This document shows, piece after piece, positions 1-53,362 of a stretch of DNA of 53,362 nt. This stretch comes from Candidatus Saccharimonadota bacterium (GTDB lineage Bacteria > Patescibacteriota > Saccharimonadia > Saccharimonadales > Saccharimonadaceae), in the NCBI GenBank assembly GCA_017556795.1, contig JAFYLZ010000003.1, forward strand, positions 1 through 53,362. The letters are read 5' to 3'. The notes beneath the pieces were generated by a model. It was not told the origin of the DNA and made no database searches. It was given only the letters and a program-made list of their open reading frames with translations. Each line of letters opens with the position of its first letter. The stretch's first letter is position 1. The position numbers and the translations under genes were made by a program.

Positions 1-277
1 ATATCCGGCATGATCGTTAGGAATTTTGAGGAGATCTGCCCCTAGTACGAGAGGACCAGGGTGGACGAACCTCTAGTGTACGGATTGTGGTCACCTACTG
101 CATTGTCCGGTAGCTATGTTCGGAAGAGATAAGCGCTGAAAGCATATTAAGCGCGAAGCCCACTCCAAGATAAGAATTCCCTAGGAGACTCCAGAAAGAA
201 GATCTGGTTGATAGGCGCAAGGTGGACGCATGGTAACATGTGGAGCCGAAGCGTACTAATAGGTCCATCGCCTTTTT
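1..277 (+). rRNA. 23S ribosomal RNA, 3' end (partial)
   Basis: The window opens inside the last part of a 23S rRNA gene. The sarcin-ricin loop core AGTACGAGAGGACC is visible at about 41-54, and the usual domain VI end GTACTAATAGGTCCATCG lies near 254-271. The 5' portion and any upstream 16S gene lie outside the window. The 3' boundary is estimated from similarity to other bacterial 23S ends, accurate to about 10 nt. A 5S gene follows about 105 nt downstream, the standard order. Confidence 0.97.
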
Positions 278-299
278 ATGTCTTGAACATAGCTAGCAA

Positions 300-368
300 C
301 CGACATTTGATGTCGGCGACGTCTTAAAAATCTAACACCTTATGGACATCAATCGTAACAAAGACGTC
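300..368 (+). other. 23S-5S spacer with processing stems
   Basis: The spacer holds a tight hairpin, CCGACAT-TTG-ATGTCGG (300-316). It also has an inverted pair, GACGTCTT (318-325) with AAGACGTC (361-368), which would close a helix just before the 5S gene. Such spacer stems normally mark RNase III or maturation sites. The base pairing is seen directly; the processing role is inferred. Confidence 0.6.
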
Positions 369-380
369 TCTTTGTTATAA

Positions 381-489
381 ATTGGTGCCCATAGCGCTGG
401 GGTAATACCTGTTCCCATTCCGAACACAGAAGTCAAGCCCAGTCGCGCCGATTATACTGCATCAGCGGGAAACTAGGAAGGTGCCAAAT
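381..489 (+). rRNA. rrf: 5S ribosomal RNA
   Basis: The 5S gene is recognised from the conserved loop segment CCCATTCCGAACACAGAAGT (about 414-433), the flanking helix GGGGTAATACCTG, and the terminal complementarity between ATTGG at the start and CCAAAT at the end. At about 109 nt it is slightly shorter than the usual 115-120 nt. It is the last gene of the rRNA operon and is followed directly by a terminator. Confidence 0.93.
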
Positions 490-499
490 TATGGAGAAA

Positions 500-526
500 C
501 CACCCGAAAGGGTGGCTTTTTCTTTG
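500..526 (+). terminator. Rho-independent terminator of the rRNA operon
   Basis: A perfect 6-bp GC stem, CCACCC-GAAA-GGGTGG (500-515), has a GNRA-type loop and is followed by a T-rich tract, the textbook form of an intrinsic terminator. It sits 11 nt after the 5S gene. Confidence 0.93.
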
Positions 527-551
527 GCTTTTCCCAAAAAGAGAAGGCTGC

Positions 552-713
552 GAAGAGTAATTTTGAATCATCTTAACATTTAAAATTACCCAGATACAAA
601 AATACAACAGTTACGGATTCGAGGCAAAACTGCAATTTTGCCGAGAATCCGCCTAATCTGTTGTATTTTTTATCGTGGCGTAATTTTAAGTTAAGAGATT
701 AAAATTACTCTTC
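552..713. repeat. 162-nt near-perfect inverted repeat (quasipalindrome)
   Basis: Two arms of about 78 nt meet around position 632. Outermost is GAAGAGTAATTTT (552-564) against AAAATTACTCTTC (701-713). Then come TCTTAAC with GTTAAGA, TTAAAATTAC with GTAATTTTAA, AAAAATACAACAG with CTGTTGTATTTTT, CGGATTC with GAATCCG, and GGCAAAA (623-629) with TTTTGCC (636-642) around a 6-nt loop. Short internal loops break the helices. The right end contains the last codons and stop of nusA (705-707), so the left end is an inverted copy of the nusA tail. It may act as a bidirectional terminator between rRNA and nusA, or be a scar of template switching or a small mobile repeat. Confidence 0.85.
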
Positions 714-1811
714 TTCGGCTTCTTCGATTGCTGAAAGCAGCGAATCTTCTACGTTCTGCTTTTTCTTCTTTGGAGCAGCTTTAGAGAGTTCGATATCGAT
801 ATCATAGCCAGTGAGCTTAGAAGCGAGGCGGACGTTTTGGCCTTGCTTGCCGATGGCGATTGATTGTTGGTCGTCAGAGACAGAAACTTTGGCTTTCTTG
901 CCATCGATATCAACTTTGATGATTTCAGCTGGTGACAAAGCTTCGCGGATGTATTCAGAAGCGTTGTCGCTCCAGTTAACGATATCGATTTTTTCGCGTT
1001 CGCCAATTTCGTTCATCACGGCTTGGACGCGGACACCACGGCCACCAACGAAGGTACCGACTGGGTCAACACCAGGGACGGATGAAGCCACGGCAATCTT
1101 GGTACGACGACCAGCTTCGCGGGCGATAGCTTTGATTTCGACGGTACCATTTTCGATTTCTGGAACTTCCTGGCGGAAGAGATATTCGATAAATTCACCG
1201 CAACCACGAGAGAGAATCAGTTGTGCGCCGCGATCATCGCGTTCGATGCCTTTGATATAAACGCGGATACGGGAACCGACGGTGTAATATTCGCCTTCGA
1301 TTTGTTCGCTTCTTGGCATGATGCCGTTGGCACGACCAAGGTCGATGCGGACGAGTTTTTGCTCGACGCGAGCGACAGTACCGTTTACGACAGTGCCAAC
1401 CTTATCTTCGAACATGGTAAGCACAGCTTCGCGCTCAGCTTCGCGGAGTCTTTGCACGACAACCTGTTTAGCGGTCATGGCAGCAACGCGGCCAAAGCTT
1501 TTAACAGCAAATTTTTCTTCGACGATATCGCCGAGTTTTTTGCCTTTGCCAGCTTCCTTCAAAGGAATTTCGGTGGCTAGATTATAAGCAACATCGTCTT
1601 CGATCACTTCGCGCATCACGAAAACTTCAGCTTCGCCAGTCTTGGTATTAAGAGAAGCGCGCACGTTCATGTCGCGGTCGCCATTGTCTCTGCGCCAAGC
1701 GGCGGCAATAGCTTGCTCGATGACATCGAGAACGGTCTCTTTTGGTAGGTTTTTCTCTTCGGCAATCACATCTACGAGCGCTGCCATCTGTTTGAGATCG
1801 AGATCTTCCAT
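705..1811 (-). CDS. nusA: Transcription termination/antitermination factor NusA
   Basis: NusA binds RNA polymerase and nascent RNA and controls pausing, termination and rRNA antitermination. The 368-aa product shows the N-terminal polymerase-binding domain (about 1-135), an S1 domain (about 140-205, with GTVVNGTVARV), a first KH domain (VDPVGTFVGGRGVRVQ) and a second KH domain with the GKQGQN loop, then an acidic tail. There are no extra C-terminal acidic repeats. The start at 1811 is chosen over an in-frame ATG at 1859 because AGAAAGGATAAT precedes it and NusA homology begins there. A -10-like TATTAT on the minus strand (1872-1867) gives a leader of about 50 nt. The gene runs toward the rRNA operon and diverges from clpC. 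Confidence 0.95.
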   Translation of the reverse strand: MEDLDLKQMAALVDVIAEEKNLPKETVLDVIEQAIAAAWRRDNGDRDMNVRASLNTKTGEAEVFVMREVIEDDVAYNLATEIPLKEAGKGKKLGDIVEEKFAVKSFGRVAAMTAKQVVVQRLREAEREAVLTMFEDKVGTVVNGTVARVEQKLVRIDLGRANGIMPRSEQIEGEYYTVGSRIRVYIKGIERDDRGAQLILSRGCGEFIEYLFRQEVPEIENGTVEIKAIAREAGRRTKIAVASSVPGVDPVGTFVGGRGVRVQAVMNEIGEREKIDIVNWSDNASEYIREALSPAEIIKVDIDGKKAKVSVSDDQQSIAIGKQGQNVRLASKLTGYDIDIELSKAAPKKKKQNVEDSLLSAIEEAEEE

Positions 1812-1913
1812 ATTATCCTTTCTTAAATTAAAAATACCGTCCCTCTTCAGGCCGGTCAAATTCTGTATAATATTATGTTATCACAGATACGAAACTTTGG
1901 CAAGAGGGTATTT

Positions 1914-1940
1914 TTAGCACTCTTGCATTTAGAGTGCTAA
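1914..1940 (+). promoter_or_regulatory. CIRCE operator (perfect) of the clpC operon
   Basis: TTAGCACTC (1914-1922), a 9-nt spacer and GAGTGCTAA (1932-1940) match the CIRCE consensus in all 18 arm positions. CIRCE is the operator of the heat-shock repressor HrcA, which is encoded in this window at 40819. The operator lies just upstream of the -10 box TATACT (1946-1951), over the expected -35 region, so bound HrcA should block polymerase. Confidence 0.96.
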
Positions 1941-1945
1941 TTTGC

Positions 1946-1951
1946 TATACT
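1946..1951 (+). promoter_or_regulatory. -10 box of the clpC operon
   Basis: TATACT, preceded by TTTGC, lies only 6 nt before the ATG at 1958. The predicted transcription start falls at or next to the start codon, so the mRNA is probably leaderless. No Shine-Dalgarno sequence is present. Confidence 0.75.
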
Positions 1952-1957
1952 GAAGAT

Positions 1958-4435
1958 ATGCAAGAAGAATTTAGTGAGATCATGAATCGTCTTTCCGAAA
2001 ATGCACGTTTTGCTTTGCAAAAGGGAGATTTTTACAGTAAAAGATATAACAAAGGCTTCATGGGGACAGAACATCTCTTGATGGGCATCCTCAGCATCGA
2101 CACTTCTACCGGCGCGAAAATGATTCGCGAACAGGGTGCCACGCTCGAAGAGGTTGAAAAAACCATCAACAAGCCAGCCGTTGATGTGCCGGGTTCCGAC
2201 ATGGCAATGATGTCACTATCCGAAGCTATCATTCTCACTCTGCGCATGGCGCGCAACTTCACCAAAGAGCAAGGGCTCTCTGTTATTGGCACTGAACACA
2301 TTCTTTATGCCTTGCTTTCTCAGCCAAACTCCCGCGCCGCACTAATTCTTGAAGGTCTTAATGTTGATATTGATAAAGTTTTAGACGACATCGAAAAACT
2401 CGTCGAAAAGCAAACCGCCGACGAAAAAGTTAAAAAAGAAAAAGCCAAATATTTGCGCAAAGCCCCACTTAAATTCCTCGGCCGCTACGGCAAGGACCTC
2501 ACCGAAGAGGCGCGCGCTGGCAAACTCGACACCGTAATTGGCCGCGAAAACGAAATCGAGCGCGTCGTTACCGTGCTTTCTCGCCGCACCAAATCAAACC
2601 CAGTTTTGATCGGTGAAGCCGGCGTGGGCAAAACCGCCATTGTCGAAGGCCTCGCCACCAAGATTGTCAAAAACGAAGTACCAGGCTCACTAATCGGCAA
2701 ACATATTTATCAAGTAGACCTCAGCTCCGTCGTCGCCGGCACCAAGTTCCGCGGCGAATTCGAGGAGCGCATCAAAGGCATCATCGACGAAGCCACTGGC
2801 GACGATTCGATCGTTCTATTTATTGATGAAATTCATTTGCTTTGCGGCGCCGGTTCATCCGAAGGCTCGATGGACGCAGCCAACATTTTGAAACCGGCCC
2901 TCGCTCGTAACACAATTAATTTAATCGGCGCGACCACGCTCGACGAATATCGCAAAACCATCGAAAAAGACAAAGCCCTCTCACGCCGCTTCCAGACCGT
3001 GATGGTCGAGGAGCCAAGCGCCGCTGTGACTTTGCGCATCTTGAAGGGAATTAAAGGCCACTACGAAAAACATCACGGCGTGGTAATTCCAGATAAAATT
3101 CTCGAGACCGCCATCGCAATGTCTGGCCGCTACATTAACGACCGCTTTATGCCGGACAAAGTTATCGACGTGATCGACGAGGCTTCCGCCATCGCCAAAG
3201 TTGCCGCAGACAAAAAAGGTGGCAGCAAATATAAGAAACTCAAAATTGAAAAATCTACCTTGGATGACAAAATTGCCGAGGCCGCCGAAGCCGAAGACTA
3301 CGAGAAAGCTGCTAACCTCAAGACCGAAGCAATTAAATTGGAGCAGGAAATCAAAAAACTCGAAAAAGCCGGCGCCAAAAAAGACGAAACACCAACCCTT
3401 ACCGAAGAAAATTTGGCGACCGCCATTTCTCTTAAAACCGGCATTCCAGTTTCCAAAGTCCACGGTTCCGAAATGAAACTTTTAAACTCGCTCGAAGCTC
3501 ATCTTAAAGAATCCATCATTGGCCAAGACGAAGCCGTATCTGCCGTTTCGAAAGCGATTCGCCGCGGCCGCTCTGGCGTAGCCGATCCAAAACGCCCAAT
3601 TGGCTCGTTTATCTTTATGGGTCCAACCGGCGTTGGTAAAACCGAGCTTGCCAAAGTTATCGCACGCGAAGTTTTTGGCGGCGAAAATGCATTGATCAAA
3701 ATTGATATGTCCGAATTCGGCGAGAAGCACAACGTTTCACGCCTCGTCGGTGCGCCGGCCGGTTACGTCGGTTATGACGATGGCGGCAAACTCACCGAAG
3801 CCGTCCGCCGCAAGCCATATTCCGTGGTGCTCTTTGACGAAATCGAAAAAGCCCATCCAGACGTATTCAACATGTTGCTCCAAATTTTGGAAGATGGCGT
3901 TTTGACCGACGCGCAGGGCAACAAAATTAAATTCAACAACACGATCGTGATCCTTACTTCCAACCTCGGCTCGGCCGACATGTACCGCGAATCCGAGCTT
4001 GGCTTTACCGCCAAAACCGCCAAAGACAAAAAAGCTTTGGCCGAAGAATACGAAGAAAACAAAGAATATGCGATGAAAGCTTTGAAAAAGGCCATGCGCC
4101 CAGAACTCATCAACCGCCTCGACGAGATTCTAGTTTTCCACGCCCTCACAAAACAAGATGTGGAAAAGATTTTTGACAATCTTATCTCTGATCTTGGCCG
4201 TCGTTTGGCAGACAAGGGCATCGGCGTTTCGGTTACCAAAGCTGCCAAAGAGCATCTCATCAAAAAGGGCTACGATCCAAAGAATGGCGCCAGACCACTC
4301 CGCCGCGTGATTGATGACGAGGTTGGCTCGCTGCTTTCCGAAGCAATCATTAATGAAAAAATTAAGAAGGGCGAAATTGCTGCCATTGATTTTGCCAACA
4401 ACAAACTTAAAATGAAGGTAGAACATGAAAAGTAA
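1958..4435 (+). CDS. clpC: ATP-dependent Clp protease ATPase subunit ClpC
   Basis: This AAA+ unfoldase feeds proteins to ClpP and disaggregates damaged proteins. The 825-aa product has the N-terminal Clp repeat domain (about 1-150), a first AAA+ module with Walker A GEAGVGKT (219-226) and Walker B VLFIDEIH, a UVR-like coiled segment (about 433-467, [13 protein letters not shown]) and a second AAA+ module with GPTGVGKT (555-562). The short UVR-like middle region, rather than a long ClpB coiled coil, argues for ClpC. The start at 1958 follows from the -10 box spacing and the Clp_N homology; an upstream ATG at 1934 lies inside CIRCE. It overlaps the next gene by 11 nt and is regulated by HrcA through the perfect CIRCE. 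Confidence 0.95.
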
Positions 4436-5402
4436 GACCAAAGCCACAGCTAAATTCGTGATTGCGGGAACCATGCTAGCCTTGGTTTTTGCCTTTACGA
4501 TTTTTGTCGGCACCAATTATTACATGGTGCACGATTTTATTCGCAGCATGTCGTTTAACCCAACTCCAGAAGTTGCGGCAATCCAGGAAAAACTTGATCT
4601 TACCGAAACCGGCGCAGCATTATTTAAAGCGACCAACCCATCGATCGACGAAGCCCAAGATTTCAACAGTCATTGCCAAAGCTACGACCAATCCGTGACA
4701 ATTCTCGGCTGCTACACTAATGGTGACATCCACGTCTACGATGTAAAAGCCGCCGATTTGGACGGCATCGTCGAAGCGACCGTCGCACACGAAATGTTGC
4801 ACGCCGCCTGGGCGCGTCTTTCAAACGAAGAACAAAGCAGCATCGCAGAGGATCTCGAAACGGTTTTTAACGCCAACCGCGACAAGCTCGCCATCGTTGC
4901 CGACTACGCTGCCGACTCTAAATCCGATGAACTTTTCGCTCGCATCGGCACCGAAATCGCTGACGTCCCAGAGAGGCTCGAATCGGTCTACGCTCGCTAT
5001 TTCAAAAACCGCAAAGCTATCGTGACTTTGTACGACCGCTACCACGCCGTTTTCGACATCCTATCATCCGAAATCGAAGAATTGTCGTCCGAAATTGAGT
5101 CGCTCAGAAGCCAAATCGACGCCGACATCGCCGATTACAAACAACGCGCCGCCGATTTTGCTAGCGACGTCGAATCATTTAATGATTGTGCAGATACGGC
5201 CGGCTGTTTCTCGCAATACGAATTTAACAGTCGCCGCGAGGCCTTAATCGACGAACAGGACGCGCTCAACGCCGAGTACGATTCAATCATCAGCGCCGTC
5301 GAGACCTGCAACGCTAAAATCGAGCAGTACAATAACAATATTTTGCGCACTAACGAATATAGTGAAATAATTAATTCTAATATCGAAAGGGTAGAACAAT
5401 GA
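4425..5402 (+). CDS. Membrane-anchored HExxH metalloprotease-like protein
   Basis: I do not recognise a named family. The 325-aa product has one N-terminal membrane helix (about 9-31) and a presumably extracytoplasmic domain. That domain carries a zinc-protease signature, HEMLH (122-126), preceded by the hydrophobic run VEATVA. A glutamate about 45-50 residues later (in [12 protein letters not shown]) could be the third ligand of a gluzincin. Cys84 and Cys96 could form a disulfide. Residues about 210-320 are predicted long coiled coil with a second Cys pair. The gene starts inside the clpC stop region and overlaps clpP by 4 nt (ATGA), so it is translationally coupled to both and shares the CIRCE promoter. 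Peptidase activity is inferred from the motif only. Confidence 0.8.
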
Positions 5403-5980
5403 AAAACACCTTAGTCCCAACCATCATCGAAGAAACCAACCGCGGCGAACGCGCCTACGATATTTATTCGCGCCTTTTAAATGACCGCATCATTTTCCTC
5501 GGTGAAGACGTTAATCCGCACACCGCCAACTTGGTTGTCGCGCAGCTTTTGTATCTTGCGCACGAAGATTCCAAGAAACCAATCAAACTTTATATTAATT
5601 CTCCTGGCGGCACCGTTTATGACGGCCTCGCCATTATCGACACGATGAACTACATCGAGCCAGACGTCGAAACCATCGGTATCGGCCTCCAGGCTTCGAT
5701 GGGCGCGATGTTGCTATCTAGTGGCGCCAAAGGCAAACGCTACTGCCTCGAAAACGCCCGCATCATGATTCATCAACCATCTTCTGGCACCGAAGGTAAA
5801 ATTACCGACCAGGAAATTACTTTAAAAGAAGGCATCTTCCTCAAAAAACGCCTCGCCGAAATTTTTGCCAAAAACACCGGCAAAAAACTCGAGCAAGTCG
5901 AAAAAGATATGGACCGTGATCACTGGATGTCTGCCGAAGAAGCTAAAGAATACGGCATTATCGATAAAATTATTAAATAA
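5399..5980 (+). CDS. clpP: ATP-dependent Clp protease proteolytic subunit ClpP
   Basis: This is the serine peptidase chamber that works with ClpC. The 193-aa length is typical. The catalytic Ser100 is in GLQASMGAM, His125 in MIHQPSSG, and the Asp is in [12 protein letters not shown] (about 174). The oligomer handle region [18 protein letters not shown] is intact. It starts at the ATGA overlap with the metalloprotease gene, in one HrcA-controlled operon. truB follows after 1 nt. Confidence 0.97.
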
Positions 5981-5981
5981 T

Positions 5982-6635
5982 ATGTCCCCAGAAATTTTAC
6001 TCATCGATAAACCAGACAACGTGTCATCATTCGGCGTGGTAGCCAGAGTGCGCCGCGTTTTGACTGAGCGCGCCGGCCACAAAGTCAAAGTTGGCCACAC
6101 GGGTACGCTTGATCCGTTTGCGACCGGGCTACTCATTTTACTTACCGGCAAGGGGACCAAGCGCTCGAACGAATTCCTGAAGCTCGACAAAACTTACGAA
6201 GCCACCGTCCATCTTGGCGCCACTTCTACCACTGGCGACCCGGAAGGTGAAATCACCGAAAATGCCGCCCAACCTGTGGACCGTGCACAAGTTGAAGCCA
6301 TTATTCCGCAATTTATCGGCGAGATTGAGCAGCGCGTCCCGCAGTTTTCTGCCGTTAAGATTAACGGCGAACGCGCCTACAAACTTGCGCGCAAAGGCGA
6401 GCAAGTTGAAATGCCGGTTCGCAAAATCAAAATCTACAGCCTCGAAATTCTAGATTACAATTGGCCAGAGCTCAAAATTCGCTGCCATGTTTCCTCTGGC
6501 ACTTACATTCGCACGCTCGGCGAAGATATCGGCAAAGCCCTCGGCACCGGCGCTTATCTTACAGCTTTGCGCCGCACTGAAGTTGGCGATTATAAGATAG
6601 CGGACGCTACCAAACTCGACGATTTTATGTTATAA
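5982..6635 (+). CDS. truB: tRNA pseudouridine(55) synthase TruB
   Basis: TruB makes pseudouridine 55 in the tRNA T loop. The 217-aa product contains the catalytic motif GHTGTLDPFATGLL with nucleophile Asp44, the KINGERAYKLAR segment and the SSGTYIRTLGEDIG motif. It is about 100 residues shorter than E. coli TruB, mainly because it lacks the C-terminal RNA-binding extension. The ATG at 5982 is 1 nt after the clpP stop, and homology begins at ILLIDKP, so longer upstream starts are rejected. It is probably the last gene of the clp operon. Confidence 0.94.
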   Translation: MSPEILLIDKPDNVSSFGVVARVRRVLTERAGHKVKVGHTGTLDPFATGLLILLTGKGTKRSNEFLKLDKTYEATVHLGATSTTGDPEGEITENAAQPVDRAQVEAIIPQFIGEIEQRVPQFSAVKINGERAYKLARKGEQVEMPVRKIKIYSLEILDYNWPELKIRCHVSSGTYIRTLGEDIGKALGTGAYLTALRRTEVGDYKIADATKLDDFML

Positions 6636-6636
6636 T
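6631..6636 (+). promoter_or_regulatory. -10 box for the 6687 gene
   Basis: TATAAT overlaps the truB stop codon, about 50 nt before the next start. Together with the strong Shine-Dalgarno sequence there, it suggests an own promoter with a leader of about 45 nt. No clear -35 is seen. Confidence 0.5.
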
Positions 6637-6686
6637 ATTCCCAGAAGTTATTGGGACTTTAGATTTTTAAGAAAGGGGGGTCGTCG

Positions 6687-7055
6687 ATGAATTACGATGA
6701 TTGGATGCATTTAGGATGGCTTTTGACGGAAATAGAACGCAGTGGACGTAATTTTGTACTCAAAATCGGCGGCCAAACCATTAGTAACTCAGCGGTTAAA
6801 CTCAAAACCGAATACGGCTGGGCAAAGCATCTCAAAGAAACTTTGTACAAGCACATAAAGAGAGAAGAGCTCGAATCTAAACCGATTGAATTCTCGATTA
6901 TTATGTCCACCGCATCGAAAAAAGTTTATCACCTGAGCTGGCAAAACCGGCGATACATATTCTCCGGCTCTACTAGTCCTCAAACTTTCCGCACTTTCAA
7001 TCGCGAAACCTGCGCGACGATCTACAAACTCATCACGTCAGACTTCGGCGTCTAA
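6687..7055 (+). CDS. Hypothetical protein, 122 aa
   Basis: I do not recognise this protein. It is soluble and mixed in composition, rich in aromatic and basic residues, with no signal peptide or membrane segment. A strong ribosome binding site, AGAAAGGGGGG, sits 6 nt before the ATG, and an intrinsic terminator follows the stop, which supports a real gene. The own promoter and long leader differ from the leaderless style of many core genes here. Confidence 0.75.
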   Translation: MNYDDWMHLGWLLTEIERSGRNFVLKIGGQTISNSAVKLKTEYGWAKHLKETLYKHIKREELESKPIEFSIIMSTASKKVYHLSWQNRRYIFSGSTSPQTFRTFNRETCATIYKLITSDFGV

Positions 7056-7059
7056 ATCT

Positions 7060-7090
7060 GGCCCCTTTTCAGGGGCCGATTTTTATTTAC
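7060..7090. terminator. Intrinsic terminator between convergent genes
   Basis: GGCCCC (7060-7065), loop TTTTCA, then GGGGCC (7072-7077), followed by GATTTTTATTT. It ends the 6687 gene; the facing gene stops at 7087, so the hairpin may also serve that transcript, although the T tract is on the plus side. Confidence 0.85.
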
Positions 7091-8208
7091 CAGCGGCCAC
7101 AGGAAAGACCATAGGTGGCACACTTTTCTTCATTAAGATCATAGCCAGCATTGATAATGCCTTGCCATGTCCACCCCGGTTGTGCCCAACATCCACCACC
7201 GCCGAATTCCGGCCAGGCATCGTAGTTATGCGTGGTTGCATACTGAAATGCTTTATAGTGGGCCGTTTCCGTGTCGTCAATGCCCCCAAAATGTGGCCCA
7301 TTCCCCAATCCAACAGTAATTCCACGTATGGTGTATGATTGGGACATAGTGGTGTCGCCATCCGGACCGCAACCCAAACCATCGAAAAGACCGATATCGA
7401 CGTATGTTTTGCTGTCCACTACTGGCCAAATATCTCCATAATAATTTCCATTTTCATCTTTCTGTATTAGGCAACTGGTTGGCCCGCTTTCGACTTCGCA
7501 GTCGTGGTGTTCGTAGAAAAGGTAAGTAGTTACCTTTATAAGATATTGATCATTCAAATTATAGTCACAATTTTGCAACTCTGAACAAGACTTTTCTTCC
7601 TCGGTTTCGTCCGAAGACTCTGATTCGCTGGACGACTGCGAGGAAGAACCAGATTGCGATTGATCGCCACTTTTCTGTTCATCTTCATTCTCGCTTTCCT
7701 CTTCGGCAGCCGGCGCAGAAGAATTGGTAATAGTAATTTTAAGACCTACAGAAATCGTTTTTTCACCACTCTTAATTTCAAAAGTGATATCATATTGTCC
7801 GTTTTGAATAGCTTGCAAAATCTTTTTGTAAATAACAATAATCACGCTACCGCGCTTCACTTCGTAATCTTCGCCGGCTTTCAAAATTTTGTTGCCGATT
7901 TTCAAATTCGAGATGTTGGAACAATCTTCATTGCATTCCAAATCGGTAAAACGAACAGATAAATCATCATCGGAGCCAGCATCATAAGTTGGCTTAAATT
8001 CGGTGCCGTCCACGTTTGTGACTTGCTGGCTAAAATCAACGCTCGGAGCAGGTTCTTCTTTCGGCGGAGTTTTTAGGCAAAGACAGAGAACAATCGCAAC
8101 GATAATAAATATGACGCCGAATGCTACTATTCCAGCTATAATAAAAGGTTTTTTATTTCTTTTTGGTTTTGGTTGGTCGATTGGTTGTTCGGTTTGTTCT
8201 TCAACCAT
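7087..8208 (-). CDS. Membrane-anchored exported protein with Ser/Glu-rich linker
   Basis: The 373-aa product has a short Pro/Lys-rich cytoplasmic start, one membrane helix (about 24-46, IIAGIVAFGVIFIIVAIVL), and an extracellular domain that is probably beta-rich (about 55-165). A low-complexity Ser/Glu/Gln linker (about 166-206) follows, then a Cys- and Gly-rich C-terminal domain with GNGPHFGGIDD and a GGGGCWAQPGW segment. I cannot name a family. The Cys pairs fit a disulfide-bonded exterior domain. The Shine-Dalgarno GAGGAG sits before the ATG, and TATACT on the minus strand (8246-8241) is a plausible -10. Confidence 0.85.
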   Translation of the reverse strand: MVEEQTEQPIDQPKPKRNKKPFIIAGIVAFGVIFIIVAIVLCLCLKTPPKEEPAPSVDFSQQVTNVDGTEFKPTYDAGSDDDLSVRFTDLECNEDCSNISNLKIGNKILKAGEDYEVKRGSVIIVIYKKILQAIQNGQYDITFEIKSGEKTISVGLKITITNSSAPAAEEESENEDEQKSGDQSQSGSSSQSSSESESSDETEEEKSCSELQNCDYNLNDQYLIKVTTYLFYEHHDCEVESGPTSCLIQKDENGNYYGDIWPVVDSKTYVDIGLFDGLGCGPDGDTTMSQSYTIRGITVGLGNGPHFGGIDDTETAHYKAFQYATTHNYDAWPEFGGGGCWAQPGWTWQGIINAGYDLNEEKCATYGLSCGRW

Positions 8209-8312
8209 AAGGACTCCTCATTAATGGTTATGCTAATTAAAGTATAACAAACACCGCGCTAAAATATCTAAAAAATAAAAAAAAGAGCCTCACGGCATCT
8301 TTTTGTAAAATC

Positions 8313-8387
8313 TGGTGATCTCGGCGGGAGTCGAACCCGCGTTGTCGGGATGAAAACCCGATGTACTAACCGTTATACTACGAGACC
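8313..8387 (-). tRNA. tRNA-Glu (UUC), CCA encoded
   Basis: This is a full cloverleaf on the minus strand. The acceptor GGTCTCG pairs with CGAGATC, the anticodon arm is TCGGG-TTTTCAT-CCCGA with anticodon TTC, and the T arm is CGCGGGTTCGACTCCCGC. The discriminator is A and the genome encodes CCA. A -10-like TAAAAT lies about 20 nt upstream. The gene diverges from pyk. Confidence 0.97.
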
Positions 8388-8486
8388 AGTACACGAGATT
8401 TACTAGATATATTTTACACTACTTCTTAAAAAAGTGCAACCCTAAAGCCGTCGCACAAACCCCCTTAAGTTTATCGCAAAAACTGG

Positions 8487-8492
8487 TATAAT
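8487..8492 (+). promoter_or_regulatory. -10 box of pyk
   Basis: TATAAT, preceded by CTGG, lies 8 nt before the pyk ATG. The transcript is predicted to begin within 1-2 nt of the start codon, and no Shine-Dalgarno sequence is present. Confidence 0.75.
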
Positions 8493-8500
8493 AGGACCAT

Positions 8501-9934
8501 ATGAGCAAACTATTTAAACGTACCAAAATTTTGGCGACGATTGGACCGTCGACCAACTCAAAAGAAAAAATTGAAGAAATTATTATGGCCGGCGCCAACG
8601 GCTGCCGCCTCAACTGTTCGCACGGCTCTAACGAAGAGCGCGACCAGCAGATTAAATGGATCCGTGAAGCTGCCGAGAAAAAAGGTCGCTCCGTGGCAAT
8701 TTTGCAAGATTTGCAGGGTCCAAAAATCCGTCTTGGCATGCTAAAAGATAACCACTTGAATCTTTCAGCCGGTGACGAGCTTATTCTCGACTATGCCATC
8801 GAAGAGCACGACGGTTCTTTGAACGTTCCAGTCCAATATAACCTTGCCAAAAAAGTCCAAATTGGCGAGCCAATCTTCCTATTTGATGGTCACATCCGCA
8901 CGCACGTCATCGAAATCGTTTCCGACACTGCTATCAAGGTCTTAGTAGAGAACGACGGCTTCATCATGTCCAGAAAAGGCCTCAACTTGCCAGAGACCAA
9001 CTTCGACGGTGACATCCTTACCGAAAAAGATTTTGCCGATATCGAATATGGTGCTAAATGCGATTACGACTACGTTGCTCTATCTTTTGTCCAAACCGCG
9101 CATGATATCGAAAACTTGCGCCAACTTTTGCTCGCGCACGGTTCAACCGCTAAAATCATTGCCAAAATCGAAACCAAGCGCGCTATCGAAACCGACGAAT
9201 CTCTCGAAGAAATCGTCAAAGCTGCCGACGGTATCATGATCGCCCGCGGCGACATGGCCGTTGAAGCCGGTGCCGAAGTTGTGCCAATCATCCAGCGCAA
9301 ACTCATCGCGATGTGCCGTTCTTATTCAAAGATTTGTATCGTCGCAACCCAAATGATGAGCTCGATGGTGGACAGTCCAGAGCCAACCCGTGCTGAAGTT
9401 TCTGACGTTGCGAACGCCGTGATTCAAGGCGCCGACGCCGTGATGCTTTCAGATGAAACCGCCAATGGTGATTATCCACTTGAGACCGTCAAAGCCATGA
9501 AGAAAGTGATTCTTTATACACAAAACCACTCTCGCATCACCACGATTTCTCACGAACCGGTTGGCCAGTATCATAGCTACGATGCAATTTCCGACGCCGC
9601 CGCTCGCCTTGCCGAGAACATCGATGCCGACGTCATCATTTGCCAAACCGCCTCTGGCGCTACGCCGATTTCGATCGCCGCTCAGCGCCCGAACGTGCCA
9701 ATCATCACGGTCACGAGCGATCACCGCGTCGCCAACCAAATGGCTCTGATTTATGCCAACTCGGCCTTCGTCCGCCCGTATTCCGAAAACTACGGCCAAG
9801 CCCTCGCCGAGGAGCTCAAAGAGTCTGGCTACATCCAGCTCGCCACTGGCAAAAAAGACCTTACTGCCGTGATTGTTTCTGGTGGCAAGGACAAAATCGG
9901 TGGGACCGATACTATTAGAGTTCGCTATATTTAA
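8501..9934 (+). CDS. pyk: Pyruvate kinase
   Basis: Pyruvate kinase converts phosphoenolpyruvate and ADP to pyruvate and ATP, the last step of glycolysis. The 477-aa product has the N-terminal KILATIGPS start, the LQDLQGPKIRLG phosphate-binding motif, the B domain, the active-site stretch IIAKIETKRAIE, IARGDMAVE, and the signature ATQMMSSMVDSPEPTRAE followed by SDVANAVIQGADAVMLS. The C-terminal regulatory domain ends at about 477, with no extra PEP-utilising extension. It is followed by pgk after 9 nt, so they form an operon. Confidence 0.97.
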   Translation: MSKLFKRTKILATIGPSTNSKEKIEEIIMAGANGCRLNCSHGSNEERDQQIKWIREAAEKKGRSVAILQDLQGPKIRLGMLKDNHLNLSAGDELILDYAIEEHDGSLNVPVQYNLAKKVQIGEPIFLFDGHIRTHVIEIVSDTAIKVLVENDGFIMSRKGLNLPETNFDGDILTEKDFADIEYGAKCDYDYVALSFVQTAHDIENLRQLLLAHGSTAKIIAKIETKRAIETDESLEEIVKAADGIMIARGDMAVEAGAEVVPIIQRKLIAMCRSYSKICIVATQMMSSMVDSPEPTRAEVSDVANAVIQGADAVMLSDETANGDYPLETVKAMKKVILYTQNHSRITTISHEPVGQYHSYDAISDAAARLAENIDADVIICQTASGATPISIAAQRPNVPIITVTSDHRVANQMALIYANSAFVRPYSENYGQALAEELKESGYIQLATGKKDLTAVIVSGGKDKIGGTDTIRVRYI

Positions 9935-9943
9935 AGGAGTTTT

Positions 9944-10993
9944 ATGCGTCTTCAAACCATCCGCGATATCGATGTCAGAAACAAAGTCGTCTTGCTGCGC
10001 GCCGATTACAATGTGCCACTAGACGAGGAGCAGAACATCACTAGCGATTTGCGCATCGTCACGAGCTTGCCGACTTTGCAGTATTTGCTCGATAATGGCG
10101 CCAAGAAAATTGTCATCATTTCGCATCTTGGTCGCCCGGAAGGGGAAGACGAAAAACTTTCACTTCGCCCAGTCGCCGCGCGCCTCGCTCAGCTCTTGAA
10201 TGAAAAAGTCGGCTTTGCACCTCTGCCAAAAGCTCCGCTCACAAATCAGGAACGCGTAGTGCTACTTGAAAACCTCCGTTTCGATGCTGGCGAAGAGCAA
10301 AACTCGCCAGAATTCATCAAGAACATTATCGACCAGGTTGCACCAGATTTCTACGTGCAGGATGGCTTCGCCGTGATTCATCGCGCGCACGCCTCTACTG
10401 ACGCAGTCGCCAAATTCCTTCCAGTCTACGCTGGACTCTTGATCGAAAACGAAGTTGAAAAACTCTCAAAAGTTACCGAAAATCCAGAACATCCATTCGT
10501 GGTAATTATTGGCGGTTCTAAAATTGAGGACAAACAGCCGCTAATCGAAAAGTTCCTTGACACTGCCGACAAAATCATCGTGGGCGGCAAAATTGCCGCA
10601 GATGGTTACGAGGCCACAAGCGACAAAATCTACGTCGCCGAAGATTTTGATGAGGATCTCTCTGGTACCAAACTAGACATCGGCCCGCTTGCCACTGTTA
10701 AAATCGCTGAAATCTTAAAAGATGCCAAAACCGTGGTTTGGAACGGCCTGCTCGGCAAAGCCGAAGATCCAGCCTACGCAACTTCGTCCACCGTGGTTGC
10801 CGAAATTCTCGGCGAAACCGAGGGAATCAACGCCGTAATTTGTGGCGGCGACACTACGGGCTTCGTCACGGAACTCCTAACAGAACACGCCAACCTCAGC
10901 TATTCGCTAATTTCTACTGGTGGCGGCGCGGCGCTCGAATTCTTGCTCGGCCAGGATTTACCGGGTCTCAAAGCTATTAAAAAAGCTAACTAA
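9944..10993 (+). CDS. pgk: Phosphoglycerate kinase (short form)
   Basis: This enzyme transfers phosphate from 1,3-bisphosphoglycerate to ADP. Recognised motifs are VLLRADYNVPLD, ISHLGRPEG, LLENLRFDAGE, HRAHAST, GGSKIEDK, the nucleotide loop CGGDTTGF and the late STGGGAALEFL motif. At 349 aa it is about 45 residues shorter than common bacterial enzymes, with trimmed loops. The usual NDAFGTAHR stretch reads DGFAVIHR. A good Shine-Dalgarno AAAGGAG lies 6 nt upstream, and the gene is co-transcribed with pyk. Confidence 0.96.
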   Translation: MRLQTIRDIDVRNKVVLLRADYNVPLDEEQNITSDLRIVTSLPTLQYLLDNGAKKIVIISHLGRPEGEDEKLSLRPVAARLAQLLNEKVGFAPLPKAPLTNQERVVLLENLRFDAGEEQNSPEFIKNIIDQVAPDFYVQDGFAVIHRAHASTDAVAKFLPVYAGLLIENEVEKLSKVTENPEHPFVVIIGGSKIEDKQPLIEKFLDTADKIIVGGKIAADGYEATSDKIYVAEDFDEDLSGTKLDIGPLATVKIAEILKDAKTVVWNGLLGKAEDPAYATSSTVVAEILGETEGINAVICGGDTTGFVTELLTEHANLSYSLISTGGGAALEFLLGQDLPGLKAIKKAN

Positions 10994-11021
10994 AATTATT
11001 TACAAAATATTCGCCCCATGA

Positions 11022-11027
11022 TATAAT
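11022..11027 (+). promoter_or_regulatory. -10 box of the HTH-MurA gene
   Basis: TATAAT (in CATGATATAATTAG) is 7 nt before the ATG at 11035. There is no Shine-Dalgarno sequence, so a leaderless transcript is predicted. Confidence 0.7.
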
Positions 11028-11034
11028 TAGGGGT

Positions 11035-12585
11035 ATGAAAAAAGCCAAAAATTATCAGGAAGTTATTGGCGAGACCATCGAGCAGATGCGTCTTCAAAAA
11101 GGCTGGACGCAAGGCGACCTAGCCGAAGCCGTTGGCTCGTCACAGTCCGCCATTCACCGCATCGAAAAAGGCGGTCAGAATGTTTCTCTTGAAATGATTA
11201 AAAAGCTTTCCGACGCGCTCGGAACGCAAATTCTCTCTATAAATGACTCCGCGTCACAGGGTTTCCGCATTCGCGGCGGCAAGGAATTGTCCGGCGAAAT
11301 CACGATTAATACGTCCAAAAACGCGGCCGTCGGTTTGCTTTGTGCTGCACTTTTGAACCGCGGACGTACTGTTATTCATCGTATCGCACGCATCGAAGAA
11401 GTCTATCGTATTATTGAAGTTTTGGAATCAATTGGCATTAAATGTAACTGGCGCAACCGTCGCCGTGATCTAGAGATTATATCACCGCGTGAATTGAAAC
11501 TTGACGAAATGGATGTCGAGGCAGCTCGCCGCACTCGCTCAATTATTATGTTCCTTGGCCCACTTATGCACCGCTATAAGAACTTTAGCATCCCATATGC
11601 TGGTGGTTGTTCGCTCGGCGTACGCACCGTGGAACCACACCTTCAGGCTCTCGAATCTTTTGGCCTAGAAGTTGACGCTACCAAAAATAGTGGCTTCTAC
11701 GACGTTACCGTTAACCAGAAAAAACTCCGCAGCAACGAAGATCGCTACATTGTTCTTACCGAACGTGGCGACACAGTCACCGAAAACGTTTTGATGGCCG
11801 CCGCACTTTATCCAGGCAAAACCACTATTGTGGGCGCCTCATCTAACTACATGGTACAAGACGTCTGCTTCTTCCTCGAAAAACTCGGCGTTAAAATTAA
11901 CGGCATCGGCACCACCACTTTGACGATTCGTGGTTGCCGCCGCATCGATACCGACGTGGATTACTATCCTTCCGAGGATCCAATCGAGGCCATGTCATTT
12001 ATCGCCGCTGCACTTGTCACGCATTCCGAAATCACCGTGCTCCGCGCACCAATCGAATTCCTCGAAATCGAACTCGAAATTCTCAAGACCATGCATGCCA
12101 AGATCGAACGCTCGCCAGAATACTTGGCGTCAAACGGTCGTACGCGCTTGGTTGATTTATATATCAAAAAAGCTGACCTCGTTGCGCCAATTGATAAAAT
12201 TCACCCAATGCCATTCCCGGGCCTTAATATCGACAACCTGCCGTTCTTCTCGGTGATTGCCGCCGTGGCCGAAGGCCGTACCCTGATTCACGACTGGGTA
12301 TTTGAAAACCGCGCCGTTTATACTACGGAGCTTTCAAATCTCAACGCCAAAGTTGAGCTTCTCGATGCTCACCGCGTGTTCGTCGAAGGTCCAACCAACT
12401 GGCGCGCCGCCGAATTGGTGGCCCCACAGGCCCTCCGCCCATCCGTCGTGGTGCTCATTGGCATGCTCGCTGCGCCAGGCACCTCAATTCTGCGTAACGT
12501 CTACTCGATTCAACGTGGCTACCAAGACTTCCCAGATCGTTTGCGCCATCTCGGTGCCGACATCTCCCCACTCACGGGTATTTAA
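11035..12585 (+). CDS. HTH domain fused to UDP-GlcNAc 1-carboxyvinyltransferase (MurA-like)
   Basis: Residues about 8-65 form an XRE/Cro-type helix-turn-helix (QGDLAEAVGSSQSAIHRIEK). Residues about 75-516 form an EPSP-synthase/MurA fold. MurA transfers enolpyruvate from PEP to UDP-N-acetylglucosamine, the first committed step of peptidoglycan synthesis. Key positions are visible: the Lys-Asn pair in NTSKNAAVG (95-96) and the catalytic-loop cysteine Cys192 in PYAGGCSLGVRTVEPH. The DNA-binding domain on a cell-wall enzyme suggests self-regulation or moonlighting, which is inference. There is no frameshift between the halves. The start is fixed by the adjacent -10 box. Confidence 0.9.
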   Translation: MKKAKNYQEVIGETIEQMRLQKGWTQGDLAEAVGSSQSAIHRIEKGGQNVSLEMIKKLSDALGTQILSINDSASQGFRIRGGKELSGEITINTSKNAAVGLLCAALLNRGRTVIHRIARIEEVYRIIEVLESIGIKCNWRNRRRDLEIISPRELKLDEMDVEAARRTRSIIMFLGPLMHRYKNFSIPYAGGCSLGVRTVEPHLQALESFGLEVDATKNSGFYDVTVNQKKLRSNEDRYIVLTERGDTVTENVLMAAALYPGKTTIVGASSNYMVQDVCFFLEKLGVKINGIGTTTLTIRGCRRIDTDVDYYPSEDPIEAMSFIAAALVTHSEITVLRAPIEFLEIELEILKTMHAKIERSPEYLASNGRTRLVDLYIKKADLVAPIDKIHPMPFPGLNIDNLPFFSVIAAVAEGRTLIHDWVFENRAVYTTELSNLNAKVELLDAHRVFVEGPTNWRAAELVAPQALRPSVVVLIGMLAAPGTSILRNVYSIQRGYQDFPDRLRHLGADISPLTGI

Positions 12586-12611
12586 CTTGTGGAAAACTTG
12601 TGAAATAAAAG

Positions 12612-12637
12612 TGCAAATTTTATTTGCATTTTTATTT
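12612..12637 (+). terminator. AT-rich terminator-like hairpin
   Basis: TGCAAAT (12612-12618), loop TTT, then ATTTGCA (12622-12628), followed by TTTTTATTTT. It is 27 nt after the MurA-like gene. The stem is weak in GC but followed by a good T tract. Confidence 0.6.
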
Positions 12638-12686
12638 TGCTTATGTTATTATCAGATTACAAAAGGTCATATTAACAAAAATTAGT

Positions 12687-12716
12687 CATGCCAACATTTT
12701 TCTATGTTGAGCATGC
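12687..12716 (+). promoter_or_regulatory. Leader hairpin before the LRR surface protein
   Basis: CATGC and AACAT pair with ATGTT and GCATG around a TTTTCT loop, just upstream of the GGGAG ribosome binding site of the 12743 gene. A possible -10 (TTATTAT, about 12645-12651) lies further up. The hairpin may affect mRNA stability or translation; its role is unknown. Confidence 0.5.
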
Positions 12717-12742
12717 CTGAGACATAAATTGGGAGAATAAAC

Positions 12743-15700
12743 ATGTCTTTTAGGAATATAAAAAAGATGAAATATTTGGCACTTTTTGTTGCCGTTTTAG
12801 CAGTTGGGGCAATTAGCTCCGGTGATGCCAACGCCGCATCAACCTTCGACACCTATACCGATGGTGATGGTGTAGTGTGGGATAGGGAAACCACGGACGA
12901 TGGCGATATTTATATTGGCATTCAGTCAGTACCAAGCGGTGTTACTACGGTGACCGTACCTGCCATTGGCGATGTTGCCTCTGGTGAAGATACTTACTTC
13001 CTAGACGCTGTTTGTTCTCGTATTACAGACTGTAGCGGTGTGATCTCCGACACTGCTGCTGTGACCGTCCTCGATATGACCAACGCTTCTAAAATTCAAA
13101 TTCGTAATGTCTCCCAAATGTTTAACGCTAACCACGAAGTTGAATTGATCTTTGGTGAAAATGTAGTGATTGCTGACCCATCTTACATTGATTGGTCTGC
13201 ATACCACAACTGGGGTAACGCCTATGCCGGCGTCGACAATAATCCGTTTGGCAACTTGGGTGCCTTTGCGGGTATGCGAGTCAACCTCACGAATCTTGGC
13301 AACGTTAAATACATTGGTTGGAATGCCTTCAAGAATGCCACGCTTAACGCTGGCGATACAGATGTCATCATTAATAGCAACCAAACCGTTGGCGGTTACG
13401 TCTTTGCTGGCACAAACATCACGAGCCTTTCTTTTGACGCTGGCGAAATGGGCCAGGGCTTCGCAAAGGATTGTAGTAGTTTGACTAGCTTAACGATTGG
13501 CGACAATGTCACGAGGATCAATGGTTATGCATTTGCGAACGATGCCAACCTAGAACAAAACTTCAATACGAATAATATTACTGGTATTTATACCTATGCA
13601 TTTAGAAACTCCGGCATTACTGGTGTAACATTTGGTGACGCCATCACGACTATCGAGGCGTACGCCTTTAGCGGCACCGACCTTGGAGACGTAAGTTTTG
13701 CTAATACTAACGTAGAATACATTGAACCATTCGCCTTCAAAGATGCTGGCATAACTTCCTTGGATCTTGGCGATGTTATATGGATTGGCAACCAAGGTTT
13801 CGCCGATAACTTAATGACCGAAATTTATCTTCCAAAATCAATGCGTTTTGCAGTACCGGCGGACGGCGGTGGATACAAGAACGCGGTCTCGGTGTTCGAA
13901 CATGCTCCATTGAAAAAACTCACAATTGCTTGCGATTTGTCCGTCACGAGCATGCCGCAGGCTGGTAGAAACGAGGATAGCATTAGAAATGTCATAACCT
14001 TGAATGATGCCTCCACGTGGGATTCCATTGAAGAAATCGTAGTGCTTGCTCCATATGGTGAAAACGAAAGCCCGGCCGCAGATCACGACTACACGTCAGT
14101 TGGCACAGTGGACTCTGGTAGCAATATCCCGAACAGCATATTGAATAGCTCAAAAAACGTTATCCCAAGATCAATGTTTGCTGAGATCTCATGGACAACG
14201 AAGAAAGCAAAAAGGCTAATCCTTGACGACAGATTCGAGATTATTGGTACGCTCGCATTTAACAATCTTCATATTAGCGAGTTGCGCACAATAGATGCTG
14301 ATGGCAACATTAGCGAAGACATGCGCTTGCCTTCCAGTCTTAAGGCGTTAGGTTCTCATGCTTTTGTTTACTCTTTCGAATACAGGAGCGACATGAATCA
14401 GCCAGTAGTCGAGATTAGTTCTCTCCCAGAAACGCTAGAGTTCATTGGTAACTACGCCTTCCTGCGTAATGAAGAGTTAGTAATCGATTCATTCGACATT
14501 CCGAACCTGGAATACTTGGGGGGCTATGCGTTTTATGACACGAACGTAAAAAACATCACTTTGCATGCGGCCCCAAATACAGAAGACTCCCTGTTTAAAG
14601 GCAGCCTCATGGTTGAAAGCATCACCATTGACTACGATTTTTACGGCAACAGCCAAAGTGGTCTCGCCAATCTTATCTGCCCAAACAGCGTTAAAGATCA
14701 CTGTGATGTTAAGGCTGGCACTGGGCAGCTACACAATACTGGCACAAATCACCTTAGCAAAATTACCTTCACCGATAAAGCTACTACCGAGCCAAATGGC
14801 ACACCTTTCCAATTCCAAGGACTCTACGTTGACGAAGTGGATCTTAGCGCAACGCCGTGGAAAAGGTTTTATGGCACCCCAGCTATATTTATAGGCATGA
14901 AAGCTCAGACGCTCAAACTCCCACATGCTCTCGAGTCAATTGGTGCGTATATGTTCTGCGGTGTCGAAGTTACTAATCCGGTAGAACTCCCGAATACCCT
15001 GAAAGAAATCGGGGACGGCGCTTTTATGGCTAAATATCTAGCGGCTGGACCAACTTATCCAGATTTGGAGTTTAACGCTGGTATTAATATCACCTCACTC
15101 CCGGAATCTATCGAAAAAATTGGCAACGTCGCATTTTATGAAAACGAGCTACTCACTGCAGACGTGAATCTGCCAAACCTTACCGAACTTGGCTACTCCG
15201 CCTTCCAAGGCACCAACGTGCGCGATGTAACGCTTAATGACGGCATCACTAAACTTGGCTACAATGTCTTCTACGATACGCCAAGCCTCCGCAACGTTAC
15301 CATAGACATGGATATCTATGACGAAAACATAACTCGTATATATGATGGCTACGAAGGCTGCTATCAGCAAAGTGGTGAGGCATGTAGTGGCACTGCGGCC
15401 GAGCAGAAAGCACAGCACGACGCTAACTACTACGACTCCTTCGTCGCCACCTTCGGCACTCCAGACCATGAATATGGCACCATTACCTTTACGGAAAATG
15501 CCGGTGAGCCATGCGAAGGCCACTACAACTGCTCCAAGGATCGCGCATACTTCTACGGTCTTAAAGCAGACAAAGTAGATCTTTCTGCCACAAACTGGCA
15601 ATCCACTGGTGAATCTATGTTCCAAGAATCAGAGATTGGTGAACTCATCCTCCCATCCGACCTCAAGAACTTAAATGAGGACGTCTTCTATGAAGCAGAA

Positions 15701-17305
15701 CTTGGTGATGTTTCCATCCCAACCACTCTCGTAGCTATTCAGCCAGAAGCCTTCCAATGGGCTACTGCCAATATTGATGGTCTACCAGAAGGCCTTGGTT
15801 ACATTGGCCGATCCGCTTTCTATGGCACAGATGTCACGGATAACCTCGTTATTCCAAGCACCGTAGGCCAGATTGGCGCAGATGCCTTCAATGCCGGTGA
15901 TGAAGACGTGCACTACGATACTATCACCATCAAACCATCCTTCTCATCGAGCGGTAGTTCAAGTGGTAAACTCATCTTCCAGCTCTTCTGGGGTGCCGAT
16001 GTGGATAAAATGATTATTACCTCCATGAGTCTCCCAGCCTCTACCATAACCGTCCCAGAAGGCCAAGACAAACCAGAATTCTATGGCATGCCAATGGACG
16101 AAGTGGTTATTACGAATCTATATACGATTACCGAAAAAGCCTTCCAAGATTGTACTAATCTCCAGAAGGTTGATATGAGTAGCGATGCTAACCTCCGCGT
16201 CATCTATGACAAAGCCTTTGTGGGCGACAGCAAACTAGACACCATCATGTTCTCGCCAGCTCTCAAAGATGAGATCGTCATAATTGGCCAGTACGCCTTT
16301 GAAGGCACCGCCTTTAAGACCATGGGCGACAACACCAAACAATTCGACCTCACCGCAGCTAAGTTTAACGCTACAGACGGCTTCGCCTTCTCTAAGATGC
16401 CACTGCTTGAAACAGTTGATGTTCCAGCAACCTTTAGCAATCTCACGGTTCCAGAAGCTACCTTTGCTAATGATCCAGAACTAAGACTCGTTACCATCGA
16501 TTATCACCTAGACACTATCGATAACGCAGCCTTCTCTAACGATAACAAACTCGAGTCCATCTTTATTTGGGGCGATACAGAGATTCTAGATGAAAACCTT
16601 GCTGGCCGTGGTGGTGATGCAGTTGGCCCAGAATATGGCCCAACCATCCCAGAACCAACAGACATCTATGCCTACTCTACCTCCCGTGCAGAAGAATATG
16701 CAGCTCTCCCGGTTCGTGGTACCTTTGAAGGTGACTTCTACCCACTAGATGAGGTCCTCTACCTCACCTCCAACAAGCCAACCGTACTTCTCAACGATGA
16801 CGAAACCGATTTCGATAAATCCGACCTCGTCGTCTACGCAATGCGCCGTGATGGTATCATCCTCGAGTCCGACGAATGGTCCACCTACGATGGCAACGCC
16901 TATCCACGCAGCACCTCTTCCGTTGACTTCGAACACATGGCTGAGAAGATTCAAGAAGATCCAGTCTTTGGTTCTATCCACGATACTCCAGTTCCAATGA
17001 ACGAACTCGATGTCACTACTAACGTGAACTTCGAGAATATCGACTTCGCCCTCGTTCCAACCGAAGAGAATCCAAATGTGAAGAAGGTTACCCTCCTCTA
17101 CAACGATAAGTACACAGACAACCTAGCCGATACGGACATCCTTCCATACCAAGAAAAGGAAGATGACGACGAAGAGCCAGCTGTCCCGGATACTGGTGTC
17201 GCCAAAGCTATGGCCACCTTTACCAAGGCCGCTCTCCCAATCGTAGCGATTGTCTCCTTCTCGCTCCTCGGTGGCGTGATCGTCTTCAAGAAACGCAAAA
17301 ACTAA
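12743..17305 (+). CDS. Giant BspA-like leucine-rich-repeat surface protein with sortase-like tail
   Basis: The 1520-aa product starts with a signal peptide (KYLALFVAVLAVGAISSGDANA). It continues with many LRR_5/BspA-type repeats (pattern LP-x-L-x-x-IG-x-x-AF, for example SLPETLEFIGNYAFL, LPNTLKEIGDGAFM) to about residue 1320, then a more acidic region. It ends in VPDTG, a hydrophobic helix (LPIVAIVSFSLLGGVIVF) and KKRKN, the layout of an LPXTG cell-wall sorting signal. BspA-type LRR proteins of other bacteria mediate adhesion, so an adhesin for host cells or the host bacterium is plausible. The Shine-Dalgarno GGGAG precedes the ATG, and an intrinsic terminator follows. Confidence 0.93.
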   Translation: MSFRNIKKMKYLALFVAVLAVGAISSGDANAASTFDTYTDGDGVVWDRETTDDGDIYIGIQSVPSGVTTVTVPAIGDVASGEDTYFLDAVCSRITDCSGVISDTAAVTVLDMTNASKIQIRNVSQMFNANHEVELIFGENVVIADPSYIDWSAYHNWGNAYAGVDNNPFGNLGAFAGMRVNLTNLGNVKYIGWNAFKNATLNAGDTDVIINSNQTVGGYVFAGTNITSLSFDAGEMGQGFAKDCSSLTSLTIGDNVTRINGYAFANDANLEQNFNTNNITGIYTYAFRNSGITGVTFGDAITTIEAYAFSGTDLGDVSFANTNVEYIEPFAFKDAGITSLDLGDVIWIGNQGFADNLMTEIYLPKSMRFAVPADGGGYKNAVSVFEHAPLKKLTIACDLSVTSMPQAGRNEDSIRNVITLNDASTWDSIEEIVVLAPYGENESPAADHDYTSVGTVDSGSNIPNSILNSSKNVIPRSMFAEISWTTKKAKRLILDDRFEIIGTLAFNNLHISELRTIDADGNISEDMRLPSSLKALGSHAFVYSFEYRSDMNQPVVEISSLPETLEFIGNYAFLRNEELVIDSFDIPNLEYLGGYAFYDTNVKNITLHAAPNTEDSLFKGSLMVESITIDYDFYGNSQSGLANLICPNSVKDHCDVKAGTGQLHNTGTNHLSKITFTDKATTEPNGTPFQFQGLYVDEVDLSATPWKRFYGTPAIFIGMKAQTLKLPHALESIGAYMFCGVEVTNPVELPNTLKEIGDGAFMAKYLAAGPTYPDLEFNAGINITSLPESIEKIGNVAFYENELLTADVNLPNLTELGYSAFQGTNVRDVTLNDGITKLGYNVFYDTPSLRNVTIDMDIYDENITRIYDGYEGCYQQSGEACSGTAAEQKAQHDANYYDSFVATFGTPDHEYGTITFTENAGEPCEGHYNCSKDRAYFYGLKADKVDLSATNWQSTGESMFQESEIGELILPSDLKNLNEDVFYEAELGDVSIPTTLVAIQPEAFQWATANIDGLPEGLGYIGRSAFYGTDVTDNLVIPSTVGQIGADAFNAGDEDVHYDTITIKPSFSSSGSSSGKLIFQLFWGADVDKMIITSMSLPASTITVPEGQDKPEFYGMPMDEVVITNLYTITEKAFQDCTNLQKVDMSSDANLRVIYDKAFVGDSKLDTIMFSPALKDEIVIIGQYAFEGTAFKTMGDNTKQFDLTAAKFNATDGFAFSKMPLLETVDVPATFSNLTVPEATFANDPELRLVTIDYHLDTIDNAAFSNDNKLESIFIWGDTEILDENLAGRGGDAVGPEYGPTIPEPTDIYAYSTSRAEEYAALPVRGTFEGDFYPLDEVLYLTSNKPTVLLNDDETDFDKSDLVVYAMRRDGIILESDEWSTYDGNAYPRSTSSVDFEHMAEKIQEDPVFGSIHDTPVPMNELDVTTNVNFENIDFALVPTEENPNVKKVTLLYNDKYTDNLADTDILPYQEKEDDDEEPAVPDTGVAKAMATFTKAALPIVAIVSFSLLGGVIVFKKRKN

Positions 17306-17315
17306 ATGGAACTAA

Positions 17316-17346
17316 AAAATCCGCCTACTAGATAGGCGGATTTTTG
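17316..17346 (+). terminator. Intrinsic terminator after the LRR protein
   Basis: ATCCGCCTA (17319-17327), loop CTAGA, then TAGGCGGAT (17333-17341), with a T run. A perfect 9-bp stem. Confidence 0.93.
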
Positions 17347-17354
17347 TTCGGCGC

Positions 17355-17383
17355 TTGCCAAAAAGCCCAAACTGCGCTATAAT
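17355..17383 (+). promoter_or_regulatory. Promoter of the RNase J gene
   Basis: TTGCCA (17355-17360), a 17-nt spacer and TATAAT (17378-17383) form a good sigma70-type promoter. It gives a leader of about 35 nt containing the AAAGGAAA Shine-Dalgarno region. Confidence 0.8.
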
Positions 17384-17423
17384 AAAGACACTAATTTTTA
17401 CTTGAAATTAAAAAGGAAAACCT

Positions 17424-19538
17424 ATGAACATAAAGGAAGAGGAGCGCCGTGCTCGTCTGTTAAAGATGAGAGAGGAGCGTCTCCCAGACATCAAGAAGCA
17501 GTTCGAAGAAGCCCAGAAACGCAATTTTAATTCCAACTTTGCCCCTGGTGGCAAAGATGCTAAACTTGTGGCGAAAAAGGCCACCAAAACTGCGAAAACC
17601 ACTAAGGCCAAAGCCACCAAAGCGCCAAAGCCAAAAACCGAAGCCGAGCAACGCAAGGTTAATCTTTCTGTGACCACCAAAAAAGGCGAGATGGTCCACC
17701 ATCAGCGCATGCTTTCCCAGGACGTTAATGCTCAGGCTACCCAACACATTATTGGCATTCCGGTCAACAAATCCCGCTACAACGGCTACAATGGCGAACA
17801 AATCACCAACGCCAAGCTCAAAAACCTCCGCACCGATCCAGACTCCGTCCGCATTATTCCAATCGGTGGTGTTGGTGAGTTCGGTATTGGTAAAAATATG
17901 ACCATCATCGAATACAAAAACGAGATGATCGTGATCGATATGGGCGTACTTTTTGCCGGCGACGATTATCCTGGCGTTAACTACATGATTCCAGATATTA
18001 AATATCTCGAAGACAACATGGCTAAAGTTAAGGCGATTTGTTTCACTCACGCTCACCTTGACCACATCGGCGCCTGCCGCCATCTTTTACCAAAGTTCGG
18101 CCAGTACATCCCGATTTATGGTACCGACTTTACAATCGGCATGATCAAAAAACAAATGTCTGAGCTTGACGACGCCCCAGAAATGAACTACCAAGTTGTC
18201 GACCCACTCAAGCATGACATTATCAAAGTTAGCGAGAATTTCTCCGTTGAATTTATTCATACCCTCCACTCGATTCCGGGCAACTGTGCCATCGTAGTGC
18301 GCACGCCAAACGGCACGATTTACGTGTCCGGCGACTGGCGTCACGAGGAAAAACCAATGGGCATCCAAACCGACTACGAACGCATCGACGAAATCGTGGC
18401 AAAAGAGGGAATCGACCTCATGCTTAACGAGTCCACCAACATTGACTCGCCGGGCCACCACCCACATTCCGAATACGACGTCGGTGAAAACCTTGGTAAA
18501 GTCATGGACAACTACGTCCACGGCCGCGTGATTATTTCTTGTTTCTCGTCTCAGATTTCCCGTATTGAATTGATTTTGAAAGAAGCTGCTGCTCGTGGTC
18601 GCAAGGTCGCTTTCTCCGGCTTTTCGATGATTAACAACGTCGAAGTCGCACTCCGCGCTAAATCCATCAAGGTGCCAAAAGACACCATCGTCAAGATGGA
18701 AGACATCATCAAGATGCCAGACGAAAAAGTTTGTATCGTCTGTACCGGTTCACAAGGTGAGCTTAATGCTGTGCTTAGCCGTATGTTGTCTGGTGCGCAC
18801 AAGTTTATCAAGATTAAATCTACCGACACTATCGTCTTCTCGTCCAACCCAATTCCGGGCAACGAGCCACACGTGGTGAGCACGGTGGATGGTTTGCTCC
18901 GCGAGGGTGCTCAGGTGATCCAAAACGGCAAAACCCACCTTACGAACATTGGCCCGCTTCACCTTTCTGGTCACGCCTATTTCGAAGATCACGTCGATTT
19001 TGTCACTCGTCTCCACCCAACTAACTATTTGCCATATCACGGCGAATTCTATATGCTTGAGCATAACGCCGAGATGGCCGAGAACGTGCTTGGCATCCCA
19101 CACGACCGCATTTTGATCGCGGACGATGGTGATGTAATTGAATTTACTAAGGACAAAACCATCCGTAAAGCTGGCCGCATTCATGTTGGCAACAAGCTTT
19201 ATGATGATGCTGATCAGCCAGTCCACGAAGCCGTGGTAAAAGATCGTATTCACATCTCTCGCGAAGGCATCTTTGTGATCGTTTTGACTTTGAACAAGAA
19301 AACTGGTCACTTGGTAAAGACTCCAGACATCATCTCGCGCGCATTTATCTATCTTGATAATTCCGAGGAGTTGATTGGCAAGATTCGCCACTATCTCCGC
19401 GCCAAGACTGATAAGTCTATTTCTACCGACCCAGAAATGAAGGTTTTGAAAGAGGAAATCAAAGAAGACATTACGCACATCTTGTTTGACGCAACCGGCC
19501 ACACGCCAATTGTGATTCCGGTCATCAACAAGGTCTAA
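17424..19538 (+). CDS. rnj: Ribonuclease J with long basic N-terminal extension
   Basis: RNase J is a metallo-beta-lactamase/beta-CASP nuclease acting as 5' exonuclease and endonuclease in mRNA turnover and rRNA maturation. The core (about 141-704) starts at RIIPIGGVGEFG and has the metal-binding HAHLDHIGA motif, VSGDWRHEE, the beta-CASP motifs ISCFSSQISR and CTGSQGE, and LSGHAYFEDH. The first 140 residues form a Lys/Ala/Thr-rich extension absent from the common ~555-aa enzymes; it may bind RNA or a partner. It is transcribed alone and followed by a strong terminator and a tRNA. Confidence 0.94.
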   Translation: MNIKEEERRARLLKMREERLPDIKKQFEEAQKRNFNSNFAPGGKDAKLVAKKATKTAKTTKAKATKAPKPKTEAEQRKVNLSVTTKKGEMVHHQRMLSQDVNAQATQHIIGIPVNKSRYNGYNGEQITNAKLKNLRTDPDSVRIIPIGGVGEFGIGKNMTIIEYKNEMIVIDMGVLFAGDDYPGVNYMIPDIKYLEDNMAKVKAICFTHAHLDHIGACRHLLPKFGQYIPIYGTDFTIGMIKKQMSELDDAPEMNYQVVDPLKHDIIKVSENFSVEFIHTLHSIPGNCAIVVRTPNGTIYVSGDWRHEEKPMGIQTDYERIDEIVAKEGIDLMLNESTNIDSPGHHPHSEYDVGENLGKVMDNYVHGRVIISCFSSQISRIELILKEAAARGRKVAFSGFSMINNVEVALRAKSIKVPKDTIVKMEDIIKMPDEKVCIVCTGSQGELNAVLSRMLSGAHKFIKIKSTDTIVFSSNPIPGNEPHVVSTVDGLLREGAQVIQNGKTHLTNIGPLHLSGHAYFEDHVDFVTRLHPTNYLPYHGEFYMLEHNAEMAENVLGIPHDRILIADDGDVIEFTKDKTIRKAGRIHVGNKLYDDADQPVHEAVVKDRIHISREGIFVIVLTLNKKTGHLVKTPDIISRAFIYLDNSEELIGKIRHYLRAKTDKSISTDPEMKVLKEEIKEDITHILFDATGHTPIVIPVINKV

Positions 19539-19554
19539 CGCTCGACTTCATGGG

Positions 19555-19577
19555 AAGCGCCCCTCGGGGCGCTTTTT
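19555..19577 (+). terminator. Intrinsic terminator after RNase J
   Basis: AGCGCCCC (19555-19562), a 3-nt loop, then GGGGCGCT (19566-19573), with TTTTT. Very stable. It lies just before the tRNA-Leu promoter. Confidence 0.93.
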
Positions 19578-19581
19578 GTGG

Positions 19582-19587
19582 TATAAT
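19582..19587 (+). promoter_or_regulatory. -10 box of tRNA-Leu
   Basis: TATAAT, preceded by TGTGG, ends 10 nt before the mature tRNA 5' end, so the 5' leader would be only a few nucleotides. Confidence 0.75.
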
Positions 19588-19597
19588 ATCCCCAGTA

Positions 19598-19682
19598 GCC
19601 CGGATGGCGGAACTGGTATACGCGTTCGACTTAAAATCGAATGGAGCAATCCGTGCGGGTTCGATTCCCGCTCCGGGCACCA
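19598..19682 (+). tRNA. tRNA-Leu (UAA), CCA encoded
   Basis: An 85-nt class II tRNA. The acceptor GCCCGG pairs with CCGGGC, the anticodon arm TTCGA-CTTAAAA-TCGAA has anticodon TAA, there is a variable arm, the T arm is GCGGGTTCGATTCCCGC, the discriminator is A and CCA is encoded. Confidence 0.96.
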
Positions 19683-19694
19683 AGTGAAGCGAGT

Positions 19695-19723
19695 GCACAA
19701 AATGAGCTCGCTCATTTTTGTGC
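19695..19723 (+). terminator. Hairpin after tRNA-Leu
   Basis: CACAAAATGAG pairs with CTCATTTTTGTG around a 4-nt loop, with a T run inside the descending arm. A likely terminator or 3' processing stem for the tRNA. Confidence 0.55.
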
Positions 19724-19751
19724 CGAGCGAACGCCGGTGCCGTAGCCAGCG

Positions 19752-19799
19752 AAGCTGGCGTCGCACCAAGCTGGCGTCGCACCAAGCCGGCGTCGCACC
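19752..19799 (+). repeat. Three tandem 16-bp repeats after tRNA-Leu
   Basis: AAGCTGGCGTCGCACC occurs at 19752-19767 and 19768-19783 and, with one change (C for T), at 19784-19799. Each unit ends in GCACC, resembling the GGCACCA end of the tRNA just upstream. No coding function is seen. Confidence 0.9.
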
Positions 19800-19832
19800 A
19801 AAAATTGCGTTGATTATTTAGCGCAAGCGTTA

Positions 19833-19838
19833 TATTAT
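19833..19838 (+). promoter_or_regulatory. -10 box of the DUF285 surface protein gene
   Basis: TATTAT, with an overlapping TATATT, lies 7 nt before the ATG at 19846. A leaderless transcript is likely, as no Shine-Dalgarno sequence is present. Confidence 0.6.
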
Positions 19839-19845
19839 TAAAGTA

Positions 19846-21747
19846 ATGATAAGTGTGAGTGTGAGGAAAAAATCTGTTTTTGGAGCTATGCTTTTGATTT
19901 TGGCCTGCACGCTTTTTGCGCCGGTCACCGCTCACGCCGAAACCAACGAGATCTCAATTCAATCAGTTACTTTGAGTAGCACGGAGGGCAATGCTGAAGA
20001 GATCAATCCGGCCACCACGGACGGTAAAAAGATTAGTTTGGATATTAAATTGTACGATCCGGGCGATTCAGTTACCTATACCGTAGAAATCAAGAATAAT
20101 ACAGACAGCAATTTCTATATCGACGACGAATCAGCCAAAACCACTACCGATTATCTGGAATACGTTTTCGATTACGGCAATACGCGCGCGATTGCGGCCG
20201 GCCAATCTAGGGGCATAAAGCTCATCGTCACATACAAAAACAAAGTCCCTGCCGACCAACTCGAGAATGACCAACGTATCGAGCTCGATTCGCTCTCGCT
20301 TGATTTCTTCGAAGAAGGCGAAATCCTAGTTCCGGACACTATCGACATTACACTGGTTATTTATTCTGTCATCGTAGTCGTCTCGGCTGCCGTTTTGTAT
20401 AAGTTGTTCAAAGCAAAAAAGATTTTTGTCTGTCTAATTTTGGCGATATGCGCAGTCGCTATCATCCCAGCAAAAGCCAACGCTGAACGCGAATGTAGTA
20501 TAGACGTAGAAGCGCGCGTCACGATTGACGGTAAAGAGGCTTATTTCTTGCCCGGCATGGAAGCCAATGCAAAAATGAAGGAAATCGCCGGGACCGACAT
20601 ATCGACCGATGGCTACAAAACACTCGACACGAACATTTTGGCAATCAAAAAATCCGATACAGAACCATCGCCGGAAAATAAAACCACCGACCACGTCGTG
20701 TCGACAAATGAGTCGTCGTATCCAATTTATATGTGGTTCGATAACGGCGACTTGTATTGGTGGAGCGAAGATCAAACGCCGGACTTAAACGAAGATGCTC
20801 GCTTCATGTTCCGCAACATGATAGGGATGCTGGACATCTCCGGTGTAGCCGATTTTGATAGTAGCAATACAACCAACATGCGTGGGACATTTGCCGGCAA
20901 CATAGCTAATCATATGAACATGAACATCAGTTCGTTGAAGCCACTATCAAAATGGGACACGTCAAGCGTTGTTAGCCTGCAGGGCATATTCCAAGGGCAG
21001 GACGGACTCGTTTCTTTGGAAGGTCTAGAAAACTGGGATGTCTCCAATGTCGAAACTCTATACTTAGCCTTTAGCGCCATGTCTAACCTAACATCGTTAA
21101 AGGCTCTTACCGTTTGGAATACGGCCAAGGTCAAAGATATTGCTTTTGCGTTCGGGGATGATCCTTTGCTGACGACTTTGGAAGGTCTCGAAAACTGGGA
21201 TACGTCCAACGTTGAGACTATGCAAGGTACGTTTCTGGCAAGTTCTAGTGCTAGCTTTTTCGGTGGGCTAGAAAGTCTAGAGGCTATAAAAAACTGGGAC
21301 ACGTCAAAAGTCACTACGATGCGTGGTATGCTACAAAAACAGGCCGCCATCACTAGTCTGGACGCGCTAAAGAAGTGGGATGTGTCCAATGTCACCAATT
21401 TTGCTAACTTCTGTTCTAATTGTATCAGCCTTAGTGACGCACGCGCCGCTAATAATTGGGACATGGCTAGCGTTACTATTTTCGACCGGATGTTCAACGA
21501 TACGCCCGCCCTTAAGGAAATTAACCTTAGTAACTTCGACTTTTCTCAAGTTGCAACCACTGCAAATGCCAACCTAATCTCAAATAACCCCAACCTCGAG
21601 CGTCTCAAGACTCCAAAAATCTATCCAACCGACTCCGCCGTTAAAATTACGCTTCCAGTCACCATGTATGACGCAGACGGCAATGCCTACACCCAGCTCG
21701 ACAACACTTCGCCAACCGAGATTTGGCTCACTTCCACGGCGCCGTAG
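19846..21747 (+). CDS. Surface protein: Ig-like part, anchor-like helix, second signal-like helix, DUF285 repeats
   Basis: The 633-aa product begins with a signal peptide (MLLILACTLFAPVTAHA). A probable beta-sandwich domain follows (about 32-160), then VPDT with a hydrophobic helix and KAKK (about 163-194), like a sorting signal that lost its Gly. A second signal-peptide-like segment comes immediately after (IFVCLILAICAVAIIPAKANA). The rest carries at least six BspA/DUF285 repeats with the pattern LENWDVSNVETL (about 310-600). It looks like two exported proteins joined in one frame. DUF285 repeats are known from mycoplasma and other surface proteins; adhesion is the likely role but is inferred. 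Confidence 0.88.
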   Translation: MISVSVRKKSVFGAMLLILACTLFAPVTAHAETNEISIQSVTLSSTEGNAEEINPATTDGKKISLDIKLYDPGDSVTYTVEIKNNTDSNFYIDDESAKTTTDYLEYVFDYGNTRAIAAGQSRGIKLIVTYKNKVPADQLENDQRIELDSLSLDFFEEGEILVPDTIDITLVIYSVIVVVSAAVLYKLFKAKKIFVCLILAICAVAIIPAKANAERECSIDVEARVTIDGKEAYFLPGMEANAKMKEIAGTDISTDGYKTLDTNILAIKKSDTEPSPENKTTDHVVSTNESSYPIYMWFDNGDLYWWSEDQTPDLNEDARFMFRNMIGMLDISGVADFDSSNTTNMRGTFAGNIANHMNMNISSLKPLSKWDTSSVVSLQGIFQGQDGLVSLEGLENWDVSNVETLYLAFSAMSNLTSLKALTVWNTAKVKDIAFAFGDDPLLTTLEGLENWDTSNVETMQGTFLASSSASFFGGLESLEAIKNWDTSKVTTMRGMLQKQAAITSLDALKKWDVSNVTNFANFCSNCISLSDARAANNWDMASVTIFDRMFNDTPALKEINLSNFDFSQVATTANANLISNNPNLERLKTPKIYPTDSAVKITLPVTMYDADGNAYTQLDNTSPTEIWLTSTAP

Positions 21748-21757
21748 TCTAGTGTGC

Positions 21758-21763
21758 TAAAAT
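21758..21763 (+). promoter_or_regulatory. -10 box of the GT8 gene
   Basis: TAAAAT in GTGTGCTAAAATAAAC, with an extended TGC, lies 6 nt before the ATG at 21770. Leaderless start predicted. Confidence 0.65.
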
Positions 21764-21769
21764 AAACTC

Positions 21770-22585
21770 ATGAATATTCTTTATTGTGGCGATCAGGGAA
21801 TCAAAGACGGTTTGCTCGTCTCGATTTTGTCACTCATCAAGCATGTTAAAGAGCCGCTAAATATCTACATTCTTACAATTGATTACCAAAACAGCAAACC
21901 AATTACGGCAAAAACCACCAAACTCCTGGACGAACTCGTAAAAAAACAAAATAAAAATAGCTTCGTCAAAACCATCGACGGCACCGAGGCTTTCAAAAAG
22001 CGCCTGCCAAAAGCCAACATGAAGTCGTATTTTACGCCGTGCTCGATGCTCAGGCTTTATTTAGACGAGATAAAAGAGCTACCAAAAGACAAACTGCTTT
22101 ATCTCGACTATGACGTAGTTTGCCGCAAAGACCCAGCAGATTTTTACAACACAGACTTAAACAATATCGAGGCTGCTGGCGTGCTCGATATCTACGGCAA
22201 ACACTTCTATCGTTATAATTTCCCAAAACGCGACTACATGAATTCCGGTGTACTGCTATTCAATATGGCCGAGTGCGAGAAGTCGAAAATTTTCCCACGC
22301 GCCGTAGAGCTTTGCAGGAAGCGCAGAATGATGTTGGCGGACCAAGCTGCGTTAAACAAAGTCATCAAAAAACGCAAACTCATGCCGCGCAAATTCAACG
22401 AGCAGCAAGACCATCCAAAGGAAGACACCGTATTTCATCATTTTTCGAACAACTTCAAATTCTGGCCAATTTTTCACGTTCAAAAGGTCAAACCATTTGA
22501 AGTCGAAAAGATCCATAAAACACTCAAAATCCACGAATATGACGATATTTTGGATGAATATCAAAAACTCAAAAACTCCCTGTAA
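21770..22585 (+). CDS. Glycosyltransferase family 8 protein
   Basis: GT8 enzymes transfer hexoses from nucleotide sugars onto glycans or lipids with retention of configuration. The 271-aa product has the N-terminal MNILYCGDQGIKDG nucleotide-binding strand and the metal-binding DxD motif in LLYLDYDVVCRKDP. It also has the NSGVLLFNMAEC and LADQAALNKV segments typical of the family, and a C-terminal VFHHFSN motif. The next gene upstream encodes a surface protein, so surface glycosylation is a reasonable guess. Acceptor unknown. Confidence 0.9.
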   Translation: MNILYCGDQGIKDGLLVSILSLIKHVKEPLNIYILTIDYQNSKPITAKTTKLLDELVKKQNKNSFVKTIDGTEAFKKRLPKANMKSYFTPCSMLRLYLDEIKELPKDKLLYLDYDVVCRKDPADFYNTDLNNIEAAGVLDIYGKHFYRYNFPKRDYMNSGVLLFNMAECEKSKIFPRAVELCRKRRMMLADQAALNKVIKKRKLMPRKFNEQQDHPKEDTVFHHFSNNFKFWPIFHVQKVKPFEVEKIHKTLKIHEYDDILDEYQKLKNSL

Positions 22586-22738
22586 ATCACCAAATTAACA
22601 GGGGTGGAAAATCGACAAAGATTATGCTTGATTTGTGCTAAATCTTTGCTAAAATAGAGAAAGTCGCTCTTGAAGTGTATCTCTATTTACGAGGTGGGTC
22701 GGTCGTTGGAGCGATAACATTAAGGAGAAAATCGATAC

Positions 22739-22825
22739 ATGCGTATCAAACGACTCAAGCATTCTAACGAACGCAAAAAGTCAACCATTGCTCCTGCCGC
22801 TTGGCAAGAGTTTATCGAAATCTAG
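22739..22825 (+). CDS. Possible 28-aa basic peptide
   Basis: The ORF reads MRIKRLKHSNERKK at the start and ends AAWQEFIEI. Support comes from its surroundings: a -10-like TAAAAT near 22651, a leader of about 80 nt with the inverted pair ATAGAGA/TCTCTAT, the Shine-Dalgarno TAAGGAG 10 nt before the ATG, and an intrinsic terminator 16 nt after the stop. A second strong AGGAGGGAGG follows the stop with no start codon after it, so the transcript could also be a small RNA. Function unknown. Confidence 0.55.
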   Translation: MRIKRLKHSNERKKSTIAPAAWQEFIEI

Positions 22826-22841
22826 GAGGGAGGTTTCAAAT

Positions 22842-22871
22842 AAAAAAGCCCGGGCAAACCGGGGCTTTTTT
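22842..22871 (+). terminator. Intrinsic terminator
   Basis: AAAAAAGCCC (22842-22851) pairs with GGGCTTTTTT. It closes the short 22739 transcript and may also work for dsbA, arriving on the other strand. Confidence 0.85.
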
Positions 22872-22883
22872 GTGTCTGGATGA

Positions 22884-23609
22884 TTATTCGCCGAGCTTGG
22901 CGTCAGCGATGTCTCTGAATAGTTGAGCGAATTGGTCGGCGGTTAGGCGGCCAGAATCCCACGAAACGGTCTTGCCGTTTACTTCTACGCTGCTAGCGAT
23001 GCTCCAATCAATCACTTGGCCATCGATATAGAACGCTGGCGTACCTTGCAGGTTCACGGCTTTTGCCATGCTCATATCGTTGTTGATTTTCTTTGAAATG
23101 TTTTCCGAGCTGATGTCGCTTAGAAACTTATCAAGATCACCATTGCCATCCGAAGCTTTCATGAAATATTCGTTAAAAAGTATAGTGCGTTCAGATGGTG
23201 TAGCATACTCCCATTCGGATTGGTTAGCAAACAAAAGGTCTGCGAACGGTTTCCAATAACCCTGAAGGCCAGCTGCTTCTGCAGCGGACGCAGCGGCGGT
23301 ACCGTTCTTGTGGTAGCTGAGTAGGAAATTACGATAGACTACAGCGACTTTGCCATCGAGTTTTTCAACGGCGCTGTTTACGAGCGGGTTAACCGAGGCG
23401 CAACCAGGACACTGAAAATCCGCATACTCAACAATCACCACTGGCGCATCAGCCGAACCCTTCACGTGGTCAGCGATGTAACCGTTTTCTTCGGAAGCTT
23501 CCAAAATACGGCAATAATTATCGGTACTTTGATTACCGTTTTTGACAATTGCAATTCCCACCAATACTACTGCGACGACACCAAGGATGCCGGCCAGGAT
23601 TTTACCCAT
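22884..23609 (-). CDS. DsbA-like thiol-disulfide oxidoreductase, membrane-anchored
   Basis: The product should form or reshuffle disulfides in exported proteins. The 241-aa protein has an N-terminal membrane helix (about 4-22), then a thioredoxin-fold domain with active site Cys67-Pro-Gly-Cys70 (YADFQCPGC), the inserted helical region (GLQGYWKPFADLLF) and the cis-proline loop (LQGTPAFYIDG). The start at 23609 is chosen because AAAGGAGAG precedes it and the signal anchor begins there; the open frame upstream lies antisense to the CBS gene. Its likely clients are the Cys-containing surface proteins in this window. Confidence 0.93.
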   Translation of the reverse strand: MGKILAGILGVVAVVLVGIAIVKNGNQSTDNYCRILEASEENGYIADHVKGSADAPVVIVEYADFQCPGCASVNPLVNSAVEKLDGKVAVVYRNFLLSYHKNGTAAASAAEAAGLQGYWKPFADLLFANQSEWEYATPSERTILFNEYFMKASDGNGDLDKFLSDISSENISKKINNDMSMAKAVNLQGTPAFYIDGQVIDWSIASSVEVNGKTVSWDSGRLTADQFAQLFRDIADAKLGE

Positions 23610-23630
23610 AAATAACTCTCCTTTCGATGG

Positions 23631-23640
23631 TATAATTATA
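23631..23640. promoter_or_regulatory. Overlapping divergent -10 boxes (palindrome TATAATTATA)
   Basis: TATAAT on the plus strand (23631-23636) lies 6 nt before the CBS-protein ATG. TATAAT on the minus strand (23640-23635), with an extended TGC, is about 25 nt before the dsbA-like start. The two boxes share two base pairs, so only one promoter can be open at a time. Confidence 0.75.
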
Positions 23641-23642
23641 GC

Positions 23643-24203
23643 ATGTGGGAACGCTTTATGAAGAAATTCGTGGCCTGGCTCGATCCGAAGTTGAACAAGT
23701 ATCGTAAGCCAGCACCGAAATATACGCCGCAAACGCTGGCGGATTTTATCGATGTAATGCGCCGCACACCAAAAAGCGTCCTCTCTGCGCGCGACCGCGA
23801 AAAGATTTCGGCCGTGATGAGCTTTAGCAACCGCCAGGTCAAAGATGTCATGATCAATAAAGCCAACATGGTTTTTGTCTACGAAAAAGATTTTCTTGGC
23901 CCACTTACATTGGACCGTCTCTACAAGTCCGGCTTCTTGCATTTCCCGGTAGTCGACAACAAAGAACACGTTAAAGGCGTCATCCATACCGACGCATTAA
24001 ATACGCTCGAAATCAAAAAGACCGACCGCGCCGAAAAATATCTCGATAAGAACTTCCAATATCTTTACGAAGACGATTCGCTCGACGTGGTAATCGAAAA
24101 GCTACGCAAAACCGGCTGCTTTTATTTCCTCGTTTTGAATAAAAAAGAAGAGCTGGCCGGCTTCTTTACGTTAGAGCTACTTCTAGACTATCTTATCGGT
24201 TAA
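23643..24203 (+). CDS. CBS-domain protein
   Basis: The 186-aa soluble protein carries a pair of CBS motifs (about 70-186: VKDVMINKANMVFV..., FPVVDNKEHVKGVIH, and GCFYFLVLNKKEELAGFFT). It resembles the CBS part of CorC/hemolysin-like transporters (the SARDREKISAVMSFSNRQVKDVM stretch is typical), but it has no membrane domain or transporter-associated C-terminal domain. CBS pairs bind adenine nucleotides. A regulatory role is possible; the target is unknown. The start may be 23643, or the ATG at 23658. Confidence 0.85.
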   Translation: MWERFMKKFVAWLDPKLNKYRKPAPKYTPQTLADFIDVMRRTPKSVLSARDREKISAVMSFSNRQVKDVMINKANMVFVYEKDFLGPLTLDRLYKSGFLHFPVVDNKEHVKGVIHTDALNTLEIKKTDRAEKYLDKNFQYLYEDDSLDVVIEKLRKTGCFYFLVLNKKEELAGFFTLELLLDYLIG

Positions 24204-24210
24204 ATTATGG

Positions 24211-24216
24211 TATAAT
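24211..24216 (+). promoter_or_regulatory. -10 box of aspS
   Basis: TATAAT (in TATGGTATAATATACC) is 7 nt before the aspS ATG. Leaderless start predicted. Confidence 0.7.
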
Positions 24217-24223
24217 ATACCAT

Positions 24224-25987
24224 ATGAGAATATTGACTAGCGAACTAAAAAATTTTTTGGGCCAAACTGTAACCGTATCTGGTTGGGTGAATTCACGTCG
24301 TGACCACGGCGGATTGATTTTTATCGATCTCCGCGACCATCAGGGAATTATCCAGCTTGTTGTCACTCCAGAAAATACCGAAGCCTTTAAACTCGCCGAA
24401 TCCGTGCGCGATGAATTTGTTCTCACCGCCACCGGTACCATGCGCGAGCGCGAAGAATCTCTCAAAAACCCAAACATCGCCACTGGCGATATCGAGCTAG
24501 TCGTATCCGAACTTACTATTTTGAACAGGTGTGCACCGCTTCCAGTCAATACTCATGATGATGGTGAAAAATCTTCCGAGGAAATGCGCCTTAAATATCG
24601 CTACCTCGACCTGCGCCGCCCATCAATGCAAAATCGTCTGAAACGCCGCTCAGAATATTACCGCTTTATTCGTAATTTCATGTACGATAATGATTTTACC
24701 GAAATCACTACGCCAATTCTCGCTAACTCATCACCAGAAGGCGCCCGCGATTTTCTCGTGCCATCTAGGTTGCACCCGGGCAAATTCTACGCTTTGCCGC
24801 AGGCTCCACAGCAGTTCAAACAGCTTCTCATGGTTGGTGGCGTCAACCGCTACTTCCAGATTGCTCCATGTTTCCGCGATGAGGATCCACGCGCCGATCG
24901 TCTTTACGGCGATTTCTACCAGCTCGATATGGAAATGGCTTTCGTGGATGACGGCGAAATTGTCCGCCAAACCATCGAGCCACTTTACAAGAAACTCATT
25001 ACTGAATTTGCCAGCAAAAAACTTCTTACCGAAGACGTGCCACGCATTCCTTACCAGGAAGCGATGGAAAAATACGGCGTTGATAAACCAGATCTCCGCT
25101 ACGGCATGGAACTCGTTGAGCTCACCGATGCTTTCGCTAACACCGATTTCAAAGTTTTCAAAGCTCCATGTGTCAAAGCTATTTGCGTAAAAGGTGGCGC
25201 CAGTCTTACTCGTTCCCAAATCGATGAATTTACCGAAAAAGCCAAAAAAGAAGGCGCTGGTGGACTTGCCTACATTCTCTATAGCGACGGCGAAGCCAAA
25301 TCCCCAATTCTCAAATTCATGAGCGAGCAGGAAATTGCCGCCGTCAAAGAACGCACTGGAGCCGAAGATGGCGACGCAGTGTTCTTTGGTGCCGACGAGC
25401 GCGCCTTGGTCAACAAAGTACTTGGCCAACTACGTATCGCTTTTGCCGATTTCTACAACCTCAAAGATCCAAACCTCGTTTCGCTTTGTTGGATCGTCGA
25501 TTTTCCGTTCTACGAATGGGATAGCAAAAACAATAAGCTCGACTTTGGCCACAACCCATTCAGTATGCCAAAGGGCGGCCTCGCTGCGCTTGAAAACGCC
25601 AAGACCAACGAGGAGAAACTTGCTATCGTTGCCGACCAGTATGACATGGTCATGAACGGCTACGAAGTTGCTTCTGGCGCCGTCCGTAACTACAACCCAG
25701 AAATCATGTACAAAGTCTTTAATATCTTGGGCTATAGCAACGAATACGTCGAAGCTAGATTCGGCGGTATGTTGAACGCCTTCAAGTTTGGTGCACCACC
25801 GCACGCTGGTTGTGCTCCTGGCCTCGACCGCATCTTTATGGTGCTCGAAAACGAAGAGAATATCCGCGACATCGTGGCCTTCCCAAAGAACGGTAACGGT
25901 ATGGACCTCATGATGGGCTCCCCATCCGAAGTTGACCCGGCTCAGCTCGACGAAAGCCGCATCGCCATCATCCCTGAAGACGATTAA
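24224..25987 (+). CDS. aspS: Aspartyl-tRNA synthetase
   Basis: Aspartyl-tRNA synthetase charges tRNA-Asp (or also tRNA-Asn if non-discriminating). The 587-aa bacterial-type enzyme has the N-terminal OB fold (VTVSGWVNSRRDHGG), class II motif 2 (FRDEDPRADRLYGDFYQLD), the flipping-loop and QAPQQFKQLLM region, an inserted GAD domain (about 285-410) and class II motif 3 (HAGCAPGLDRIFMVL). The length matches the bacterial form. The -10 box sits directly upstream. Confidence 0.96.
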   Translation: MRILTSELKNFLGQTVTVSGWVNSRRDHGGLIFIDLRDHQGIIQLVVTPENTEAFKLAESVRDEFVLTATGTMREREESLKNPNIATGDIELVVSELTILNRCAPLPVNTHDDGEKSSEEMRLKYRYLDLRRPSMQNRLKRRSEYYRFIRNFMYDNDFTEITTPILANSSPEGARDFLVPSRLHPGKFYALPQAPQQFKQLLMVGGVNRYFQIAPCFRDEDPRADRLYGDFYQLDMEMAFVDDGEIVRQTIEPLYKKLITEFASKKLLTEDVPRIPYQEAMEKYGVDKPDLRYGMELVELTDAFANTDFKVFKAPCVKAICVKGGASLTRSQIDEFTEKAKKEGAGGLAYILYSDGEAKSPILKFMSEQEIAAVKERTGAEDGDAVFFGADERALVNKVLGQLRIAFADFYNLKDPNLVSLCWIVDFPFYEWDSKNNKLDFGHNPFSMPKGGLAALENAKTNEEKLAIVADQYDMVMNGYEVASGAVRNYNPEIMYKVFNILGYSNEYVEARFGGMLNAFKFGAPPHAGCAPGLDRIFMVLENEENIRDIVAFPKNGNGMDLMMGSPSEVDPAQLDESRIAIIPEDD

Positions 25988-25990
25988 TGT

Positions 25991-25996
25991 TATAAT
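25991..25996 (+). promoter_or_regulatory. -10 box of the 26006 gene
   Basis: TATAAT, 3 nt after the aspS stop and 9 nt before the ATG at 26006. Confidence 0.6.
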
Positions 25997-26005
25997 TAAA
26001 AAAGC

Positions 26006-26680
26006 ATGGGTGGTTTAAATTATAAAAAAATCAAAAAATGGCAATTCCACCGTCTCAAGACGTGGCAGATTCTTTTGATTTTGGTACCACTTTTGATTTT
26101 GGATGCTACTTTGCTGCGCATCGATCACCTTAGAATGGTCGAAATGCGCGACGCCGTCATCGCCGCCGACGTCGAAGGCGACGAGGCTAATCTTTCGCAA
26201 AAGCTCGAAGAACTCAAGAATTTTACTTTTTCACACATCGTAGTGCATATTGCAGAATCTAACGGTACTCAGTCGCTCGGCTTTGGCACCGGCGTATTTT
26301 ACCTTGAACAGCAATATTTGCGCGCCGCAGCTAGGGCGCTCGACGAGGCCAAGGCTATTTTGGCCAATTCCGGCAGCGACCTCGATAGCGACATTTTCCA
26401 GGAGGCGCTGGATGTTTGTGGTTCAATCGGCTCGCACTGGAGCTATATCGAATGTATGGACGAAGAAATCTCTAAACACCCGGCCGCCGGCAACCTACTC
26501 GACGAAGTCCGCGCCGACATTCCATCGACCGAGCTCTATCGCAAAAACTACGCTTCGCCAATCTGGGCTCCATGCAGCTCAGGCTTCGCTATCTTGGCAA
26601 CTATCATCGTACTACTTATCTTGCTCTGGCGCGCCATCGTTTGGGTATTTCTAAAGTTCGCCCTGCGCTTTATGCGATGA
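26006..26680 (+). CDS. Two-helix membrane protein, unknown
   Basis: I do not recognise this 224-aa protein. It has a basic cytoplasmic start, a membrane helix (about 19-38, WQILLILVPLLILDATLL), an extracytoplasmic loop of about 150 residues with two Cys (in DVCGSIGSHWSYIECMDE) and a second membrane helix (about 190-218, FAILATIIVLLILLWRAIVWVF). The loop is helical, with alternating Glu/Ala-rich segments. It may be a sensor or chaperone-like loop; nothing in the sequence decides this. Confidence 0.8.
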   Translation: MGGLNYKKIKKWQFHRLKTWQILLILVPLLILDATLLRIDHLRMVEMRDAVIAADVEGDEANLSQKLEELKNFTFSHIVVHIAESNGTQSLGFGTGVFYLEQQYLRAAARALDEAKAILANSGSDLDSDIFQEALDVCGSIGSHWSYIECMDEEISKHPAAGNLLDEVRADIPSTELYRKNYASPIWAPCSSGFAILATIIVLLILLWRAIVWVFLKFALRFMR

Positions 26681-26686
26681 TATAAT
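26681..26686 (+). promoter_or_regulatory. -10 box of the glutaredoxin-like gene
   Basis: TATAAT, 6 nt before the ATG at 26693, overlaps the end of the preceding gene (stop 26678-26680). Leaderless start predicted. Confidence 0.65.
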
Positions 26687-26692
26687 ATATAT

Positions 26693-26905
26693 ATGGTAAA
26701 AGTATACACAACTACCACCTGTCCATATTGTCATGCCTTGATGGATTGGCTAGACCAGATAGGTGTCGAGTACGAAGAAGTTAACGCTAGCGCCGACCAA
26801 AGCATAACCGTTGTCCCTGTTACAGAGGTTAATGGGCAGCGAATCGTGGGCTTCGACCGTCCAGCAATCAAGAAAGCTTTAGGAAAATCCCTAAAAAAGT
26901 CTTGA
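26693..26905 (+). CDS. Glutaredoxin-like protein
   Basis: A small 70-aa thioredoxin-fold protein with the CPYC active site (Cys10, Cys13 in YTTTTCPYCHAL), the cis-proline region VVPVTEVNGQRIVGFD and a C-terminal helix. It is the same size as NrdH/Grx-type reductants. Its likely role is thiol-disulfide reduction in the cytoplasm, for example for a ribonucleotide reductase, but the partner is not in the window. Confidence 0.9.
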   Translation: MVKVYTTTTCPYCHALMDWLDQIGVEYEEVNASADQSITVVPVTEVNGQRIVGFDRPAIKKALGKSLKKS

Positions 26906-26930
26906 CATAACCCTCTCGGGGTCATAAGAT
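26902..26930 (+). promoter_or_regulatory. Promoter of the 26963 gene
   Basis: A consensus -35 TTGACA (26902-26907), a 17-nt spacer and a -10 TAAGAT (26925-26930). The -35 overlaps the end of the glutaredoxin gene. It is one of the clearest sigma70-type promoters in the window. Confidence 0.88.
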
Positions 26931-26962
26931 AGAGATATATTAACTTAAGGAGGAAAGCTTAA

Positions 26963-27166
26963 ATGGCTTACGAACATACCAATGGCAAAGGAGTTAAGTA
27001 CTTCTTGCACAAATCAGAAGTTACTCTTCGTGGTGGCAAACCTCAAACTATCTATTTCTTCACTAAAGACGAAAAAGGTGGCAAGGGTACCCCATGCGAC
27101 CTTCCTGCCGACCGTATGGTTTGCGAAAATCCTCGCAATGGCTTCTTGACCCTCAAGAAAAAATAA
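26963..27166 (+). CDS. Small conserved-looking protein, 67 aa
   Basis: Unrecognised. A compact basic protein (KGVKYFLHKSEVTLRG, IYFFTKDEKGGKG, DRMVCENPRNGFL) that looks like a small beta-strand domain, with two Cys. A strong promoter, an ideal Shine-Dalgarno AAGGAGG and its own terminator suggest high expression. Its size and charge would suit a nucleic-acid-binding or ribosome-associated protein, but this is a guess. Confidence 0.8.
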   Translation: MAYEHTNGKGVKYFLHKSEVTLRGGKPQTIYFFTKDEKGGKGTPCDLPADRMVCENPRNGFLTLKKK

Positions 27167-27193
27167 TCATTGCGCGCAAAGTTAATTAGGTGC

Positions 27194-27230
27194 AAAAATG
27201 GCGCCCGTAGCGATACGGCGCCATTTTTTG
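27194..27230 (+). terminator. Intrinsic terminator
   Basis: ATGGCGCC (27198-27205) and GTA pair with TAC and GGCGCCAT (27217-27224), with one bulged C, followed by a T6 tract. Confidence 0.92.
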
Positions 27231-27236
27231 TCGTGC

Positions 27237-27242
27237 TATAAT
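27237..27242 (+). promoter_or_regulatory. -10 box of the L,D-transpeptidase gene
   Basis: Extended TGC-TATAAT, 10 nt before the ATG at 27253. The transcript leader would be at most a few nucleotides. Confidence 0.65.
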
Positions 27243-27252
27243 TTGAAATGTA

Positions 27253-28332
27253 ATGAAGTTGGCAAAATCAAAGAAAAAGATAATCCTAATTGTCGCCTTG
27301 TCTGTGTTTGCAGTGGTTGTTTGCGCTACGACGGTTACTCTACTTCTTTTGTCGCGCATCGATTATACTTTGGCGGAAAACCCCACCTATGAGGTCAATA
27401 CCGAAGCCACGGTCGCTTCGCTTTTTGGCGAAATTAAAACCGGCGCCCTCGATGACCCAGACGGCAAACTCGATACGGCCACAATTGGCACAAAAACAAA
27501 AGAAGCCACACTAATCAGTCAGCTCGGCACAAGAAAAACAATCAATATTGAATATAACGTCAAAGATACGCTTGCGCCAACCATTACCGGTGATGACGAG
27601 CTGACCTTTATGGCCTCCGATGAAATTGATATTCTCGGTCATTACACGGCCGAAGATAACTCTGGACAACCGGCCGAACTTTCAGTGGTCGGCGACTATG
27701 ACCTAACGGAGGCTGGCGAGTATTCAATAAAAATTGTCGCTAGGGATGCTTCTGGTAACGAAGGCTTTAAAGAAATTTTATTAACAATCACCGAGCCACC
27801 TCAGCCAGCCATCGCAACCGGCGCCAAGTATTATATTGAGGTCAATCGCGAGCAAAACGTGGTAATTGTCTATTCACGAGACCAAAGCGGTAATTATTCA
27901 AACATTGTCAAAGTTTTTGTCGCTTCTACCGGCGCAGAAGATACGCCGACGATTCTTGGCGCTTATACTATCGCCAATCGCTACGAAGCACTATTCTTGG
28001 TTGGTAATGTTTGGGGGCAATATGCCGTACAGATTGACGGTCCGTACTATTTCCATTCGGTGCCGTACTTTAGTAAGGGCGATCCGTGGGATGATTTGGA
28101 ATATCTTGAATACAACAAGCTAGGGAACGGTGCGTCCGCCGGCTGCGTGCGGCTTGCAGCCATTGATGCCAAGTGGATTTACGACAACATTGAGTATGGC
28201 ACCGTCGTCAAAATTTACGATTCACCAACGCTTCCGGCCGGAGTCGTTAAGCCGACCGCAATTAAAATTGACGAGGATAGCCCAAACCGCGGTTGGGACC
28301 CAACCGACCCAGACCCACGCAATCCGTGGTAA
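27253..28332 (+). CDS. L,D-transpeptidase (YkuD) with Ig-like domain
   Basis: L,D-transpeptidases make 3-3 peptidoglycan cross-links or attach proteins to the wall. The 359-aa product has an N-terminal signal anchor (about 9-33), two probable Ig-like/DUF5011-type segments (about 40-175, with YDLTEAGEYSIKIVARDASGN), and a YkuD domain (about 185-345). The catalytic motif is GNGASAGCVRL, with the Cys nucleophile and FHSVPYF upstream. The C-terminus is Pro/Asp-rich. The gene stands alone between a terminator and the tRNA-Ile gene. Confidence 0.93.
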   Translation: MKLAKSKKKIILIVALSVFAVVVCATTVTLLLLSRIDYTLAENPTYEVNTEATVASLFGEIKTGALDDPDGKLDTATIGTKTKEATLISQLGTRKTINIEYNVKDTLAPTITGDDELTFMASDEIDILGHYTAEDNSGQPAELSVVGDYDLTEAGEYSIKIVARDASGNEGFKEILLTITEPPQPAIATGAKYYIEVNREQNVVIVYSRDQSGNYSNIVKVFVASTGAEDTPTILGAYTIANRYEALFLVGNVWGQYAVQIDGPYYFHSVPYFSKGDPWDDLEYLEYNKLGNGASAGCVRLAAIDAKWIYDNIEYGTVVKIYDSPTLPAGVVKPTAIKIDEDSPNRGWDPTDPDPRNPW

Positions 28333-28365
28333 ACAAAAAAGCAACTTCGTTGCTTTGTGGTTCTG

Positions 28366-28442
28366 TGGTAGGGGTGCCTGGACTCGAACCAGGGACGCTG
28401 CGTGTATAAGACGCATGCTCTAACCAACTGAGCTACACCCCC
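28366..28442 (-). tRNA. tRNA-Ile (UAU), CCA encoded
   Basis: A 77-nt cloverleaf on the minus strand. The acceptor is GGGGGTG / CACCCCT (first pair G-U), the D arm is AGCTC...GAGC, the anticodon stem is TGCGT / ACGCA with loop CTTATAC, and the T arm is CCTGGTTCGAGTCCAGG. Discriminator A and CCA are encoded. The anticodon is TAT, which reads AUA directly; most bacteria read AUA with a CAU tRNA modified to lysidine. The loop sequence is unambiguous; the isoleucine identity is inferred from the anticodon. Confidence 0.93.
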
Positions 28443-28467
28443 GCTACCCCATTTTATCATAAAATGC

Positions 28468-28473
28468 TATAAT
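28468..28473 (+). promoter_or_regulatory. -10 box of the ftsB-like gene
   Basis: Extended TGC-TATAAT, 7 nt before a GTG start at 28481: a leaderless GTG candidate. A minus-strand TAAAAT for tRNA-Ile lies between this box and the tRNA. Confidence 0.65.
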
Positions 28474-28480
28474 TATAAGC

Positions 28481-28924
28481 GTGAGCAGAAACAAACTCGA
28501 CAGCCTCAAAATCAAAATTCGCAGGCTCGTTTTTCGCCTGAAAAACGACGTTTTTGTTGCTGAAAATACCGCACTAATTTTGGCGGTGGGTTTTTGTCTT
28601 GTTCTTACGTTTAACTCGATTAATGCGATGTCTCGCAACTGGAGCCTGATGGAGAAGCTCGGCGAGGACAAACGTAAGTTGCAGCTGCTTAGCATCGAAA
28701 TTGATACTTTGGGCTTAGAGAACGATTACTATCGCACCGACGAATACCAAGAACTCGCAGCGCGCAAACTCGCAGGCAAACAACTTCCGGGCGAGCACAT
28801 GGTCTACCTCCCGCAGAACTCAGACTACGCCAAGAAAAAGCACACCGAGGCCACTGCCGTCAAAACCGAAAAAGAGCTGTCTAACTTCCGCAAGTGGCTG
28901 AAATTCCTGTTCCCAAATACCTAG
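28481..28924 (+). CDS. Septum formation initiator (FtsB/DivIC-like)
   Basis: FtsB/DivIC proteins are bitopic scaffolds of the division machine. The 147-aa product has a basic cytoplasmic start, one membrane helix (about 30-47, NTALILAVGFCLVLTFNS), a coiled coil (about 50-82) and the family's conserved continuation (YYRTDEYQELAARKLAGKQLPGEHMVYLP). The start is GTG, fixed by the -10 box. The pilin genes follow 22 nt downstream under their own promoter. Confidence 0.88.
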   Translation: MSRNKLDSLKIKIRRLVFRLKNDVFVAENTALILAVGFCLVLTFNSINAMSRNWSLMEKLGEDKRKLQLLSIEIDTLGLENDYYRTDEYQELAARKLAGKQLPGEHMVYLPQNSDYAKKKHTEATAVKTEKELSNFRKWLKFLFPNT

Positions 28925-28934
28925 CCGCTTATGC

Positions 28935-28940
28935 TATAAT
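28935..28940 (+). promoter_or_regulatory. -10 box of the pseudopilin operon
   Basis: Extended ATGC-TATAAT, 6 nt before the ATG at 28947. It would drive the three pilin-like genes that follow. Confidence 0.7.
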
Positions 28941-28946
28941 ATACGT

Positions 28947-29711
28947 ATGAAATCTAAAACTTCGGGTTTTACTATCGTTGAAGTTCTCTTGTTTTTGGCC
29001 GTTAGCGCGGCTCTTCTCATGGGCATTATTTTTAGCGCTACCTCGCAAATCCACCAGCAACGCTACGAAGACGCGGTGCAGAATTTTGCTGAATTTCTCC
29101 GCACGACTTATTCCGAAGTTTCGAACCCGCGCGGCAAAGATTCCGGCGACGGTGGTGGCCGTTCCGACTATGCCATGTACGGCAAGCTCGTCACCTTTGG
29201 TGAAACCGGTGCCGACAAACGCATCAATATTTATGACGTCGTAGGCGATGTGGAAGGCGAAGATTTGGAAGGCACGCCGCTCCAGATGCTCAAAACCCTT
29301 CACGCTGACGTTATTAAACAGGATAACGGCGCCACGACACTCGTCGCTAATTCTTCCGACTATTCGCCAAACTGGGACGCCAAAATCGAAAGAACCGGCC
29401 AGGACAATCACGATCGCTACGTCGGTGCAGCGCTCATTGTGCGCGCTCCAATTTCCGGCACCATTTACACTTACACTTTGAACAACGCCACGGTCGAAGT
29501 TCAAAAAGCCATCGAAAACGGCTCAGCTAATGTGCTCAACCAAATGCTCGACAGCTTCGGCACGGACGAAGCCAACTTCTGTGTCGCCGCCGAAGGTTTC
29601 ACGATTTATGGCGGCAGGCGCTACAACGTTCGCATCACCGATACCTCACACGATGCTTCTGGTGTAGAAATTATTTCGCTCGATTCGGAGGATAACAAAT
29701 GCCAGCAATAA
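28947..29711 (+). CDS. Type IV pilin-like protein (pseudopilin) 1
   Basis: The N-terminus MKSKTSGFTIVEVLLFLAV is a prepilin signal: a short basic leader, Gly-Phe cleavage site, Glu at +5 and a hydrophobic helix. The prepilin peptidase would cut after Gly7. The 254-aa product has a C-terminal domain with a single late Cys pair (FCVAAEGF and DNKCQQ). The large size suggests a minor pilin rather than the bulk subunit. It overlaps the next pilin gene by 13 nt. Confidence 0.92.
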   Translation: MKSKTSGFTIVEVLLFLAVSAALLMGIIFSATSQIHQQRYEDAVQNFAEFLRTTYSEVSNPRGKDSGDGGGRSDYAMYGKLVTFGETGADKRINIYDVVGDVEGEDLEGTPLQMLKTLHADVIKQDNGATTLVANSSDYSPNWDAKIERTGQDNHDRYVGAALIVRAPISGTIYTYTLNNATVEVQKAIENGSANVLNQMLDSFGTDEANFCVAAEGFTIYGGRRYNVRITDTSHDASGVEIISLDSEDNKCQQ

Positions 29712-30640
29712 AAAGGAAACCACTCGCCAAAAAATCCGGCTTCACTCTGGTGGAACTTTCGTTTGCTGTGCTTTTCGTTGCCGTGCTCGCACTCACCGTC
29801 ATCGTAATTACGATGGACCTTATCTCTAACTACAAACGCGGCTTGATGCTAAAACAAGTTAATACGATAGGGAATAGTATCATCGACGATTTCAGAGCTT
29901 CAATCTCGAGTTCATCATCCAAACGGCTTGTTAGCCTTTGCGAAGCCAACTTCTCGCAAAACGCACCAAAAGAACAATGCGAAAACGACGAAGCCTTCAG
30001 CTCTATTTATCTCGTCCGCAACGCCGACGTCACGATTAACGACGCCGAAAACCCAGTCAACGTACCAGTTTACGGCGCATTCTGCACCGGCTCCTATTCG
30101 TACATCTGGAACAGCGGCTACCTATTTGGCGACAATTACTCCGTCGCCGGCACTAGCAAGGCCACGCTGCGTTATCTAGACGAAAACGCGCAGCCGGTGA
30201 ACCTGGAAGATTTCCGCCTTATCAAAATCCGCGATCCAAAACGTTACGTTTGTTTGTCTAAAGTTTCTAACCTCGGCACTGGCGCCGCGGCCATCCAGCA
30301 AACTTACGCAAAGAACACCGACCTGATTGGCGGCCTCACGTCGAACTTCGATATCACCGGCTTCAACGAGGCAGTCGCCGAAGCTCCGGTCGATTTGCTC
30401 GAAAACGACGAATACAGCGACCTCGCGCTTTATGATTTGGCTATCGTCAAACCAGCTTCCGATACCACCGAACGCAACATTTTCTACTCCGGTTCATTCA
30501 TCCTGGCCACCATTCGCGGCGGCATCAACATCACCGCCTCTGGCGACTACTGCGTGACGCCGGATGATTACGACAACGAGGATTTCGAATACTGTGCTAT
30601 CAACAAATTTAATTTCGCCATTCAGGCAAGTGGAGAATAA
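29699..30640 (+). CDS. Type IV pilin-like protein (pseudopilin) 2
   Basis: The product starts with a 14-residue basic leader, then GFTLVELSFAVLFVAVLAL, a clear class III (prepilin) signal with Glu at +5. The 313-aa size and several Cys (in LCEANFSQN, CENDEAF, FCTGSYS, DYCVTPDDY) suggest a PilW/PulJ-like minor pilin with disulfides. Its start lies inside the preceding gene and its stop is 1 nt before the next, so expression is coupled. Confidence 0.92.
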   Translation: MPAIKRKPLAKKSGFTLVELSFAVLFVAVLALTVIVITMDLISNYKRGLMLKQVNTIGNSIIDDFRASISSSSSKRLVSLCEANFSQNAPKEQCENDEAFSSIYLVRNADVTINDAENPVNVPVYGAFCTGSYSYIWNSGYLFGDNYSVAGTSKATLRYLDENAQPVNLEDFRLIKIRDPKRYVCLSKVSNLGTGAAAIQQTYAKNTDLIGGLTSNFDITGFNEAVAEAPVDLLENDEYSDLALYDLAIVKPASDTTERNIFYSGSFILATIRGGINITASGDYCVTPDDYDNEDFEYCAINKFNFAIQASGE

Positions 30641-30641
30641 T

Positions 30642-31943
30642 ATGAAGAAACGTACCGGCGCCGCCTCATTCTACATCGTAGCAATTTCGACTTTGCTATT
30701 CACGATTATCGCGATGAGCTTTGCCGCCATCGTCATTTCCGAGCTTGCCCGCACCACCAACAGCGACCTTTCGCAATCCGCTTACGACTCCGCGCTCGCC
30801 GGCATCGAGGATGCCAAAGTGGCAATTTTGAATTATCAAAACTGTCTCAACCAAGGTTATTCCGCCGCTTCGAGCATCAGTCCATCCGCCAATGTCACGT
30901 GTGACGAAATTATTTACTACATGGAACATCCAGACTGTGACACGGTTGGGCACATTTTGAATCGCATTCCAAAAGGCGTCGGTTCGGAAGTGCTCGTGCA
31001 GGAAGTTTCAATCTCGGCCGGTGAAAACGCCAACAACATGGAGCAGGCCTACACCTGCGTCAAAATCAGCAGCGACAACCCAGACTATCGCGGTACCATC
31101 GCCGAGGGCGAAGTCACCCGCGTAGTACCAATCAAAGTCGCCTCGCCGGGCGACGTCCAGTCAATCAGAGTCAAATGGTACTCATCTGCCAACAAGCAAA
31201 AGGCCAACGCCAACCTCAGGTTCAGCCAATTCGTGCTCGCAAACAACAAGGTCGGTTTCCCGACTCTCTCGCAAAGCACCGAAGCGGTCCCACCAACCAT
31301 GTCTGTGCAGCTCATTCAAACCGCATCAACCTTTGAGCTTTCGCAGCTCGACGTTTCTAATCCAAACGCCGGCACCAGCGACGGTGGCCTACTGTTCATG
31401 ATTCCAATCAACAGAAAAGCCAGCGGCCATGCCGCCTACGACACTTATTATGATATCTCGAGCGACAACGCACTCCGCAGCAGCGACACGATGAACTTCG
31501 TCAAAGCCAACAGCAAAACCGCCAGCAACTTGCCGCTCGGCGTTTACTGTGGCGAGCCAGGCACCAGCGGCTTTGACCCAGAATTCTCTTGTTCGGTCTC
31601 ACTCGAAATTCCGGACCCAATCGCTGGCCCGGACGGCAGCACCACCAGAAACGGCAACACCTTCATGCTAGTACTTTCTGTCCCGTACGGCCAGCCAGAA
31701 ACCGACTTCGCCGTAGAAGTCTACACTGGCACCGTCTGCCAGACTTCCGACCGCCTCTCCTTCCTCAACCAAATTAATATCGACTCCACCGGCCGCGCCA
31801 ACGATCTTTATCGCCGCATCGAGGCTAGAGTGGAAACCATTTCCGATCATAACCTCGCCCCAGATTACGCCGTCCAGTTGTTAGACCAGGAAACCAGCTT
31901 GCTCAAAACCCGCACCGCCTCTTCGGAAAACGGCAGCTACTAA
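30642..31943 (+). CDS. PilX-like pilus assembly protein
   Basis: The 433-aa product has an N-terminal membrane segment (GAASFYIVAISTLLFTIIAMSF) without the strict GF(T)xxE pilin site, followed by SELARTTNSDLSQSAYDSALAGIEDAK. This is the layout of PilX-N proteins, the fourth member of minor-pilin operons. The rest is an extracytoplasmic domain with scattered Cys. The start at 30642 is preferred because the PilX-type leader begins there. Role in pilus initiation is inferred from family and neighbours. Confidence 0.85.
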   Translation: MKKRTGAASFYIVAISTLLFTIIAMSFAAIVISELARTTNSDLSQSAYDSALAGIEDAKVAILNYQNCLNQGYSAASSISPSANVTCDEIIYYMEHPDCDTVGHILNRIPKGVGSEVLVQEVSISAGENANNMEQAYTCVKISSDNPDYRGTIAEGEVTRVVPIKVASPGDVQSIRVKWYSSANKQKANANLRFSQFVLANNKVGFPTLSQSTEAVPPTMSVQLIQTASTFELSQLDVSNPNAGTSDGGLLFMIPINRKASGHAAYDTYYDISSDNALRSSDTMNFVKANSKTASNLPLGVYCGEPGTSGFDPEFSCSVSLEIPDPIAGPDGSTTRNGNTFMLVLSVPYGQPETDFAVEVYTGTVCQTSDRLSFLNQINIDSTGRANDLYRRIEARVETISDHNLAPDYAVQLLDQETSLLKTRTASSENGSY

Positions 31944-31977
31944 GCCGTTTTCGCCCCTGTTAGATAGCCGCTAAACC

Positions 31978-32006
31978 TTGTAAAATAAGCAAAAGTGTGA
32001 TATAAT
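31978..32006 (+). promoter_or_regulatory. Promoter of the Pro/Thr-rich protein gene
   Basis: TTGTAA (31978-31983), a 17-nt spacer and TATAAT (32001-32006). The leader of about 55 nt is very G-rich, with GGG, GGG, GGGGGG and GGGGG tracts (32009-32060), before the Shine-Dalgarno GGGGGTGA. Confidence 0.8.
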
Positions 32007-32069
32007 GACGGGTAGGAGGGATTCTCTTTAGGGGGGATTCCTCACTTTGAATATAGGGGGTGAACATTT

Positions 32070-32810
32070 ATGTCAATGTCACCAGAAAGGAAAAGATTGG
32101 TATTTGGTGTAGCTTTGGTGATTATGCTCGCCATGCTCACATCGGTACTGGCCGTGGCTTGCCACGGATGTAACCATAAGAAGACAGAGACGACGCCTCC
32201 TACAACGTCCGACTCTGTGGTGCCGACGAATACTTCCGAACCCACAACCAGTGAGACGGAAAAACCGACCGACACACCTACACCGTCACCGACTCCGGTT
32301 CCGACGGATACGCCGACGCCTGTGCCGACTGACACTCCGACACCGGAGCCTACGCCGACGCCTGTGCCGACTGACACTCCGACACCGGAGCCTACGCCGA
32401 CCAAAGCACCGAAGCCGACTAAAGCTCCGACGGAGCCGACTTCGAAGCCGACCGATCCACCACCACCGGAGACAACTCCGGAGCCACCGGTCACTACGCC
32501 TGAGCCACCACCGGAGACAACTCCGGCCCCCAGTCGAGATTACGACGCTGAGTACGATGCGGGATATAATCGCATGGTAGAGCTCGGATATATTCCAATG
32601 ACTGGAGTAAGGAGCGAACACAAGTTCGAATTCTGCAACACCAATTTTACCTACAAAGGTAAAGTATGGCTCTCTGATAGTGGTAAATGGGTAGTAAAGT
32701 ATTCTGCAACCGACGCCAATGATCCTGGGTCCACATACAACTACAGTAAATCTGGAACAGACTTGGTCGCGTTGATCAATGGAATTGACCATTCCTGGAG
32801 AGACTATTAA
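32070..32810 (+). CDS. Exported protein with long Pro/Thr-rich stalk
   Basis: The 246-aa product has a hydrophobic signal (about 10-30) ending in TSVLAVAC, a possible but weak lipobox. A Pro/Thr repeat stalk follows (about 42-155: TPTPVPTDTPTPEPTP) and then a 90-residue C-terminal domain (DYDAEYDAGYNRMVELGY..., unrecognised). The stalk DNA contains a perfect 42-bp tandem duplication (32312-32353 and 32354-32395). Proline codons are largely CCG/CCT, unlike neighbouring genes that favour CCA, and the gene has a full promoter and long leader. This suggests a separate origin. Confidence 0.82.
   Translation: MSMSPERKRLVFGVALVIMLAMLTSVLAVACHGCNHKKTETTPPTTSDSVVPTNTSEPTTSETEKPTDTPTPSPTPVPTDTPTPVPTDTPTPEPTPTPVPTDTPTPEPTPTKAPKPTKAPTEPTSKPTDPPPPETTPEPPVTTPEPPPETTPAPSRDYDAEYDAGYNRMVELGYIPMTGVRSEHKFEFCNTNFTYKGKVWLSDSGKWVVKYSATDANDPGSTYNYSKSGTDLVALINGIDHSWRDY
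32312..32395 (+). repeat. 42-bp tandem duplication in the stalk
   Basis: Two identical 42-bp units encode a 14-residue Pro/Thr block twice. Such repeats can expand or contract and change stalk length. Confidence 0.88.
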
Positions 32811-32826
32811 GAAGGTGACAAAAACG

Positions 32827-32856
32827 AAAAACGCCGTTATGACAACGGCGTTTTTT
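32827..32856 (+). terminator. Intrinsic terminator
   Basis: AAAAACGCCGTT, loop ATGAC, then AACGGCGTTTTTT: a 7-bp GC-rich core with A/T extension. Confidence 0.92.
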
Positions 32857-32868
32857 ATGTTTTTATGA

Positions 32869-32874
32869 TACAAT
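32869..32874 (+). promoter_or_regulatory. -10 box of the 969-aa protein gene
   Basis: TACAAT (in ATGATACAATATC), 6 nt before the ATG at 32881. Leaderless start predicted. Confidence 0.6.
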
Positions 32875-32880
32875 ATCAAT

Positions 32881-35790
32881 ATGAAGCGTAAGCTTTTTCT
32901 AATCTTTATTCTTGGGCTGTTGGCTTACCAGTTTTTTGATACTGAACCAACGATAGCGGCTACAGACCAATGTCTCAAAGACGCAGTGCACGGGTTTGAT
33001 ATGGACCCAGAAGAAATTAAAAGCGAGATGCCAACCATTGAAAAAGCCTGTGACGTTTGTCACGAAACTTTTGGTGGAGCGTTGTGGATTAATGGCTACG
33101 CAGGCAACACTCCGGATGAGGTCGGCATGTATTCTTCAACATCAGAGATTGTAGTAGATGGGGACTCAAGTGCCACCGCTACGCTTTATCTGCATGGCCA
33201 AATATACGCTTGCGGCCTCAACATTGACGCTAATAATTCTGGTGATTATGATGCCCACTACATTTATATAACTAAGAACCCACATAGCGGGGCAAGCGCG
33301 TCCACTCTTCAAGCCGACGTGGTTGGATATGTTGATAATCAGAGCTCCTTGGGTAGTGCTGAAGCCTCCGTTGACCGTGTTCTAGAAAGCGTCACTAGCG
33401 GCATGGCCAATAGATGGACGAAGCCAAAAACAGCACAGCCGATAGTGATTAACCTGCAAAAATACAAAGAGGTAGCCGACCTTGGTCCTGCCTACAGAAG
33501 AACGATAAACGGCAAAATGTATGTTTTTGAACAGTGGGAACACACGGTCAACGTCTACCGCTGTCCTGTATCAACAACGAATATTGCCAGTGATGGGTGT
33601 TGGAGCGACGAATCACAAATCAATTTGACCATCAGAAAAGAAATTCCACCTACCACCTGTTCAGGGAAACACCAGAACGACTCAGACTATTCGCAATCCG
33701 CAACCATCCCGAGCTGGTTCCTTGATAACAACGTCACCACCTATTCGTACAACAAATGTTCCGGTACTAGTATCCTCGGTACCAGACTCCGCGTAAACAA
33801 CTCCACGAAAGCCGTTAGGCGTTCAACCGGCACCAACGAAGGAGCGGATACGATTTATGTCAAACCGGGCGATCAGGTCGCCTTCGACCATATGTTCCTC
33901 TCTGCCGCCCAGCCAGTCACTAAGACAATTATCGACGAAGGCTATACCAGCGTTTGGACCGGCAGGCCGGCCAGCAATTGGGAGAATTACCATCACATTA
34001 CCGCCAGCGTCAAAAGCGGTAGCGATACAGCCGGTTCATATAGTTGGACCGACAGCAAGCCGATTGGTACCGCAGATAACTACACTCTCACCGTTAACTA
34101 TAATTTTGAACGCGGTCACACCAATGGGCCATCTGGTAGCGGCACTAGCTATACGGTCAATACCGGTAACCTTGTCACCATGACAAACGACGGCTCCAGA
34201 ACCAACCTTGGTAGCGCTACAATCGGCGACCTCAAAGTCGAGGGCGTTACTGGCGTTTCCGGTACTGTTTCGTCTGCTACTCTTAATGTTGTCGCTCCAT
34301 ACAACTTTGCCAACAAAGTCACCGTCAAATGGGCAGCCGCCGCCGACAGAGACAGCCGCGTGTTCGCTGGCGACGTTGTCTCGGGCATTGGTGGCACCTA
34401 TACGACCGAAGCAGTCAAGAACAGCAAAAACAACGAAACCTACGCCACCGTCTCGCCAGAGTCCAAACTCCGTCTTTATACTTATTATTCAAACAGCAAC
34501 GAAACCGGCACGACCATTGGCGGCAACTCCGTCGTCTCTAGCTTCGACTGTTCTAGTAGAGGCTGCGAAGAAGCCTATGCCGCAAACGATCAAAAGCTCA
34601 ATTCAAGCGAAAAAGCTAACGGCGATTCCGGCGATTTCCCGAGCCGCAGCATCCAAGTTGCCGACACCAACGCCGGCAGATGGCTTTGTGCCGTGGCTAC
34701 GGTCTACCCAGCCACTAGCGGCGACGGCGGCAATTATACAGATAAACAAGGCTCCCACACTTGGTATGTATCTCCATCCAAATGCGTGCAAATCGCCAAA
34801 AAACCAACGTTCCAAGTTTGGAACGGTAATCTTTACGCTAACGGCTCCGTCCAAACCAACGTATCGAAAAAGAGCGAAGTGTCTGGCCACAGCGAAATCA
34901 CTACCAGTGATCCACGCGCCTTTGGCTCATGGGTTGAGCACGGCCTCATCGTTCGCGGCACCAACAATGACCTCGCTTCCGGCGCCGTCTTTGGCTACCA
35001 AACCAATAGCAACACCAACCTTAGCAACAACCCGGGCGGCCACGCCGAGGGAACTGCTCCGGCTGTTTGCAAACGCTCACCACTCACTCTCGCTAATTCT
35101 AGCTGTGTCAACCATCCTGGCGTCACCACCAACGGTAATTCCGGCGTAGTTGTCACTGAAACGGTCAATTTTGACGATTATAAGAGCACGGCTGCGCAAG
35201 CCACTTCGCTTGCAACTAACACGAATATCGCTTTGTCGTCTAGCGACAAATACAAAGACGTCAGCGGCATTCGCTACTTCTACAACAGCTCCGCGGCCGG
35301 CAAACTTTACCTTAGCGCCGACACGATTCCAGCTGGCGCCAACTATGTCGTCTATAGCAAGGGCTCGGTCTACATCACCGGCAACCTCACCTACGAAAAC
35401 GACGACTATTCCGTCCCATCCGAAGTTCCACAGCTCATCATTATCACTGACGGCTCGATCTTTATCGACGGCAACGCCACCCAGGTTGATGCTTGGCTAG
35501 TAGCCAAAAGTACCGAAAGCGGCAAAGGCCTAATCAAGACTTGTTCAACGAGCGAAGGTGTCTCACAAAGCGAAGCAGAATGTTCTAAACAACTCCGCAT
35601 CAATGGCCCAATTATCGCCAAAAAGCTCGAGCTCACTCGTGTCTACGGTGCCGCCACCGGCAACAACTCTGCCACACCAGCCGAAATCATCAACCTCTCG
35701 CCAGCCACTTACGTCTTTAGCCAGTCCAAAGCCACCGATGGCGCCACGCTCCGCACGGTCTATTCCAAAGAAGTTGCCCCACGCTGGTAA
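32881..35790 (+). CDS. Large exported protein, possible pilus-associated adhesin
   Basis: The 969-aa product has a signal peptide (KLFLIFILGLLAYQFF, cut near PTIAA) and no C-terminal membrane anchor or sorting motif. The N-terminal third has several Cys pairs (CDVCHETFGG, YACGLNID, YRCPVS). The middle is Thr/Ser/Asn-rich with Ig-like beta character. The last ~200 residues (VVYSKGSVYITGNLTY, IIITDGSIFIDGNA, LRINGPIIAKKLEL) resemble the right-handed beta-helix seen in polymer-forming and PilX C-terminal domains. Because it follows the minor-pilin genes, a pilus-tip role is attractive but unproven. Confidence 0.85.
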   Translation: MKRKLFLIFILGLLAYQFFDTEPTIAATDQCLKDAVHGFDMDPEEIKSEMPTIEKACDVCHETFGGALWINGYAGNTPDEVGMYSSTSEIVVDGDSSATATLYLHGQIYACGLNIDANNSGDYDAHYIYITKNPHSGASASTLQADVVGYVDNQSSLGSAEASVDRVLESVTSGMANRWTKPKTAQPIVINLQKYKEVADLGPAYRRTINGKMYVFEQWEHTVNVYRCPVSTTNIASDGCWSDESQINLTIRKEIPPTTCSGKHQNDSDYSQSATIPSWFLDNNVTTYSYNKCSGTSILGTRLRVNNSTKAVRRSTGTNEGADTIYVKPGDQVAFDHMFLSAAQPVTKTIIDEGYTSVWTGRPASNWENYHHITASVKSGSDTAGSYSWTDSKPIGTADNYTLTVNYNFERGHTNGPSGSGTSYTVNTGNLVTMTNDGSRTNLGSATIGDLKVEGVTGVSGTVSSATLNVVAPYNFANKVTVKWAAAADRDSRVFAGDVVSGIGGTYTTEAVKNSKNNETYATVSPESKLRLYTYYSNSNETGTTIGGNSVVSSFDCSSRGCEEAYAANDQKLNSSEKANGDSGDFPSRSIQVADTNAGRWLCAVATVYPATSGDGGNYTDKQGSHTWYVSPSKCVQIAKKPTFQVWNGNLYANGSVQTNVSKKSEVSGHSEITTSDPRAFGSWVEHGLIVRGTNNDLASGAVFGYQTNSNTNLSNNPGGHAEGTAPAVCKRSPLTLANSSCVNHPGVTTNGNSGVVVTETVNFDDYKSTAAQATSLATNTNIALSSSDKYKDVSGIRYFYNSSAAGKLYLSADTIPAGANYVVYSKGSVYITGNLTYENDDYSVPSEVPQLIIITDGSIFIDGNATQVDAWLVAKSTESGKGLIKTCSTSEGVSQSEAECSKQLRINGPIIAKKLELTRVYGAATGNNSATPAEIINLSPATYVFSQSKATDGATLRTVYSKEVAPRW

Positions 35791-35795
35791 AACAG

Positions 35796-35823
35796 TTGCA
35801 TTTTCGAAAACATTTGTTATAAT
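35796..35823 (+). promoter_or_regulatory. Promoter of tRNA-fMet
   Basis: TTGCAT (35796-35801), a 16-nt spacer and TATAAT (35818-35823), ending 10 nt before the tRNA. Confidence 0.8.
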
Positions 35824-35833
35824 AAGAGCACGT

Positions 35834-35910
35834 CGTGGGGTAGAGCAGCCTGGTAGCTCGTTTGGCTCATAACCAAAAGGTCGCTGGTTCAAATCCAGCC
35901 CCCACAACCA
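35834..35910 (+). tRNA. Initiator tRNA-fMet (CAU), CCA encoded
   Basis: A 77-nt cloverleaf with anticodon CAT. The unpaired C1 x A72 at the acceptor end and the D arm AGAGCAGCCTGGTAGCTC mark it as the initiator. The anticodon stem is TTTGG / CCAAA, so only two of the usual three consecutive G-C pairs are kept: pair 29-41 is U-A. T arm GCTGGTTCAAATCCAGC. Confidence 0.95.
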
Positions 35911-35914
35911 AAAC

Positions 35915-35952
35915 TAGCACTAATTTACCCCCCTAAATTAGTGCTAATTTTG
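35915..35952. terminator. 13-bp perfect hairpin, bidirectional terminator
   Basis: TAGCACTAATTTA (35915-35927), loop CCCCCC, then TAAATTAGTGCTA (35934-35946), followed by ATTTTG and T's. It sits between the tRNA and the stop of the facing flavoprotein gene. The arms resemble CIRCE half sites by chance (TAGCACT) but do not match its layout. Confidence 0.75.
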
Positions 35953-35966
35953 TTTTTAAGACTAAA

Positions 35967-37343
35967 TTATTTCTTGCGGGTCATCATGCGGCGCGCGGCA
36001 ATTTGCACGGCTTCGCCAAAACTCATTACGGCATGTGGCATCGTTGCGAGCTCACCGAGGCTCACGCGGCTGCGCACGGCTAGCGCCAATTCGTGTGCGA
36101 GCAGCACTGCATTTGGTGCTACGATCACGGCGCCAATCAGGCGGTTCTCGCGGTTTGCAATCAATTTTACGAAGCCCTTAGTTTTGCAGAGGCTTTTCAT
36201 TGTTGAAGTTTCAGACAAATACACTAATTCCTTGCGATAATGTTTGTCGCGGCGGATTAAATCGTCTTCATTATAACCAACCACCGCAACGCCAGGGCAG
36301 GTCGAAACAACGCGAATTGCGCCGGTTGCGTCAAACGGCATCTTAGCGCGGTAAGCCAAGCTCGAAGCTAGGTAGCCACCCTGCATCGTAGCAAGATCGG
36401 TTGAGGACTCGCCACCAATACAATCGCCAATAGCGAAAATATTTTTGGCCGTAGTCTGGAAGAAACTGTTTGTGAGGATGCCGTTCTTTTTGTATTTCAC
36501 ATTGGCATTCTCAAGCCCAAGGTCAACCGCCGGTTCCGAACCGGTCGCGAGCACAATCGTATCGACGCGCACCATTTTTTCGTGGCCGTCCTTAGCAAAA
36601 ACTACGCGTTTGCTAACATTGTCTTTTTCGATTGCCACTACGCGGGCGTTGGTTAGAACAATCACACCAAGTTCGTTTTCGAAATATTCGCGCATCACTT
36701 TGCCAACTTCTTCATCCTCACGCGGGAGCAACCTAGACGAACGTTCGAGAAGAGCGGTCTTTACTCCGAGCTTAGCAAAGTATTCAGCAATTTCGCAACC
36801 AGTTGCACCGCCACCAACCACACAAACAGCCTTTGGCAAACGGCGGTTTTTGAGCGCGGTTTCCGGCGTCAAATAATTCACGTAGTCTACGCCGGTAATG
36901 TTGGCGGTATTCAAACTTGCGCCAGTTGCAATGATGAAATAACGAGATGAGTATTCGCGTTCGCCAATCGCGATCGTGTTTTCGTCGATGAAATTGGCCA
37001 TACCAAGAATGCAGGTCACGCCAGTTTTTTCGAGCTTTTCGTGCGCATCAAACACAGCGTTTCTAGTCAAATCTTCTTGGTGATTCACGGCCGTCGGGAA
37101 ATTGAAATGCAAACTCATGCCAGAAATTCCACAATCTGCCGAATGGGTCGCTTTGTAATAAGTATGAGCAAACTTCAGACTTGCTGCGCTTGGAATATCG
37201 CGTGCGCTGAGCGCGCCGCCGAGTACTCCGCCTTCTACGATGGCGATTTTCTTGTCGGTGAGGCGTGCCAAATTTAGAGCCGCGGTCATGCCGGCCGGGC
37301 CACTACCAATTACAATGTATTCAAAATCAAATTTCTTTCCCAT
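35967..37343 (-). CDS. Pyridine nucleotide-disulfide oxidoreductase family flavoprotein lacking redox cysteines
   Basis: The 458-aa product has the FAD-binding GSGPAGMTAALNLAR motif, the NAD(P)-binding VVGGGATGCEIAEYFAK motif, a second FAD motif (NIFAIGDCIGG) and the C-terminal dimer domain with MPHAVMSFGEA. In dihydrolipoamide or mercuric reductases, CxxxxC follows the first motif (GGTCLNVGCIPSK). Here the same place reads GGALSARDIPSAAS, with both cysteines gone. It cannot work as a standard disulfide reductase; NAD(P)H oxidase or quinone/soluble dehydrogenase activity is possible. Two small minus-strand genes lie upstream with almost no gap. Confidence 0.9.
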   Translation of the reverse strand: MGKKFDFEYIVIGSGPAGMTAALNLARLTDKKIAIVEGGVLGGALSARDIPSAASLKFAHTYYKATHSADCGISGMSLHFNFPTAVNHQEDLTRNAVFDAHEKLEKTGVTCILGMANFIDENTIAIGEREYSSRYFIIATGASLNTANITGVDYVNYLTPETALKNRRLPKAVCVVGGGATGCEIAEYFAKLGVKTALLERSSRLLPREDEEVGKVMREYFENELGVIVLTNARVVAIEKDNVSKRVVFAKDGHEKMVRVDTIVLATGSEPAVDLGLENANVKYKKNGILTNSFFQTTAKNIFAIGDCIGGESSTDLATMQGGYLASSLAYRAKMPFDATGAIRVVSTCPGVAVVGYNEDDLIRRDKHYRKELVYLSETSTMKSLCKTKGFVKLIANRENRLIGAVIVAPNAVLLAHELALAVRSRVSLGELATMPHAVMSFGEAVQIAARRMMTRKK

Positions 37344-37345
37344 CT

Positions 37346-37591
37346 CTAAATAATTTTATCACGGTTCTGGTAAACATAGGCCAAATCGGCGTTATATTTT
37401 TTCAGCTCCGCGACTACGGTCCTTTCCAAATCGCGTTTAGTAATTATTTTTTTCTTTTTCAACTTATTGCGCGTTGCACTTACGGTTTTTTCCACGAAAA
37501 TATTTGCCGCGCCAACCGGAATTCCAAGCGCTCTCGCCTCTGTTTTTAGGTCGCGGGTTAATAATTTTTCGTCAAAAGTAAAAGTCGTCAT
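37346..37591 (-). CDS. Small basic helical protein, 81 aa
   Basis: Unrecognised. The product is cytoplasmic and Lys/Arg-rich (RNKLKKKKIITKRDLE, VVAELKKYNADLAYVYQNRD). The C-terminal stretch recalls the end of ATP-cone domains, but the similarity is too weak to call. It overlaps the next upstream gene by 4 nt and ends 2 nt before the flavoprotein start, so the three minus-strand genes look like one operon. Confidence 0.75.
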   Translation of the reverse strand: MTTFTFDEKLLTRDLKTEARALGIPVGAANIFVEKTVSATRNKLKKKKIITKRDLERTVVAELKKYNADLAYVYQNRDKII

Positions 37592-38304
37592 GAGAAAATC
37601 CTAAAACTTACAATAAACACTGCGAGCAGCAAAAAGCTTGCGCTTAACATGATGCGATAAAACGTGCGATTTTTGATTTGTGCGCGATGAATTTCGGCAA
37701 GGTTTTTGCGCTTACGGTAAAATTGTCCGCGCATCGCAAAGGTCGAAGCCATCGACAAAATTACGAACGTAAAGAATAGTAATGGTTGATACAAAATATT
37801 GTCACTTTCAAAGTTGATAATCTCCAGAATCACCACAACATAAACCGGCAACGCAAAAATCAATTCAAAAATTCCCGCCGTCATGCCGAGCGCAAAAACA
37901 TCCGAAGGTTTTTTAGACGCGTTGCGTGCGCGGAGCGAAATATTCTTGGCCATCTTGCGCCCGAGGAAGAGCCTCGTGCCTTTGCCGCGGCGATAATAAA
38001 AGAAGAACAGGAAAAGACTGAACAGTGCCAAGATTCCGGCGATCACCCAGTAGAAAATATTGACATTGAGCAGGGGATTATCGAGCAGGAAATGATACAA
38101 AATAAAATAAATTAAGAATAAAATCACCATCGTCATCATCATGTGGCCGACGACGAAAAAGCCGCTTAATTTTAGTGTGTTATCGCGCGAGTTTTTAGCG
38201 GAAGCGTAATGATAGAAAATCGCAAAAATACTTGGCACGAGGCGGAGAAAACCGCAAGCGAAAAGCGCCAAAGTCAAAATTCCCAAAGAGGTCAAAACGC
38301 TCAT
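37588..38304 (-). CDS. Six-helix membrane protein, unknown
   Basis: The 238-aa product has about six membrane helices, with a conserved-looking Pro in the fifth (GMTAGIFELIFALPVYVVVILEI), a design shared with LysE/cytochrome-c-biogenesis-type transporters. The family is not certain. The start at 38304 is chosen because minus-strand TATAAT (38317-38312), with an extended TGC, lies 7 nt before it; an upstream ATG at 38391 would add a non-membrane tail. It overlaps the 81-aa gene by 4 nt. Export or redox transport linked to the flavoprotein is speculation. Confidence 0.78.
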   Translation of the reverse strand: MSVLTSLGILTLALFACGFLRLVPSIFAIFYHYASAKNSRDNTLKLSGFFVVGHMMMTMVILFLIYFILYHFLLDNPLLNVNIFYWVIAGILALFSLFLFFFYYRRGKGTRLFLGRKMAKNISLRARNASKKPSDVFALGMTAGIFELIFALPVYVVVILEIINFESDNILYQPLLFFTFVILSMASTFAMRGQFYRKRKNLAEIHRAQIKNRTFYRIMLSASFLLLAVFIVSFRIFS

Positions 38305-38311
38305 ACTTAAA

Positions 38312-38317
38312 ATTATA
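38312..38317 (-). promoter_or_regulatory. -10 box of the 38304 operon
   Basis: TATAAT on the minus strand with an extended TGC, 7 nt before the ATG. It would drive the membrane protein, the 81-aa protein and the flavoprotein. Confidence 0.7.
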
Positions 38318-38365
38318 GCACGTCGGGGGTTTACAAGCCAGGGCTCTTCTGCTAATAACGGCGCC

Positions 38366-39670
38366 ATGACAAATCCTGCGCTACCAATCATTTACATCAA
38401 AGCCGTCAATCCTGGCTATACGGTTGATGGTAAAACCAATGTCGGAGAAATGATTGAACTTGCTAGAAACGACGATTCCGACGCTCCAATTTCGCTCGCT
38501 GGTCTAACAATCGGCTACACCAACTCCAGCGGAAATTCGGTAGACCTCCTCGAATTTCCCGAAAACAGTTGGCTGACCGGCGAGGGCTTACTCCTTCATT
38601 ATTCCGGCAACGAAATGCCGGCGCACCTTTCGTATCTTAAGACCCTGGCTTTTAAGGCCGGGCCACTCACACTAACTTTAAATGGCGAGGTGATCGATTC
38701 GGTCTGCTGGACAGGGAAAGACGAGTGCGCTGAAGCATTTAGTAGTGTTCGTCCCACAGCGCTTGTTCGTAATGTCGAAGCGAACGTTTTTTCGCACCTA
38801 GAAAACTATGAGCCAAACTTCCACACGGATGACTACTACGAAGTCCCCGTACTGGACGAAACGCCGCCTCGCCAATGTGAGCGTCTAGAATTTTCCGAAA
38901 TTTTAAGCTACTACGAATCGTCGTCGAGCGAACAATTTATCGAAATTTTTAATCCCACGACCGAGCAAATTTTGTTGGACGGCTGCCAAATTAAATACAA
39001 AAATAATTTACTAAAACTAGAGGGAATTATCGGCGCCGAAAAATACCAGGCCATTTATCCGTCCGACTGGCATTTTACCAAAAACCCCACGACAGAGAAT
39101 CAAGTCGAATTAATCGATACCGATGGTTCCCTGGTCGACACCCTAATTTATCAAAATAATCAGAAAAAATCCGCCAGCCTGGCCAAATTCGGCGTAGACG
39201 AAAATGGGGAAGCAGTCTGGCGCCCGACCTACTCGCAGACTCCGGGCGATGAAAATGTTTACACCGAATTTCCGCCTTGTCCGGACGGCAAAATTTTGAA
39301 CGAGAACACGGGGAATTGTGTAAAAATTACCACACTTCCTGCTACCAAAACCTGTCCAGAAGGTTCATATTTAAATCCCGAGACCGGGCGTTGTAAAAAA
39401 TACGTCACCAAAGTCGAAACGACTTGTGCCGAAGGCTATTACAAAAACCCGCTCACGGGCCGCTGCAAGAAAATCGTCACAAACGACGGCGCATCCTTCC
39501 CTGTCGAACAGGGAGAAGAAATCCAGACCACCACAACCTTTACCGCGCTTTACGCGCTAATTGCGGTGATTTTAATTGGTGTAGCTTACGTAATTTTTCA
39601 GTTTAGGCGTCGTTTGAAACGGCTTTTTGGTAAAGTTTTTCAATCATTTCGGCGAAAACGGCGTCTCTAG
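38366..39670 (+). CDS. Lamin-tail-domain-like surface protein with C-terminal membrane helix
   Basis: The 434-aa product has two lamin-tail (LTD)-like domains (about 5-125, IYIKAVNPGYT...GEMIELAR; and about 168-300, LEFSEILSYYESSSSEQFIEIFNP). Three Cys-rich repeats follow (pattern CPEGSYLNPETGRCKK, about 306-375), then a membrane helix (about 394-412) and a very basic end. No signal peptide is found after the ATG, and no other in-frame start upstream gives one. The N-terminus may be damaged, or export may be signal-independent. The 3' end overlaps the facing kinase gene by 68 nt. Confidence 0.8.
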   Translation: MTNPALPIIYIKAVNPGYTVDGKTNVGEMIELARNDDSDAPISLAGLTIGYTNSSGNSVDLLEFPENSWLTGEGLLLHYSGNEMPAHLSYLKTLAFKAGPLTLTLNGEVIDSVCWTGKDECAEAFSSVRPTALVRNVEANVFSHLENYEPNFHTDDYYEVPVLDETPPRQCERLEFSEILSYYESSSSEQFIEIFNPTTEQILLDGCQIKYKNNLLKLEGIIGAEKYQAIYPSDWHFTKNPTTENQVELIDTDGSLVDTLIYQNNQKKSASLAKFGVDENGEAVWRPTYSQTPGDENVYTEFPPCPDGKILNENTGNCVKITTLPATKTCPEGSYLNPETGRCKKYVTKVETTCAEGYYKNPLTGRCKKIVTNDGASFPVEQGEEIQTTTTFTALYALIAVILIGVAYVIFQFRRRLKRLFGKVFQSFRRKRRL

Positions 39671-40226
39671 ATTGGTCGCCGTTGACATTGATCAGTAAAC
39701 CTTGCTCATTATAGAAATTCAAAACTGGCATAGTTTTGTTGCGGAATTCCTGAAGGCGGACGTTGAAGACTTCCTTGTCGCGGTCGTCGTTGCGGTCGCC
39801 ACGGTCGTTCAAAAGCTTAGCAGCGTCGAAACGTTTGATCACATCGGATTCGGAAACATTCAAAAGCACGACGGCCTTGATTGGATGTCCTGCTCCGGCG
39901 GCCACGCTAAGAACTTGGCGCTCCTCGCCGTACCAACGGCCGATCGAAGACAAAATTAGTGGATAATCGAAAAGATCCTTGCGTTCGAGATACGGCAAAA
40001 CCCATGCATAAAACAAATCGGTCGGTACGAGCTGGCCGGTAGAGGTTAGGCTCTGCTTAGTTTCCTGTTCCATAGCGCGGATAATCATGCCGCTAGATAA
40101 AAATTTCGCATTTAACGCCTCAGCCAGGCGGATACCCTGAGTATCTTTGCCGGACATTGGCAAACCAAAAACGTTAATTGACCCGGTACCGAGCCACTCT
40201 TTAATTTTTGCAAGCTTTTCTTCCAT
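39603..40226 (-). CDS. adk: Adenylate kinase-like nucleotide kinase
   Basis: Adenylate kinase interconverts ATP, AMP and ADP. The 207-aa product has the P-loop GLPMSGKDTQG (canonical GAPGAGKGTQ), the AMP-binding stretch FLSSGMIIRA, the VVLLNVSESDVIKRFDAA strand and the arginine-rich DRGDRNDDRDKE lid remnant; there is no zinc-binding lid insert. The start at 40226 is set by minus-strand TATAAT (40238-40233) 6 nt upstream. The substituted P-loop (Asp for Gly) makes the exact nucleotide preference uncertain. Confidence 0.85.
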   Translation of the reverse strand: MEEKLAKIKEWLGTGSINVFGLPMSGKDTQGIRLAEALNAKFLSSGMIIRAMEQETKQSLTSTGQLVPTDLFYAWVLPYLERKDLFDYPLILSSIGRWYGEERQVLSVAAGAGHPIKAVVLLNVSESDVIKRFDAAKLLNDRGDRNDDRDKEVFNVRLQEFRNKTMPVLNFYNEQGLLINVNGDQSRDAVFAEMIEKLYQKAVSNDA

Positions 40227-40232
40227 AACCAC

Positions 40233-40238
40233 ATTATA
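40233..40238 (-). promoter_or_regulatory. -10 box of the adk-like gene
   Basis: TATAAT with an extended TGC on the minus strand, 6 nt before the ATG. Leaderless start predicted. Confidence 0.7.
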
Positions 40239-40242
40239 GCAT

Positions 40243-40281
40243 AAAAATACCCCTGCACTTGAAAAGGTGAGCGCAGGGGTA
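40243..40281 (-). terminator. Intrinsic terminator of the 40638 gene
   Basis: On the minus strand, TACCCCTGC pairs with GCAGGGGTA (plus-strand arms 40248-40256 and 40273-40281) and is followed by TTTTTAT. Confidence 0.88.
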
Positions 40282-40302
40282 AGAAATGAGGACGAAGAAT
40301 TA

Positions 40303-40638
40303 TTATGCTGCATTTAACCACGACATCATTTTGTCGTGGATCTGAATAGTATCATCGGGAATCCAATAGTCAGGGCGGCGAAACCCAAAAACTCCTCCAT
40401 ATTCGTCGCTGATGACATACTTGCCATCGTTCACGTCGAGCTGCCAGCGGCCCAGAAGCCGCATAGTATCGGAGCCTTCCTTGAAGGCGATCAGCGAGAC
40501 AACTGAGTTGTCCAAACTGAGATACGGATAAACCGCGGCGACATCGTTCTGAAAAATCGGACCGTCGCCATTCTGCTCCAAGATTGCTGCCTTGACGTTT
40601 GAATTGTTGGATGCTACTTTCTCTGATACTTTCTGCAT
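40303..40638 (-). CDS. Hypothetical protein, 111 aa
   Basis: Unrecognised soluble protein with no export signal, mixed alpha/beta (SLIAFKEGSDTMRLLGRW, KYVISDEYGGVFGFRR). The start at 40638 is preferred over the ATG at 40644 because the perfect Shine-Dalgarno AGGAGG lies 7 nt before 40638 but only 1 nt before 40644. A leader of about 85 nt with two hairpins, its own promoter (minus-strand TATAAT, 40733-40728) and terminator frame it as a single-gene unit. Confidence 0.75.
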   Translation of the reverse strand: MQKVSEKVASNNSNVKAAILEQNGDGPIFQNDVAAVYPYLSLDNSVVSLIAFKEGSDTMRLLGRWQLDVNDGKYVISDEYGGVFGFRRPDYWIPDDTIQIHDKMMSWLNAA

Positions 40639-40662
40639 AAACATGCCTCCTCAAATGTTCGT

Positions 40663-40719
40663 GCCCTGGTTTTTAACTAGGGCATTCTTTTTTCTTGAAC
40701 CCGAAATTTCGAGTTCGAA
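40663..40719 (-). promoter_or_regulatory. Two leader hairpins of the 40638 gene
   Basis: GCCCT (40663-40667) pairs with AGGGC (40679-40683). TTGAACCCGAAA pairs with TTTCGAGTTCGAA (40695-40719), with one G-U pair and a near-perfect arm. Both lie between the -10 box and the ribosome binding site. They may be a stability or regulatory leader; no known riboswitch is recognised. Confidence 0.6.
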
Positions 40720-40774
40720 GTTTTTCTATTATAAGGCAAGATGGCAGGGTTCGTCAAGGCGGTTGTGGTACGAA

Positions 40775-40801
40775 TTAGCACTCTTGCCTTTTCACTGCTA
40801 A
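40775..40801 (+). promoter_or_regulatory. Degenerate CIRCE operator of hrcA-grpE
   Basis: The left arm TTAGCACTC (40775-40783) is perfect. The spacer is 9 nt. The right arm reads CACTGCTAA (40793-40801) instead of GAGTGCTAA, two changes. It ends 5 nt before the -10 TATAAT (40807-40812), the same spacing as at clpC, so HrcA probably autoregulates here with weaker affinity. Confidence 0.88.
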
Positions 40802-40806
40802 TTTTG

Positions 40807-40812
40807 TATAAT
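40807..40812 (+). promoter_or_regulatory. -10 box of hrcA
   Basis: TATAAT with an extended TTG, 6 nt before the hrcA ATG. Leaderless start predicted. Confidence 0.72.
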
Positions 40813-40818
40813 CAAGGC

Positions 40819-41529
40819 ATGAAATTAACTGAGCGCCAAAAAGAAATCTTGAAAGCAATTATAGAGGAATATGCCGAAACTGCTTCCCCTGTTGGTAGCA
40901 TTATGATGGCTAAACTTTTTGAAGTTTCACCAGCCACGATTCGTGCCGAAATGGCCCGTCTCGAAAGCTACGGTTTGATCGCTCAGCCACACACTTCTGC
41001 CGGTCGTGTCCCAACCGACGCCGGTTATCGCTACTACGTAAATAGTTTGAATGATGGTTCTATCGAAAATGCCGCATCGGTTGATCGCGGCACCCACGCG
41101 CTCGAAGTGCGCGTCACTTCGCAATCTCGCGCCGACGCCGCCATCCGTGGCGCCGTGGATTCCCTCGTTGAACTTACCGGCAACCTTGGCCTTGCCACCA
41201 TCGGCGGCCAGCTCTACATCGCCGGCGTTTCCCGCCTCTTTGCTCAGCCAGAATTTATCGACAATGCCCGCGTCCAGGCCGTTGCCAAGTTGCTCGATAA
41301 CCTCGAGCCGTGGCTCCGCGAAGCCGCTCCGGGCGAACCACTCAACATTTTCATCGGTCACGAAAACCCGATTGGCAAAAACTCCGAGGTCGCACTGATT
41401 ATTTCCAAATTCCGTTCACCATTTTCTGATAATAGTTACATCGGCGTGCTCGGCCCGACCCGCCAAAACTACGGTCGCGTGATGTCTCTCGTGCGCCGTG
41501 CCGGAAATATGTTAGAGGAGGTACTATAA
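40819..41529 (+). CDS. hrcA: Heat-inducible transcription repressor HrcA (short form)
   Basis: HrcA binds CIRCE and is inactivated on heat shock. The 236-aa product has the winged helix-turn-helix ([54 protein letters not shown]), then a shortened GAF-like core ending in SVIGPTRMNY-type sequence (here [18 protein letters not shown]). Typical HrcA is about 340 aa, so the dimerisation/inserted region is reduced. The start at 40819 follows from the -10 box. The stop touches grpE (no gap), one operon. Confidence 0.93.
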
Positions 41530-42006
41530 ATGAAAAAACCGCAACCAGCCCAACCACAACCAGCCCAACCAGCTCCAGCCCAGCCGGCACAGAATCCGCT
41601 CGCGGACAAAATTGCCGAGCTCACCAACGATTTGCAGCGCACGCGCGCGGACTTTGAAAACTTCCGCAAGCAAATCGAGCTGCGCGAAGAAGCGGTCAAA
41701 AGCAACACCAAGGCTGCTACTGTGCTCAAAATGTTGCCACTGGTCGACAACTTTGCCCTGGCCATCGCCACTTATCAGGAATTAGCGCCACTGGCTAAAA
41801 CTTTCGAAAAAACGCTCGCCGAGCTTAACCTTCAGCAAATCCCGGCCATCCCTGGCCAAACCGAATTTAACCCAGATCTCCACGAAGCCATCTCGATGGC
41901 GGATGGCGACGGGGAAAAGGAAATCATCGCCGAAGTGCTCCGCCCAGGCTATTTGTACGAAGGCGCAGTGCTCCGCCCAGCCATGGTGAAAGTCACCAAA
42001 GCATAA
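41530..42006 (+). CDS. grpE: Nucleotide exchange factor GrpE
   Basis: GrpE releases ADP from DnaK. The 158-aa product has a Pro/Gln/Ala-rich N-terminus (about 1-22), the long coiled coil (ELTNDLQRTRADFENFRKQIE), and the C-terminal beta domain with FNPDLHEAISM and EVLRPGYLYEGAVLRPAMVKV, all typical. ATG directly follows the hrcA stop codon, so translation is coupled. dnaK and dnaJ are not in the window. Confidence 0.95.
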   Translation: MKKPQPAQPQPAQPAPAQPAQNPLADKIAELTNDLQRTRADFENFRKQIELREEAVKSNTKAATVLKMLPLVDNFALAIATYQELAPLAKTFEKTLAELNLQQIPAIPGQTEFNPDLHEAISMADGDGEKEIIAEVLRPGYLYEGAVLRPAMVKVTKA

Positions 42007-42041
42007 GAGTACTTCCCCTTTACTTTTTCTTAAAAGTAGTG

Positions 42042-42047
42042 TAAAAT
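42042..42047 (+). promoter_or_regulatory. Possible -10 box of rplY
   Basis: TAAAAT (in AGTGTAAAATATACC), about 29 nt before the ATG. The Shine-Dalgarno AAAGGAT fits a leadered transcript. Confidence 0.5.
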
Positions 42048-42075
42048 ATACCAAGTAATTAAAGGATCTAAAGTA

Positions 42076-42774
42076 ATGTCTGAATATAAACTATCTCTCG
42101 AAAAACGTGAACTAGTTAAAAAGAAAACTGCCGCTTTGCGTGCACAAGGTTTGATTCCATCTGTTGTTTATGGTGGCAAAGAGCCAATTCTCGCCGCTTC
42201 CGACTATGTTGCGACCGAAAAAGTTTTGCAAAAAGCTGGCTACCACTCACCAATCGATCTTGATATCGACGGCAAAAAACGCCTCGCTATCGTCAAAGAC
42301 GTCCACATCGACCCAGTTTCTCGCCGCATTATCAACGTCGAGTTCGAGGCCATTTCTGCTAACGAAGTCGTTACGGCTACCGCGCCAATCGTCATCGCTA
42401 ACTTCGGCGAATCTGACGCTTCCAAGCTTTATCACTTCATGTACACCAAAGCTATGGAAGAAATCGATGTTAAAGCTAAACCAGCCGATCTTCCAAAAGA
42501 AATCACGCTTGATGCTTCTAAGCTCGTGACTGTTGACGAAAAATTGACCGTCAAAGATATCGTCCTTCCAGAAGGCGTTGAACTCGCAGACAAAGAAATC
42601 GATCCAGAACAGGTTATTATCAGCCTTTACGACCCAGCTGCCGAAGCTGCCGCTCGTGAAGCCGAAGAAGCCGCTGCTGCCGCTGAAGCTCAAGTTGAAG
42701 CTGCCGATGTCCCATCAGATAACGGGGAAAAACCAGCTGAAGAAGAAGCTCCAGCTGAAGGTGCTGAAGCCTAA
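42076..42774 (+). CDS. rplY: 50S ribosomal protein L25/Ctc
   Basis: L25 binds 5S rRNA. The 232-aa product is the long TL5/Ctc form: an N-terminal 5S-binding domain (about 1-90, REL, LRAQGLIPSVVYGGKEP, VDIDPVSRR-like VHIDPVSRRIINVEF), a second beta domain (about 95-195) and an Ala/Glu/Pro-rich tail of about 45 residues. Ribosome binding site AAAGGAT 9 nt upstream. It ends 2 nt from the convergent PfkB-like gene. Confidence 0.93.
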   Translation: MSEYKLSLEKRELVKKKTAALRAQGLIPSVVYGGKEPILAASDYVATEKVLQKAGYHSPIDLDIDGKKRLAIVKDVHIDPVSRRIINVEFEAISANEVVTATAPIVIANFGESDASKLYHFMYTKAMEEIDVKAKPADLPKEITLDASKLVTVDEKLTVKDIVLPEGVELADKEIDPEQVIISLYDPAAEAAAREAEEAAAAAEAQVEAADVPSDNGEKPAEEEAPAEGAEA

Positions 42775-42776
42775 TT

Positions 42777-43586
42777 TTAGGCTGACAATTCTTCTAGTCG
42801 TTCCAAACTAAGACAAGCGTCGAGATTCGAATTCTCGACGTTTGTTTTTGCAAACTTCAAACATTTCTCTGCTGGCAAGCCAAGCAACATGCCACCGAGA
42901 ATCGTAGCTGCGAGAATCGAATAAACCGAAAGATGTGTCATCAAATCAGCGCGCGGCGTCTCGAAGCTCTGAGTAATTCCCCGGTATTTGATGGCATTTT
43001 TGCCAAGATAAACGATGTTAGAATGCTTGAATTCGAGCGCGCGGTCTTCGACAAAAACCAAATCAGCGCGCTTAGCTAGCTCCGCCAAGGCCTCGGTTAC
43101 AGGGGTCTTTTTGAGATGCACGATTAGTTTCGTGGTCGGGTTAGCCTCTAGGTAATCTAAAATCGGGCGGCTACTTTTGAGATTGGCCGAACGGTCTACA
43201 AAAATGCAATCGACCGGCCCACCCGGCGCTTCAAACTTCGTCGCCTTCTCAAAACTTGGCGCAAAATATGCAGTCTGCTCATTAGCGACCAAAATATAGC
43301 GATAAAGATCGGTCTCGGAAGTTTTCTCAAATTCGATGCCTTCTTCTTCGGTGAAACGAATTTCCTTTTTCACAAAAGAAACGTCCTGCTTCATGCGGCC
43401 CAAAATTTCTAACGTGATTAATGCCCCACCCAAAGTGCTGGCGCGACTAAAGAAACGATGCTCACTGGTGTTGAAGCCGATGTCCAGCCATTTGACGCCG
43501 TCTTCATCGGTTTCAAAATTCTCGGCGCGTTCGTCGATATTCAAATACACATCTTTAAAGACATTGCCCACGACCAAGACTTTCAT
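42777..43586 (-). CDS. PfkB/ribokinase-fold protein without the catalytic GAGD
   Basis: The 269-aa product follows the ribokinase pattern: MKVLVVGNVFKDVYL start, a lid region, STLGGALITLEILGRM (the usual GG-N/A-x-A motif), a phosphate-site strand (FVDRSANLKSSRPILDYL), VFVEDRALEFKHSN and a late small hydrophobic helix. The ATP-site motif DTTGAGD, which carries the catalytic base, is absent; the place reads RADLMTHLSVYSILAA. It may be a substrate-binding or regulatory relic. The start is set by minus-strand TAAAAT (43598-43593), 6 nt upstream. Confidence 0.75.
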   Translation of the reverse strand: MKVLVVGNVFKDVYLNIDERAENFETDEDGVKWLDIGFNTSEHRFFSRASTLGGALITLEILGRMKQDVSFVKKEIRFTEEEGIEFEKTSETDLYRYILVANEQTAYFAPSFEKATKFEAPGGPVDCIFVDRSANLKSSRPILDYLEANPTTKLIVHLKKTPVTEALAELAKRADLVFVEDRALEFKHSNIVYLGKNAIKYRGITQSFETPRADLMTHLSVYSILAATILGGMLLGLPAEKCLKFAKTNVENSNLDACLSLERLEELSA

Positions 43587-43592
43587 GCTTCT

Positions 43593-43616
43593 ATTTTAGC
43601 ATAAGTGTGATAAAAT
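43593..43616. promoter_or_regulatory. Divergent -10 boxes of the PfkB-like gene and tpiA
   Basis: TAAAAT on the minus strand (43598-43593) is 6 nt before the PfkB-like ATG. TAAAAT on the plus strand (43611-43616, in GTGTGATAAAAT) is 6 nt before the tpiA ATG. Both look leaderless. Confidence 0.65.
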
Positions 43617-43622
43617 AAACCT

Positions 43623-44393
43623 ATGAAAACTTATGTAGTGGGCAACTGGAAGATGAATTTTACCGTCGGGGAATCATCAATTTATCTTCACAAACTCTTG
43701 AAAAACATCCCAAAATACCGCGATCTCGAAGTCGTGGTTGCGCCTTCTACAATTGCCCTGCAGCCGTTGTCGCTCCAGGTGGACCGCCACATTTTGAAGC
43801 TGGCCGCCCAGAACGCTTTTTACCGTGATTATGGCACTTTTACAGGGGAAACCTCGTTTGCACAGCTGAGGGGAATCGTTGACTATGCGATCATCGGCCA
43901 TTCCGAACGTCGCCACATTTTTCACGAAGACGACAAATCGATTCAGAAAAAAGTTGCCGCCGCCGTGCGCAATCGCATTGTGCCGATCATTTGCGTTGGC
44001 GAGACCGAATCCGAGCGCGCTTTTGGCGAAGATGCCGATGTAATTCGCGACCAAGTTATCGGCAGCTTGCTCGATGTTTCTGCCGAAGATTTGGATAAAG
44101 TGATTATTGCCTACGACCCAGTTTGGGCCATTTCCTCAAACCGCGCCTGCCGCCTGGCTACCCCAGACGAAGTCGCCGAAGCGGTCAAATTAATTCGTGA
44201 AACTTTAGCCGAAACCTATGGCAAAGACGTCGCTGCAAATACCCCGATTTTGTTCGGCGGCAGCGTCAACCCGTCCAACGCCGGCGCTTACCTCACCGTC
44301 CCTGGCGTGAACGGTCTTCTCATGAGCAACTCTAGCTTGATTCTCAGTGAGTTCACTGATATAATCAAAACAGCTAAAAGAGTGCAATCATGA
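43623..44393 (+). CDS. tpiA: Triosephosphate isomerase with altered active site
   Basis: TpiA interconverts dihydroxyacetone phosphate and glyceraldehyde 3-phosphate. The 256-aa barrel keeps GNWKMN (Lys10), AAQNAFYRDYGTFTGETS, IIGHSERR (His93) and GGSVNPSN. The catalytic Glu of the standard AYEPVWAIGTG motif is Asp (AYDPVWAI), and the phosphate-gripping loop reads SSNRACRLATPDE instead of GTGKTATPE. The loop-7 YGGS is FGGS. These are the positions that matter most for rate, so the enzyme is either slow or has compensating changes. It overlaps the next gene by 4 nt (ATGA). Confidence 0.93.
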   Translation: MKTYVVGNWKMNFTVGESSIYLHKLLKNIPKYRDLEVVVAPSTIALQPLSLQVDRHILKLAAQNAFYRDYGTFTGETSFAQLRGIVDYAIIGHSERRHIFHEDDKSIQKKVAAAVRNRIVPIICVGETESERAFGEDADVIRDQVIGSLLDVSAEDLDKVIIAYDPVWAISSNRACRLATPDEVAEAVKLIRETLAETYGKDVAANTPILFGGSVNPSNAGAYLTVPGVNGLLMSNSSLILSEFTDIIKTAKRVQS

Positions 44394-45259
44394 ATCGTCG
44401 TTACATAGATTTTGTCCCTCATCAAGGCGCGCCAAAGAGCCGCTCCGAAAAACCAGCCACCGAAGACGATTTTGATACCACCGAAACTTATGTCTACGAA
44501 CAAGTCGAAGTCGAAACTCGGCCAATCGTAAAGATTAGGCGTTTTGATGATTTTGTCTCTGTTCCGGTTAGGAAAAAGGCTAAAAAACCAGTCGTAAAAG
44601 AACCAGAACCAGAACCAGAAAAAGATCTCAAAGAAGAACTCGAAGAAGAGTTCGCAGACGAGCCAGTCGAGGAACCAACCTCGGAGGCTAATGATGCCCC
44701 GCTCGACAACAAGCTCACCATCGAAGAAATCATGCGCGCAAGGGAAGCAGAGCAAAGAAAAGCTCAAGAGCTCGACGAGCCTGCTAGCGCCAGCTACGGC
44801 CTCGGCATGATCGAAGATTACACCCCGATTGACGCCCGCAAGCCGGCCTTCATTAATGCTGCCGCCGTCGAAAAACGCCCACTTTCAAAGGGGCGCGACG
44901 AAGAAAAACGTCCGAGCGTAGATCTAGAAGACGAACTAAAAATCGCCAAATCCGAAGATTTGACCAAGCGCAAAATTGAAACCGAAAAAATCCCAGAAGT
45001 CCCGATGACTAAGCCGGACAATGAATTTAAGAAACCAAAATTCATCAATACTCATCTTGTCGAAAAGCGTCCGCTCTCAAAAACCGATTATCGTAACCGC
45101 ACCCCAATCAATGTCGCCGAAGAGACCACTACTTCCCCGGTGACGATTATCGACAAACCTGAAAAAGATTCTCGCCTTGGTTTTATTATTACAATTATTC
45201 TCACGATTCTGCTCGGCGCAGCCGTCGGCGCTGTCGCCTTTCTCTTGATTCCGCATTAA
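44390..45259 (+). CDS. Low-complexity tail-anchored protein with repeated KPxFIN..VEKRPLSK motif
   Basis: The 289-aa product is hydrophilic, Glu/Lys/Pro-rich, and ends in one hydrophobic helix (about 263-285, LGFIITIILTILLGAAVGAVAFLL). With no signal peptide it is probably C-tail-anchored with its bulk in the cytoplasm. It carries two copies of a 20-residue motif: KPAFINAAAVEKRPLSKGRD (about 153) and KPKFINTHLVEKRPLSKTDY (about 219). The repeated motif suggests a short binding site used twice. Translation is coupled to tpiA by ATGA. Family unknown. Confidence 0.8.
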   Translation: MNRRYIDFVPHQGAPKSRSEKPATEDDFDTTETYVYEQVEVETRPIVKIRRFDDFVSVPVRKKAKKPVVKEPEPEPEKDLKEELEEEFADEPVEEPTSEANDAPLDNKLTIEEIMRAREAEQRKAQELDEPASASYGLGMIEDYTPIDARKPAFINAAAVEKRPLSKGRDEEKRPSVDLEDELKIAKSEDLTKRKIETEKIPEVPMTKPDNEFKKPKFINTHLVEKRPLSKTDYRNRTPINVAEETTTSPVTIIDKPEKDSRLGFIITIILTILLGAAVGAVAFLLIPH

Positions 45260-45267
45260 TTTCTTGT

Positions 45268-45273
45268 TATAAT
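45268..45273 (+). promoter_or_regulatory. -10 box of the tRNA-His/tRNA-Gly unit
   Basis: TATAAT (in TTGTTATAATAAGC), 14 nt before tRNA-His. Confidence 0.7.
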
Positions 45274-45287
45274 AAGCTAGCACCGAT

Positions 45288-45365
45288 GGCGGGAATAGCT
45301 CAGTTGGTTAGAGCGTCTGATTGTGGTCCAGAAGGTCGCAGGTTCAATTCCTGTTTCCCGCCCCA
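45288..45365 (+). tRNA. tRNA-His (GUG), CCA encoded
   Basis: 78 nt including the extra G-1 that pairs with C73, the hallmark of tRNA-His. Acceptor GCGGGAA / TTCCCGC, D arm AGCTC...GAGC, anticodon loop TTGTGGT with GTG, T arm GCAGGTTCAATTCCTGT. The anticodon stem TCTGA / CCAGA has one A x C mismatch at the loop end. Confidence 0.95.
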
Positions 45366-45371
45366 GCACAT

Positions 45372-45446
45372 GCGAGTGTAGTACAGCGGTTAGTATACAA
45401 GTTTTCCAAACTTGGGATGAGGTTTCGACTACCTCCACTCGCACCA
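45372..45446 (+). tRNA. tRNA-Gly (UCC), CCA encoded
   Basis: 75 nt, 6 nt after tRNA-His. Acceptor GCGAGTG / CACTCGC, anticodon arm CAAGT-TTTCCAA-ACTTG with anticodon TCC, T arm GAGGTTTCGACTACCTC, discriminator A, CCA encoded. Confidence 0.95.
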
Positions 45447-45533
45447 AAGAATGAAAAAATGAGAGCTTGCTCTTATTTTTTTATTCTTGGAAGTGAGGCC
45501 GAGGGAGATTTTCTACCTCCACTCGCACCAAAG
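45429..45533 (+). repeat. 21-bp repeat of the tRNA-Gly 3' end
   Basis: The 21 bases ending the tRNA-Gly gene (45429-45449, starting CTACCTCCACTCG) recur exactly at 45513-45533, 84 bp away. Between the copies is the AT-rich hairpin at 45449-45486. A duplicated tRNA end is typical of site-specific integration, but the interval holds no gene. Confidence 0.88.
45449..45486 (+). terminator. Hairpin after the tRNA pair
   Basis: GAATGAAAAAATGAGAGC pairs with GCTCTTATTTTTTTATTC around TT, with several A-T and G-T pairs. A probable terminator. Confidence 0.7.
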
Positions 45534-45594
45534 GTTTCGCCCGCCGCAGGCGGCCAGCGAGCGTCCTACCCCCGCCAAAATATCCCGCTTGTGC

Positions 45595-45600
45595 TATTAT
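45595..45600 (+). promoter_or_regulatory. -10 box of the PNPOx-like gene
   Basis: Extended TGC-TATTAT, 6 nt before the ATG at 45607. Confidence 0.6.
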
Positions 45601-45606
45601 AGAAGT

Positions 45607-46011
45607 ATGGAAAAAACTTTTGATTTCTTGAAAAACCAAACCCAAGTCAACTTCGTCTCGACCATCAACGGCGACAAACCAAGCTGCCGCCCATTCGGCG
45701 ACCCGGTGCTGTTCGACGGCAAAATTTACTGCATGACCAACGCCAACAAAAACGTTGCCAAGCAAATCGCCGCCAACAACAACGTCTGTATTGTGGCCAT
45801 CAACGGAGACAATTGGATCCGTATCAACTGCAAACTGATTGACGACAGTGCCAATCTCGAAGCCAAAAAGGCGATGATCGCCGAATTCGAGTGGGCCGAA
45901 ATGGCTGGCTACACCCTGGACAACCCAGATTTTAAGGTGTTCTACTTGGCCGAAGCCGACTCGATGATTTACGACGAAAACGGCACGATTCTCGCCAAAG
46001 AAGAATTTTAG
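45607..46011 (+). CDS. Pyridoxamine 5'-phosphate oxidase-like FMN-binding protein
   Basis: The 134-aa product matches the small split-barrel flavin-binding fold (LKNQTQVNFVSTINGDKPSCRPF, then KIYCMTNANKNVAKQI and NNNVCIVAINGDNWIRI). It is much shorter than true PdxH (about 215 aa), so a flavin reductase-like or general flavoprotein role is more likely than vitamin B6 synthesis. The start at 45607 is set by the -10 box and the fold; the in-frame stretch upstream is tRNA-tail repeat DNA. htrA follows 21 nt later and is probably co-transcribed. Confidence 0.88.
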   Translation: MEKTFDFLKNQTQVNFVSTINGDKPSCRPFGDPVLFDGKIYCMTNANKNVAKQIAANNNVCIVAINGDNWIRINCKLIDDSANLEAKKAMIAEFEWAEMAGYTLDNPDFKVFYLAEADSMIYDENGTILAKEEF

Positions 46012-46032
46012 AGTGTAAAAGGAGGTATTTTT

Positions 46033-47301
46033 ATGGAAAAAGAAGAAAAAGTAGCTGCACCAGTGCCCGCCCCAGAGGCCGAGCCAAAAAAAGCCGAAAA
46101 GGCCGAAAAACCTAAAAAGGACAAAACCAAGAAAAAAGGCAAAAAAGTCCTGCTCGCCATTTTGATCATTTTGCTGCTCGCTGGCATCGGCGTAGGTGTT
46201 TGGGCCGGCGTTACGGGCAAACTCGATTTTATTTTTAATCCGAACGACACCTCAAAAACTGAACTCAAGCGCACCGAACCAGTCACCGCCAAATCAGAAG
46301 GCGTCTATATTACTGATGTTTCTGACGTCGTCGACGCAGTAATGCCATCAATCGTCGCCATCACCAGCAAAACCGTCATCAACTCTGGTTTTTACGGTCC
46401 GATGCTCTACGGCTACGGTTACGGCGGCAGCTATGTTGCCGAAGGCGCCGGCTCTGGCGTGATTATCTCTGAGAGCGGCGACAATATTTTCATCCTCACC
46501 AATTATCATGTCGTCGAAAACGCCAGCGAATTGTCGGTCCAATTCATTGACGACAAAAGCTGCGACGCTACCGTCAAAGGCGTATCAAAACGCCGCGACA
46601 TCGCCATCGTCTCTGTTAGCAAAGAAGCTATCGGCTCCGAAACTTTGGCCAAAATCAAAATCGCCACCACCGGTGACAGCAACGCGCTCAAAGTCGGCAA
46701 CGGCGTGATCGCTATCGGCAACGCCCTCGGCTACGGCCAATCCGTCACGGTGGGCGTAGTTAGCGCCCTTAACAGGGAAGTAACCACCGATTCGTACGTG
46801 CAAGACATGATCCAAACCGACGCTGCCATCAACGGCGGCAACAGCGGCGGCGCCTTGCTCAACAGCAAGGGCGAAGTCGTCGGCATCAACTCTGTTAAAT
46901 ATTCATCCAACTACTCCAGCGACTCCAGTATCGAGGGCATGGGCTTCGCCATCCCGATGTCCGTCATCGCCCCAATGCTAGAAAAGCTGATCGGCGGCGA
47001 AGACGACGAGGGAATCACGCTCGGCATCGAAGGCTACATGACCACCTCTGGCGCCATGTCCGGCTACAAACTGCCAGACGGCCTCTATATTTCCGCCATC
47101 GCCCCAGGCAGCAACGCCGCCAATTCCGACCTCGCTATTGGCAACATCCTCACCCATGTTGACGGCTCCGAAATCACCTCGATCGACAGCCTCAAAAAGG
47201 TGCTTAACAAAAAAGAAAAAGGCGACAAAATCGTCCTCAAAGTTAAATACACCGAACGCGCCGAGTACAAAGAAAAAGAAATTGTCATTACTTTGAACTA
47301 A
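46033..47301 (+). CDS. htrA: HtrA/DegP-like serine protease with PDZ domain
   Basis: An envelope protease/chaperone for misfolded exported proteins. The 422-aa product has a charged Lys/Glu/Pro cytoplasmic start, one membrane helix (about 39-60), a trypsin-like domain with catalytic His159 (ILTNYHVV), Asp189 (KRRDIAIVSV) and Ser271 (INGGNSGGAL), and one PDZ domain (about 320-420, SAIAPGSNAANSDLAIGNIL). Ribosome binding site AAAAGGAGG. It complements the cytoplasmic ClpCP system encoded elsewhere in the window. Confidence 0.96.
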   Translation: MEKEEKVAAPVPAPEAEPKKAEKAEKPKKDKTKKKGKKVLLAILIILLLAGIGVGVWAGVTGKLDFIFNPNDTSKTELKRTEPVTAKSEGVYITDVSDVVDAVMPSIVAITSKTVINSGFYGPMLYGYGYGGSYVAEGAGSGVIISESGDNIFILTNYHVVENASELSVQFIDDKSCDATVKGVSKRRDIAIVSVSKEAIGSETLAKIKIATTGDSNALKVGNGVIAIGNALGYGQSVTVGVVSALNREVTTDSYVQDMIQTDAAINGGNSGGALLNSKGEVVGINSVKYSSNYSSDSSIEGMGFAIPMSVIAPMLEKLIGGEDDEGITLGIEGYMTTSGAMSGYKLPDGLYISAIAPGSNAANSDLAIGNILTHVDGSEITSIDSLKKVLNKKEKGDKIVLKVKYTERAEYKEKEIVITLN

Positions 47302-47316
47302 TTTCACCCCGTTTAG

Positions 47317-47352
47317 CAGCGCCCAGCAGCTATCGCCAAGGCGCTGTTTTTA
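47317..47352 (+). terminator. Intrinsic terminator after htrA
   Basis: CAGCGCC (47317-47323) pairs with GGCGCTG (47340-47346) around a 16-nt loop, then TTTTTA. Confidence 0.82.
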
Positions 47353-47363
47353 TGTTTTTAATA

Positions 47364-47392
47364 TTGACATTTTAACTTGTTTGTGGTAAAAT
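47364..47392 (+). promoter_or_regulatory. Promoter of the 47494 gene
   Basis: TTGACA (47364-47369), 17 nt, TAAAAT (47387-47392). It gives a leader of about 95 nt. Confidence 0.88.
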
Positions 47393-47493
47393 ACGAAACA
47401 AGTGGGCGGTACATTAAGAACCAAATATGTTAGCTGATCGCATAATTTCTTTTGATGTGCTCCCCCAAAATCTAAGTAAAGGAGGTGGCTATT

Positions 47494-48216
47494 ATGTCAC
47501 CATCGTTCAAGAACAATAGGGCAAAGGCAGCCGCAGCTGCCAAGGAAGCAGAAGCAAAGCAGAGACAGGCAGAAGAGGGAGATAATTCCACGATGCCAAA
47601 GTCCAAACCTGCTGAAGATCAAATTGACGAGATTGGTGACAATCTCGAAAAGGAGAAGGAGCAGGAAGAGAAACAGTCGCAGCAGCCCGGTAGACCGGGG
47701 AACAACATCCATAAGGAAGATAAGTCTAAGTCCAAAGAGGACAAAGACAAGTCTTCTTCTAAGAAGGATGAGAAAGAGATGGACTGGTTCTATTGTGATG
47801 GTGAAGAATTTCACCGGCAAGAACTCGTCTATCTTGGTTCTCAGAAGCCCGCAGATGTAGCCAACATGATTGTTGAGCTGGATCTCGATCCGGATAGGGT
47901 TCTCGATTGCGAATGCACGAAAGAACCGGCTATCCGTCAGGATGGAACAAAAGTACCGATTCCGGTACTTAAGAAGCAGACTTTCAAGGAATTTATGGGC
48001 GGTGCCGTTCCAGAACTTGTTCTGGAAGACAAAGAGTACAAAAATGTACTCATTAACGCAGTGAATTCCACGAGGCAGCGCCCCGTCATTCTGTCTGAAA
48101 AGACATTGGCATTGGGCGACGAGACCCTCGAGAGGCTCCAGCCTGGCTTTATGGCGTGCACAGCGTCATTTAAAGTTAGGAATGGAAAGCCTATATGGCC
48201 ATGGAATCCTTCTTGA
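47494..48216 (+). CDS. Hydrophilic charged protein, 240 aa, unknown
   Basis: Unrecognised. Residues 1-95 are very rich in Ala, Glu, Gln, Lys and Ser (probably disordered: AKAAAAAKEAEAKQRQAEEG). Residues about 98-240 form a folded-looking domain with Cys in WFYCDGEEF and DCECTKEP. No signal peptide or membrane helix. The start at 47494 is chosen over the GTG at 47485 because GGAGG lies 8 nt upstream. A full promoter, long leader and AAG-rich codon use separate it from its core neighbours. Confidence 0.8.
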   Translation: MSPSFKNNRAKAAAAAKEAEAKQRQAEEGDNSTMPKSKPAEDQIDEIGDNLEKEKEQEEKQSQQPGRPGNNIHKEDKSKSKEDKDKSSSKKDEKEMDWFYCDGEEFHRQELVYLGSQKPADVANMIVELDLDPDRVLDCECTKEPAIRQDGTKVPIPVLKKQTFKEFMGGAVPELVLEDKEYKNVLINAVNSTRQRPVILSEKTLALGDETLERLQPGFMACTASFKVRNGKPIWPWNPS

Positions 48217-48234
48217 TCAGCTAATAAATTTGGG

Positions 48235-48268
48235 GAAGCCCGCGACGAAAGTTGCGGGCTTCTTCATT
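48235..48268 (+). terminator. Intrinsic terminator
   Basis: GAAGCCCGCGAC, GAAA loop, then GTTGCGGGCTTC (48235-48262). A strong stem with a modest T tract. Confidence 0.85.
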
Positions 48269-48298
48269 TTACCATAAGCGGAAAATATGTTCTTAATA

Positions 48299-48327
48299 TT
48301 GACAAAAAAGCTAAAGTGTGATAAAAT
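48299..48327 (+). promoter_or_regulatory. Promoter of the 48497 gene
   Basis: TTGACA (48299-48304), a 17-nt spacer and TAAAAT (48322-48327). It shares the TTAATATTGACA element with the promoter of the 47494 gene. Confidence 0.88.
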
Positions 48328-48334
48328 GTATATA

Positions 48335-48496
48335 GTCTAAGTGAGAGGGCTGACCCCTGTTACGAGGATGACCATTAACAACCGAATCGTCTCAGATTTC
48401 AAATTTGGAATCTGATTTGCGCTTAGAACAGAAGAACTTAGAGGACTGTCTACCCATAGGTAGACCATTATATGTACAGAGAAAGAAGGAATATAT
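48335..48496 (+). promoter_or_regulatory. Structured 160-nt leader of the 48497 gene
   Basis: This stretch without a gene contains CAGATTTC / GGAATCTG (48393-48400, 48407-48414, one G-U pair) and a very stable GTCTACC-CATA-GGTAGAC (48448-48465), just before the AGAAGGA ribosome binding site. No known riboswitch class is recognised. Confidence 0.65.
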
Positions 48497-50287
48497 ATGT
48501 TAGACATGTTAACTTTCATAATCTGTCTGCTGGTTATCGCTATTTGCGGAGTTATCCGCTTTAATGATAAATACAGAGACGAAAACGGTGTGCTTGTGGG
48601 ATTAATTGTTCTCGCAGCAATTTTGTTCGTAAGGCCGAAGTTTATCACTAAGTTCCCCTTCAGCATTATCGGTCTGTTGGGGCTAGTGGTTCTCGTAGCT
48701 GCATGGTTTCTCGTCATAGAGTTTTCTGCTATCGATGGCTACATTGATGTAGTTAAAGAAGAAAGAAAACAGGGAGGCAAGATTGAGGAGGTGTTCGTAA
48801 GAAACGAAAGACAGTGTCCGCGTTGGCTGGCACTTGGTCTGGTCGAGGCTTGCCTTTTAGGCGGACTCGTCTTCTGGACAAGAGTATCGAAATGGCACTT
48901 CTACAAGAAGTACAAATTCATCACTTTTGCCTACGATTTGTTCTTATGGGTACTTGTGCTTGGTGCAATCGCCGTAGCTGTCTATGCTATTTACTATGCT
49001 TTTAAAAAGGCATGGAACGGTGGTATCAAGAAAGACATTCAGGACTTCAAACAGGCCCCTAGAGACCGCAAGATGATGGCCATTCTTGGCATCATCGCTA
49101 TGGTCTTCATGTTTGCTACCGGCGGCAAGTTCGTCAAGGCGAAGCTGCGTTGCCCAAAATTTACCGGTTTCGGTAAAGTGACAACCATCAGCGCCAGTCA
49201 AGCAAACAACAACCAGAACAAGACAGAACCGACGAACGCAAAAGCAGCGGAGACAACTCCGAACCCGACACCAACCGCCGCTCCTAAAGAAGAACCTACT
49301 CCTGTAATTTCAGAGGAAGAGGTCACCGGCTACTCCGATGAAAAGCTTCTCGAAGCTTTTGGACAGCCGTATATCTTTAAGGGCACTTCCACACTCACGA
49401 GTTTGGAAGACAGGGTGAAAGCCACCGGCGTCGTCGACGCAGTGACCTACGACCTGAATGACAATCAGATCTACAAGGAGATCCTTAGTAATCCGATTTA
49501 TCTTTCGGATGTAGCACTGTGTTGGGAAGAGGCCGGACTCGTTGGAGACAGCGATTGGTTCAAAGAGTTTAAAAGCTCTTTTGATCCTGCAACCACCAAT
49601 TGGTGGTATCGCTGGGTGGAGAAGTGTCCGGATGGAAAATACAGAGTAACAATGGAGTATCACCTCATTGCATGCAGATTCTGCTGCATTTGGGGAGGTC
49701 TCCAGTATGTTGATGTAGCAGAGGCTAACCAGGTAACCGTGAAGGTTCACTTCCCGCTTAACGCGGAAATGGAAGTGGCGTTCAGATCGGAAACGATCGA
49801 GGGTTATCCGTGGTGGATCTACGAAGCCGTATTTAAAGACGGTAGAGTAGTTCAGCTGGGTATCAATCAGCTTGATTATCGCTGGGCAATTATCACCCAG
49901 ATAAAGATCAAGCGTGATCCGACACCCACGCCGACAGCGACTCCGACGCCACCGAAGGATCCGCCGACGAATTCGCCGACACCTACTTCGGCTCCGACGC
50001 CGACCGAGACGCCTACGCCGACACCGGTTGTAACTTCTACACCGACGCCGACAGCGACTCCGACACCGACACCTTCGCCGACGCCGACACCGACGCCGAC
50101 AGCGACTCCGACACCGACACCTTCGCCGACCCCGACGCCGACTCCTGAGAAGGATCCGGCAAAACGCCCGACCGACGGGCCGGGTGGTGGCGGCTTAGTT
50201 GGCACGCCTACACCTACTCCAAAGCCGGAGGAAACTCCGGTTCCGACCGCGACACCGCAGCCTCGTCCGCCGCGGATCGCGTATTAA
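48497..50287 (+). CDS. Six-helix membrane protein with long Pro/Thr C-terminal stalk
   Basis: The 596-aa product has about six membrane helices in its first 210 residues (around 5-20, 33-47, 55-76, 110-127, 143-167, 190-207). A presumed exterior domain follows (about 285-475, with Cys and Trp-rich stretches such as [14 protein letters not shown] and RFCCIWGG). It ends with a Pro/Thr stalk of about 120 residues ([16 protein letters not shown]). The stalk DNA has a 48-bp tandem repeat near 50044-50139. Proline is mostly CCG, as in the 32070 gene and unlike core genes. Function unknown. Confidence 0.82.
50044..50139 (+). repeat. 48-bp tandem repeat in the stalk region
   Basis: Two units with a 48-bp period, containing GACAGCGACTCCGACACC, encode the Pro/Thr stalk. 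Length variation by slippage is likely. Confidence 0.78.
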
Positions 50288-50550
50288 GCGCAAATTAAAT
50301 TTTGGTCTTGTAAGAGACCCTTTATCAGGACGAAATGCACTTTATACACCGTGGTGGCAGCTTACACTGCCATCGCATTCCCATAAAAGATTTGAGACTG
50401 AGACGATTCGGTTGGATGGTTAAGACGAAAATTAACAATTCGGCTAGTAAACATAACCAGACCAACCAGCTGGCGCGACTTCGGTCGGGCTGGCAACCAA
50501 TTATTAACTTTAAATTTTCAATATTTATCAAAGTTTAACGAAAGGATGTT
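50288..50550 (+). other. Intergenic region with small hairpins
   Basis: No gene is supported. It holds TGGCAG-CTTACA-CTGCCA near 50353 and a UUCG-capped hairpin (CCAG...CGAC-TTCG-GTCG...CTGG, 50466-50493), which may terminate the 48497 transcript or form part of the leader of the next gene. A promoter for 50551 is not clear. Confidence 0.5.
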
Positions 50551-51396
50551 ATGAAAAACTTTTCTAAAATCATGCTTGGTACTGCTGTAGCTGTTGCTAC
50601 TACCGGTGCCGTTGCTCCAGTTGCGAATGTCTCCGCTTGGGGCGACACTGAAGGTGGCCGCCAAGGTTACACCCTCGAAGAAATTAACAACGGCGTTCTT
50701 GGTGACAAGATCGTCTTTAACTCTATTACCGATGCTACTACTACTGGCGAAGATGGCCAAGTTTATAGCCTCGGTGACGAACGTAACTTCGTTCGTGCTC
50801 GTTTAAGTGGTTCTTCAGACTTTTGGTCTACTGATGAAATCACTGTTGAAGATGGCAAAGAATACGTCATTAGCCTTTATGTTCACAACAACAACCCTAA
50901 AGGTGAAGACGCTATCGCTAAAGATGTGAACGTTCAAATCAGCGTTCCACACGCCACTTCTAACTCGATCGAAATCAACGGTTTCATCGATTCTTCAAAC
51001 GCTACCCCTGGTGAATACTGGGACAACGTGATCTTGAAGAGTGCTGATGGCTCTGAATTCCATTTGGAATACGTTGATGGTTCTGCTTTCTGGGAAAGCA
51101 ACGGCGCTTCTAACGGTGCCCTTAGCGATGATATCGTTCGTACCGTTGAAGGTGTCAAGGTTGGTTATGATTCTCTTAATGGTGAAATCCCTGGTTGTTA
51201 CCAATACAGTGGTTACGCTACTATCCGCGTTAAAGCTGTGTTCAACACTCCAGAAGATCCAGAAGAGCCAAAAGAAGACACTCCTGAAACCATCGTTAAA
51301 ACTGGTGCCGATTCTATCGTTGCCGGTGCTATCGGTGCAGGTGCTGTCGTAACCGCTCTTGGTTACTACATTGCTAGCCGTAAACAATTAATGTAA
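50551..51396 (+). CDS. Small secreted surface protein with sortase-like tail
   Basis: The 281-aa product has a signal peptide (MLGTAVAVATTGAVAPVANVSA), a beta-rich exterior region (about 28-235) and a short Pro/Glu linker. It then ends in IVKTG, a hydrophobic helix (SIVAGAIGAGAVVTALGYYI) and ASRKQ, like a cell-wall sorting signal with a non-standard motif. Codon use favours GCT, GTT and GGT, as in rplY, suggesting high expression. Ribosome binding site AAAGGA and a strong terminator. It may be an abundant envelope protein. Confidence 0.88.
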   Translation: MKNFSKIMLGTAVAVATTGAVAPVANVSAWGDTEGGRQGYTLEEINNGVLGDKIVFNSITDATTTGEDGQVYSLGDERNFVRARLSGSSDFWSTDEITVEDGKEYVISLYVHNNNPKGEDAIAKDVNVQISVPHATSNSIEINGFIDSSNATPGEYWDNVILKSADGSEFHLEYVDGSAFWESNGASNGALSDDIVRTVEGVKVGYDSLNGEIPGCYQYSGYATIRVKAVFNTPEDPEEPKEDTPETIVKTGADSIVAGAIGAGAVVTALGYYIASRKQLM

Positions 51397-51443
51397 GACT
51401 AGACCGCTTCACTCTTAGTCTAGCTGGTCTAGACGAACACAAG

Positions 51444-51482
51444 AAATCCCCCGCTCGCGCAAGCCTGCTGGGGGATTTTTTG
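51444..51482 (+). terminator. Intrinsic terminator
   Basis: AAATCCCCC (51444-51452) pairs with GGGGGATTT (from 51470), followed by a T run. Confidence 0.9.
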
Positions 51483-51528
51483 TGGTTTTTTCTTGCCATT
51501 TTCTTGCCATTTTTGAAAATGCTTATGG

Positions 51529-51534
51529 TATAAT
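51529..51534 (+). promoter_or_regulatory. -10 box of the last gene
   Basis: TATAAT with an extended ATGG, about 50 nt before the ATG at 51584. Two TTTTCTTGCCA repeats lie upstream (about 51490-51511), a possible -35 or activator site. A small hairpin CAGTT-CAAAA-AACTG precedes the start. Confidence 0.65.
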
Positions 51535-51583
51535 TAGAGCATAAAGCTACGTACGTAAAACAGTTCAAAAAACTGATAAAATT

Positions 51584-53362
51584 ATGCATAAATTTAGAAA
51601 GCTCAAATTTGCTGCCATCCTCGTGATGATTTTCGCGATTTTCGCGAGCCTTTTGCCTGCTCCAGCAATGGCCGAAGAGAACGACAACGGTGCTGGCGAT
51701 TTGACTAAGCGCATTTTGTACAACATGCTTAGCGATTGTTATCGTAAAGAGTACATGAGTTCAACGATTAAACTTGGTGCCGTTGACTATAGCGGAGAAC
51801 TTGGATTCTATAAGGACATTGAGTCTATCTTCGAAGAAACCAAGGATCATAGTCTGAAAGATGCTACCGGAGACGAACACTTTATCACCAACGACGAAGA
51901 CGAAGTTGAGGACTCGGTTTATTGTAAAGAGGTTTTTGCTCGTATCTATGCACCGAATACGACTCCTGTAATTACTGTCGACGGCCGTACTAATCAAAGG
52001 ATGGGTGACACCGATGATACGGTGAGAGAATTTTTGAAGAAACTAGGATATGAAAAAACCAGAACGGATCAAGCGGCATGTGTTATCTACGGTTATCAAG
52101 TAGGCGAACGCGGTAAAGCCGAACCAAAAGCCGGCGCCGAAAAACATCCGCAAGGGGCCATATGTTGGTCGGATATCACTCAGCTAAGCAACGTGGACAA
52201 CACTTTTATCAAGGCGTCAGCACACACACATTCTTTCCCAAGCATAACATTTGATTTTTACAAATTACCAGAGAGTCCAACCGAGGCCTTTGCTGATGAT
52301 ACTGGGGGCGACATTTTACAGCTATATTTGTCTGGATGGGCAAATCACTGTGAAAACTATAGCGATGGATATGCGGATGCGCCAAAGTTCCACATCATGT
52401 ACAACGAAGAGATAGAGCCACATTTTGGGGTGGAGGCCGATGGTGAAGGTGGAAGTTGGTCCAACGAGGCCCTTAATATTGGATATTGTGCAGTAGGCGA
52501 GGAGAATCACTTCTTCTATGTTGAGACATATATTCCGCCCAAAGACGGCGCTTGGGAAGTCGGGTCAGGGTTAACTGTCGAGCCCGCGCCAAAGGTAACC
52601 GTTTCGTCAACCTACCAACTACCAGGCAGCGCCGATAATGTTCTTTGGTACCGTGACGCTTTAGAGACTGCGCGCGCAACATTAAGCAGCAACGAATATG
52701 CTGCTGATACGCTTTATTTGGATATTAGTTGGCAACTCGTATATAGCTTATATATCCACTATTTAGTAGACTACTATGGCGTCCAAATCAATATGGGTGA
52801 CTGTGCTTCCGAAACGGATAGTTCGCAAAGAATCCCGTTGTCGGTCGGTGGAAAAACACGTTTTTGCAAAGTGGTCACAAAAAAGTCTGAACATAAAGAC
52901 GACAAAGTGGCGGTCTTTGCGAACGACTCAAACGATGGCCAACACTCCAACACCACGCTTAACACGGTCGTGGGTTTTGATGATTTGGTGAAAAAAACGC
53001 AAGATGTATATACGAACAATCACGACAAAATTACCAAGTTGGCAGAAGTTGACACTAGTAACGGCCTCATTAAGGACCCATTCCCAACACTCAGCCGCAG
53101 ACGCGAAAATATTTTGACCGACAGGTGCTACGTGAGTGGGGGATCTCAGGGTTGGATTCTTTGTCCGCTCATCCAATTCGCTGGCAATGCCATGGCAGAC
53201 CTTTACGGTAGCGTCGCCAAGGACTTCCTCACTATCGAATCAAGCCTCTTGCAAACCGGCGGCAACAACGAAAACAGTGGATCCGGAACCTACCAAGCCT
53301 GGAGCCAATTCGTTGGTTTTGGCAATATAATTTTGATCATATTCTTGTTGGTGATTATATTC
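51584..53362 (+). CDS. Large exported membrane protein, partial (possible VirB6/TrbL-like)
   Basis: The frame stays open to the window end, 593 codons. It has a signal peptide (about 1-28, AAILVMIFAIFASLLPAPAMA), a Cys-containing exterior region of about 500 residues with acidic stretches, then SQGWILCPLIQFAGNAMADL and QAWSQFVGFGNIILIIFLL, where membrane helices begin. From general knowledge of CPR genomes, this order of a soluble exterior followed by WILCP and multiple helices is seen in proteins near type IV secretion-like genes. That assignment is tentative. The start is the first ATG of the frame; no Shine-Dalgarno sequence is evident. Confidence 0.75.
   Translation, partial: MHKFRKLKFAAILVMIFAIFASLLPAPAMAEENDNGAGDLTKRILYNMLSDCYRKEYMSSTIKLGAVDYSGELGFYKDIESIFEETKDHSLKDATGDEHFITNDEDEVEDSVYCKEVFARIYAPNTTPVITVDGRTNQRMGDTDDTVREFLKKLGYEKTRTDQAACVIYGYQVGERGKAEPKAGAEKHPQGAICWSDITQLSNVDNTFIKASAHTHSFPSITFDFYKLPESPTEAFADDTGGDILQLYLSGWANHCENYSDGYADAPKFHIMYNEEIEPHFGVEADGEGGSWSNEALNIGYCAVGEENHFFYVETYIPPKDGAWEVGSGLTVEPAPKVTVSSTYQLPGSADNVLWYRDALETARATLSSNEYAADTLYLDISWQLVYSLYIHYLVDYYGVQINMGDCASETDSSQRIPLSVGGKTRFCKVVTKKSEHKDDKVAVFANDSNDGQHSNTTLNTVVGFDDLVKKTQDVYTNNHDKITKLAEVDTSNGLIKDPFPTLSRRRENILTDRCYVSGGSQGWILCPLIQFAGNAMADLYGSVAKDFLTIESSLLQTGGNNENSGSGTYQAWSQFVGFGNIILIIFLLVIIF

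Follow-up and report, generated by a model that had tools for sequence, protein, structure and literature searches.

A MurA fused to a helix-turn-helix domain, with candidate operators at its own gene, points to an autoregulated cell-wall enzyme in Saccharibacteria

What does a cell-wall enzyme do with a DNA-binding domain of its own? The question is raised by one gene in a stretch of 53,362 nucleotides (the window) from a Nanosyncoccus-like Candidatus Saccharibacteria genome of 674 kb that is 97% complete. The gene (11035..12585, + strand) encodes a protein of 516 amino acids, here called HTH-MurA. A sequence-only reading had described it as an XRE-type domain in frame on a full-length EPSP/MurA fold, and had suggested either an enzyme that senses its substrate and regulates genes, perhaps its own, or a carboxyvinyltransferase recruited as a sensor. 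Our comparative sequence analysis favors the first of these: we propose that HTH-MurA is a working MurA and also a repressor of its own gene, a reading to which we assign a probability of about 0.8.

The ORF, Pfam searches and a structural model all confirmed the fusion. An XRE/Cro-C1-type helix-turn-helix (HTH) domain, delimited by Pfam HTH_3 and the model helices, spans residues 11-66 (11065..11232, + strand); the HTH_3 match covers residues 15-66 (E=3e-15, 56.4 bits vs a cut-off of 23) and is the only one above cut-off in the genome. The AlphaFold model, built with 79 sequences, has a mean pLDDT of 91 and places the four HTH helices at residues 7-22, 26-33, 37-44 and 52-62, the third of which is the recognition helix (11143-11166, + strand). 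A short, flexible and poorly conserved interdomain linker at residues 67-75 (11233..11259, + strand), with pLDDT below 50 at residues 68-73, leads into the MurA (UDP-GlcNAc enolpyruvyl transferase) domain at residues 76-512 (11260..12570, + strand). Here the EPSP_synthase profile (PF00275) matches residues 80-503 over its full length (positions 2-417 of 417, E=3e-47), and the modelled MurA fold superimposes on solved MurA structures, with a TM-score on target of 0.93 to 5u4h and a Foldseek E-value of about 1e-39. The protein scores above the cut-off of the NCBIfam MurA subfamily NF006873 (321 vs 297 bits) and below that of the stricter murA equivalog TIGR01072 (297 vs 392.7 bits), which is a curated threshold and does not define function. 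Directly 3′ of murA, the window encodes a predicted 1520-aa surface protein with repeats (12743-17305), whose hydrophobic C-terminal end is probably membrane-anchoring; a terminator-like hairpin (12600-12640) lies between the two genes.

The enzyme half appears fully equipped for catalysis. The catalytic Lys-Asn and Cys that had been reported from the sequence are all present as Lys95 and Asn96 (11317-11322) and Cys192 (11608-11610), together with the active-site residues Arg168, Arg197, Asp400 (12232-12234), Arg426, Arg468 and Arg494 (12514-12516). None of these nine residues varies among 150 fused homologues, and they align, in order, to K22, N23, R91, C115, R120, D305, R331, R371 and R397 of E. 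coli MurA; the E. coli sequence used has the expected 419 residues and carries the expected amino acids at the key positions. A search for a second, unfused murA found none: HTH-MurA is the sole PF00275 match, and hence the only EPSP/MurA-family gene, in the genome. The genome also encodes murB, as identified by Pfam search. Because all catalytic residues are kept and MurB is present, this sequence is by far most simply read as that of an active MurA, and UDP-GlcNAc enolpyruvyl transfer by HTH-MurA is likely since it is the only MurA copy. For the same reasons, the proposal of a carboxyvinyltransferase recruited as a sensor in place of an enzyme is disfavored.

The fusion is real and widespread in Saccharibacteria. 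Of 60 relatives in the order, 58 have a match, which in nearly all cases is fused, full-length and in a single frame, arguing against an assembly artefact; database relatives carry the name Ca. Saccharibacteria and include Ca. Nanosyncoccus alces at 84% identity. In the wider phylum, the fusion occurs in some families and is lacking in close relatives at 44-58% identity, and most other members have an ordinary MurA at about 30-38% identity. A quick tree of 86 rows required five changes between the fused and unfused states, three of them forced by well-supported branches, with fused and unfused neighbours side by side (fused L056 by unfused L142; fused L057 by unfused L147), a pattern compatible with one gain and several losses. 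One genome (G067; L165, L374) has two MurA-type genes, one ordinary and one fused (L165), the latter with a degenerate recognition helix.

Conservation of the HTH domain argues that it is in use. Outside the genus, the mean column entropy of the HTH (1.18 bits) equals that of the MurA domain (1.18 bits), and the linker, at 2.18 bits, is the least conserved stretch of the protein. Residues Q37, R42, E44, G46, Q48 and N49 are invariant both within the genus and outside it, and outside the genus T25, A30 and S38 likewise show no variation. The recognition helix as a whole, including S38/A39, is nearly invariant, so that a helix degenerate in all orthologues, the finding that the sequence-only reading had named as refuting it, is not what we observed. 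When the domain is aligned with the 434 repressor, the base-contacting positions 27, 28, 29 and 33 of that repressor would correspond to S36, Q37, S38 and R42.

A candidate operator for this domain was found at the murA promoter. The gene is preceded by a σ70-type promoter (10999..11027, + strand) consisting of TTTACA (10999-11004), a 17-bp spacer and an extended -10 element, TGATATAAT (TATAAT at 11022-11027); it has 11 of 12 consensus matches in a promoter scan and a TG ahead of the -10 box. Because the -10 box ends 7 nt before the ATG, the murA mRNA is probably leaderless. The candidate operator O1, TATTCGCCCCATGATATAAT (11008..11027, + strand), conforms to the genus consensus and overlaps the -35/-10 spacer and the -10 box. 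Of 98 genus-level loci, 96 have this consensus, TATKCRYNNNRTGATATAAT, ahead of murA; in one of the two exceptions (G005; L020, L221) the motif precedes a galU-like gene just upstream of murA, where it seems to control a two-gene unit of galU-like gene and murA. In the genus motif the right arm doubles as an extended -10 (TGNTATAAT) and is not mirrored by the left arm, two points that weigh against an operator. A CCCC-N12-GGGG arrangement flanking the -10 box in the window was also considered as an operator and rejected, its sequence not being conserved.

In other families, the place of O1 is taken by the palindrome TATAYC-N6-GRTATA, a perfect copy of which lies within 150 nt upstream of 29 of 53 fused genes outside the genus, compared to 0.1% of shuffled sequences. 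Allowing one mismatch raised the count to 37 of 53 (0.6% in shuffles), and none of 20 unfused orthologues had a copy in the same interval at up to two mismatches. A check that used no consensus gave eight or nine of nine symmetric pairs in 19 of 53 fused upstream regions vs 3.4% in shuffles. Several genomes of one family (f44; L161-L168) carry two or more operator-like palindromes upstream of murA, a pattern that suggests cooperative or looped binding.

The operator tracks the HTH domain. Among 64 homologues whose HTH is intact, 63 have an operator in either form with up to two mismatches, vs none of 21 in which the HTH is absent or degenerate, with the consensus derived from the same sequences and a two-mismatch site expected in about 8% of shuffled upstream regions. 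The sole intact-HTH homologue that escaped the match (L057) has a symmetric variant, CATAGCATATATGCTATA. Variation in the HTH follows the same line: S36T occurs in three proteins from two lineages (L053, L057 and L058), the same proteins whose operator arm is TATAGC/GCTATA, and the degenerate HTH of L165 (GIDTSLLTEIE vs GTSQSAINRIE) is accompanied by no operator at its gene. HTH losses are few, with about four changes and three independent pairs on the quick tree (sign test not significant), a number with which a phylogenetically corrected test cannot reach significance. Six genus loci (L029, L093, L099, L103, L133 and L136) keep the operator upstream of a separate -10 box, indicating that the operator is not just a promoter element.

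A scan of the genome for its own motif revealed a second candidate operator, O2, inside murA. This site, AATTCACGCGGTGATATAAT when read on the - strand (11476..11495), lies antisense in codons 148-154 (IISPREL) and has one mismatch to the O1 consensus. A site with no more than one mismatch is present in 97 of 98 genus-level loci, and the distance between the centres of O1 and O2 is 467-468 bp in 79 of 96 genus loci (about 467 bp in the window). The codons read ATT ATA TCA CCN CGY GAA TTR across the genus: codon 149 is ATA in 93 of 97 sequences, though ATA makes up only about 12% of Ile codons, every Ser at codon 150 is TCA, codon 153 is almost only GAA, and Leu at codon 154 occurs only as TTR. 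O2 is the top seven-codon window of murA for synonymous conservation (z=7.0), and the peak persists in a thinned set of 77 sequences that share less than 82% identity. Because it is the synonymous codons that are conserved, the comparison indicates that selection acts here on the DNA. No consistent intragenic operator was found outside the genus, except for one site near nt 443 in L041 and L189, the latter assigned to the genus by search yet just below the 69% identity line used for it. A second, weaker peak of synonymous conservation in the genus (z about 4.6) covers the end of the HTH and the linker (residues 63-77, 11221-11265); its consensus, CAaATtCTcTCTaTnAAtGA, does not match the operator.

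The main rival for O2 is that it serves as an antisense promoter under HTH-MurA control and not as an auxiliary repressor site, a reading confined to O2 and compatible with autorepression at O1. We regard it as rather unlikely, although O2 contains TGATATAAT on the - strand and an extended -10 is part of every genus operator. The constraint extends to the left arm (AATTC), as shown by codons 153 and 154, and the promoter scan, whose criteria require a -35 element, listed no promoter at O2. Taken with the operator on the murA promoter and its co-occurrence with the HTH, O2 lends strong comparative support to the suggestion that HTH-MurA regulates genes, perhaps its own.

Sites elsewhere in the genomes bear on how specific this regulation would be. 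In at least nine genomes of the genus, the motif lies 26 nt from the ATG of a tsaD-like gene (loci L207, L232, L277, L283, L285, L293, L296, L300, L304 and L322); it also lies before def in L278, L284, L294 and L323, and in single cases before typA (L298) and a MurF-like ligase. From these positions tsaD, def and typA are possible further targets of HTH-MurA; the names tsaD, def, typA, glyA and galU were read from protein sequences, and that of murB was confirmed by Pfam. In the other genera of the same family, the palindrome has nearly a single target, with intergenic copies almost all at murA, often in a region shared with a divergent glyA. One genome (G217; L306 / L349) has a perfect palindrome over the murB promoter, with no mismatches and 27 nt from the ATG, a single case that was noticed post hoc. 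A general role of murB as a target was rejected, the operator being absent from about 20 other readable murB starts. A large regulon drawn from genome-wide matches was likewise rejected, as many non-promoter matches are coding coincidences, such as pairs exactly 180 bp apart in an RNA-methyltransferase-like gene (...YSLYDII...) and matches in a murD-like gene. In L324, the genus motif stands at position 523, directly before a putative RNase P RNA start (aaaagaggaaagtccgggca).

The motif precedes tsaD, def and typA at the same distance of 26-27 nt in several genus genomes, and a few further genes in some, so that part of it could represent a special promoter class, in which RNA polymerase or another factor recognizes an extended -10 together with a conserved spacer element, while the HTH acts otherwise or elsewhere. 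That the right arm, TGATATAAT, is itself an extended -10 fits this explanation, which we nevertheless consider improbable. In genus genomes TGATATAAT is common and the TATKCRY arm is rare; in G001, about 6 of 45 TGATATAAT sites have the arm, half of those within coding sequence, so most such sites do without it. In addition, the operator persists where the -10 box has moved, O2 is antisense and inside a gene, the motif outside the genus forms a symmetric palindrome not seen where the HTH is lacking, and no other HTH_3 protein above cut-off is encoded in the genome.

We therefore return to autorepression and propose the following mechanism. The HTH domains would hold an HTH-MurA dimer together, and this dimer would bind O1, covering the -10 box of murA and excluding RNA polymerase. 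The promoter would become free whenever MurA runs low or adopts a state unable to bind DNA, and the net effect would be a built-in negative feedback of MurA on its own level. In the genus, O2 would strengthen repression, most simply by letting two bound dimers loop the DNA or by acting as a roadblock. The sign of regulation is not readable from sequence, and a few extra sites exist, as might be expected if HTH-MurA were an activator or a device tethering MurA near the chromosome; we judge this very improbable, given that O1 lies over the -10 box, a position at which a bound protein normally keeps polymerase out, and that the near single-target pattern argues against general DNA tethering. That an ordinary MurA keeps the HTH as a passive relic, or as a module for folding or dimerisation, is hardly credible: close HTH-less orthologues exist and are presumably active, but the HTH is as conserved as the enzyme, its recognition-helix residues are invariant, and orthologues that lack the HTH also lack the operator.

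A more tentative extension of autorepression is that it is gated by metabolites. On binding UDP-GlcNAc, MurA adopts a closed form, and the N-terminus of the enzyme is located close to the hinge between its domains, making a coupling between ligand state and DNA binding plausible. Substrate sensing, as put forward in the sequence-only reading, is in this sense possible. Occupancy by UDP-GlcNAc or PEP, an effect of product, or a covalent or closed state could then decide whether the HTH dimer binds and whether O1 and O2 are looped. If so, flux through the first cell-wall step would directly set how strongly murA is transcribed, and in some lineages murB or other genes as well. That MurA is usually monomeric counts against the dimer on which autorepression as proposed here depends.

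MurA, the target of fosfomycin, catalyses the first committed step in building the cell wall, and its best-known controls act at the protein level. HTH-MurA resembles E. coli MurA (1UAE) in its whole fold, in its catalytic Cys, Lys-Asn, Asp and Arg residues and in the Cys targeted by fosfomycin, and differs from it in the N-terminal XRE HTH and linker, in an identity of about 29% and in falling below the strict murA equivalog cut-off. Like HTH-MurA, Cro/C1-family XRE repressors of the lambda/434 type combine an HTH_3 domain with a palindromic operator over the -10 box and expected autorepression, but they carry a small dimerisation or protease domain where HTH-MurA carries an enzyme. BirA has an N-terminal HTH, and the DNA-binding fold of PutA differs from the HTH of HTH-MurA.

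Known control of MurA, as the first committed step, involves PrkA/ReoM-ClpCP in Firmicutes and CwlM in mycobacteria (PMC7286690, PMC12723410). These systems act on the protein, by proteolysis or activation, whereas control by HTH-MurA would be transcriptional and built into the enzyme. We found no description of an HTH-MurA fusion in the open-access literature. A tiny host-dependent bacterium whose genome is very reduced appears to carry a regulator built into an enzyme, with operators on and in the enzyme's own gene. This single gene offers a concrete system in which to test how transcription is controlled in Patescibacteria, a little-known subject. The principle has precedents in BirA, the biotin ligase and bio repressor, a biosynthetic enzyme that doubles as the repressor of a biosynthetic promoter, and in PutA, the proline dehydrogenase and put repressor, and other trigger enzymes, in which a metabolic enzyme is also a direct repressor (PMC6978683). 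HTH-MurA and BirA are alike in outline, although the enzymes are unrelated and HTH-MurA, unlike BirA, would target mainly its own gene; PutA is a catabolic enzyme, whereas HTH-MurA serves cell-wall precursor synthesis. On the comparative evidence presented here, HTH-MurA would add MurA as a new enzyme class to the enzyme-repressor principle known from BirA and PutA.
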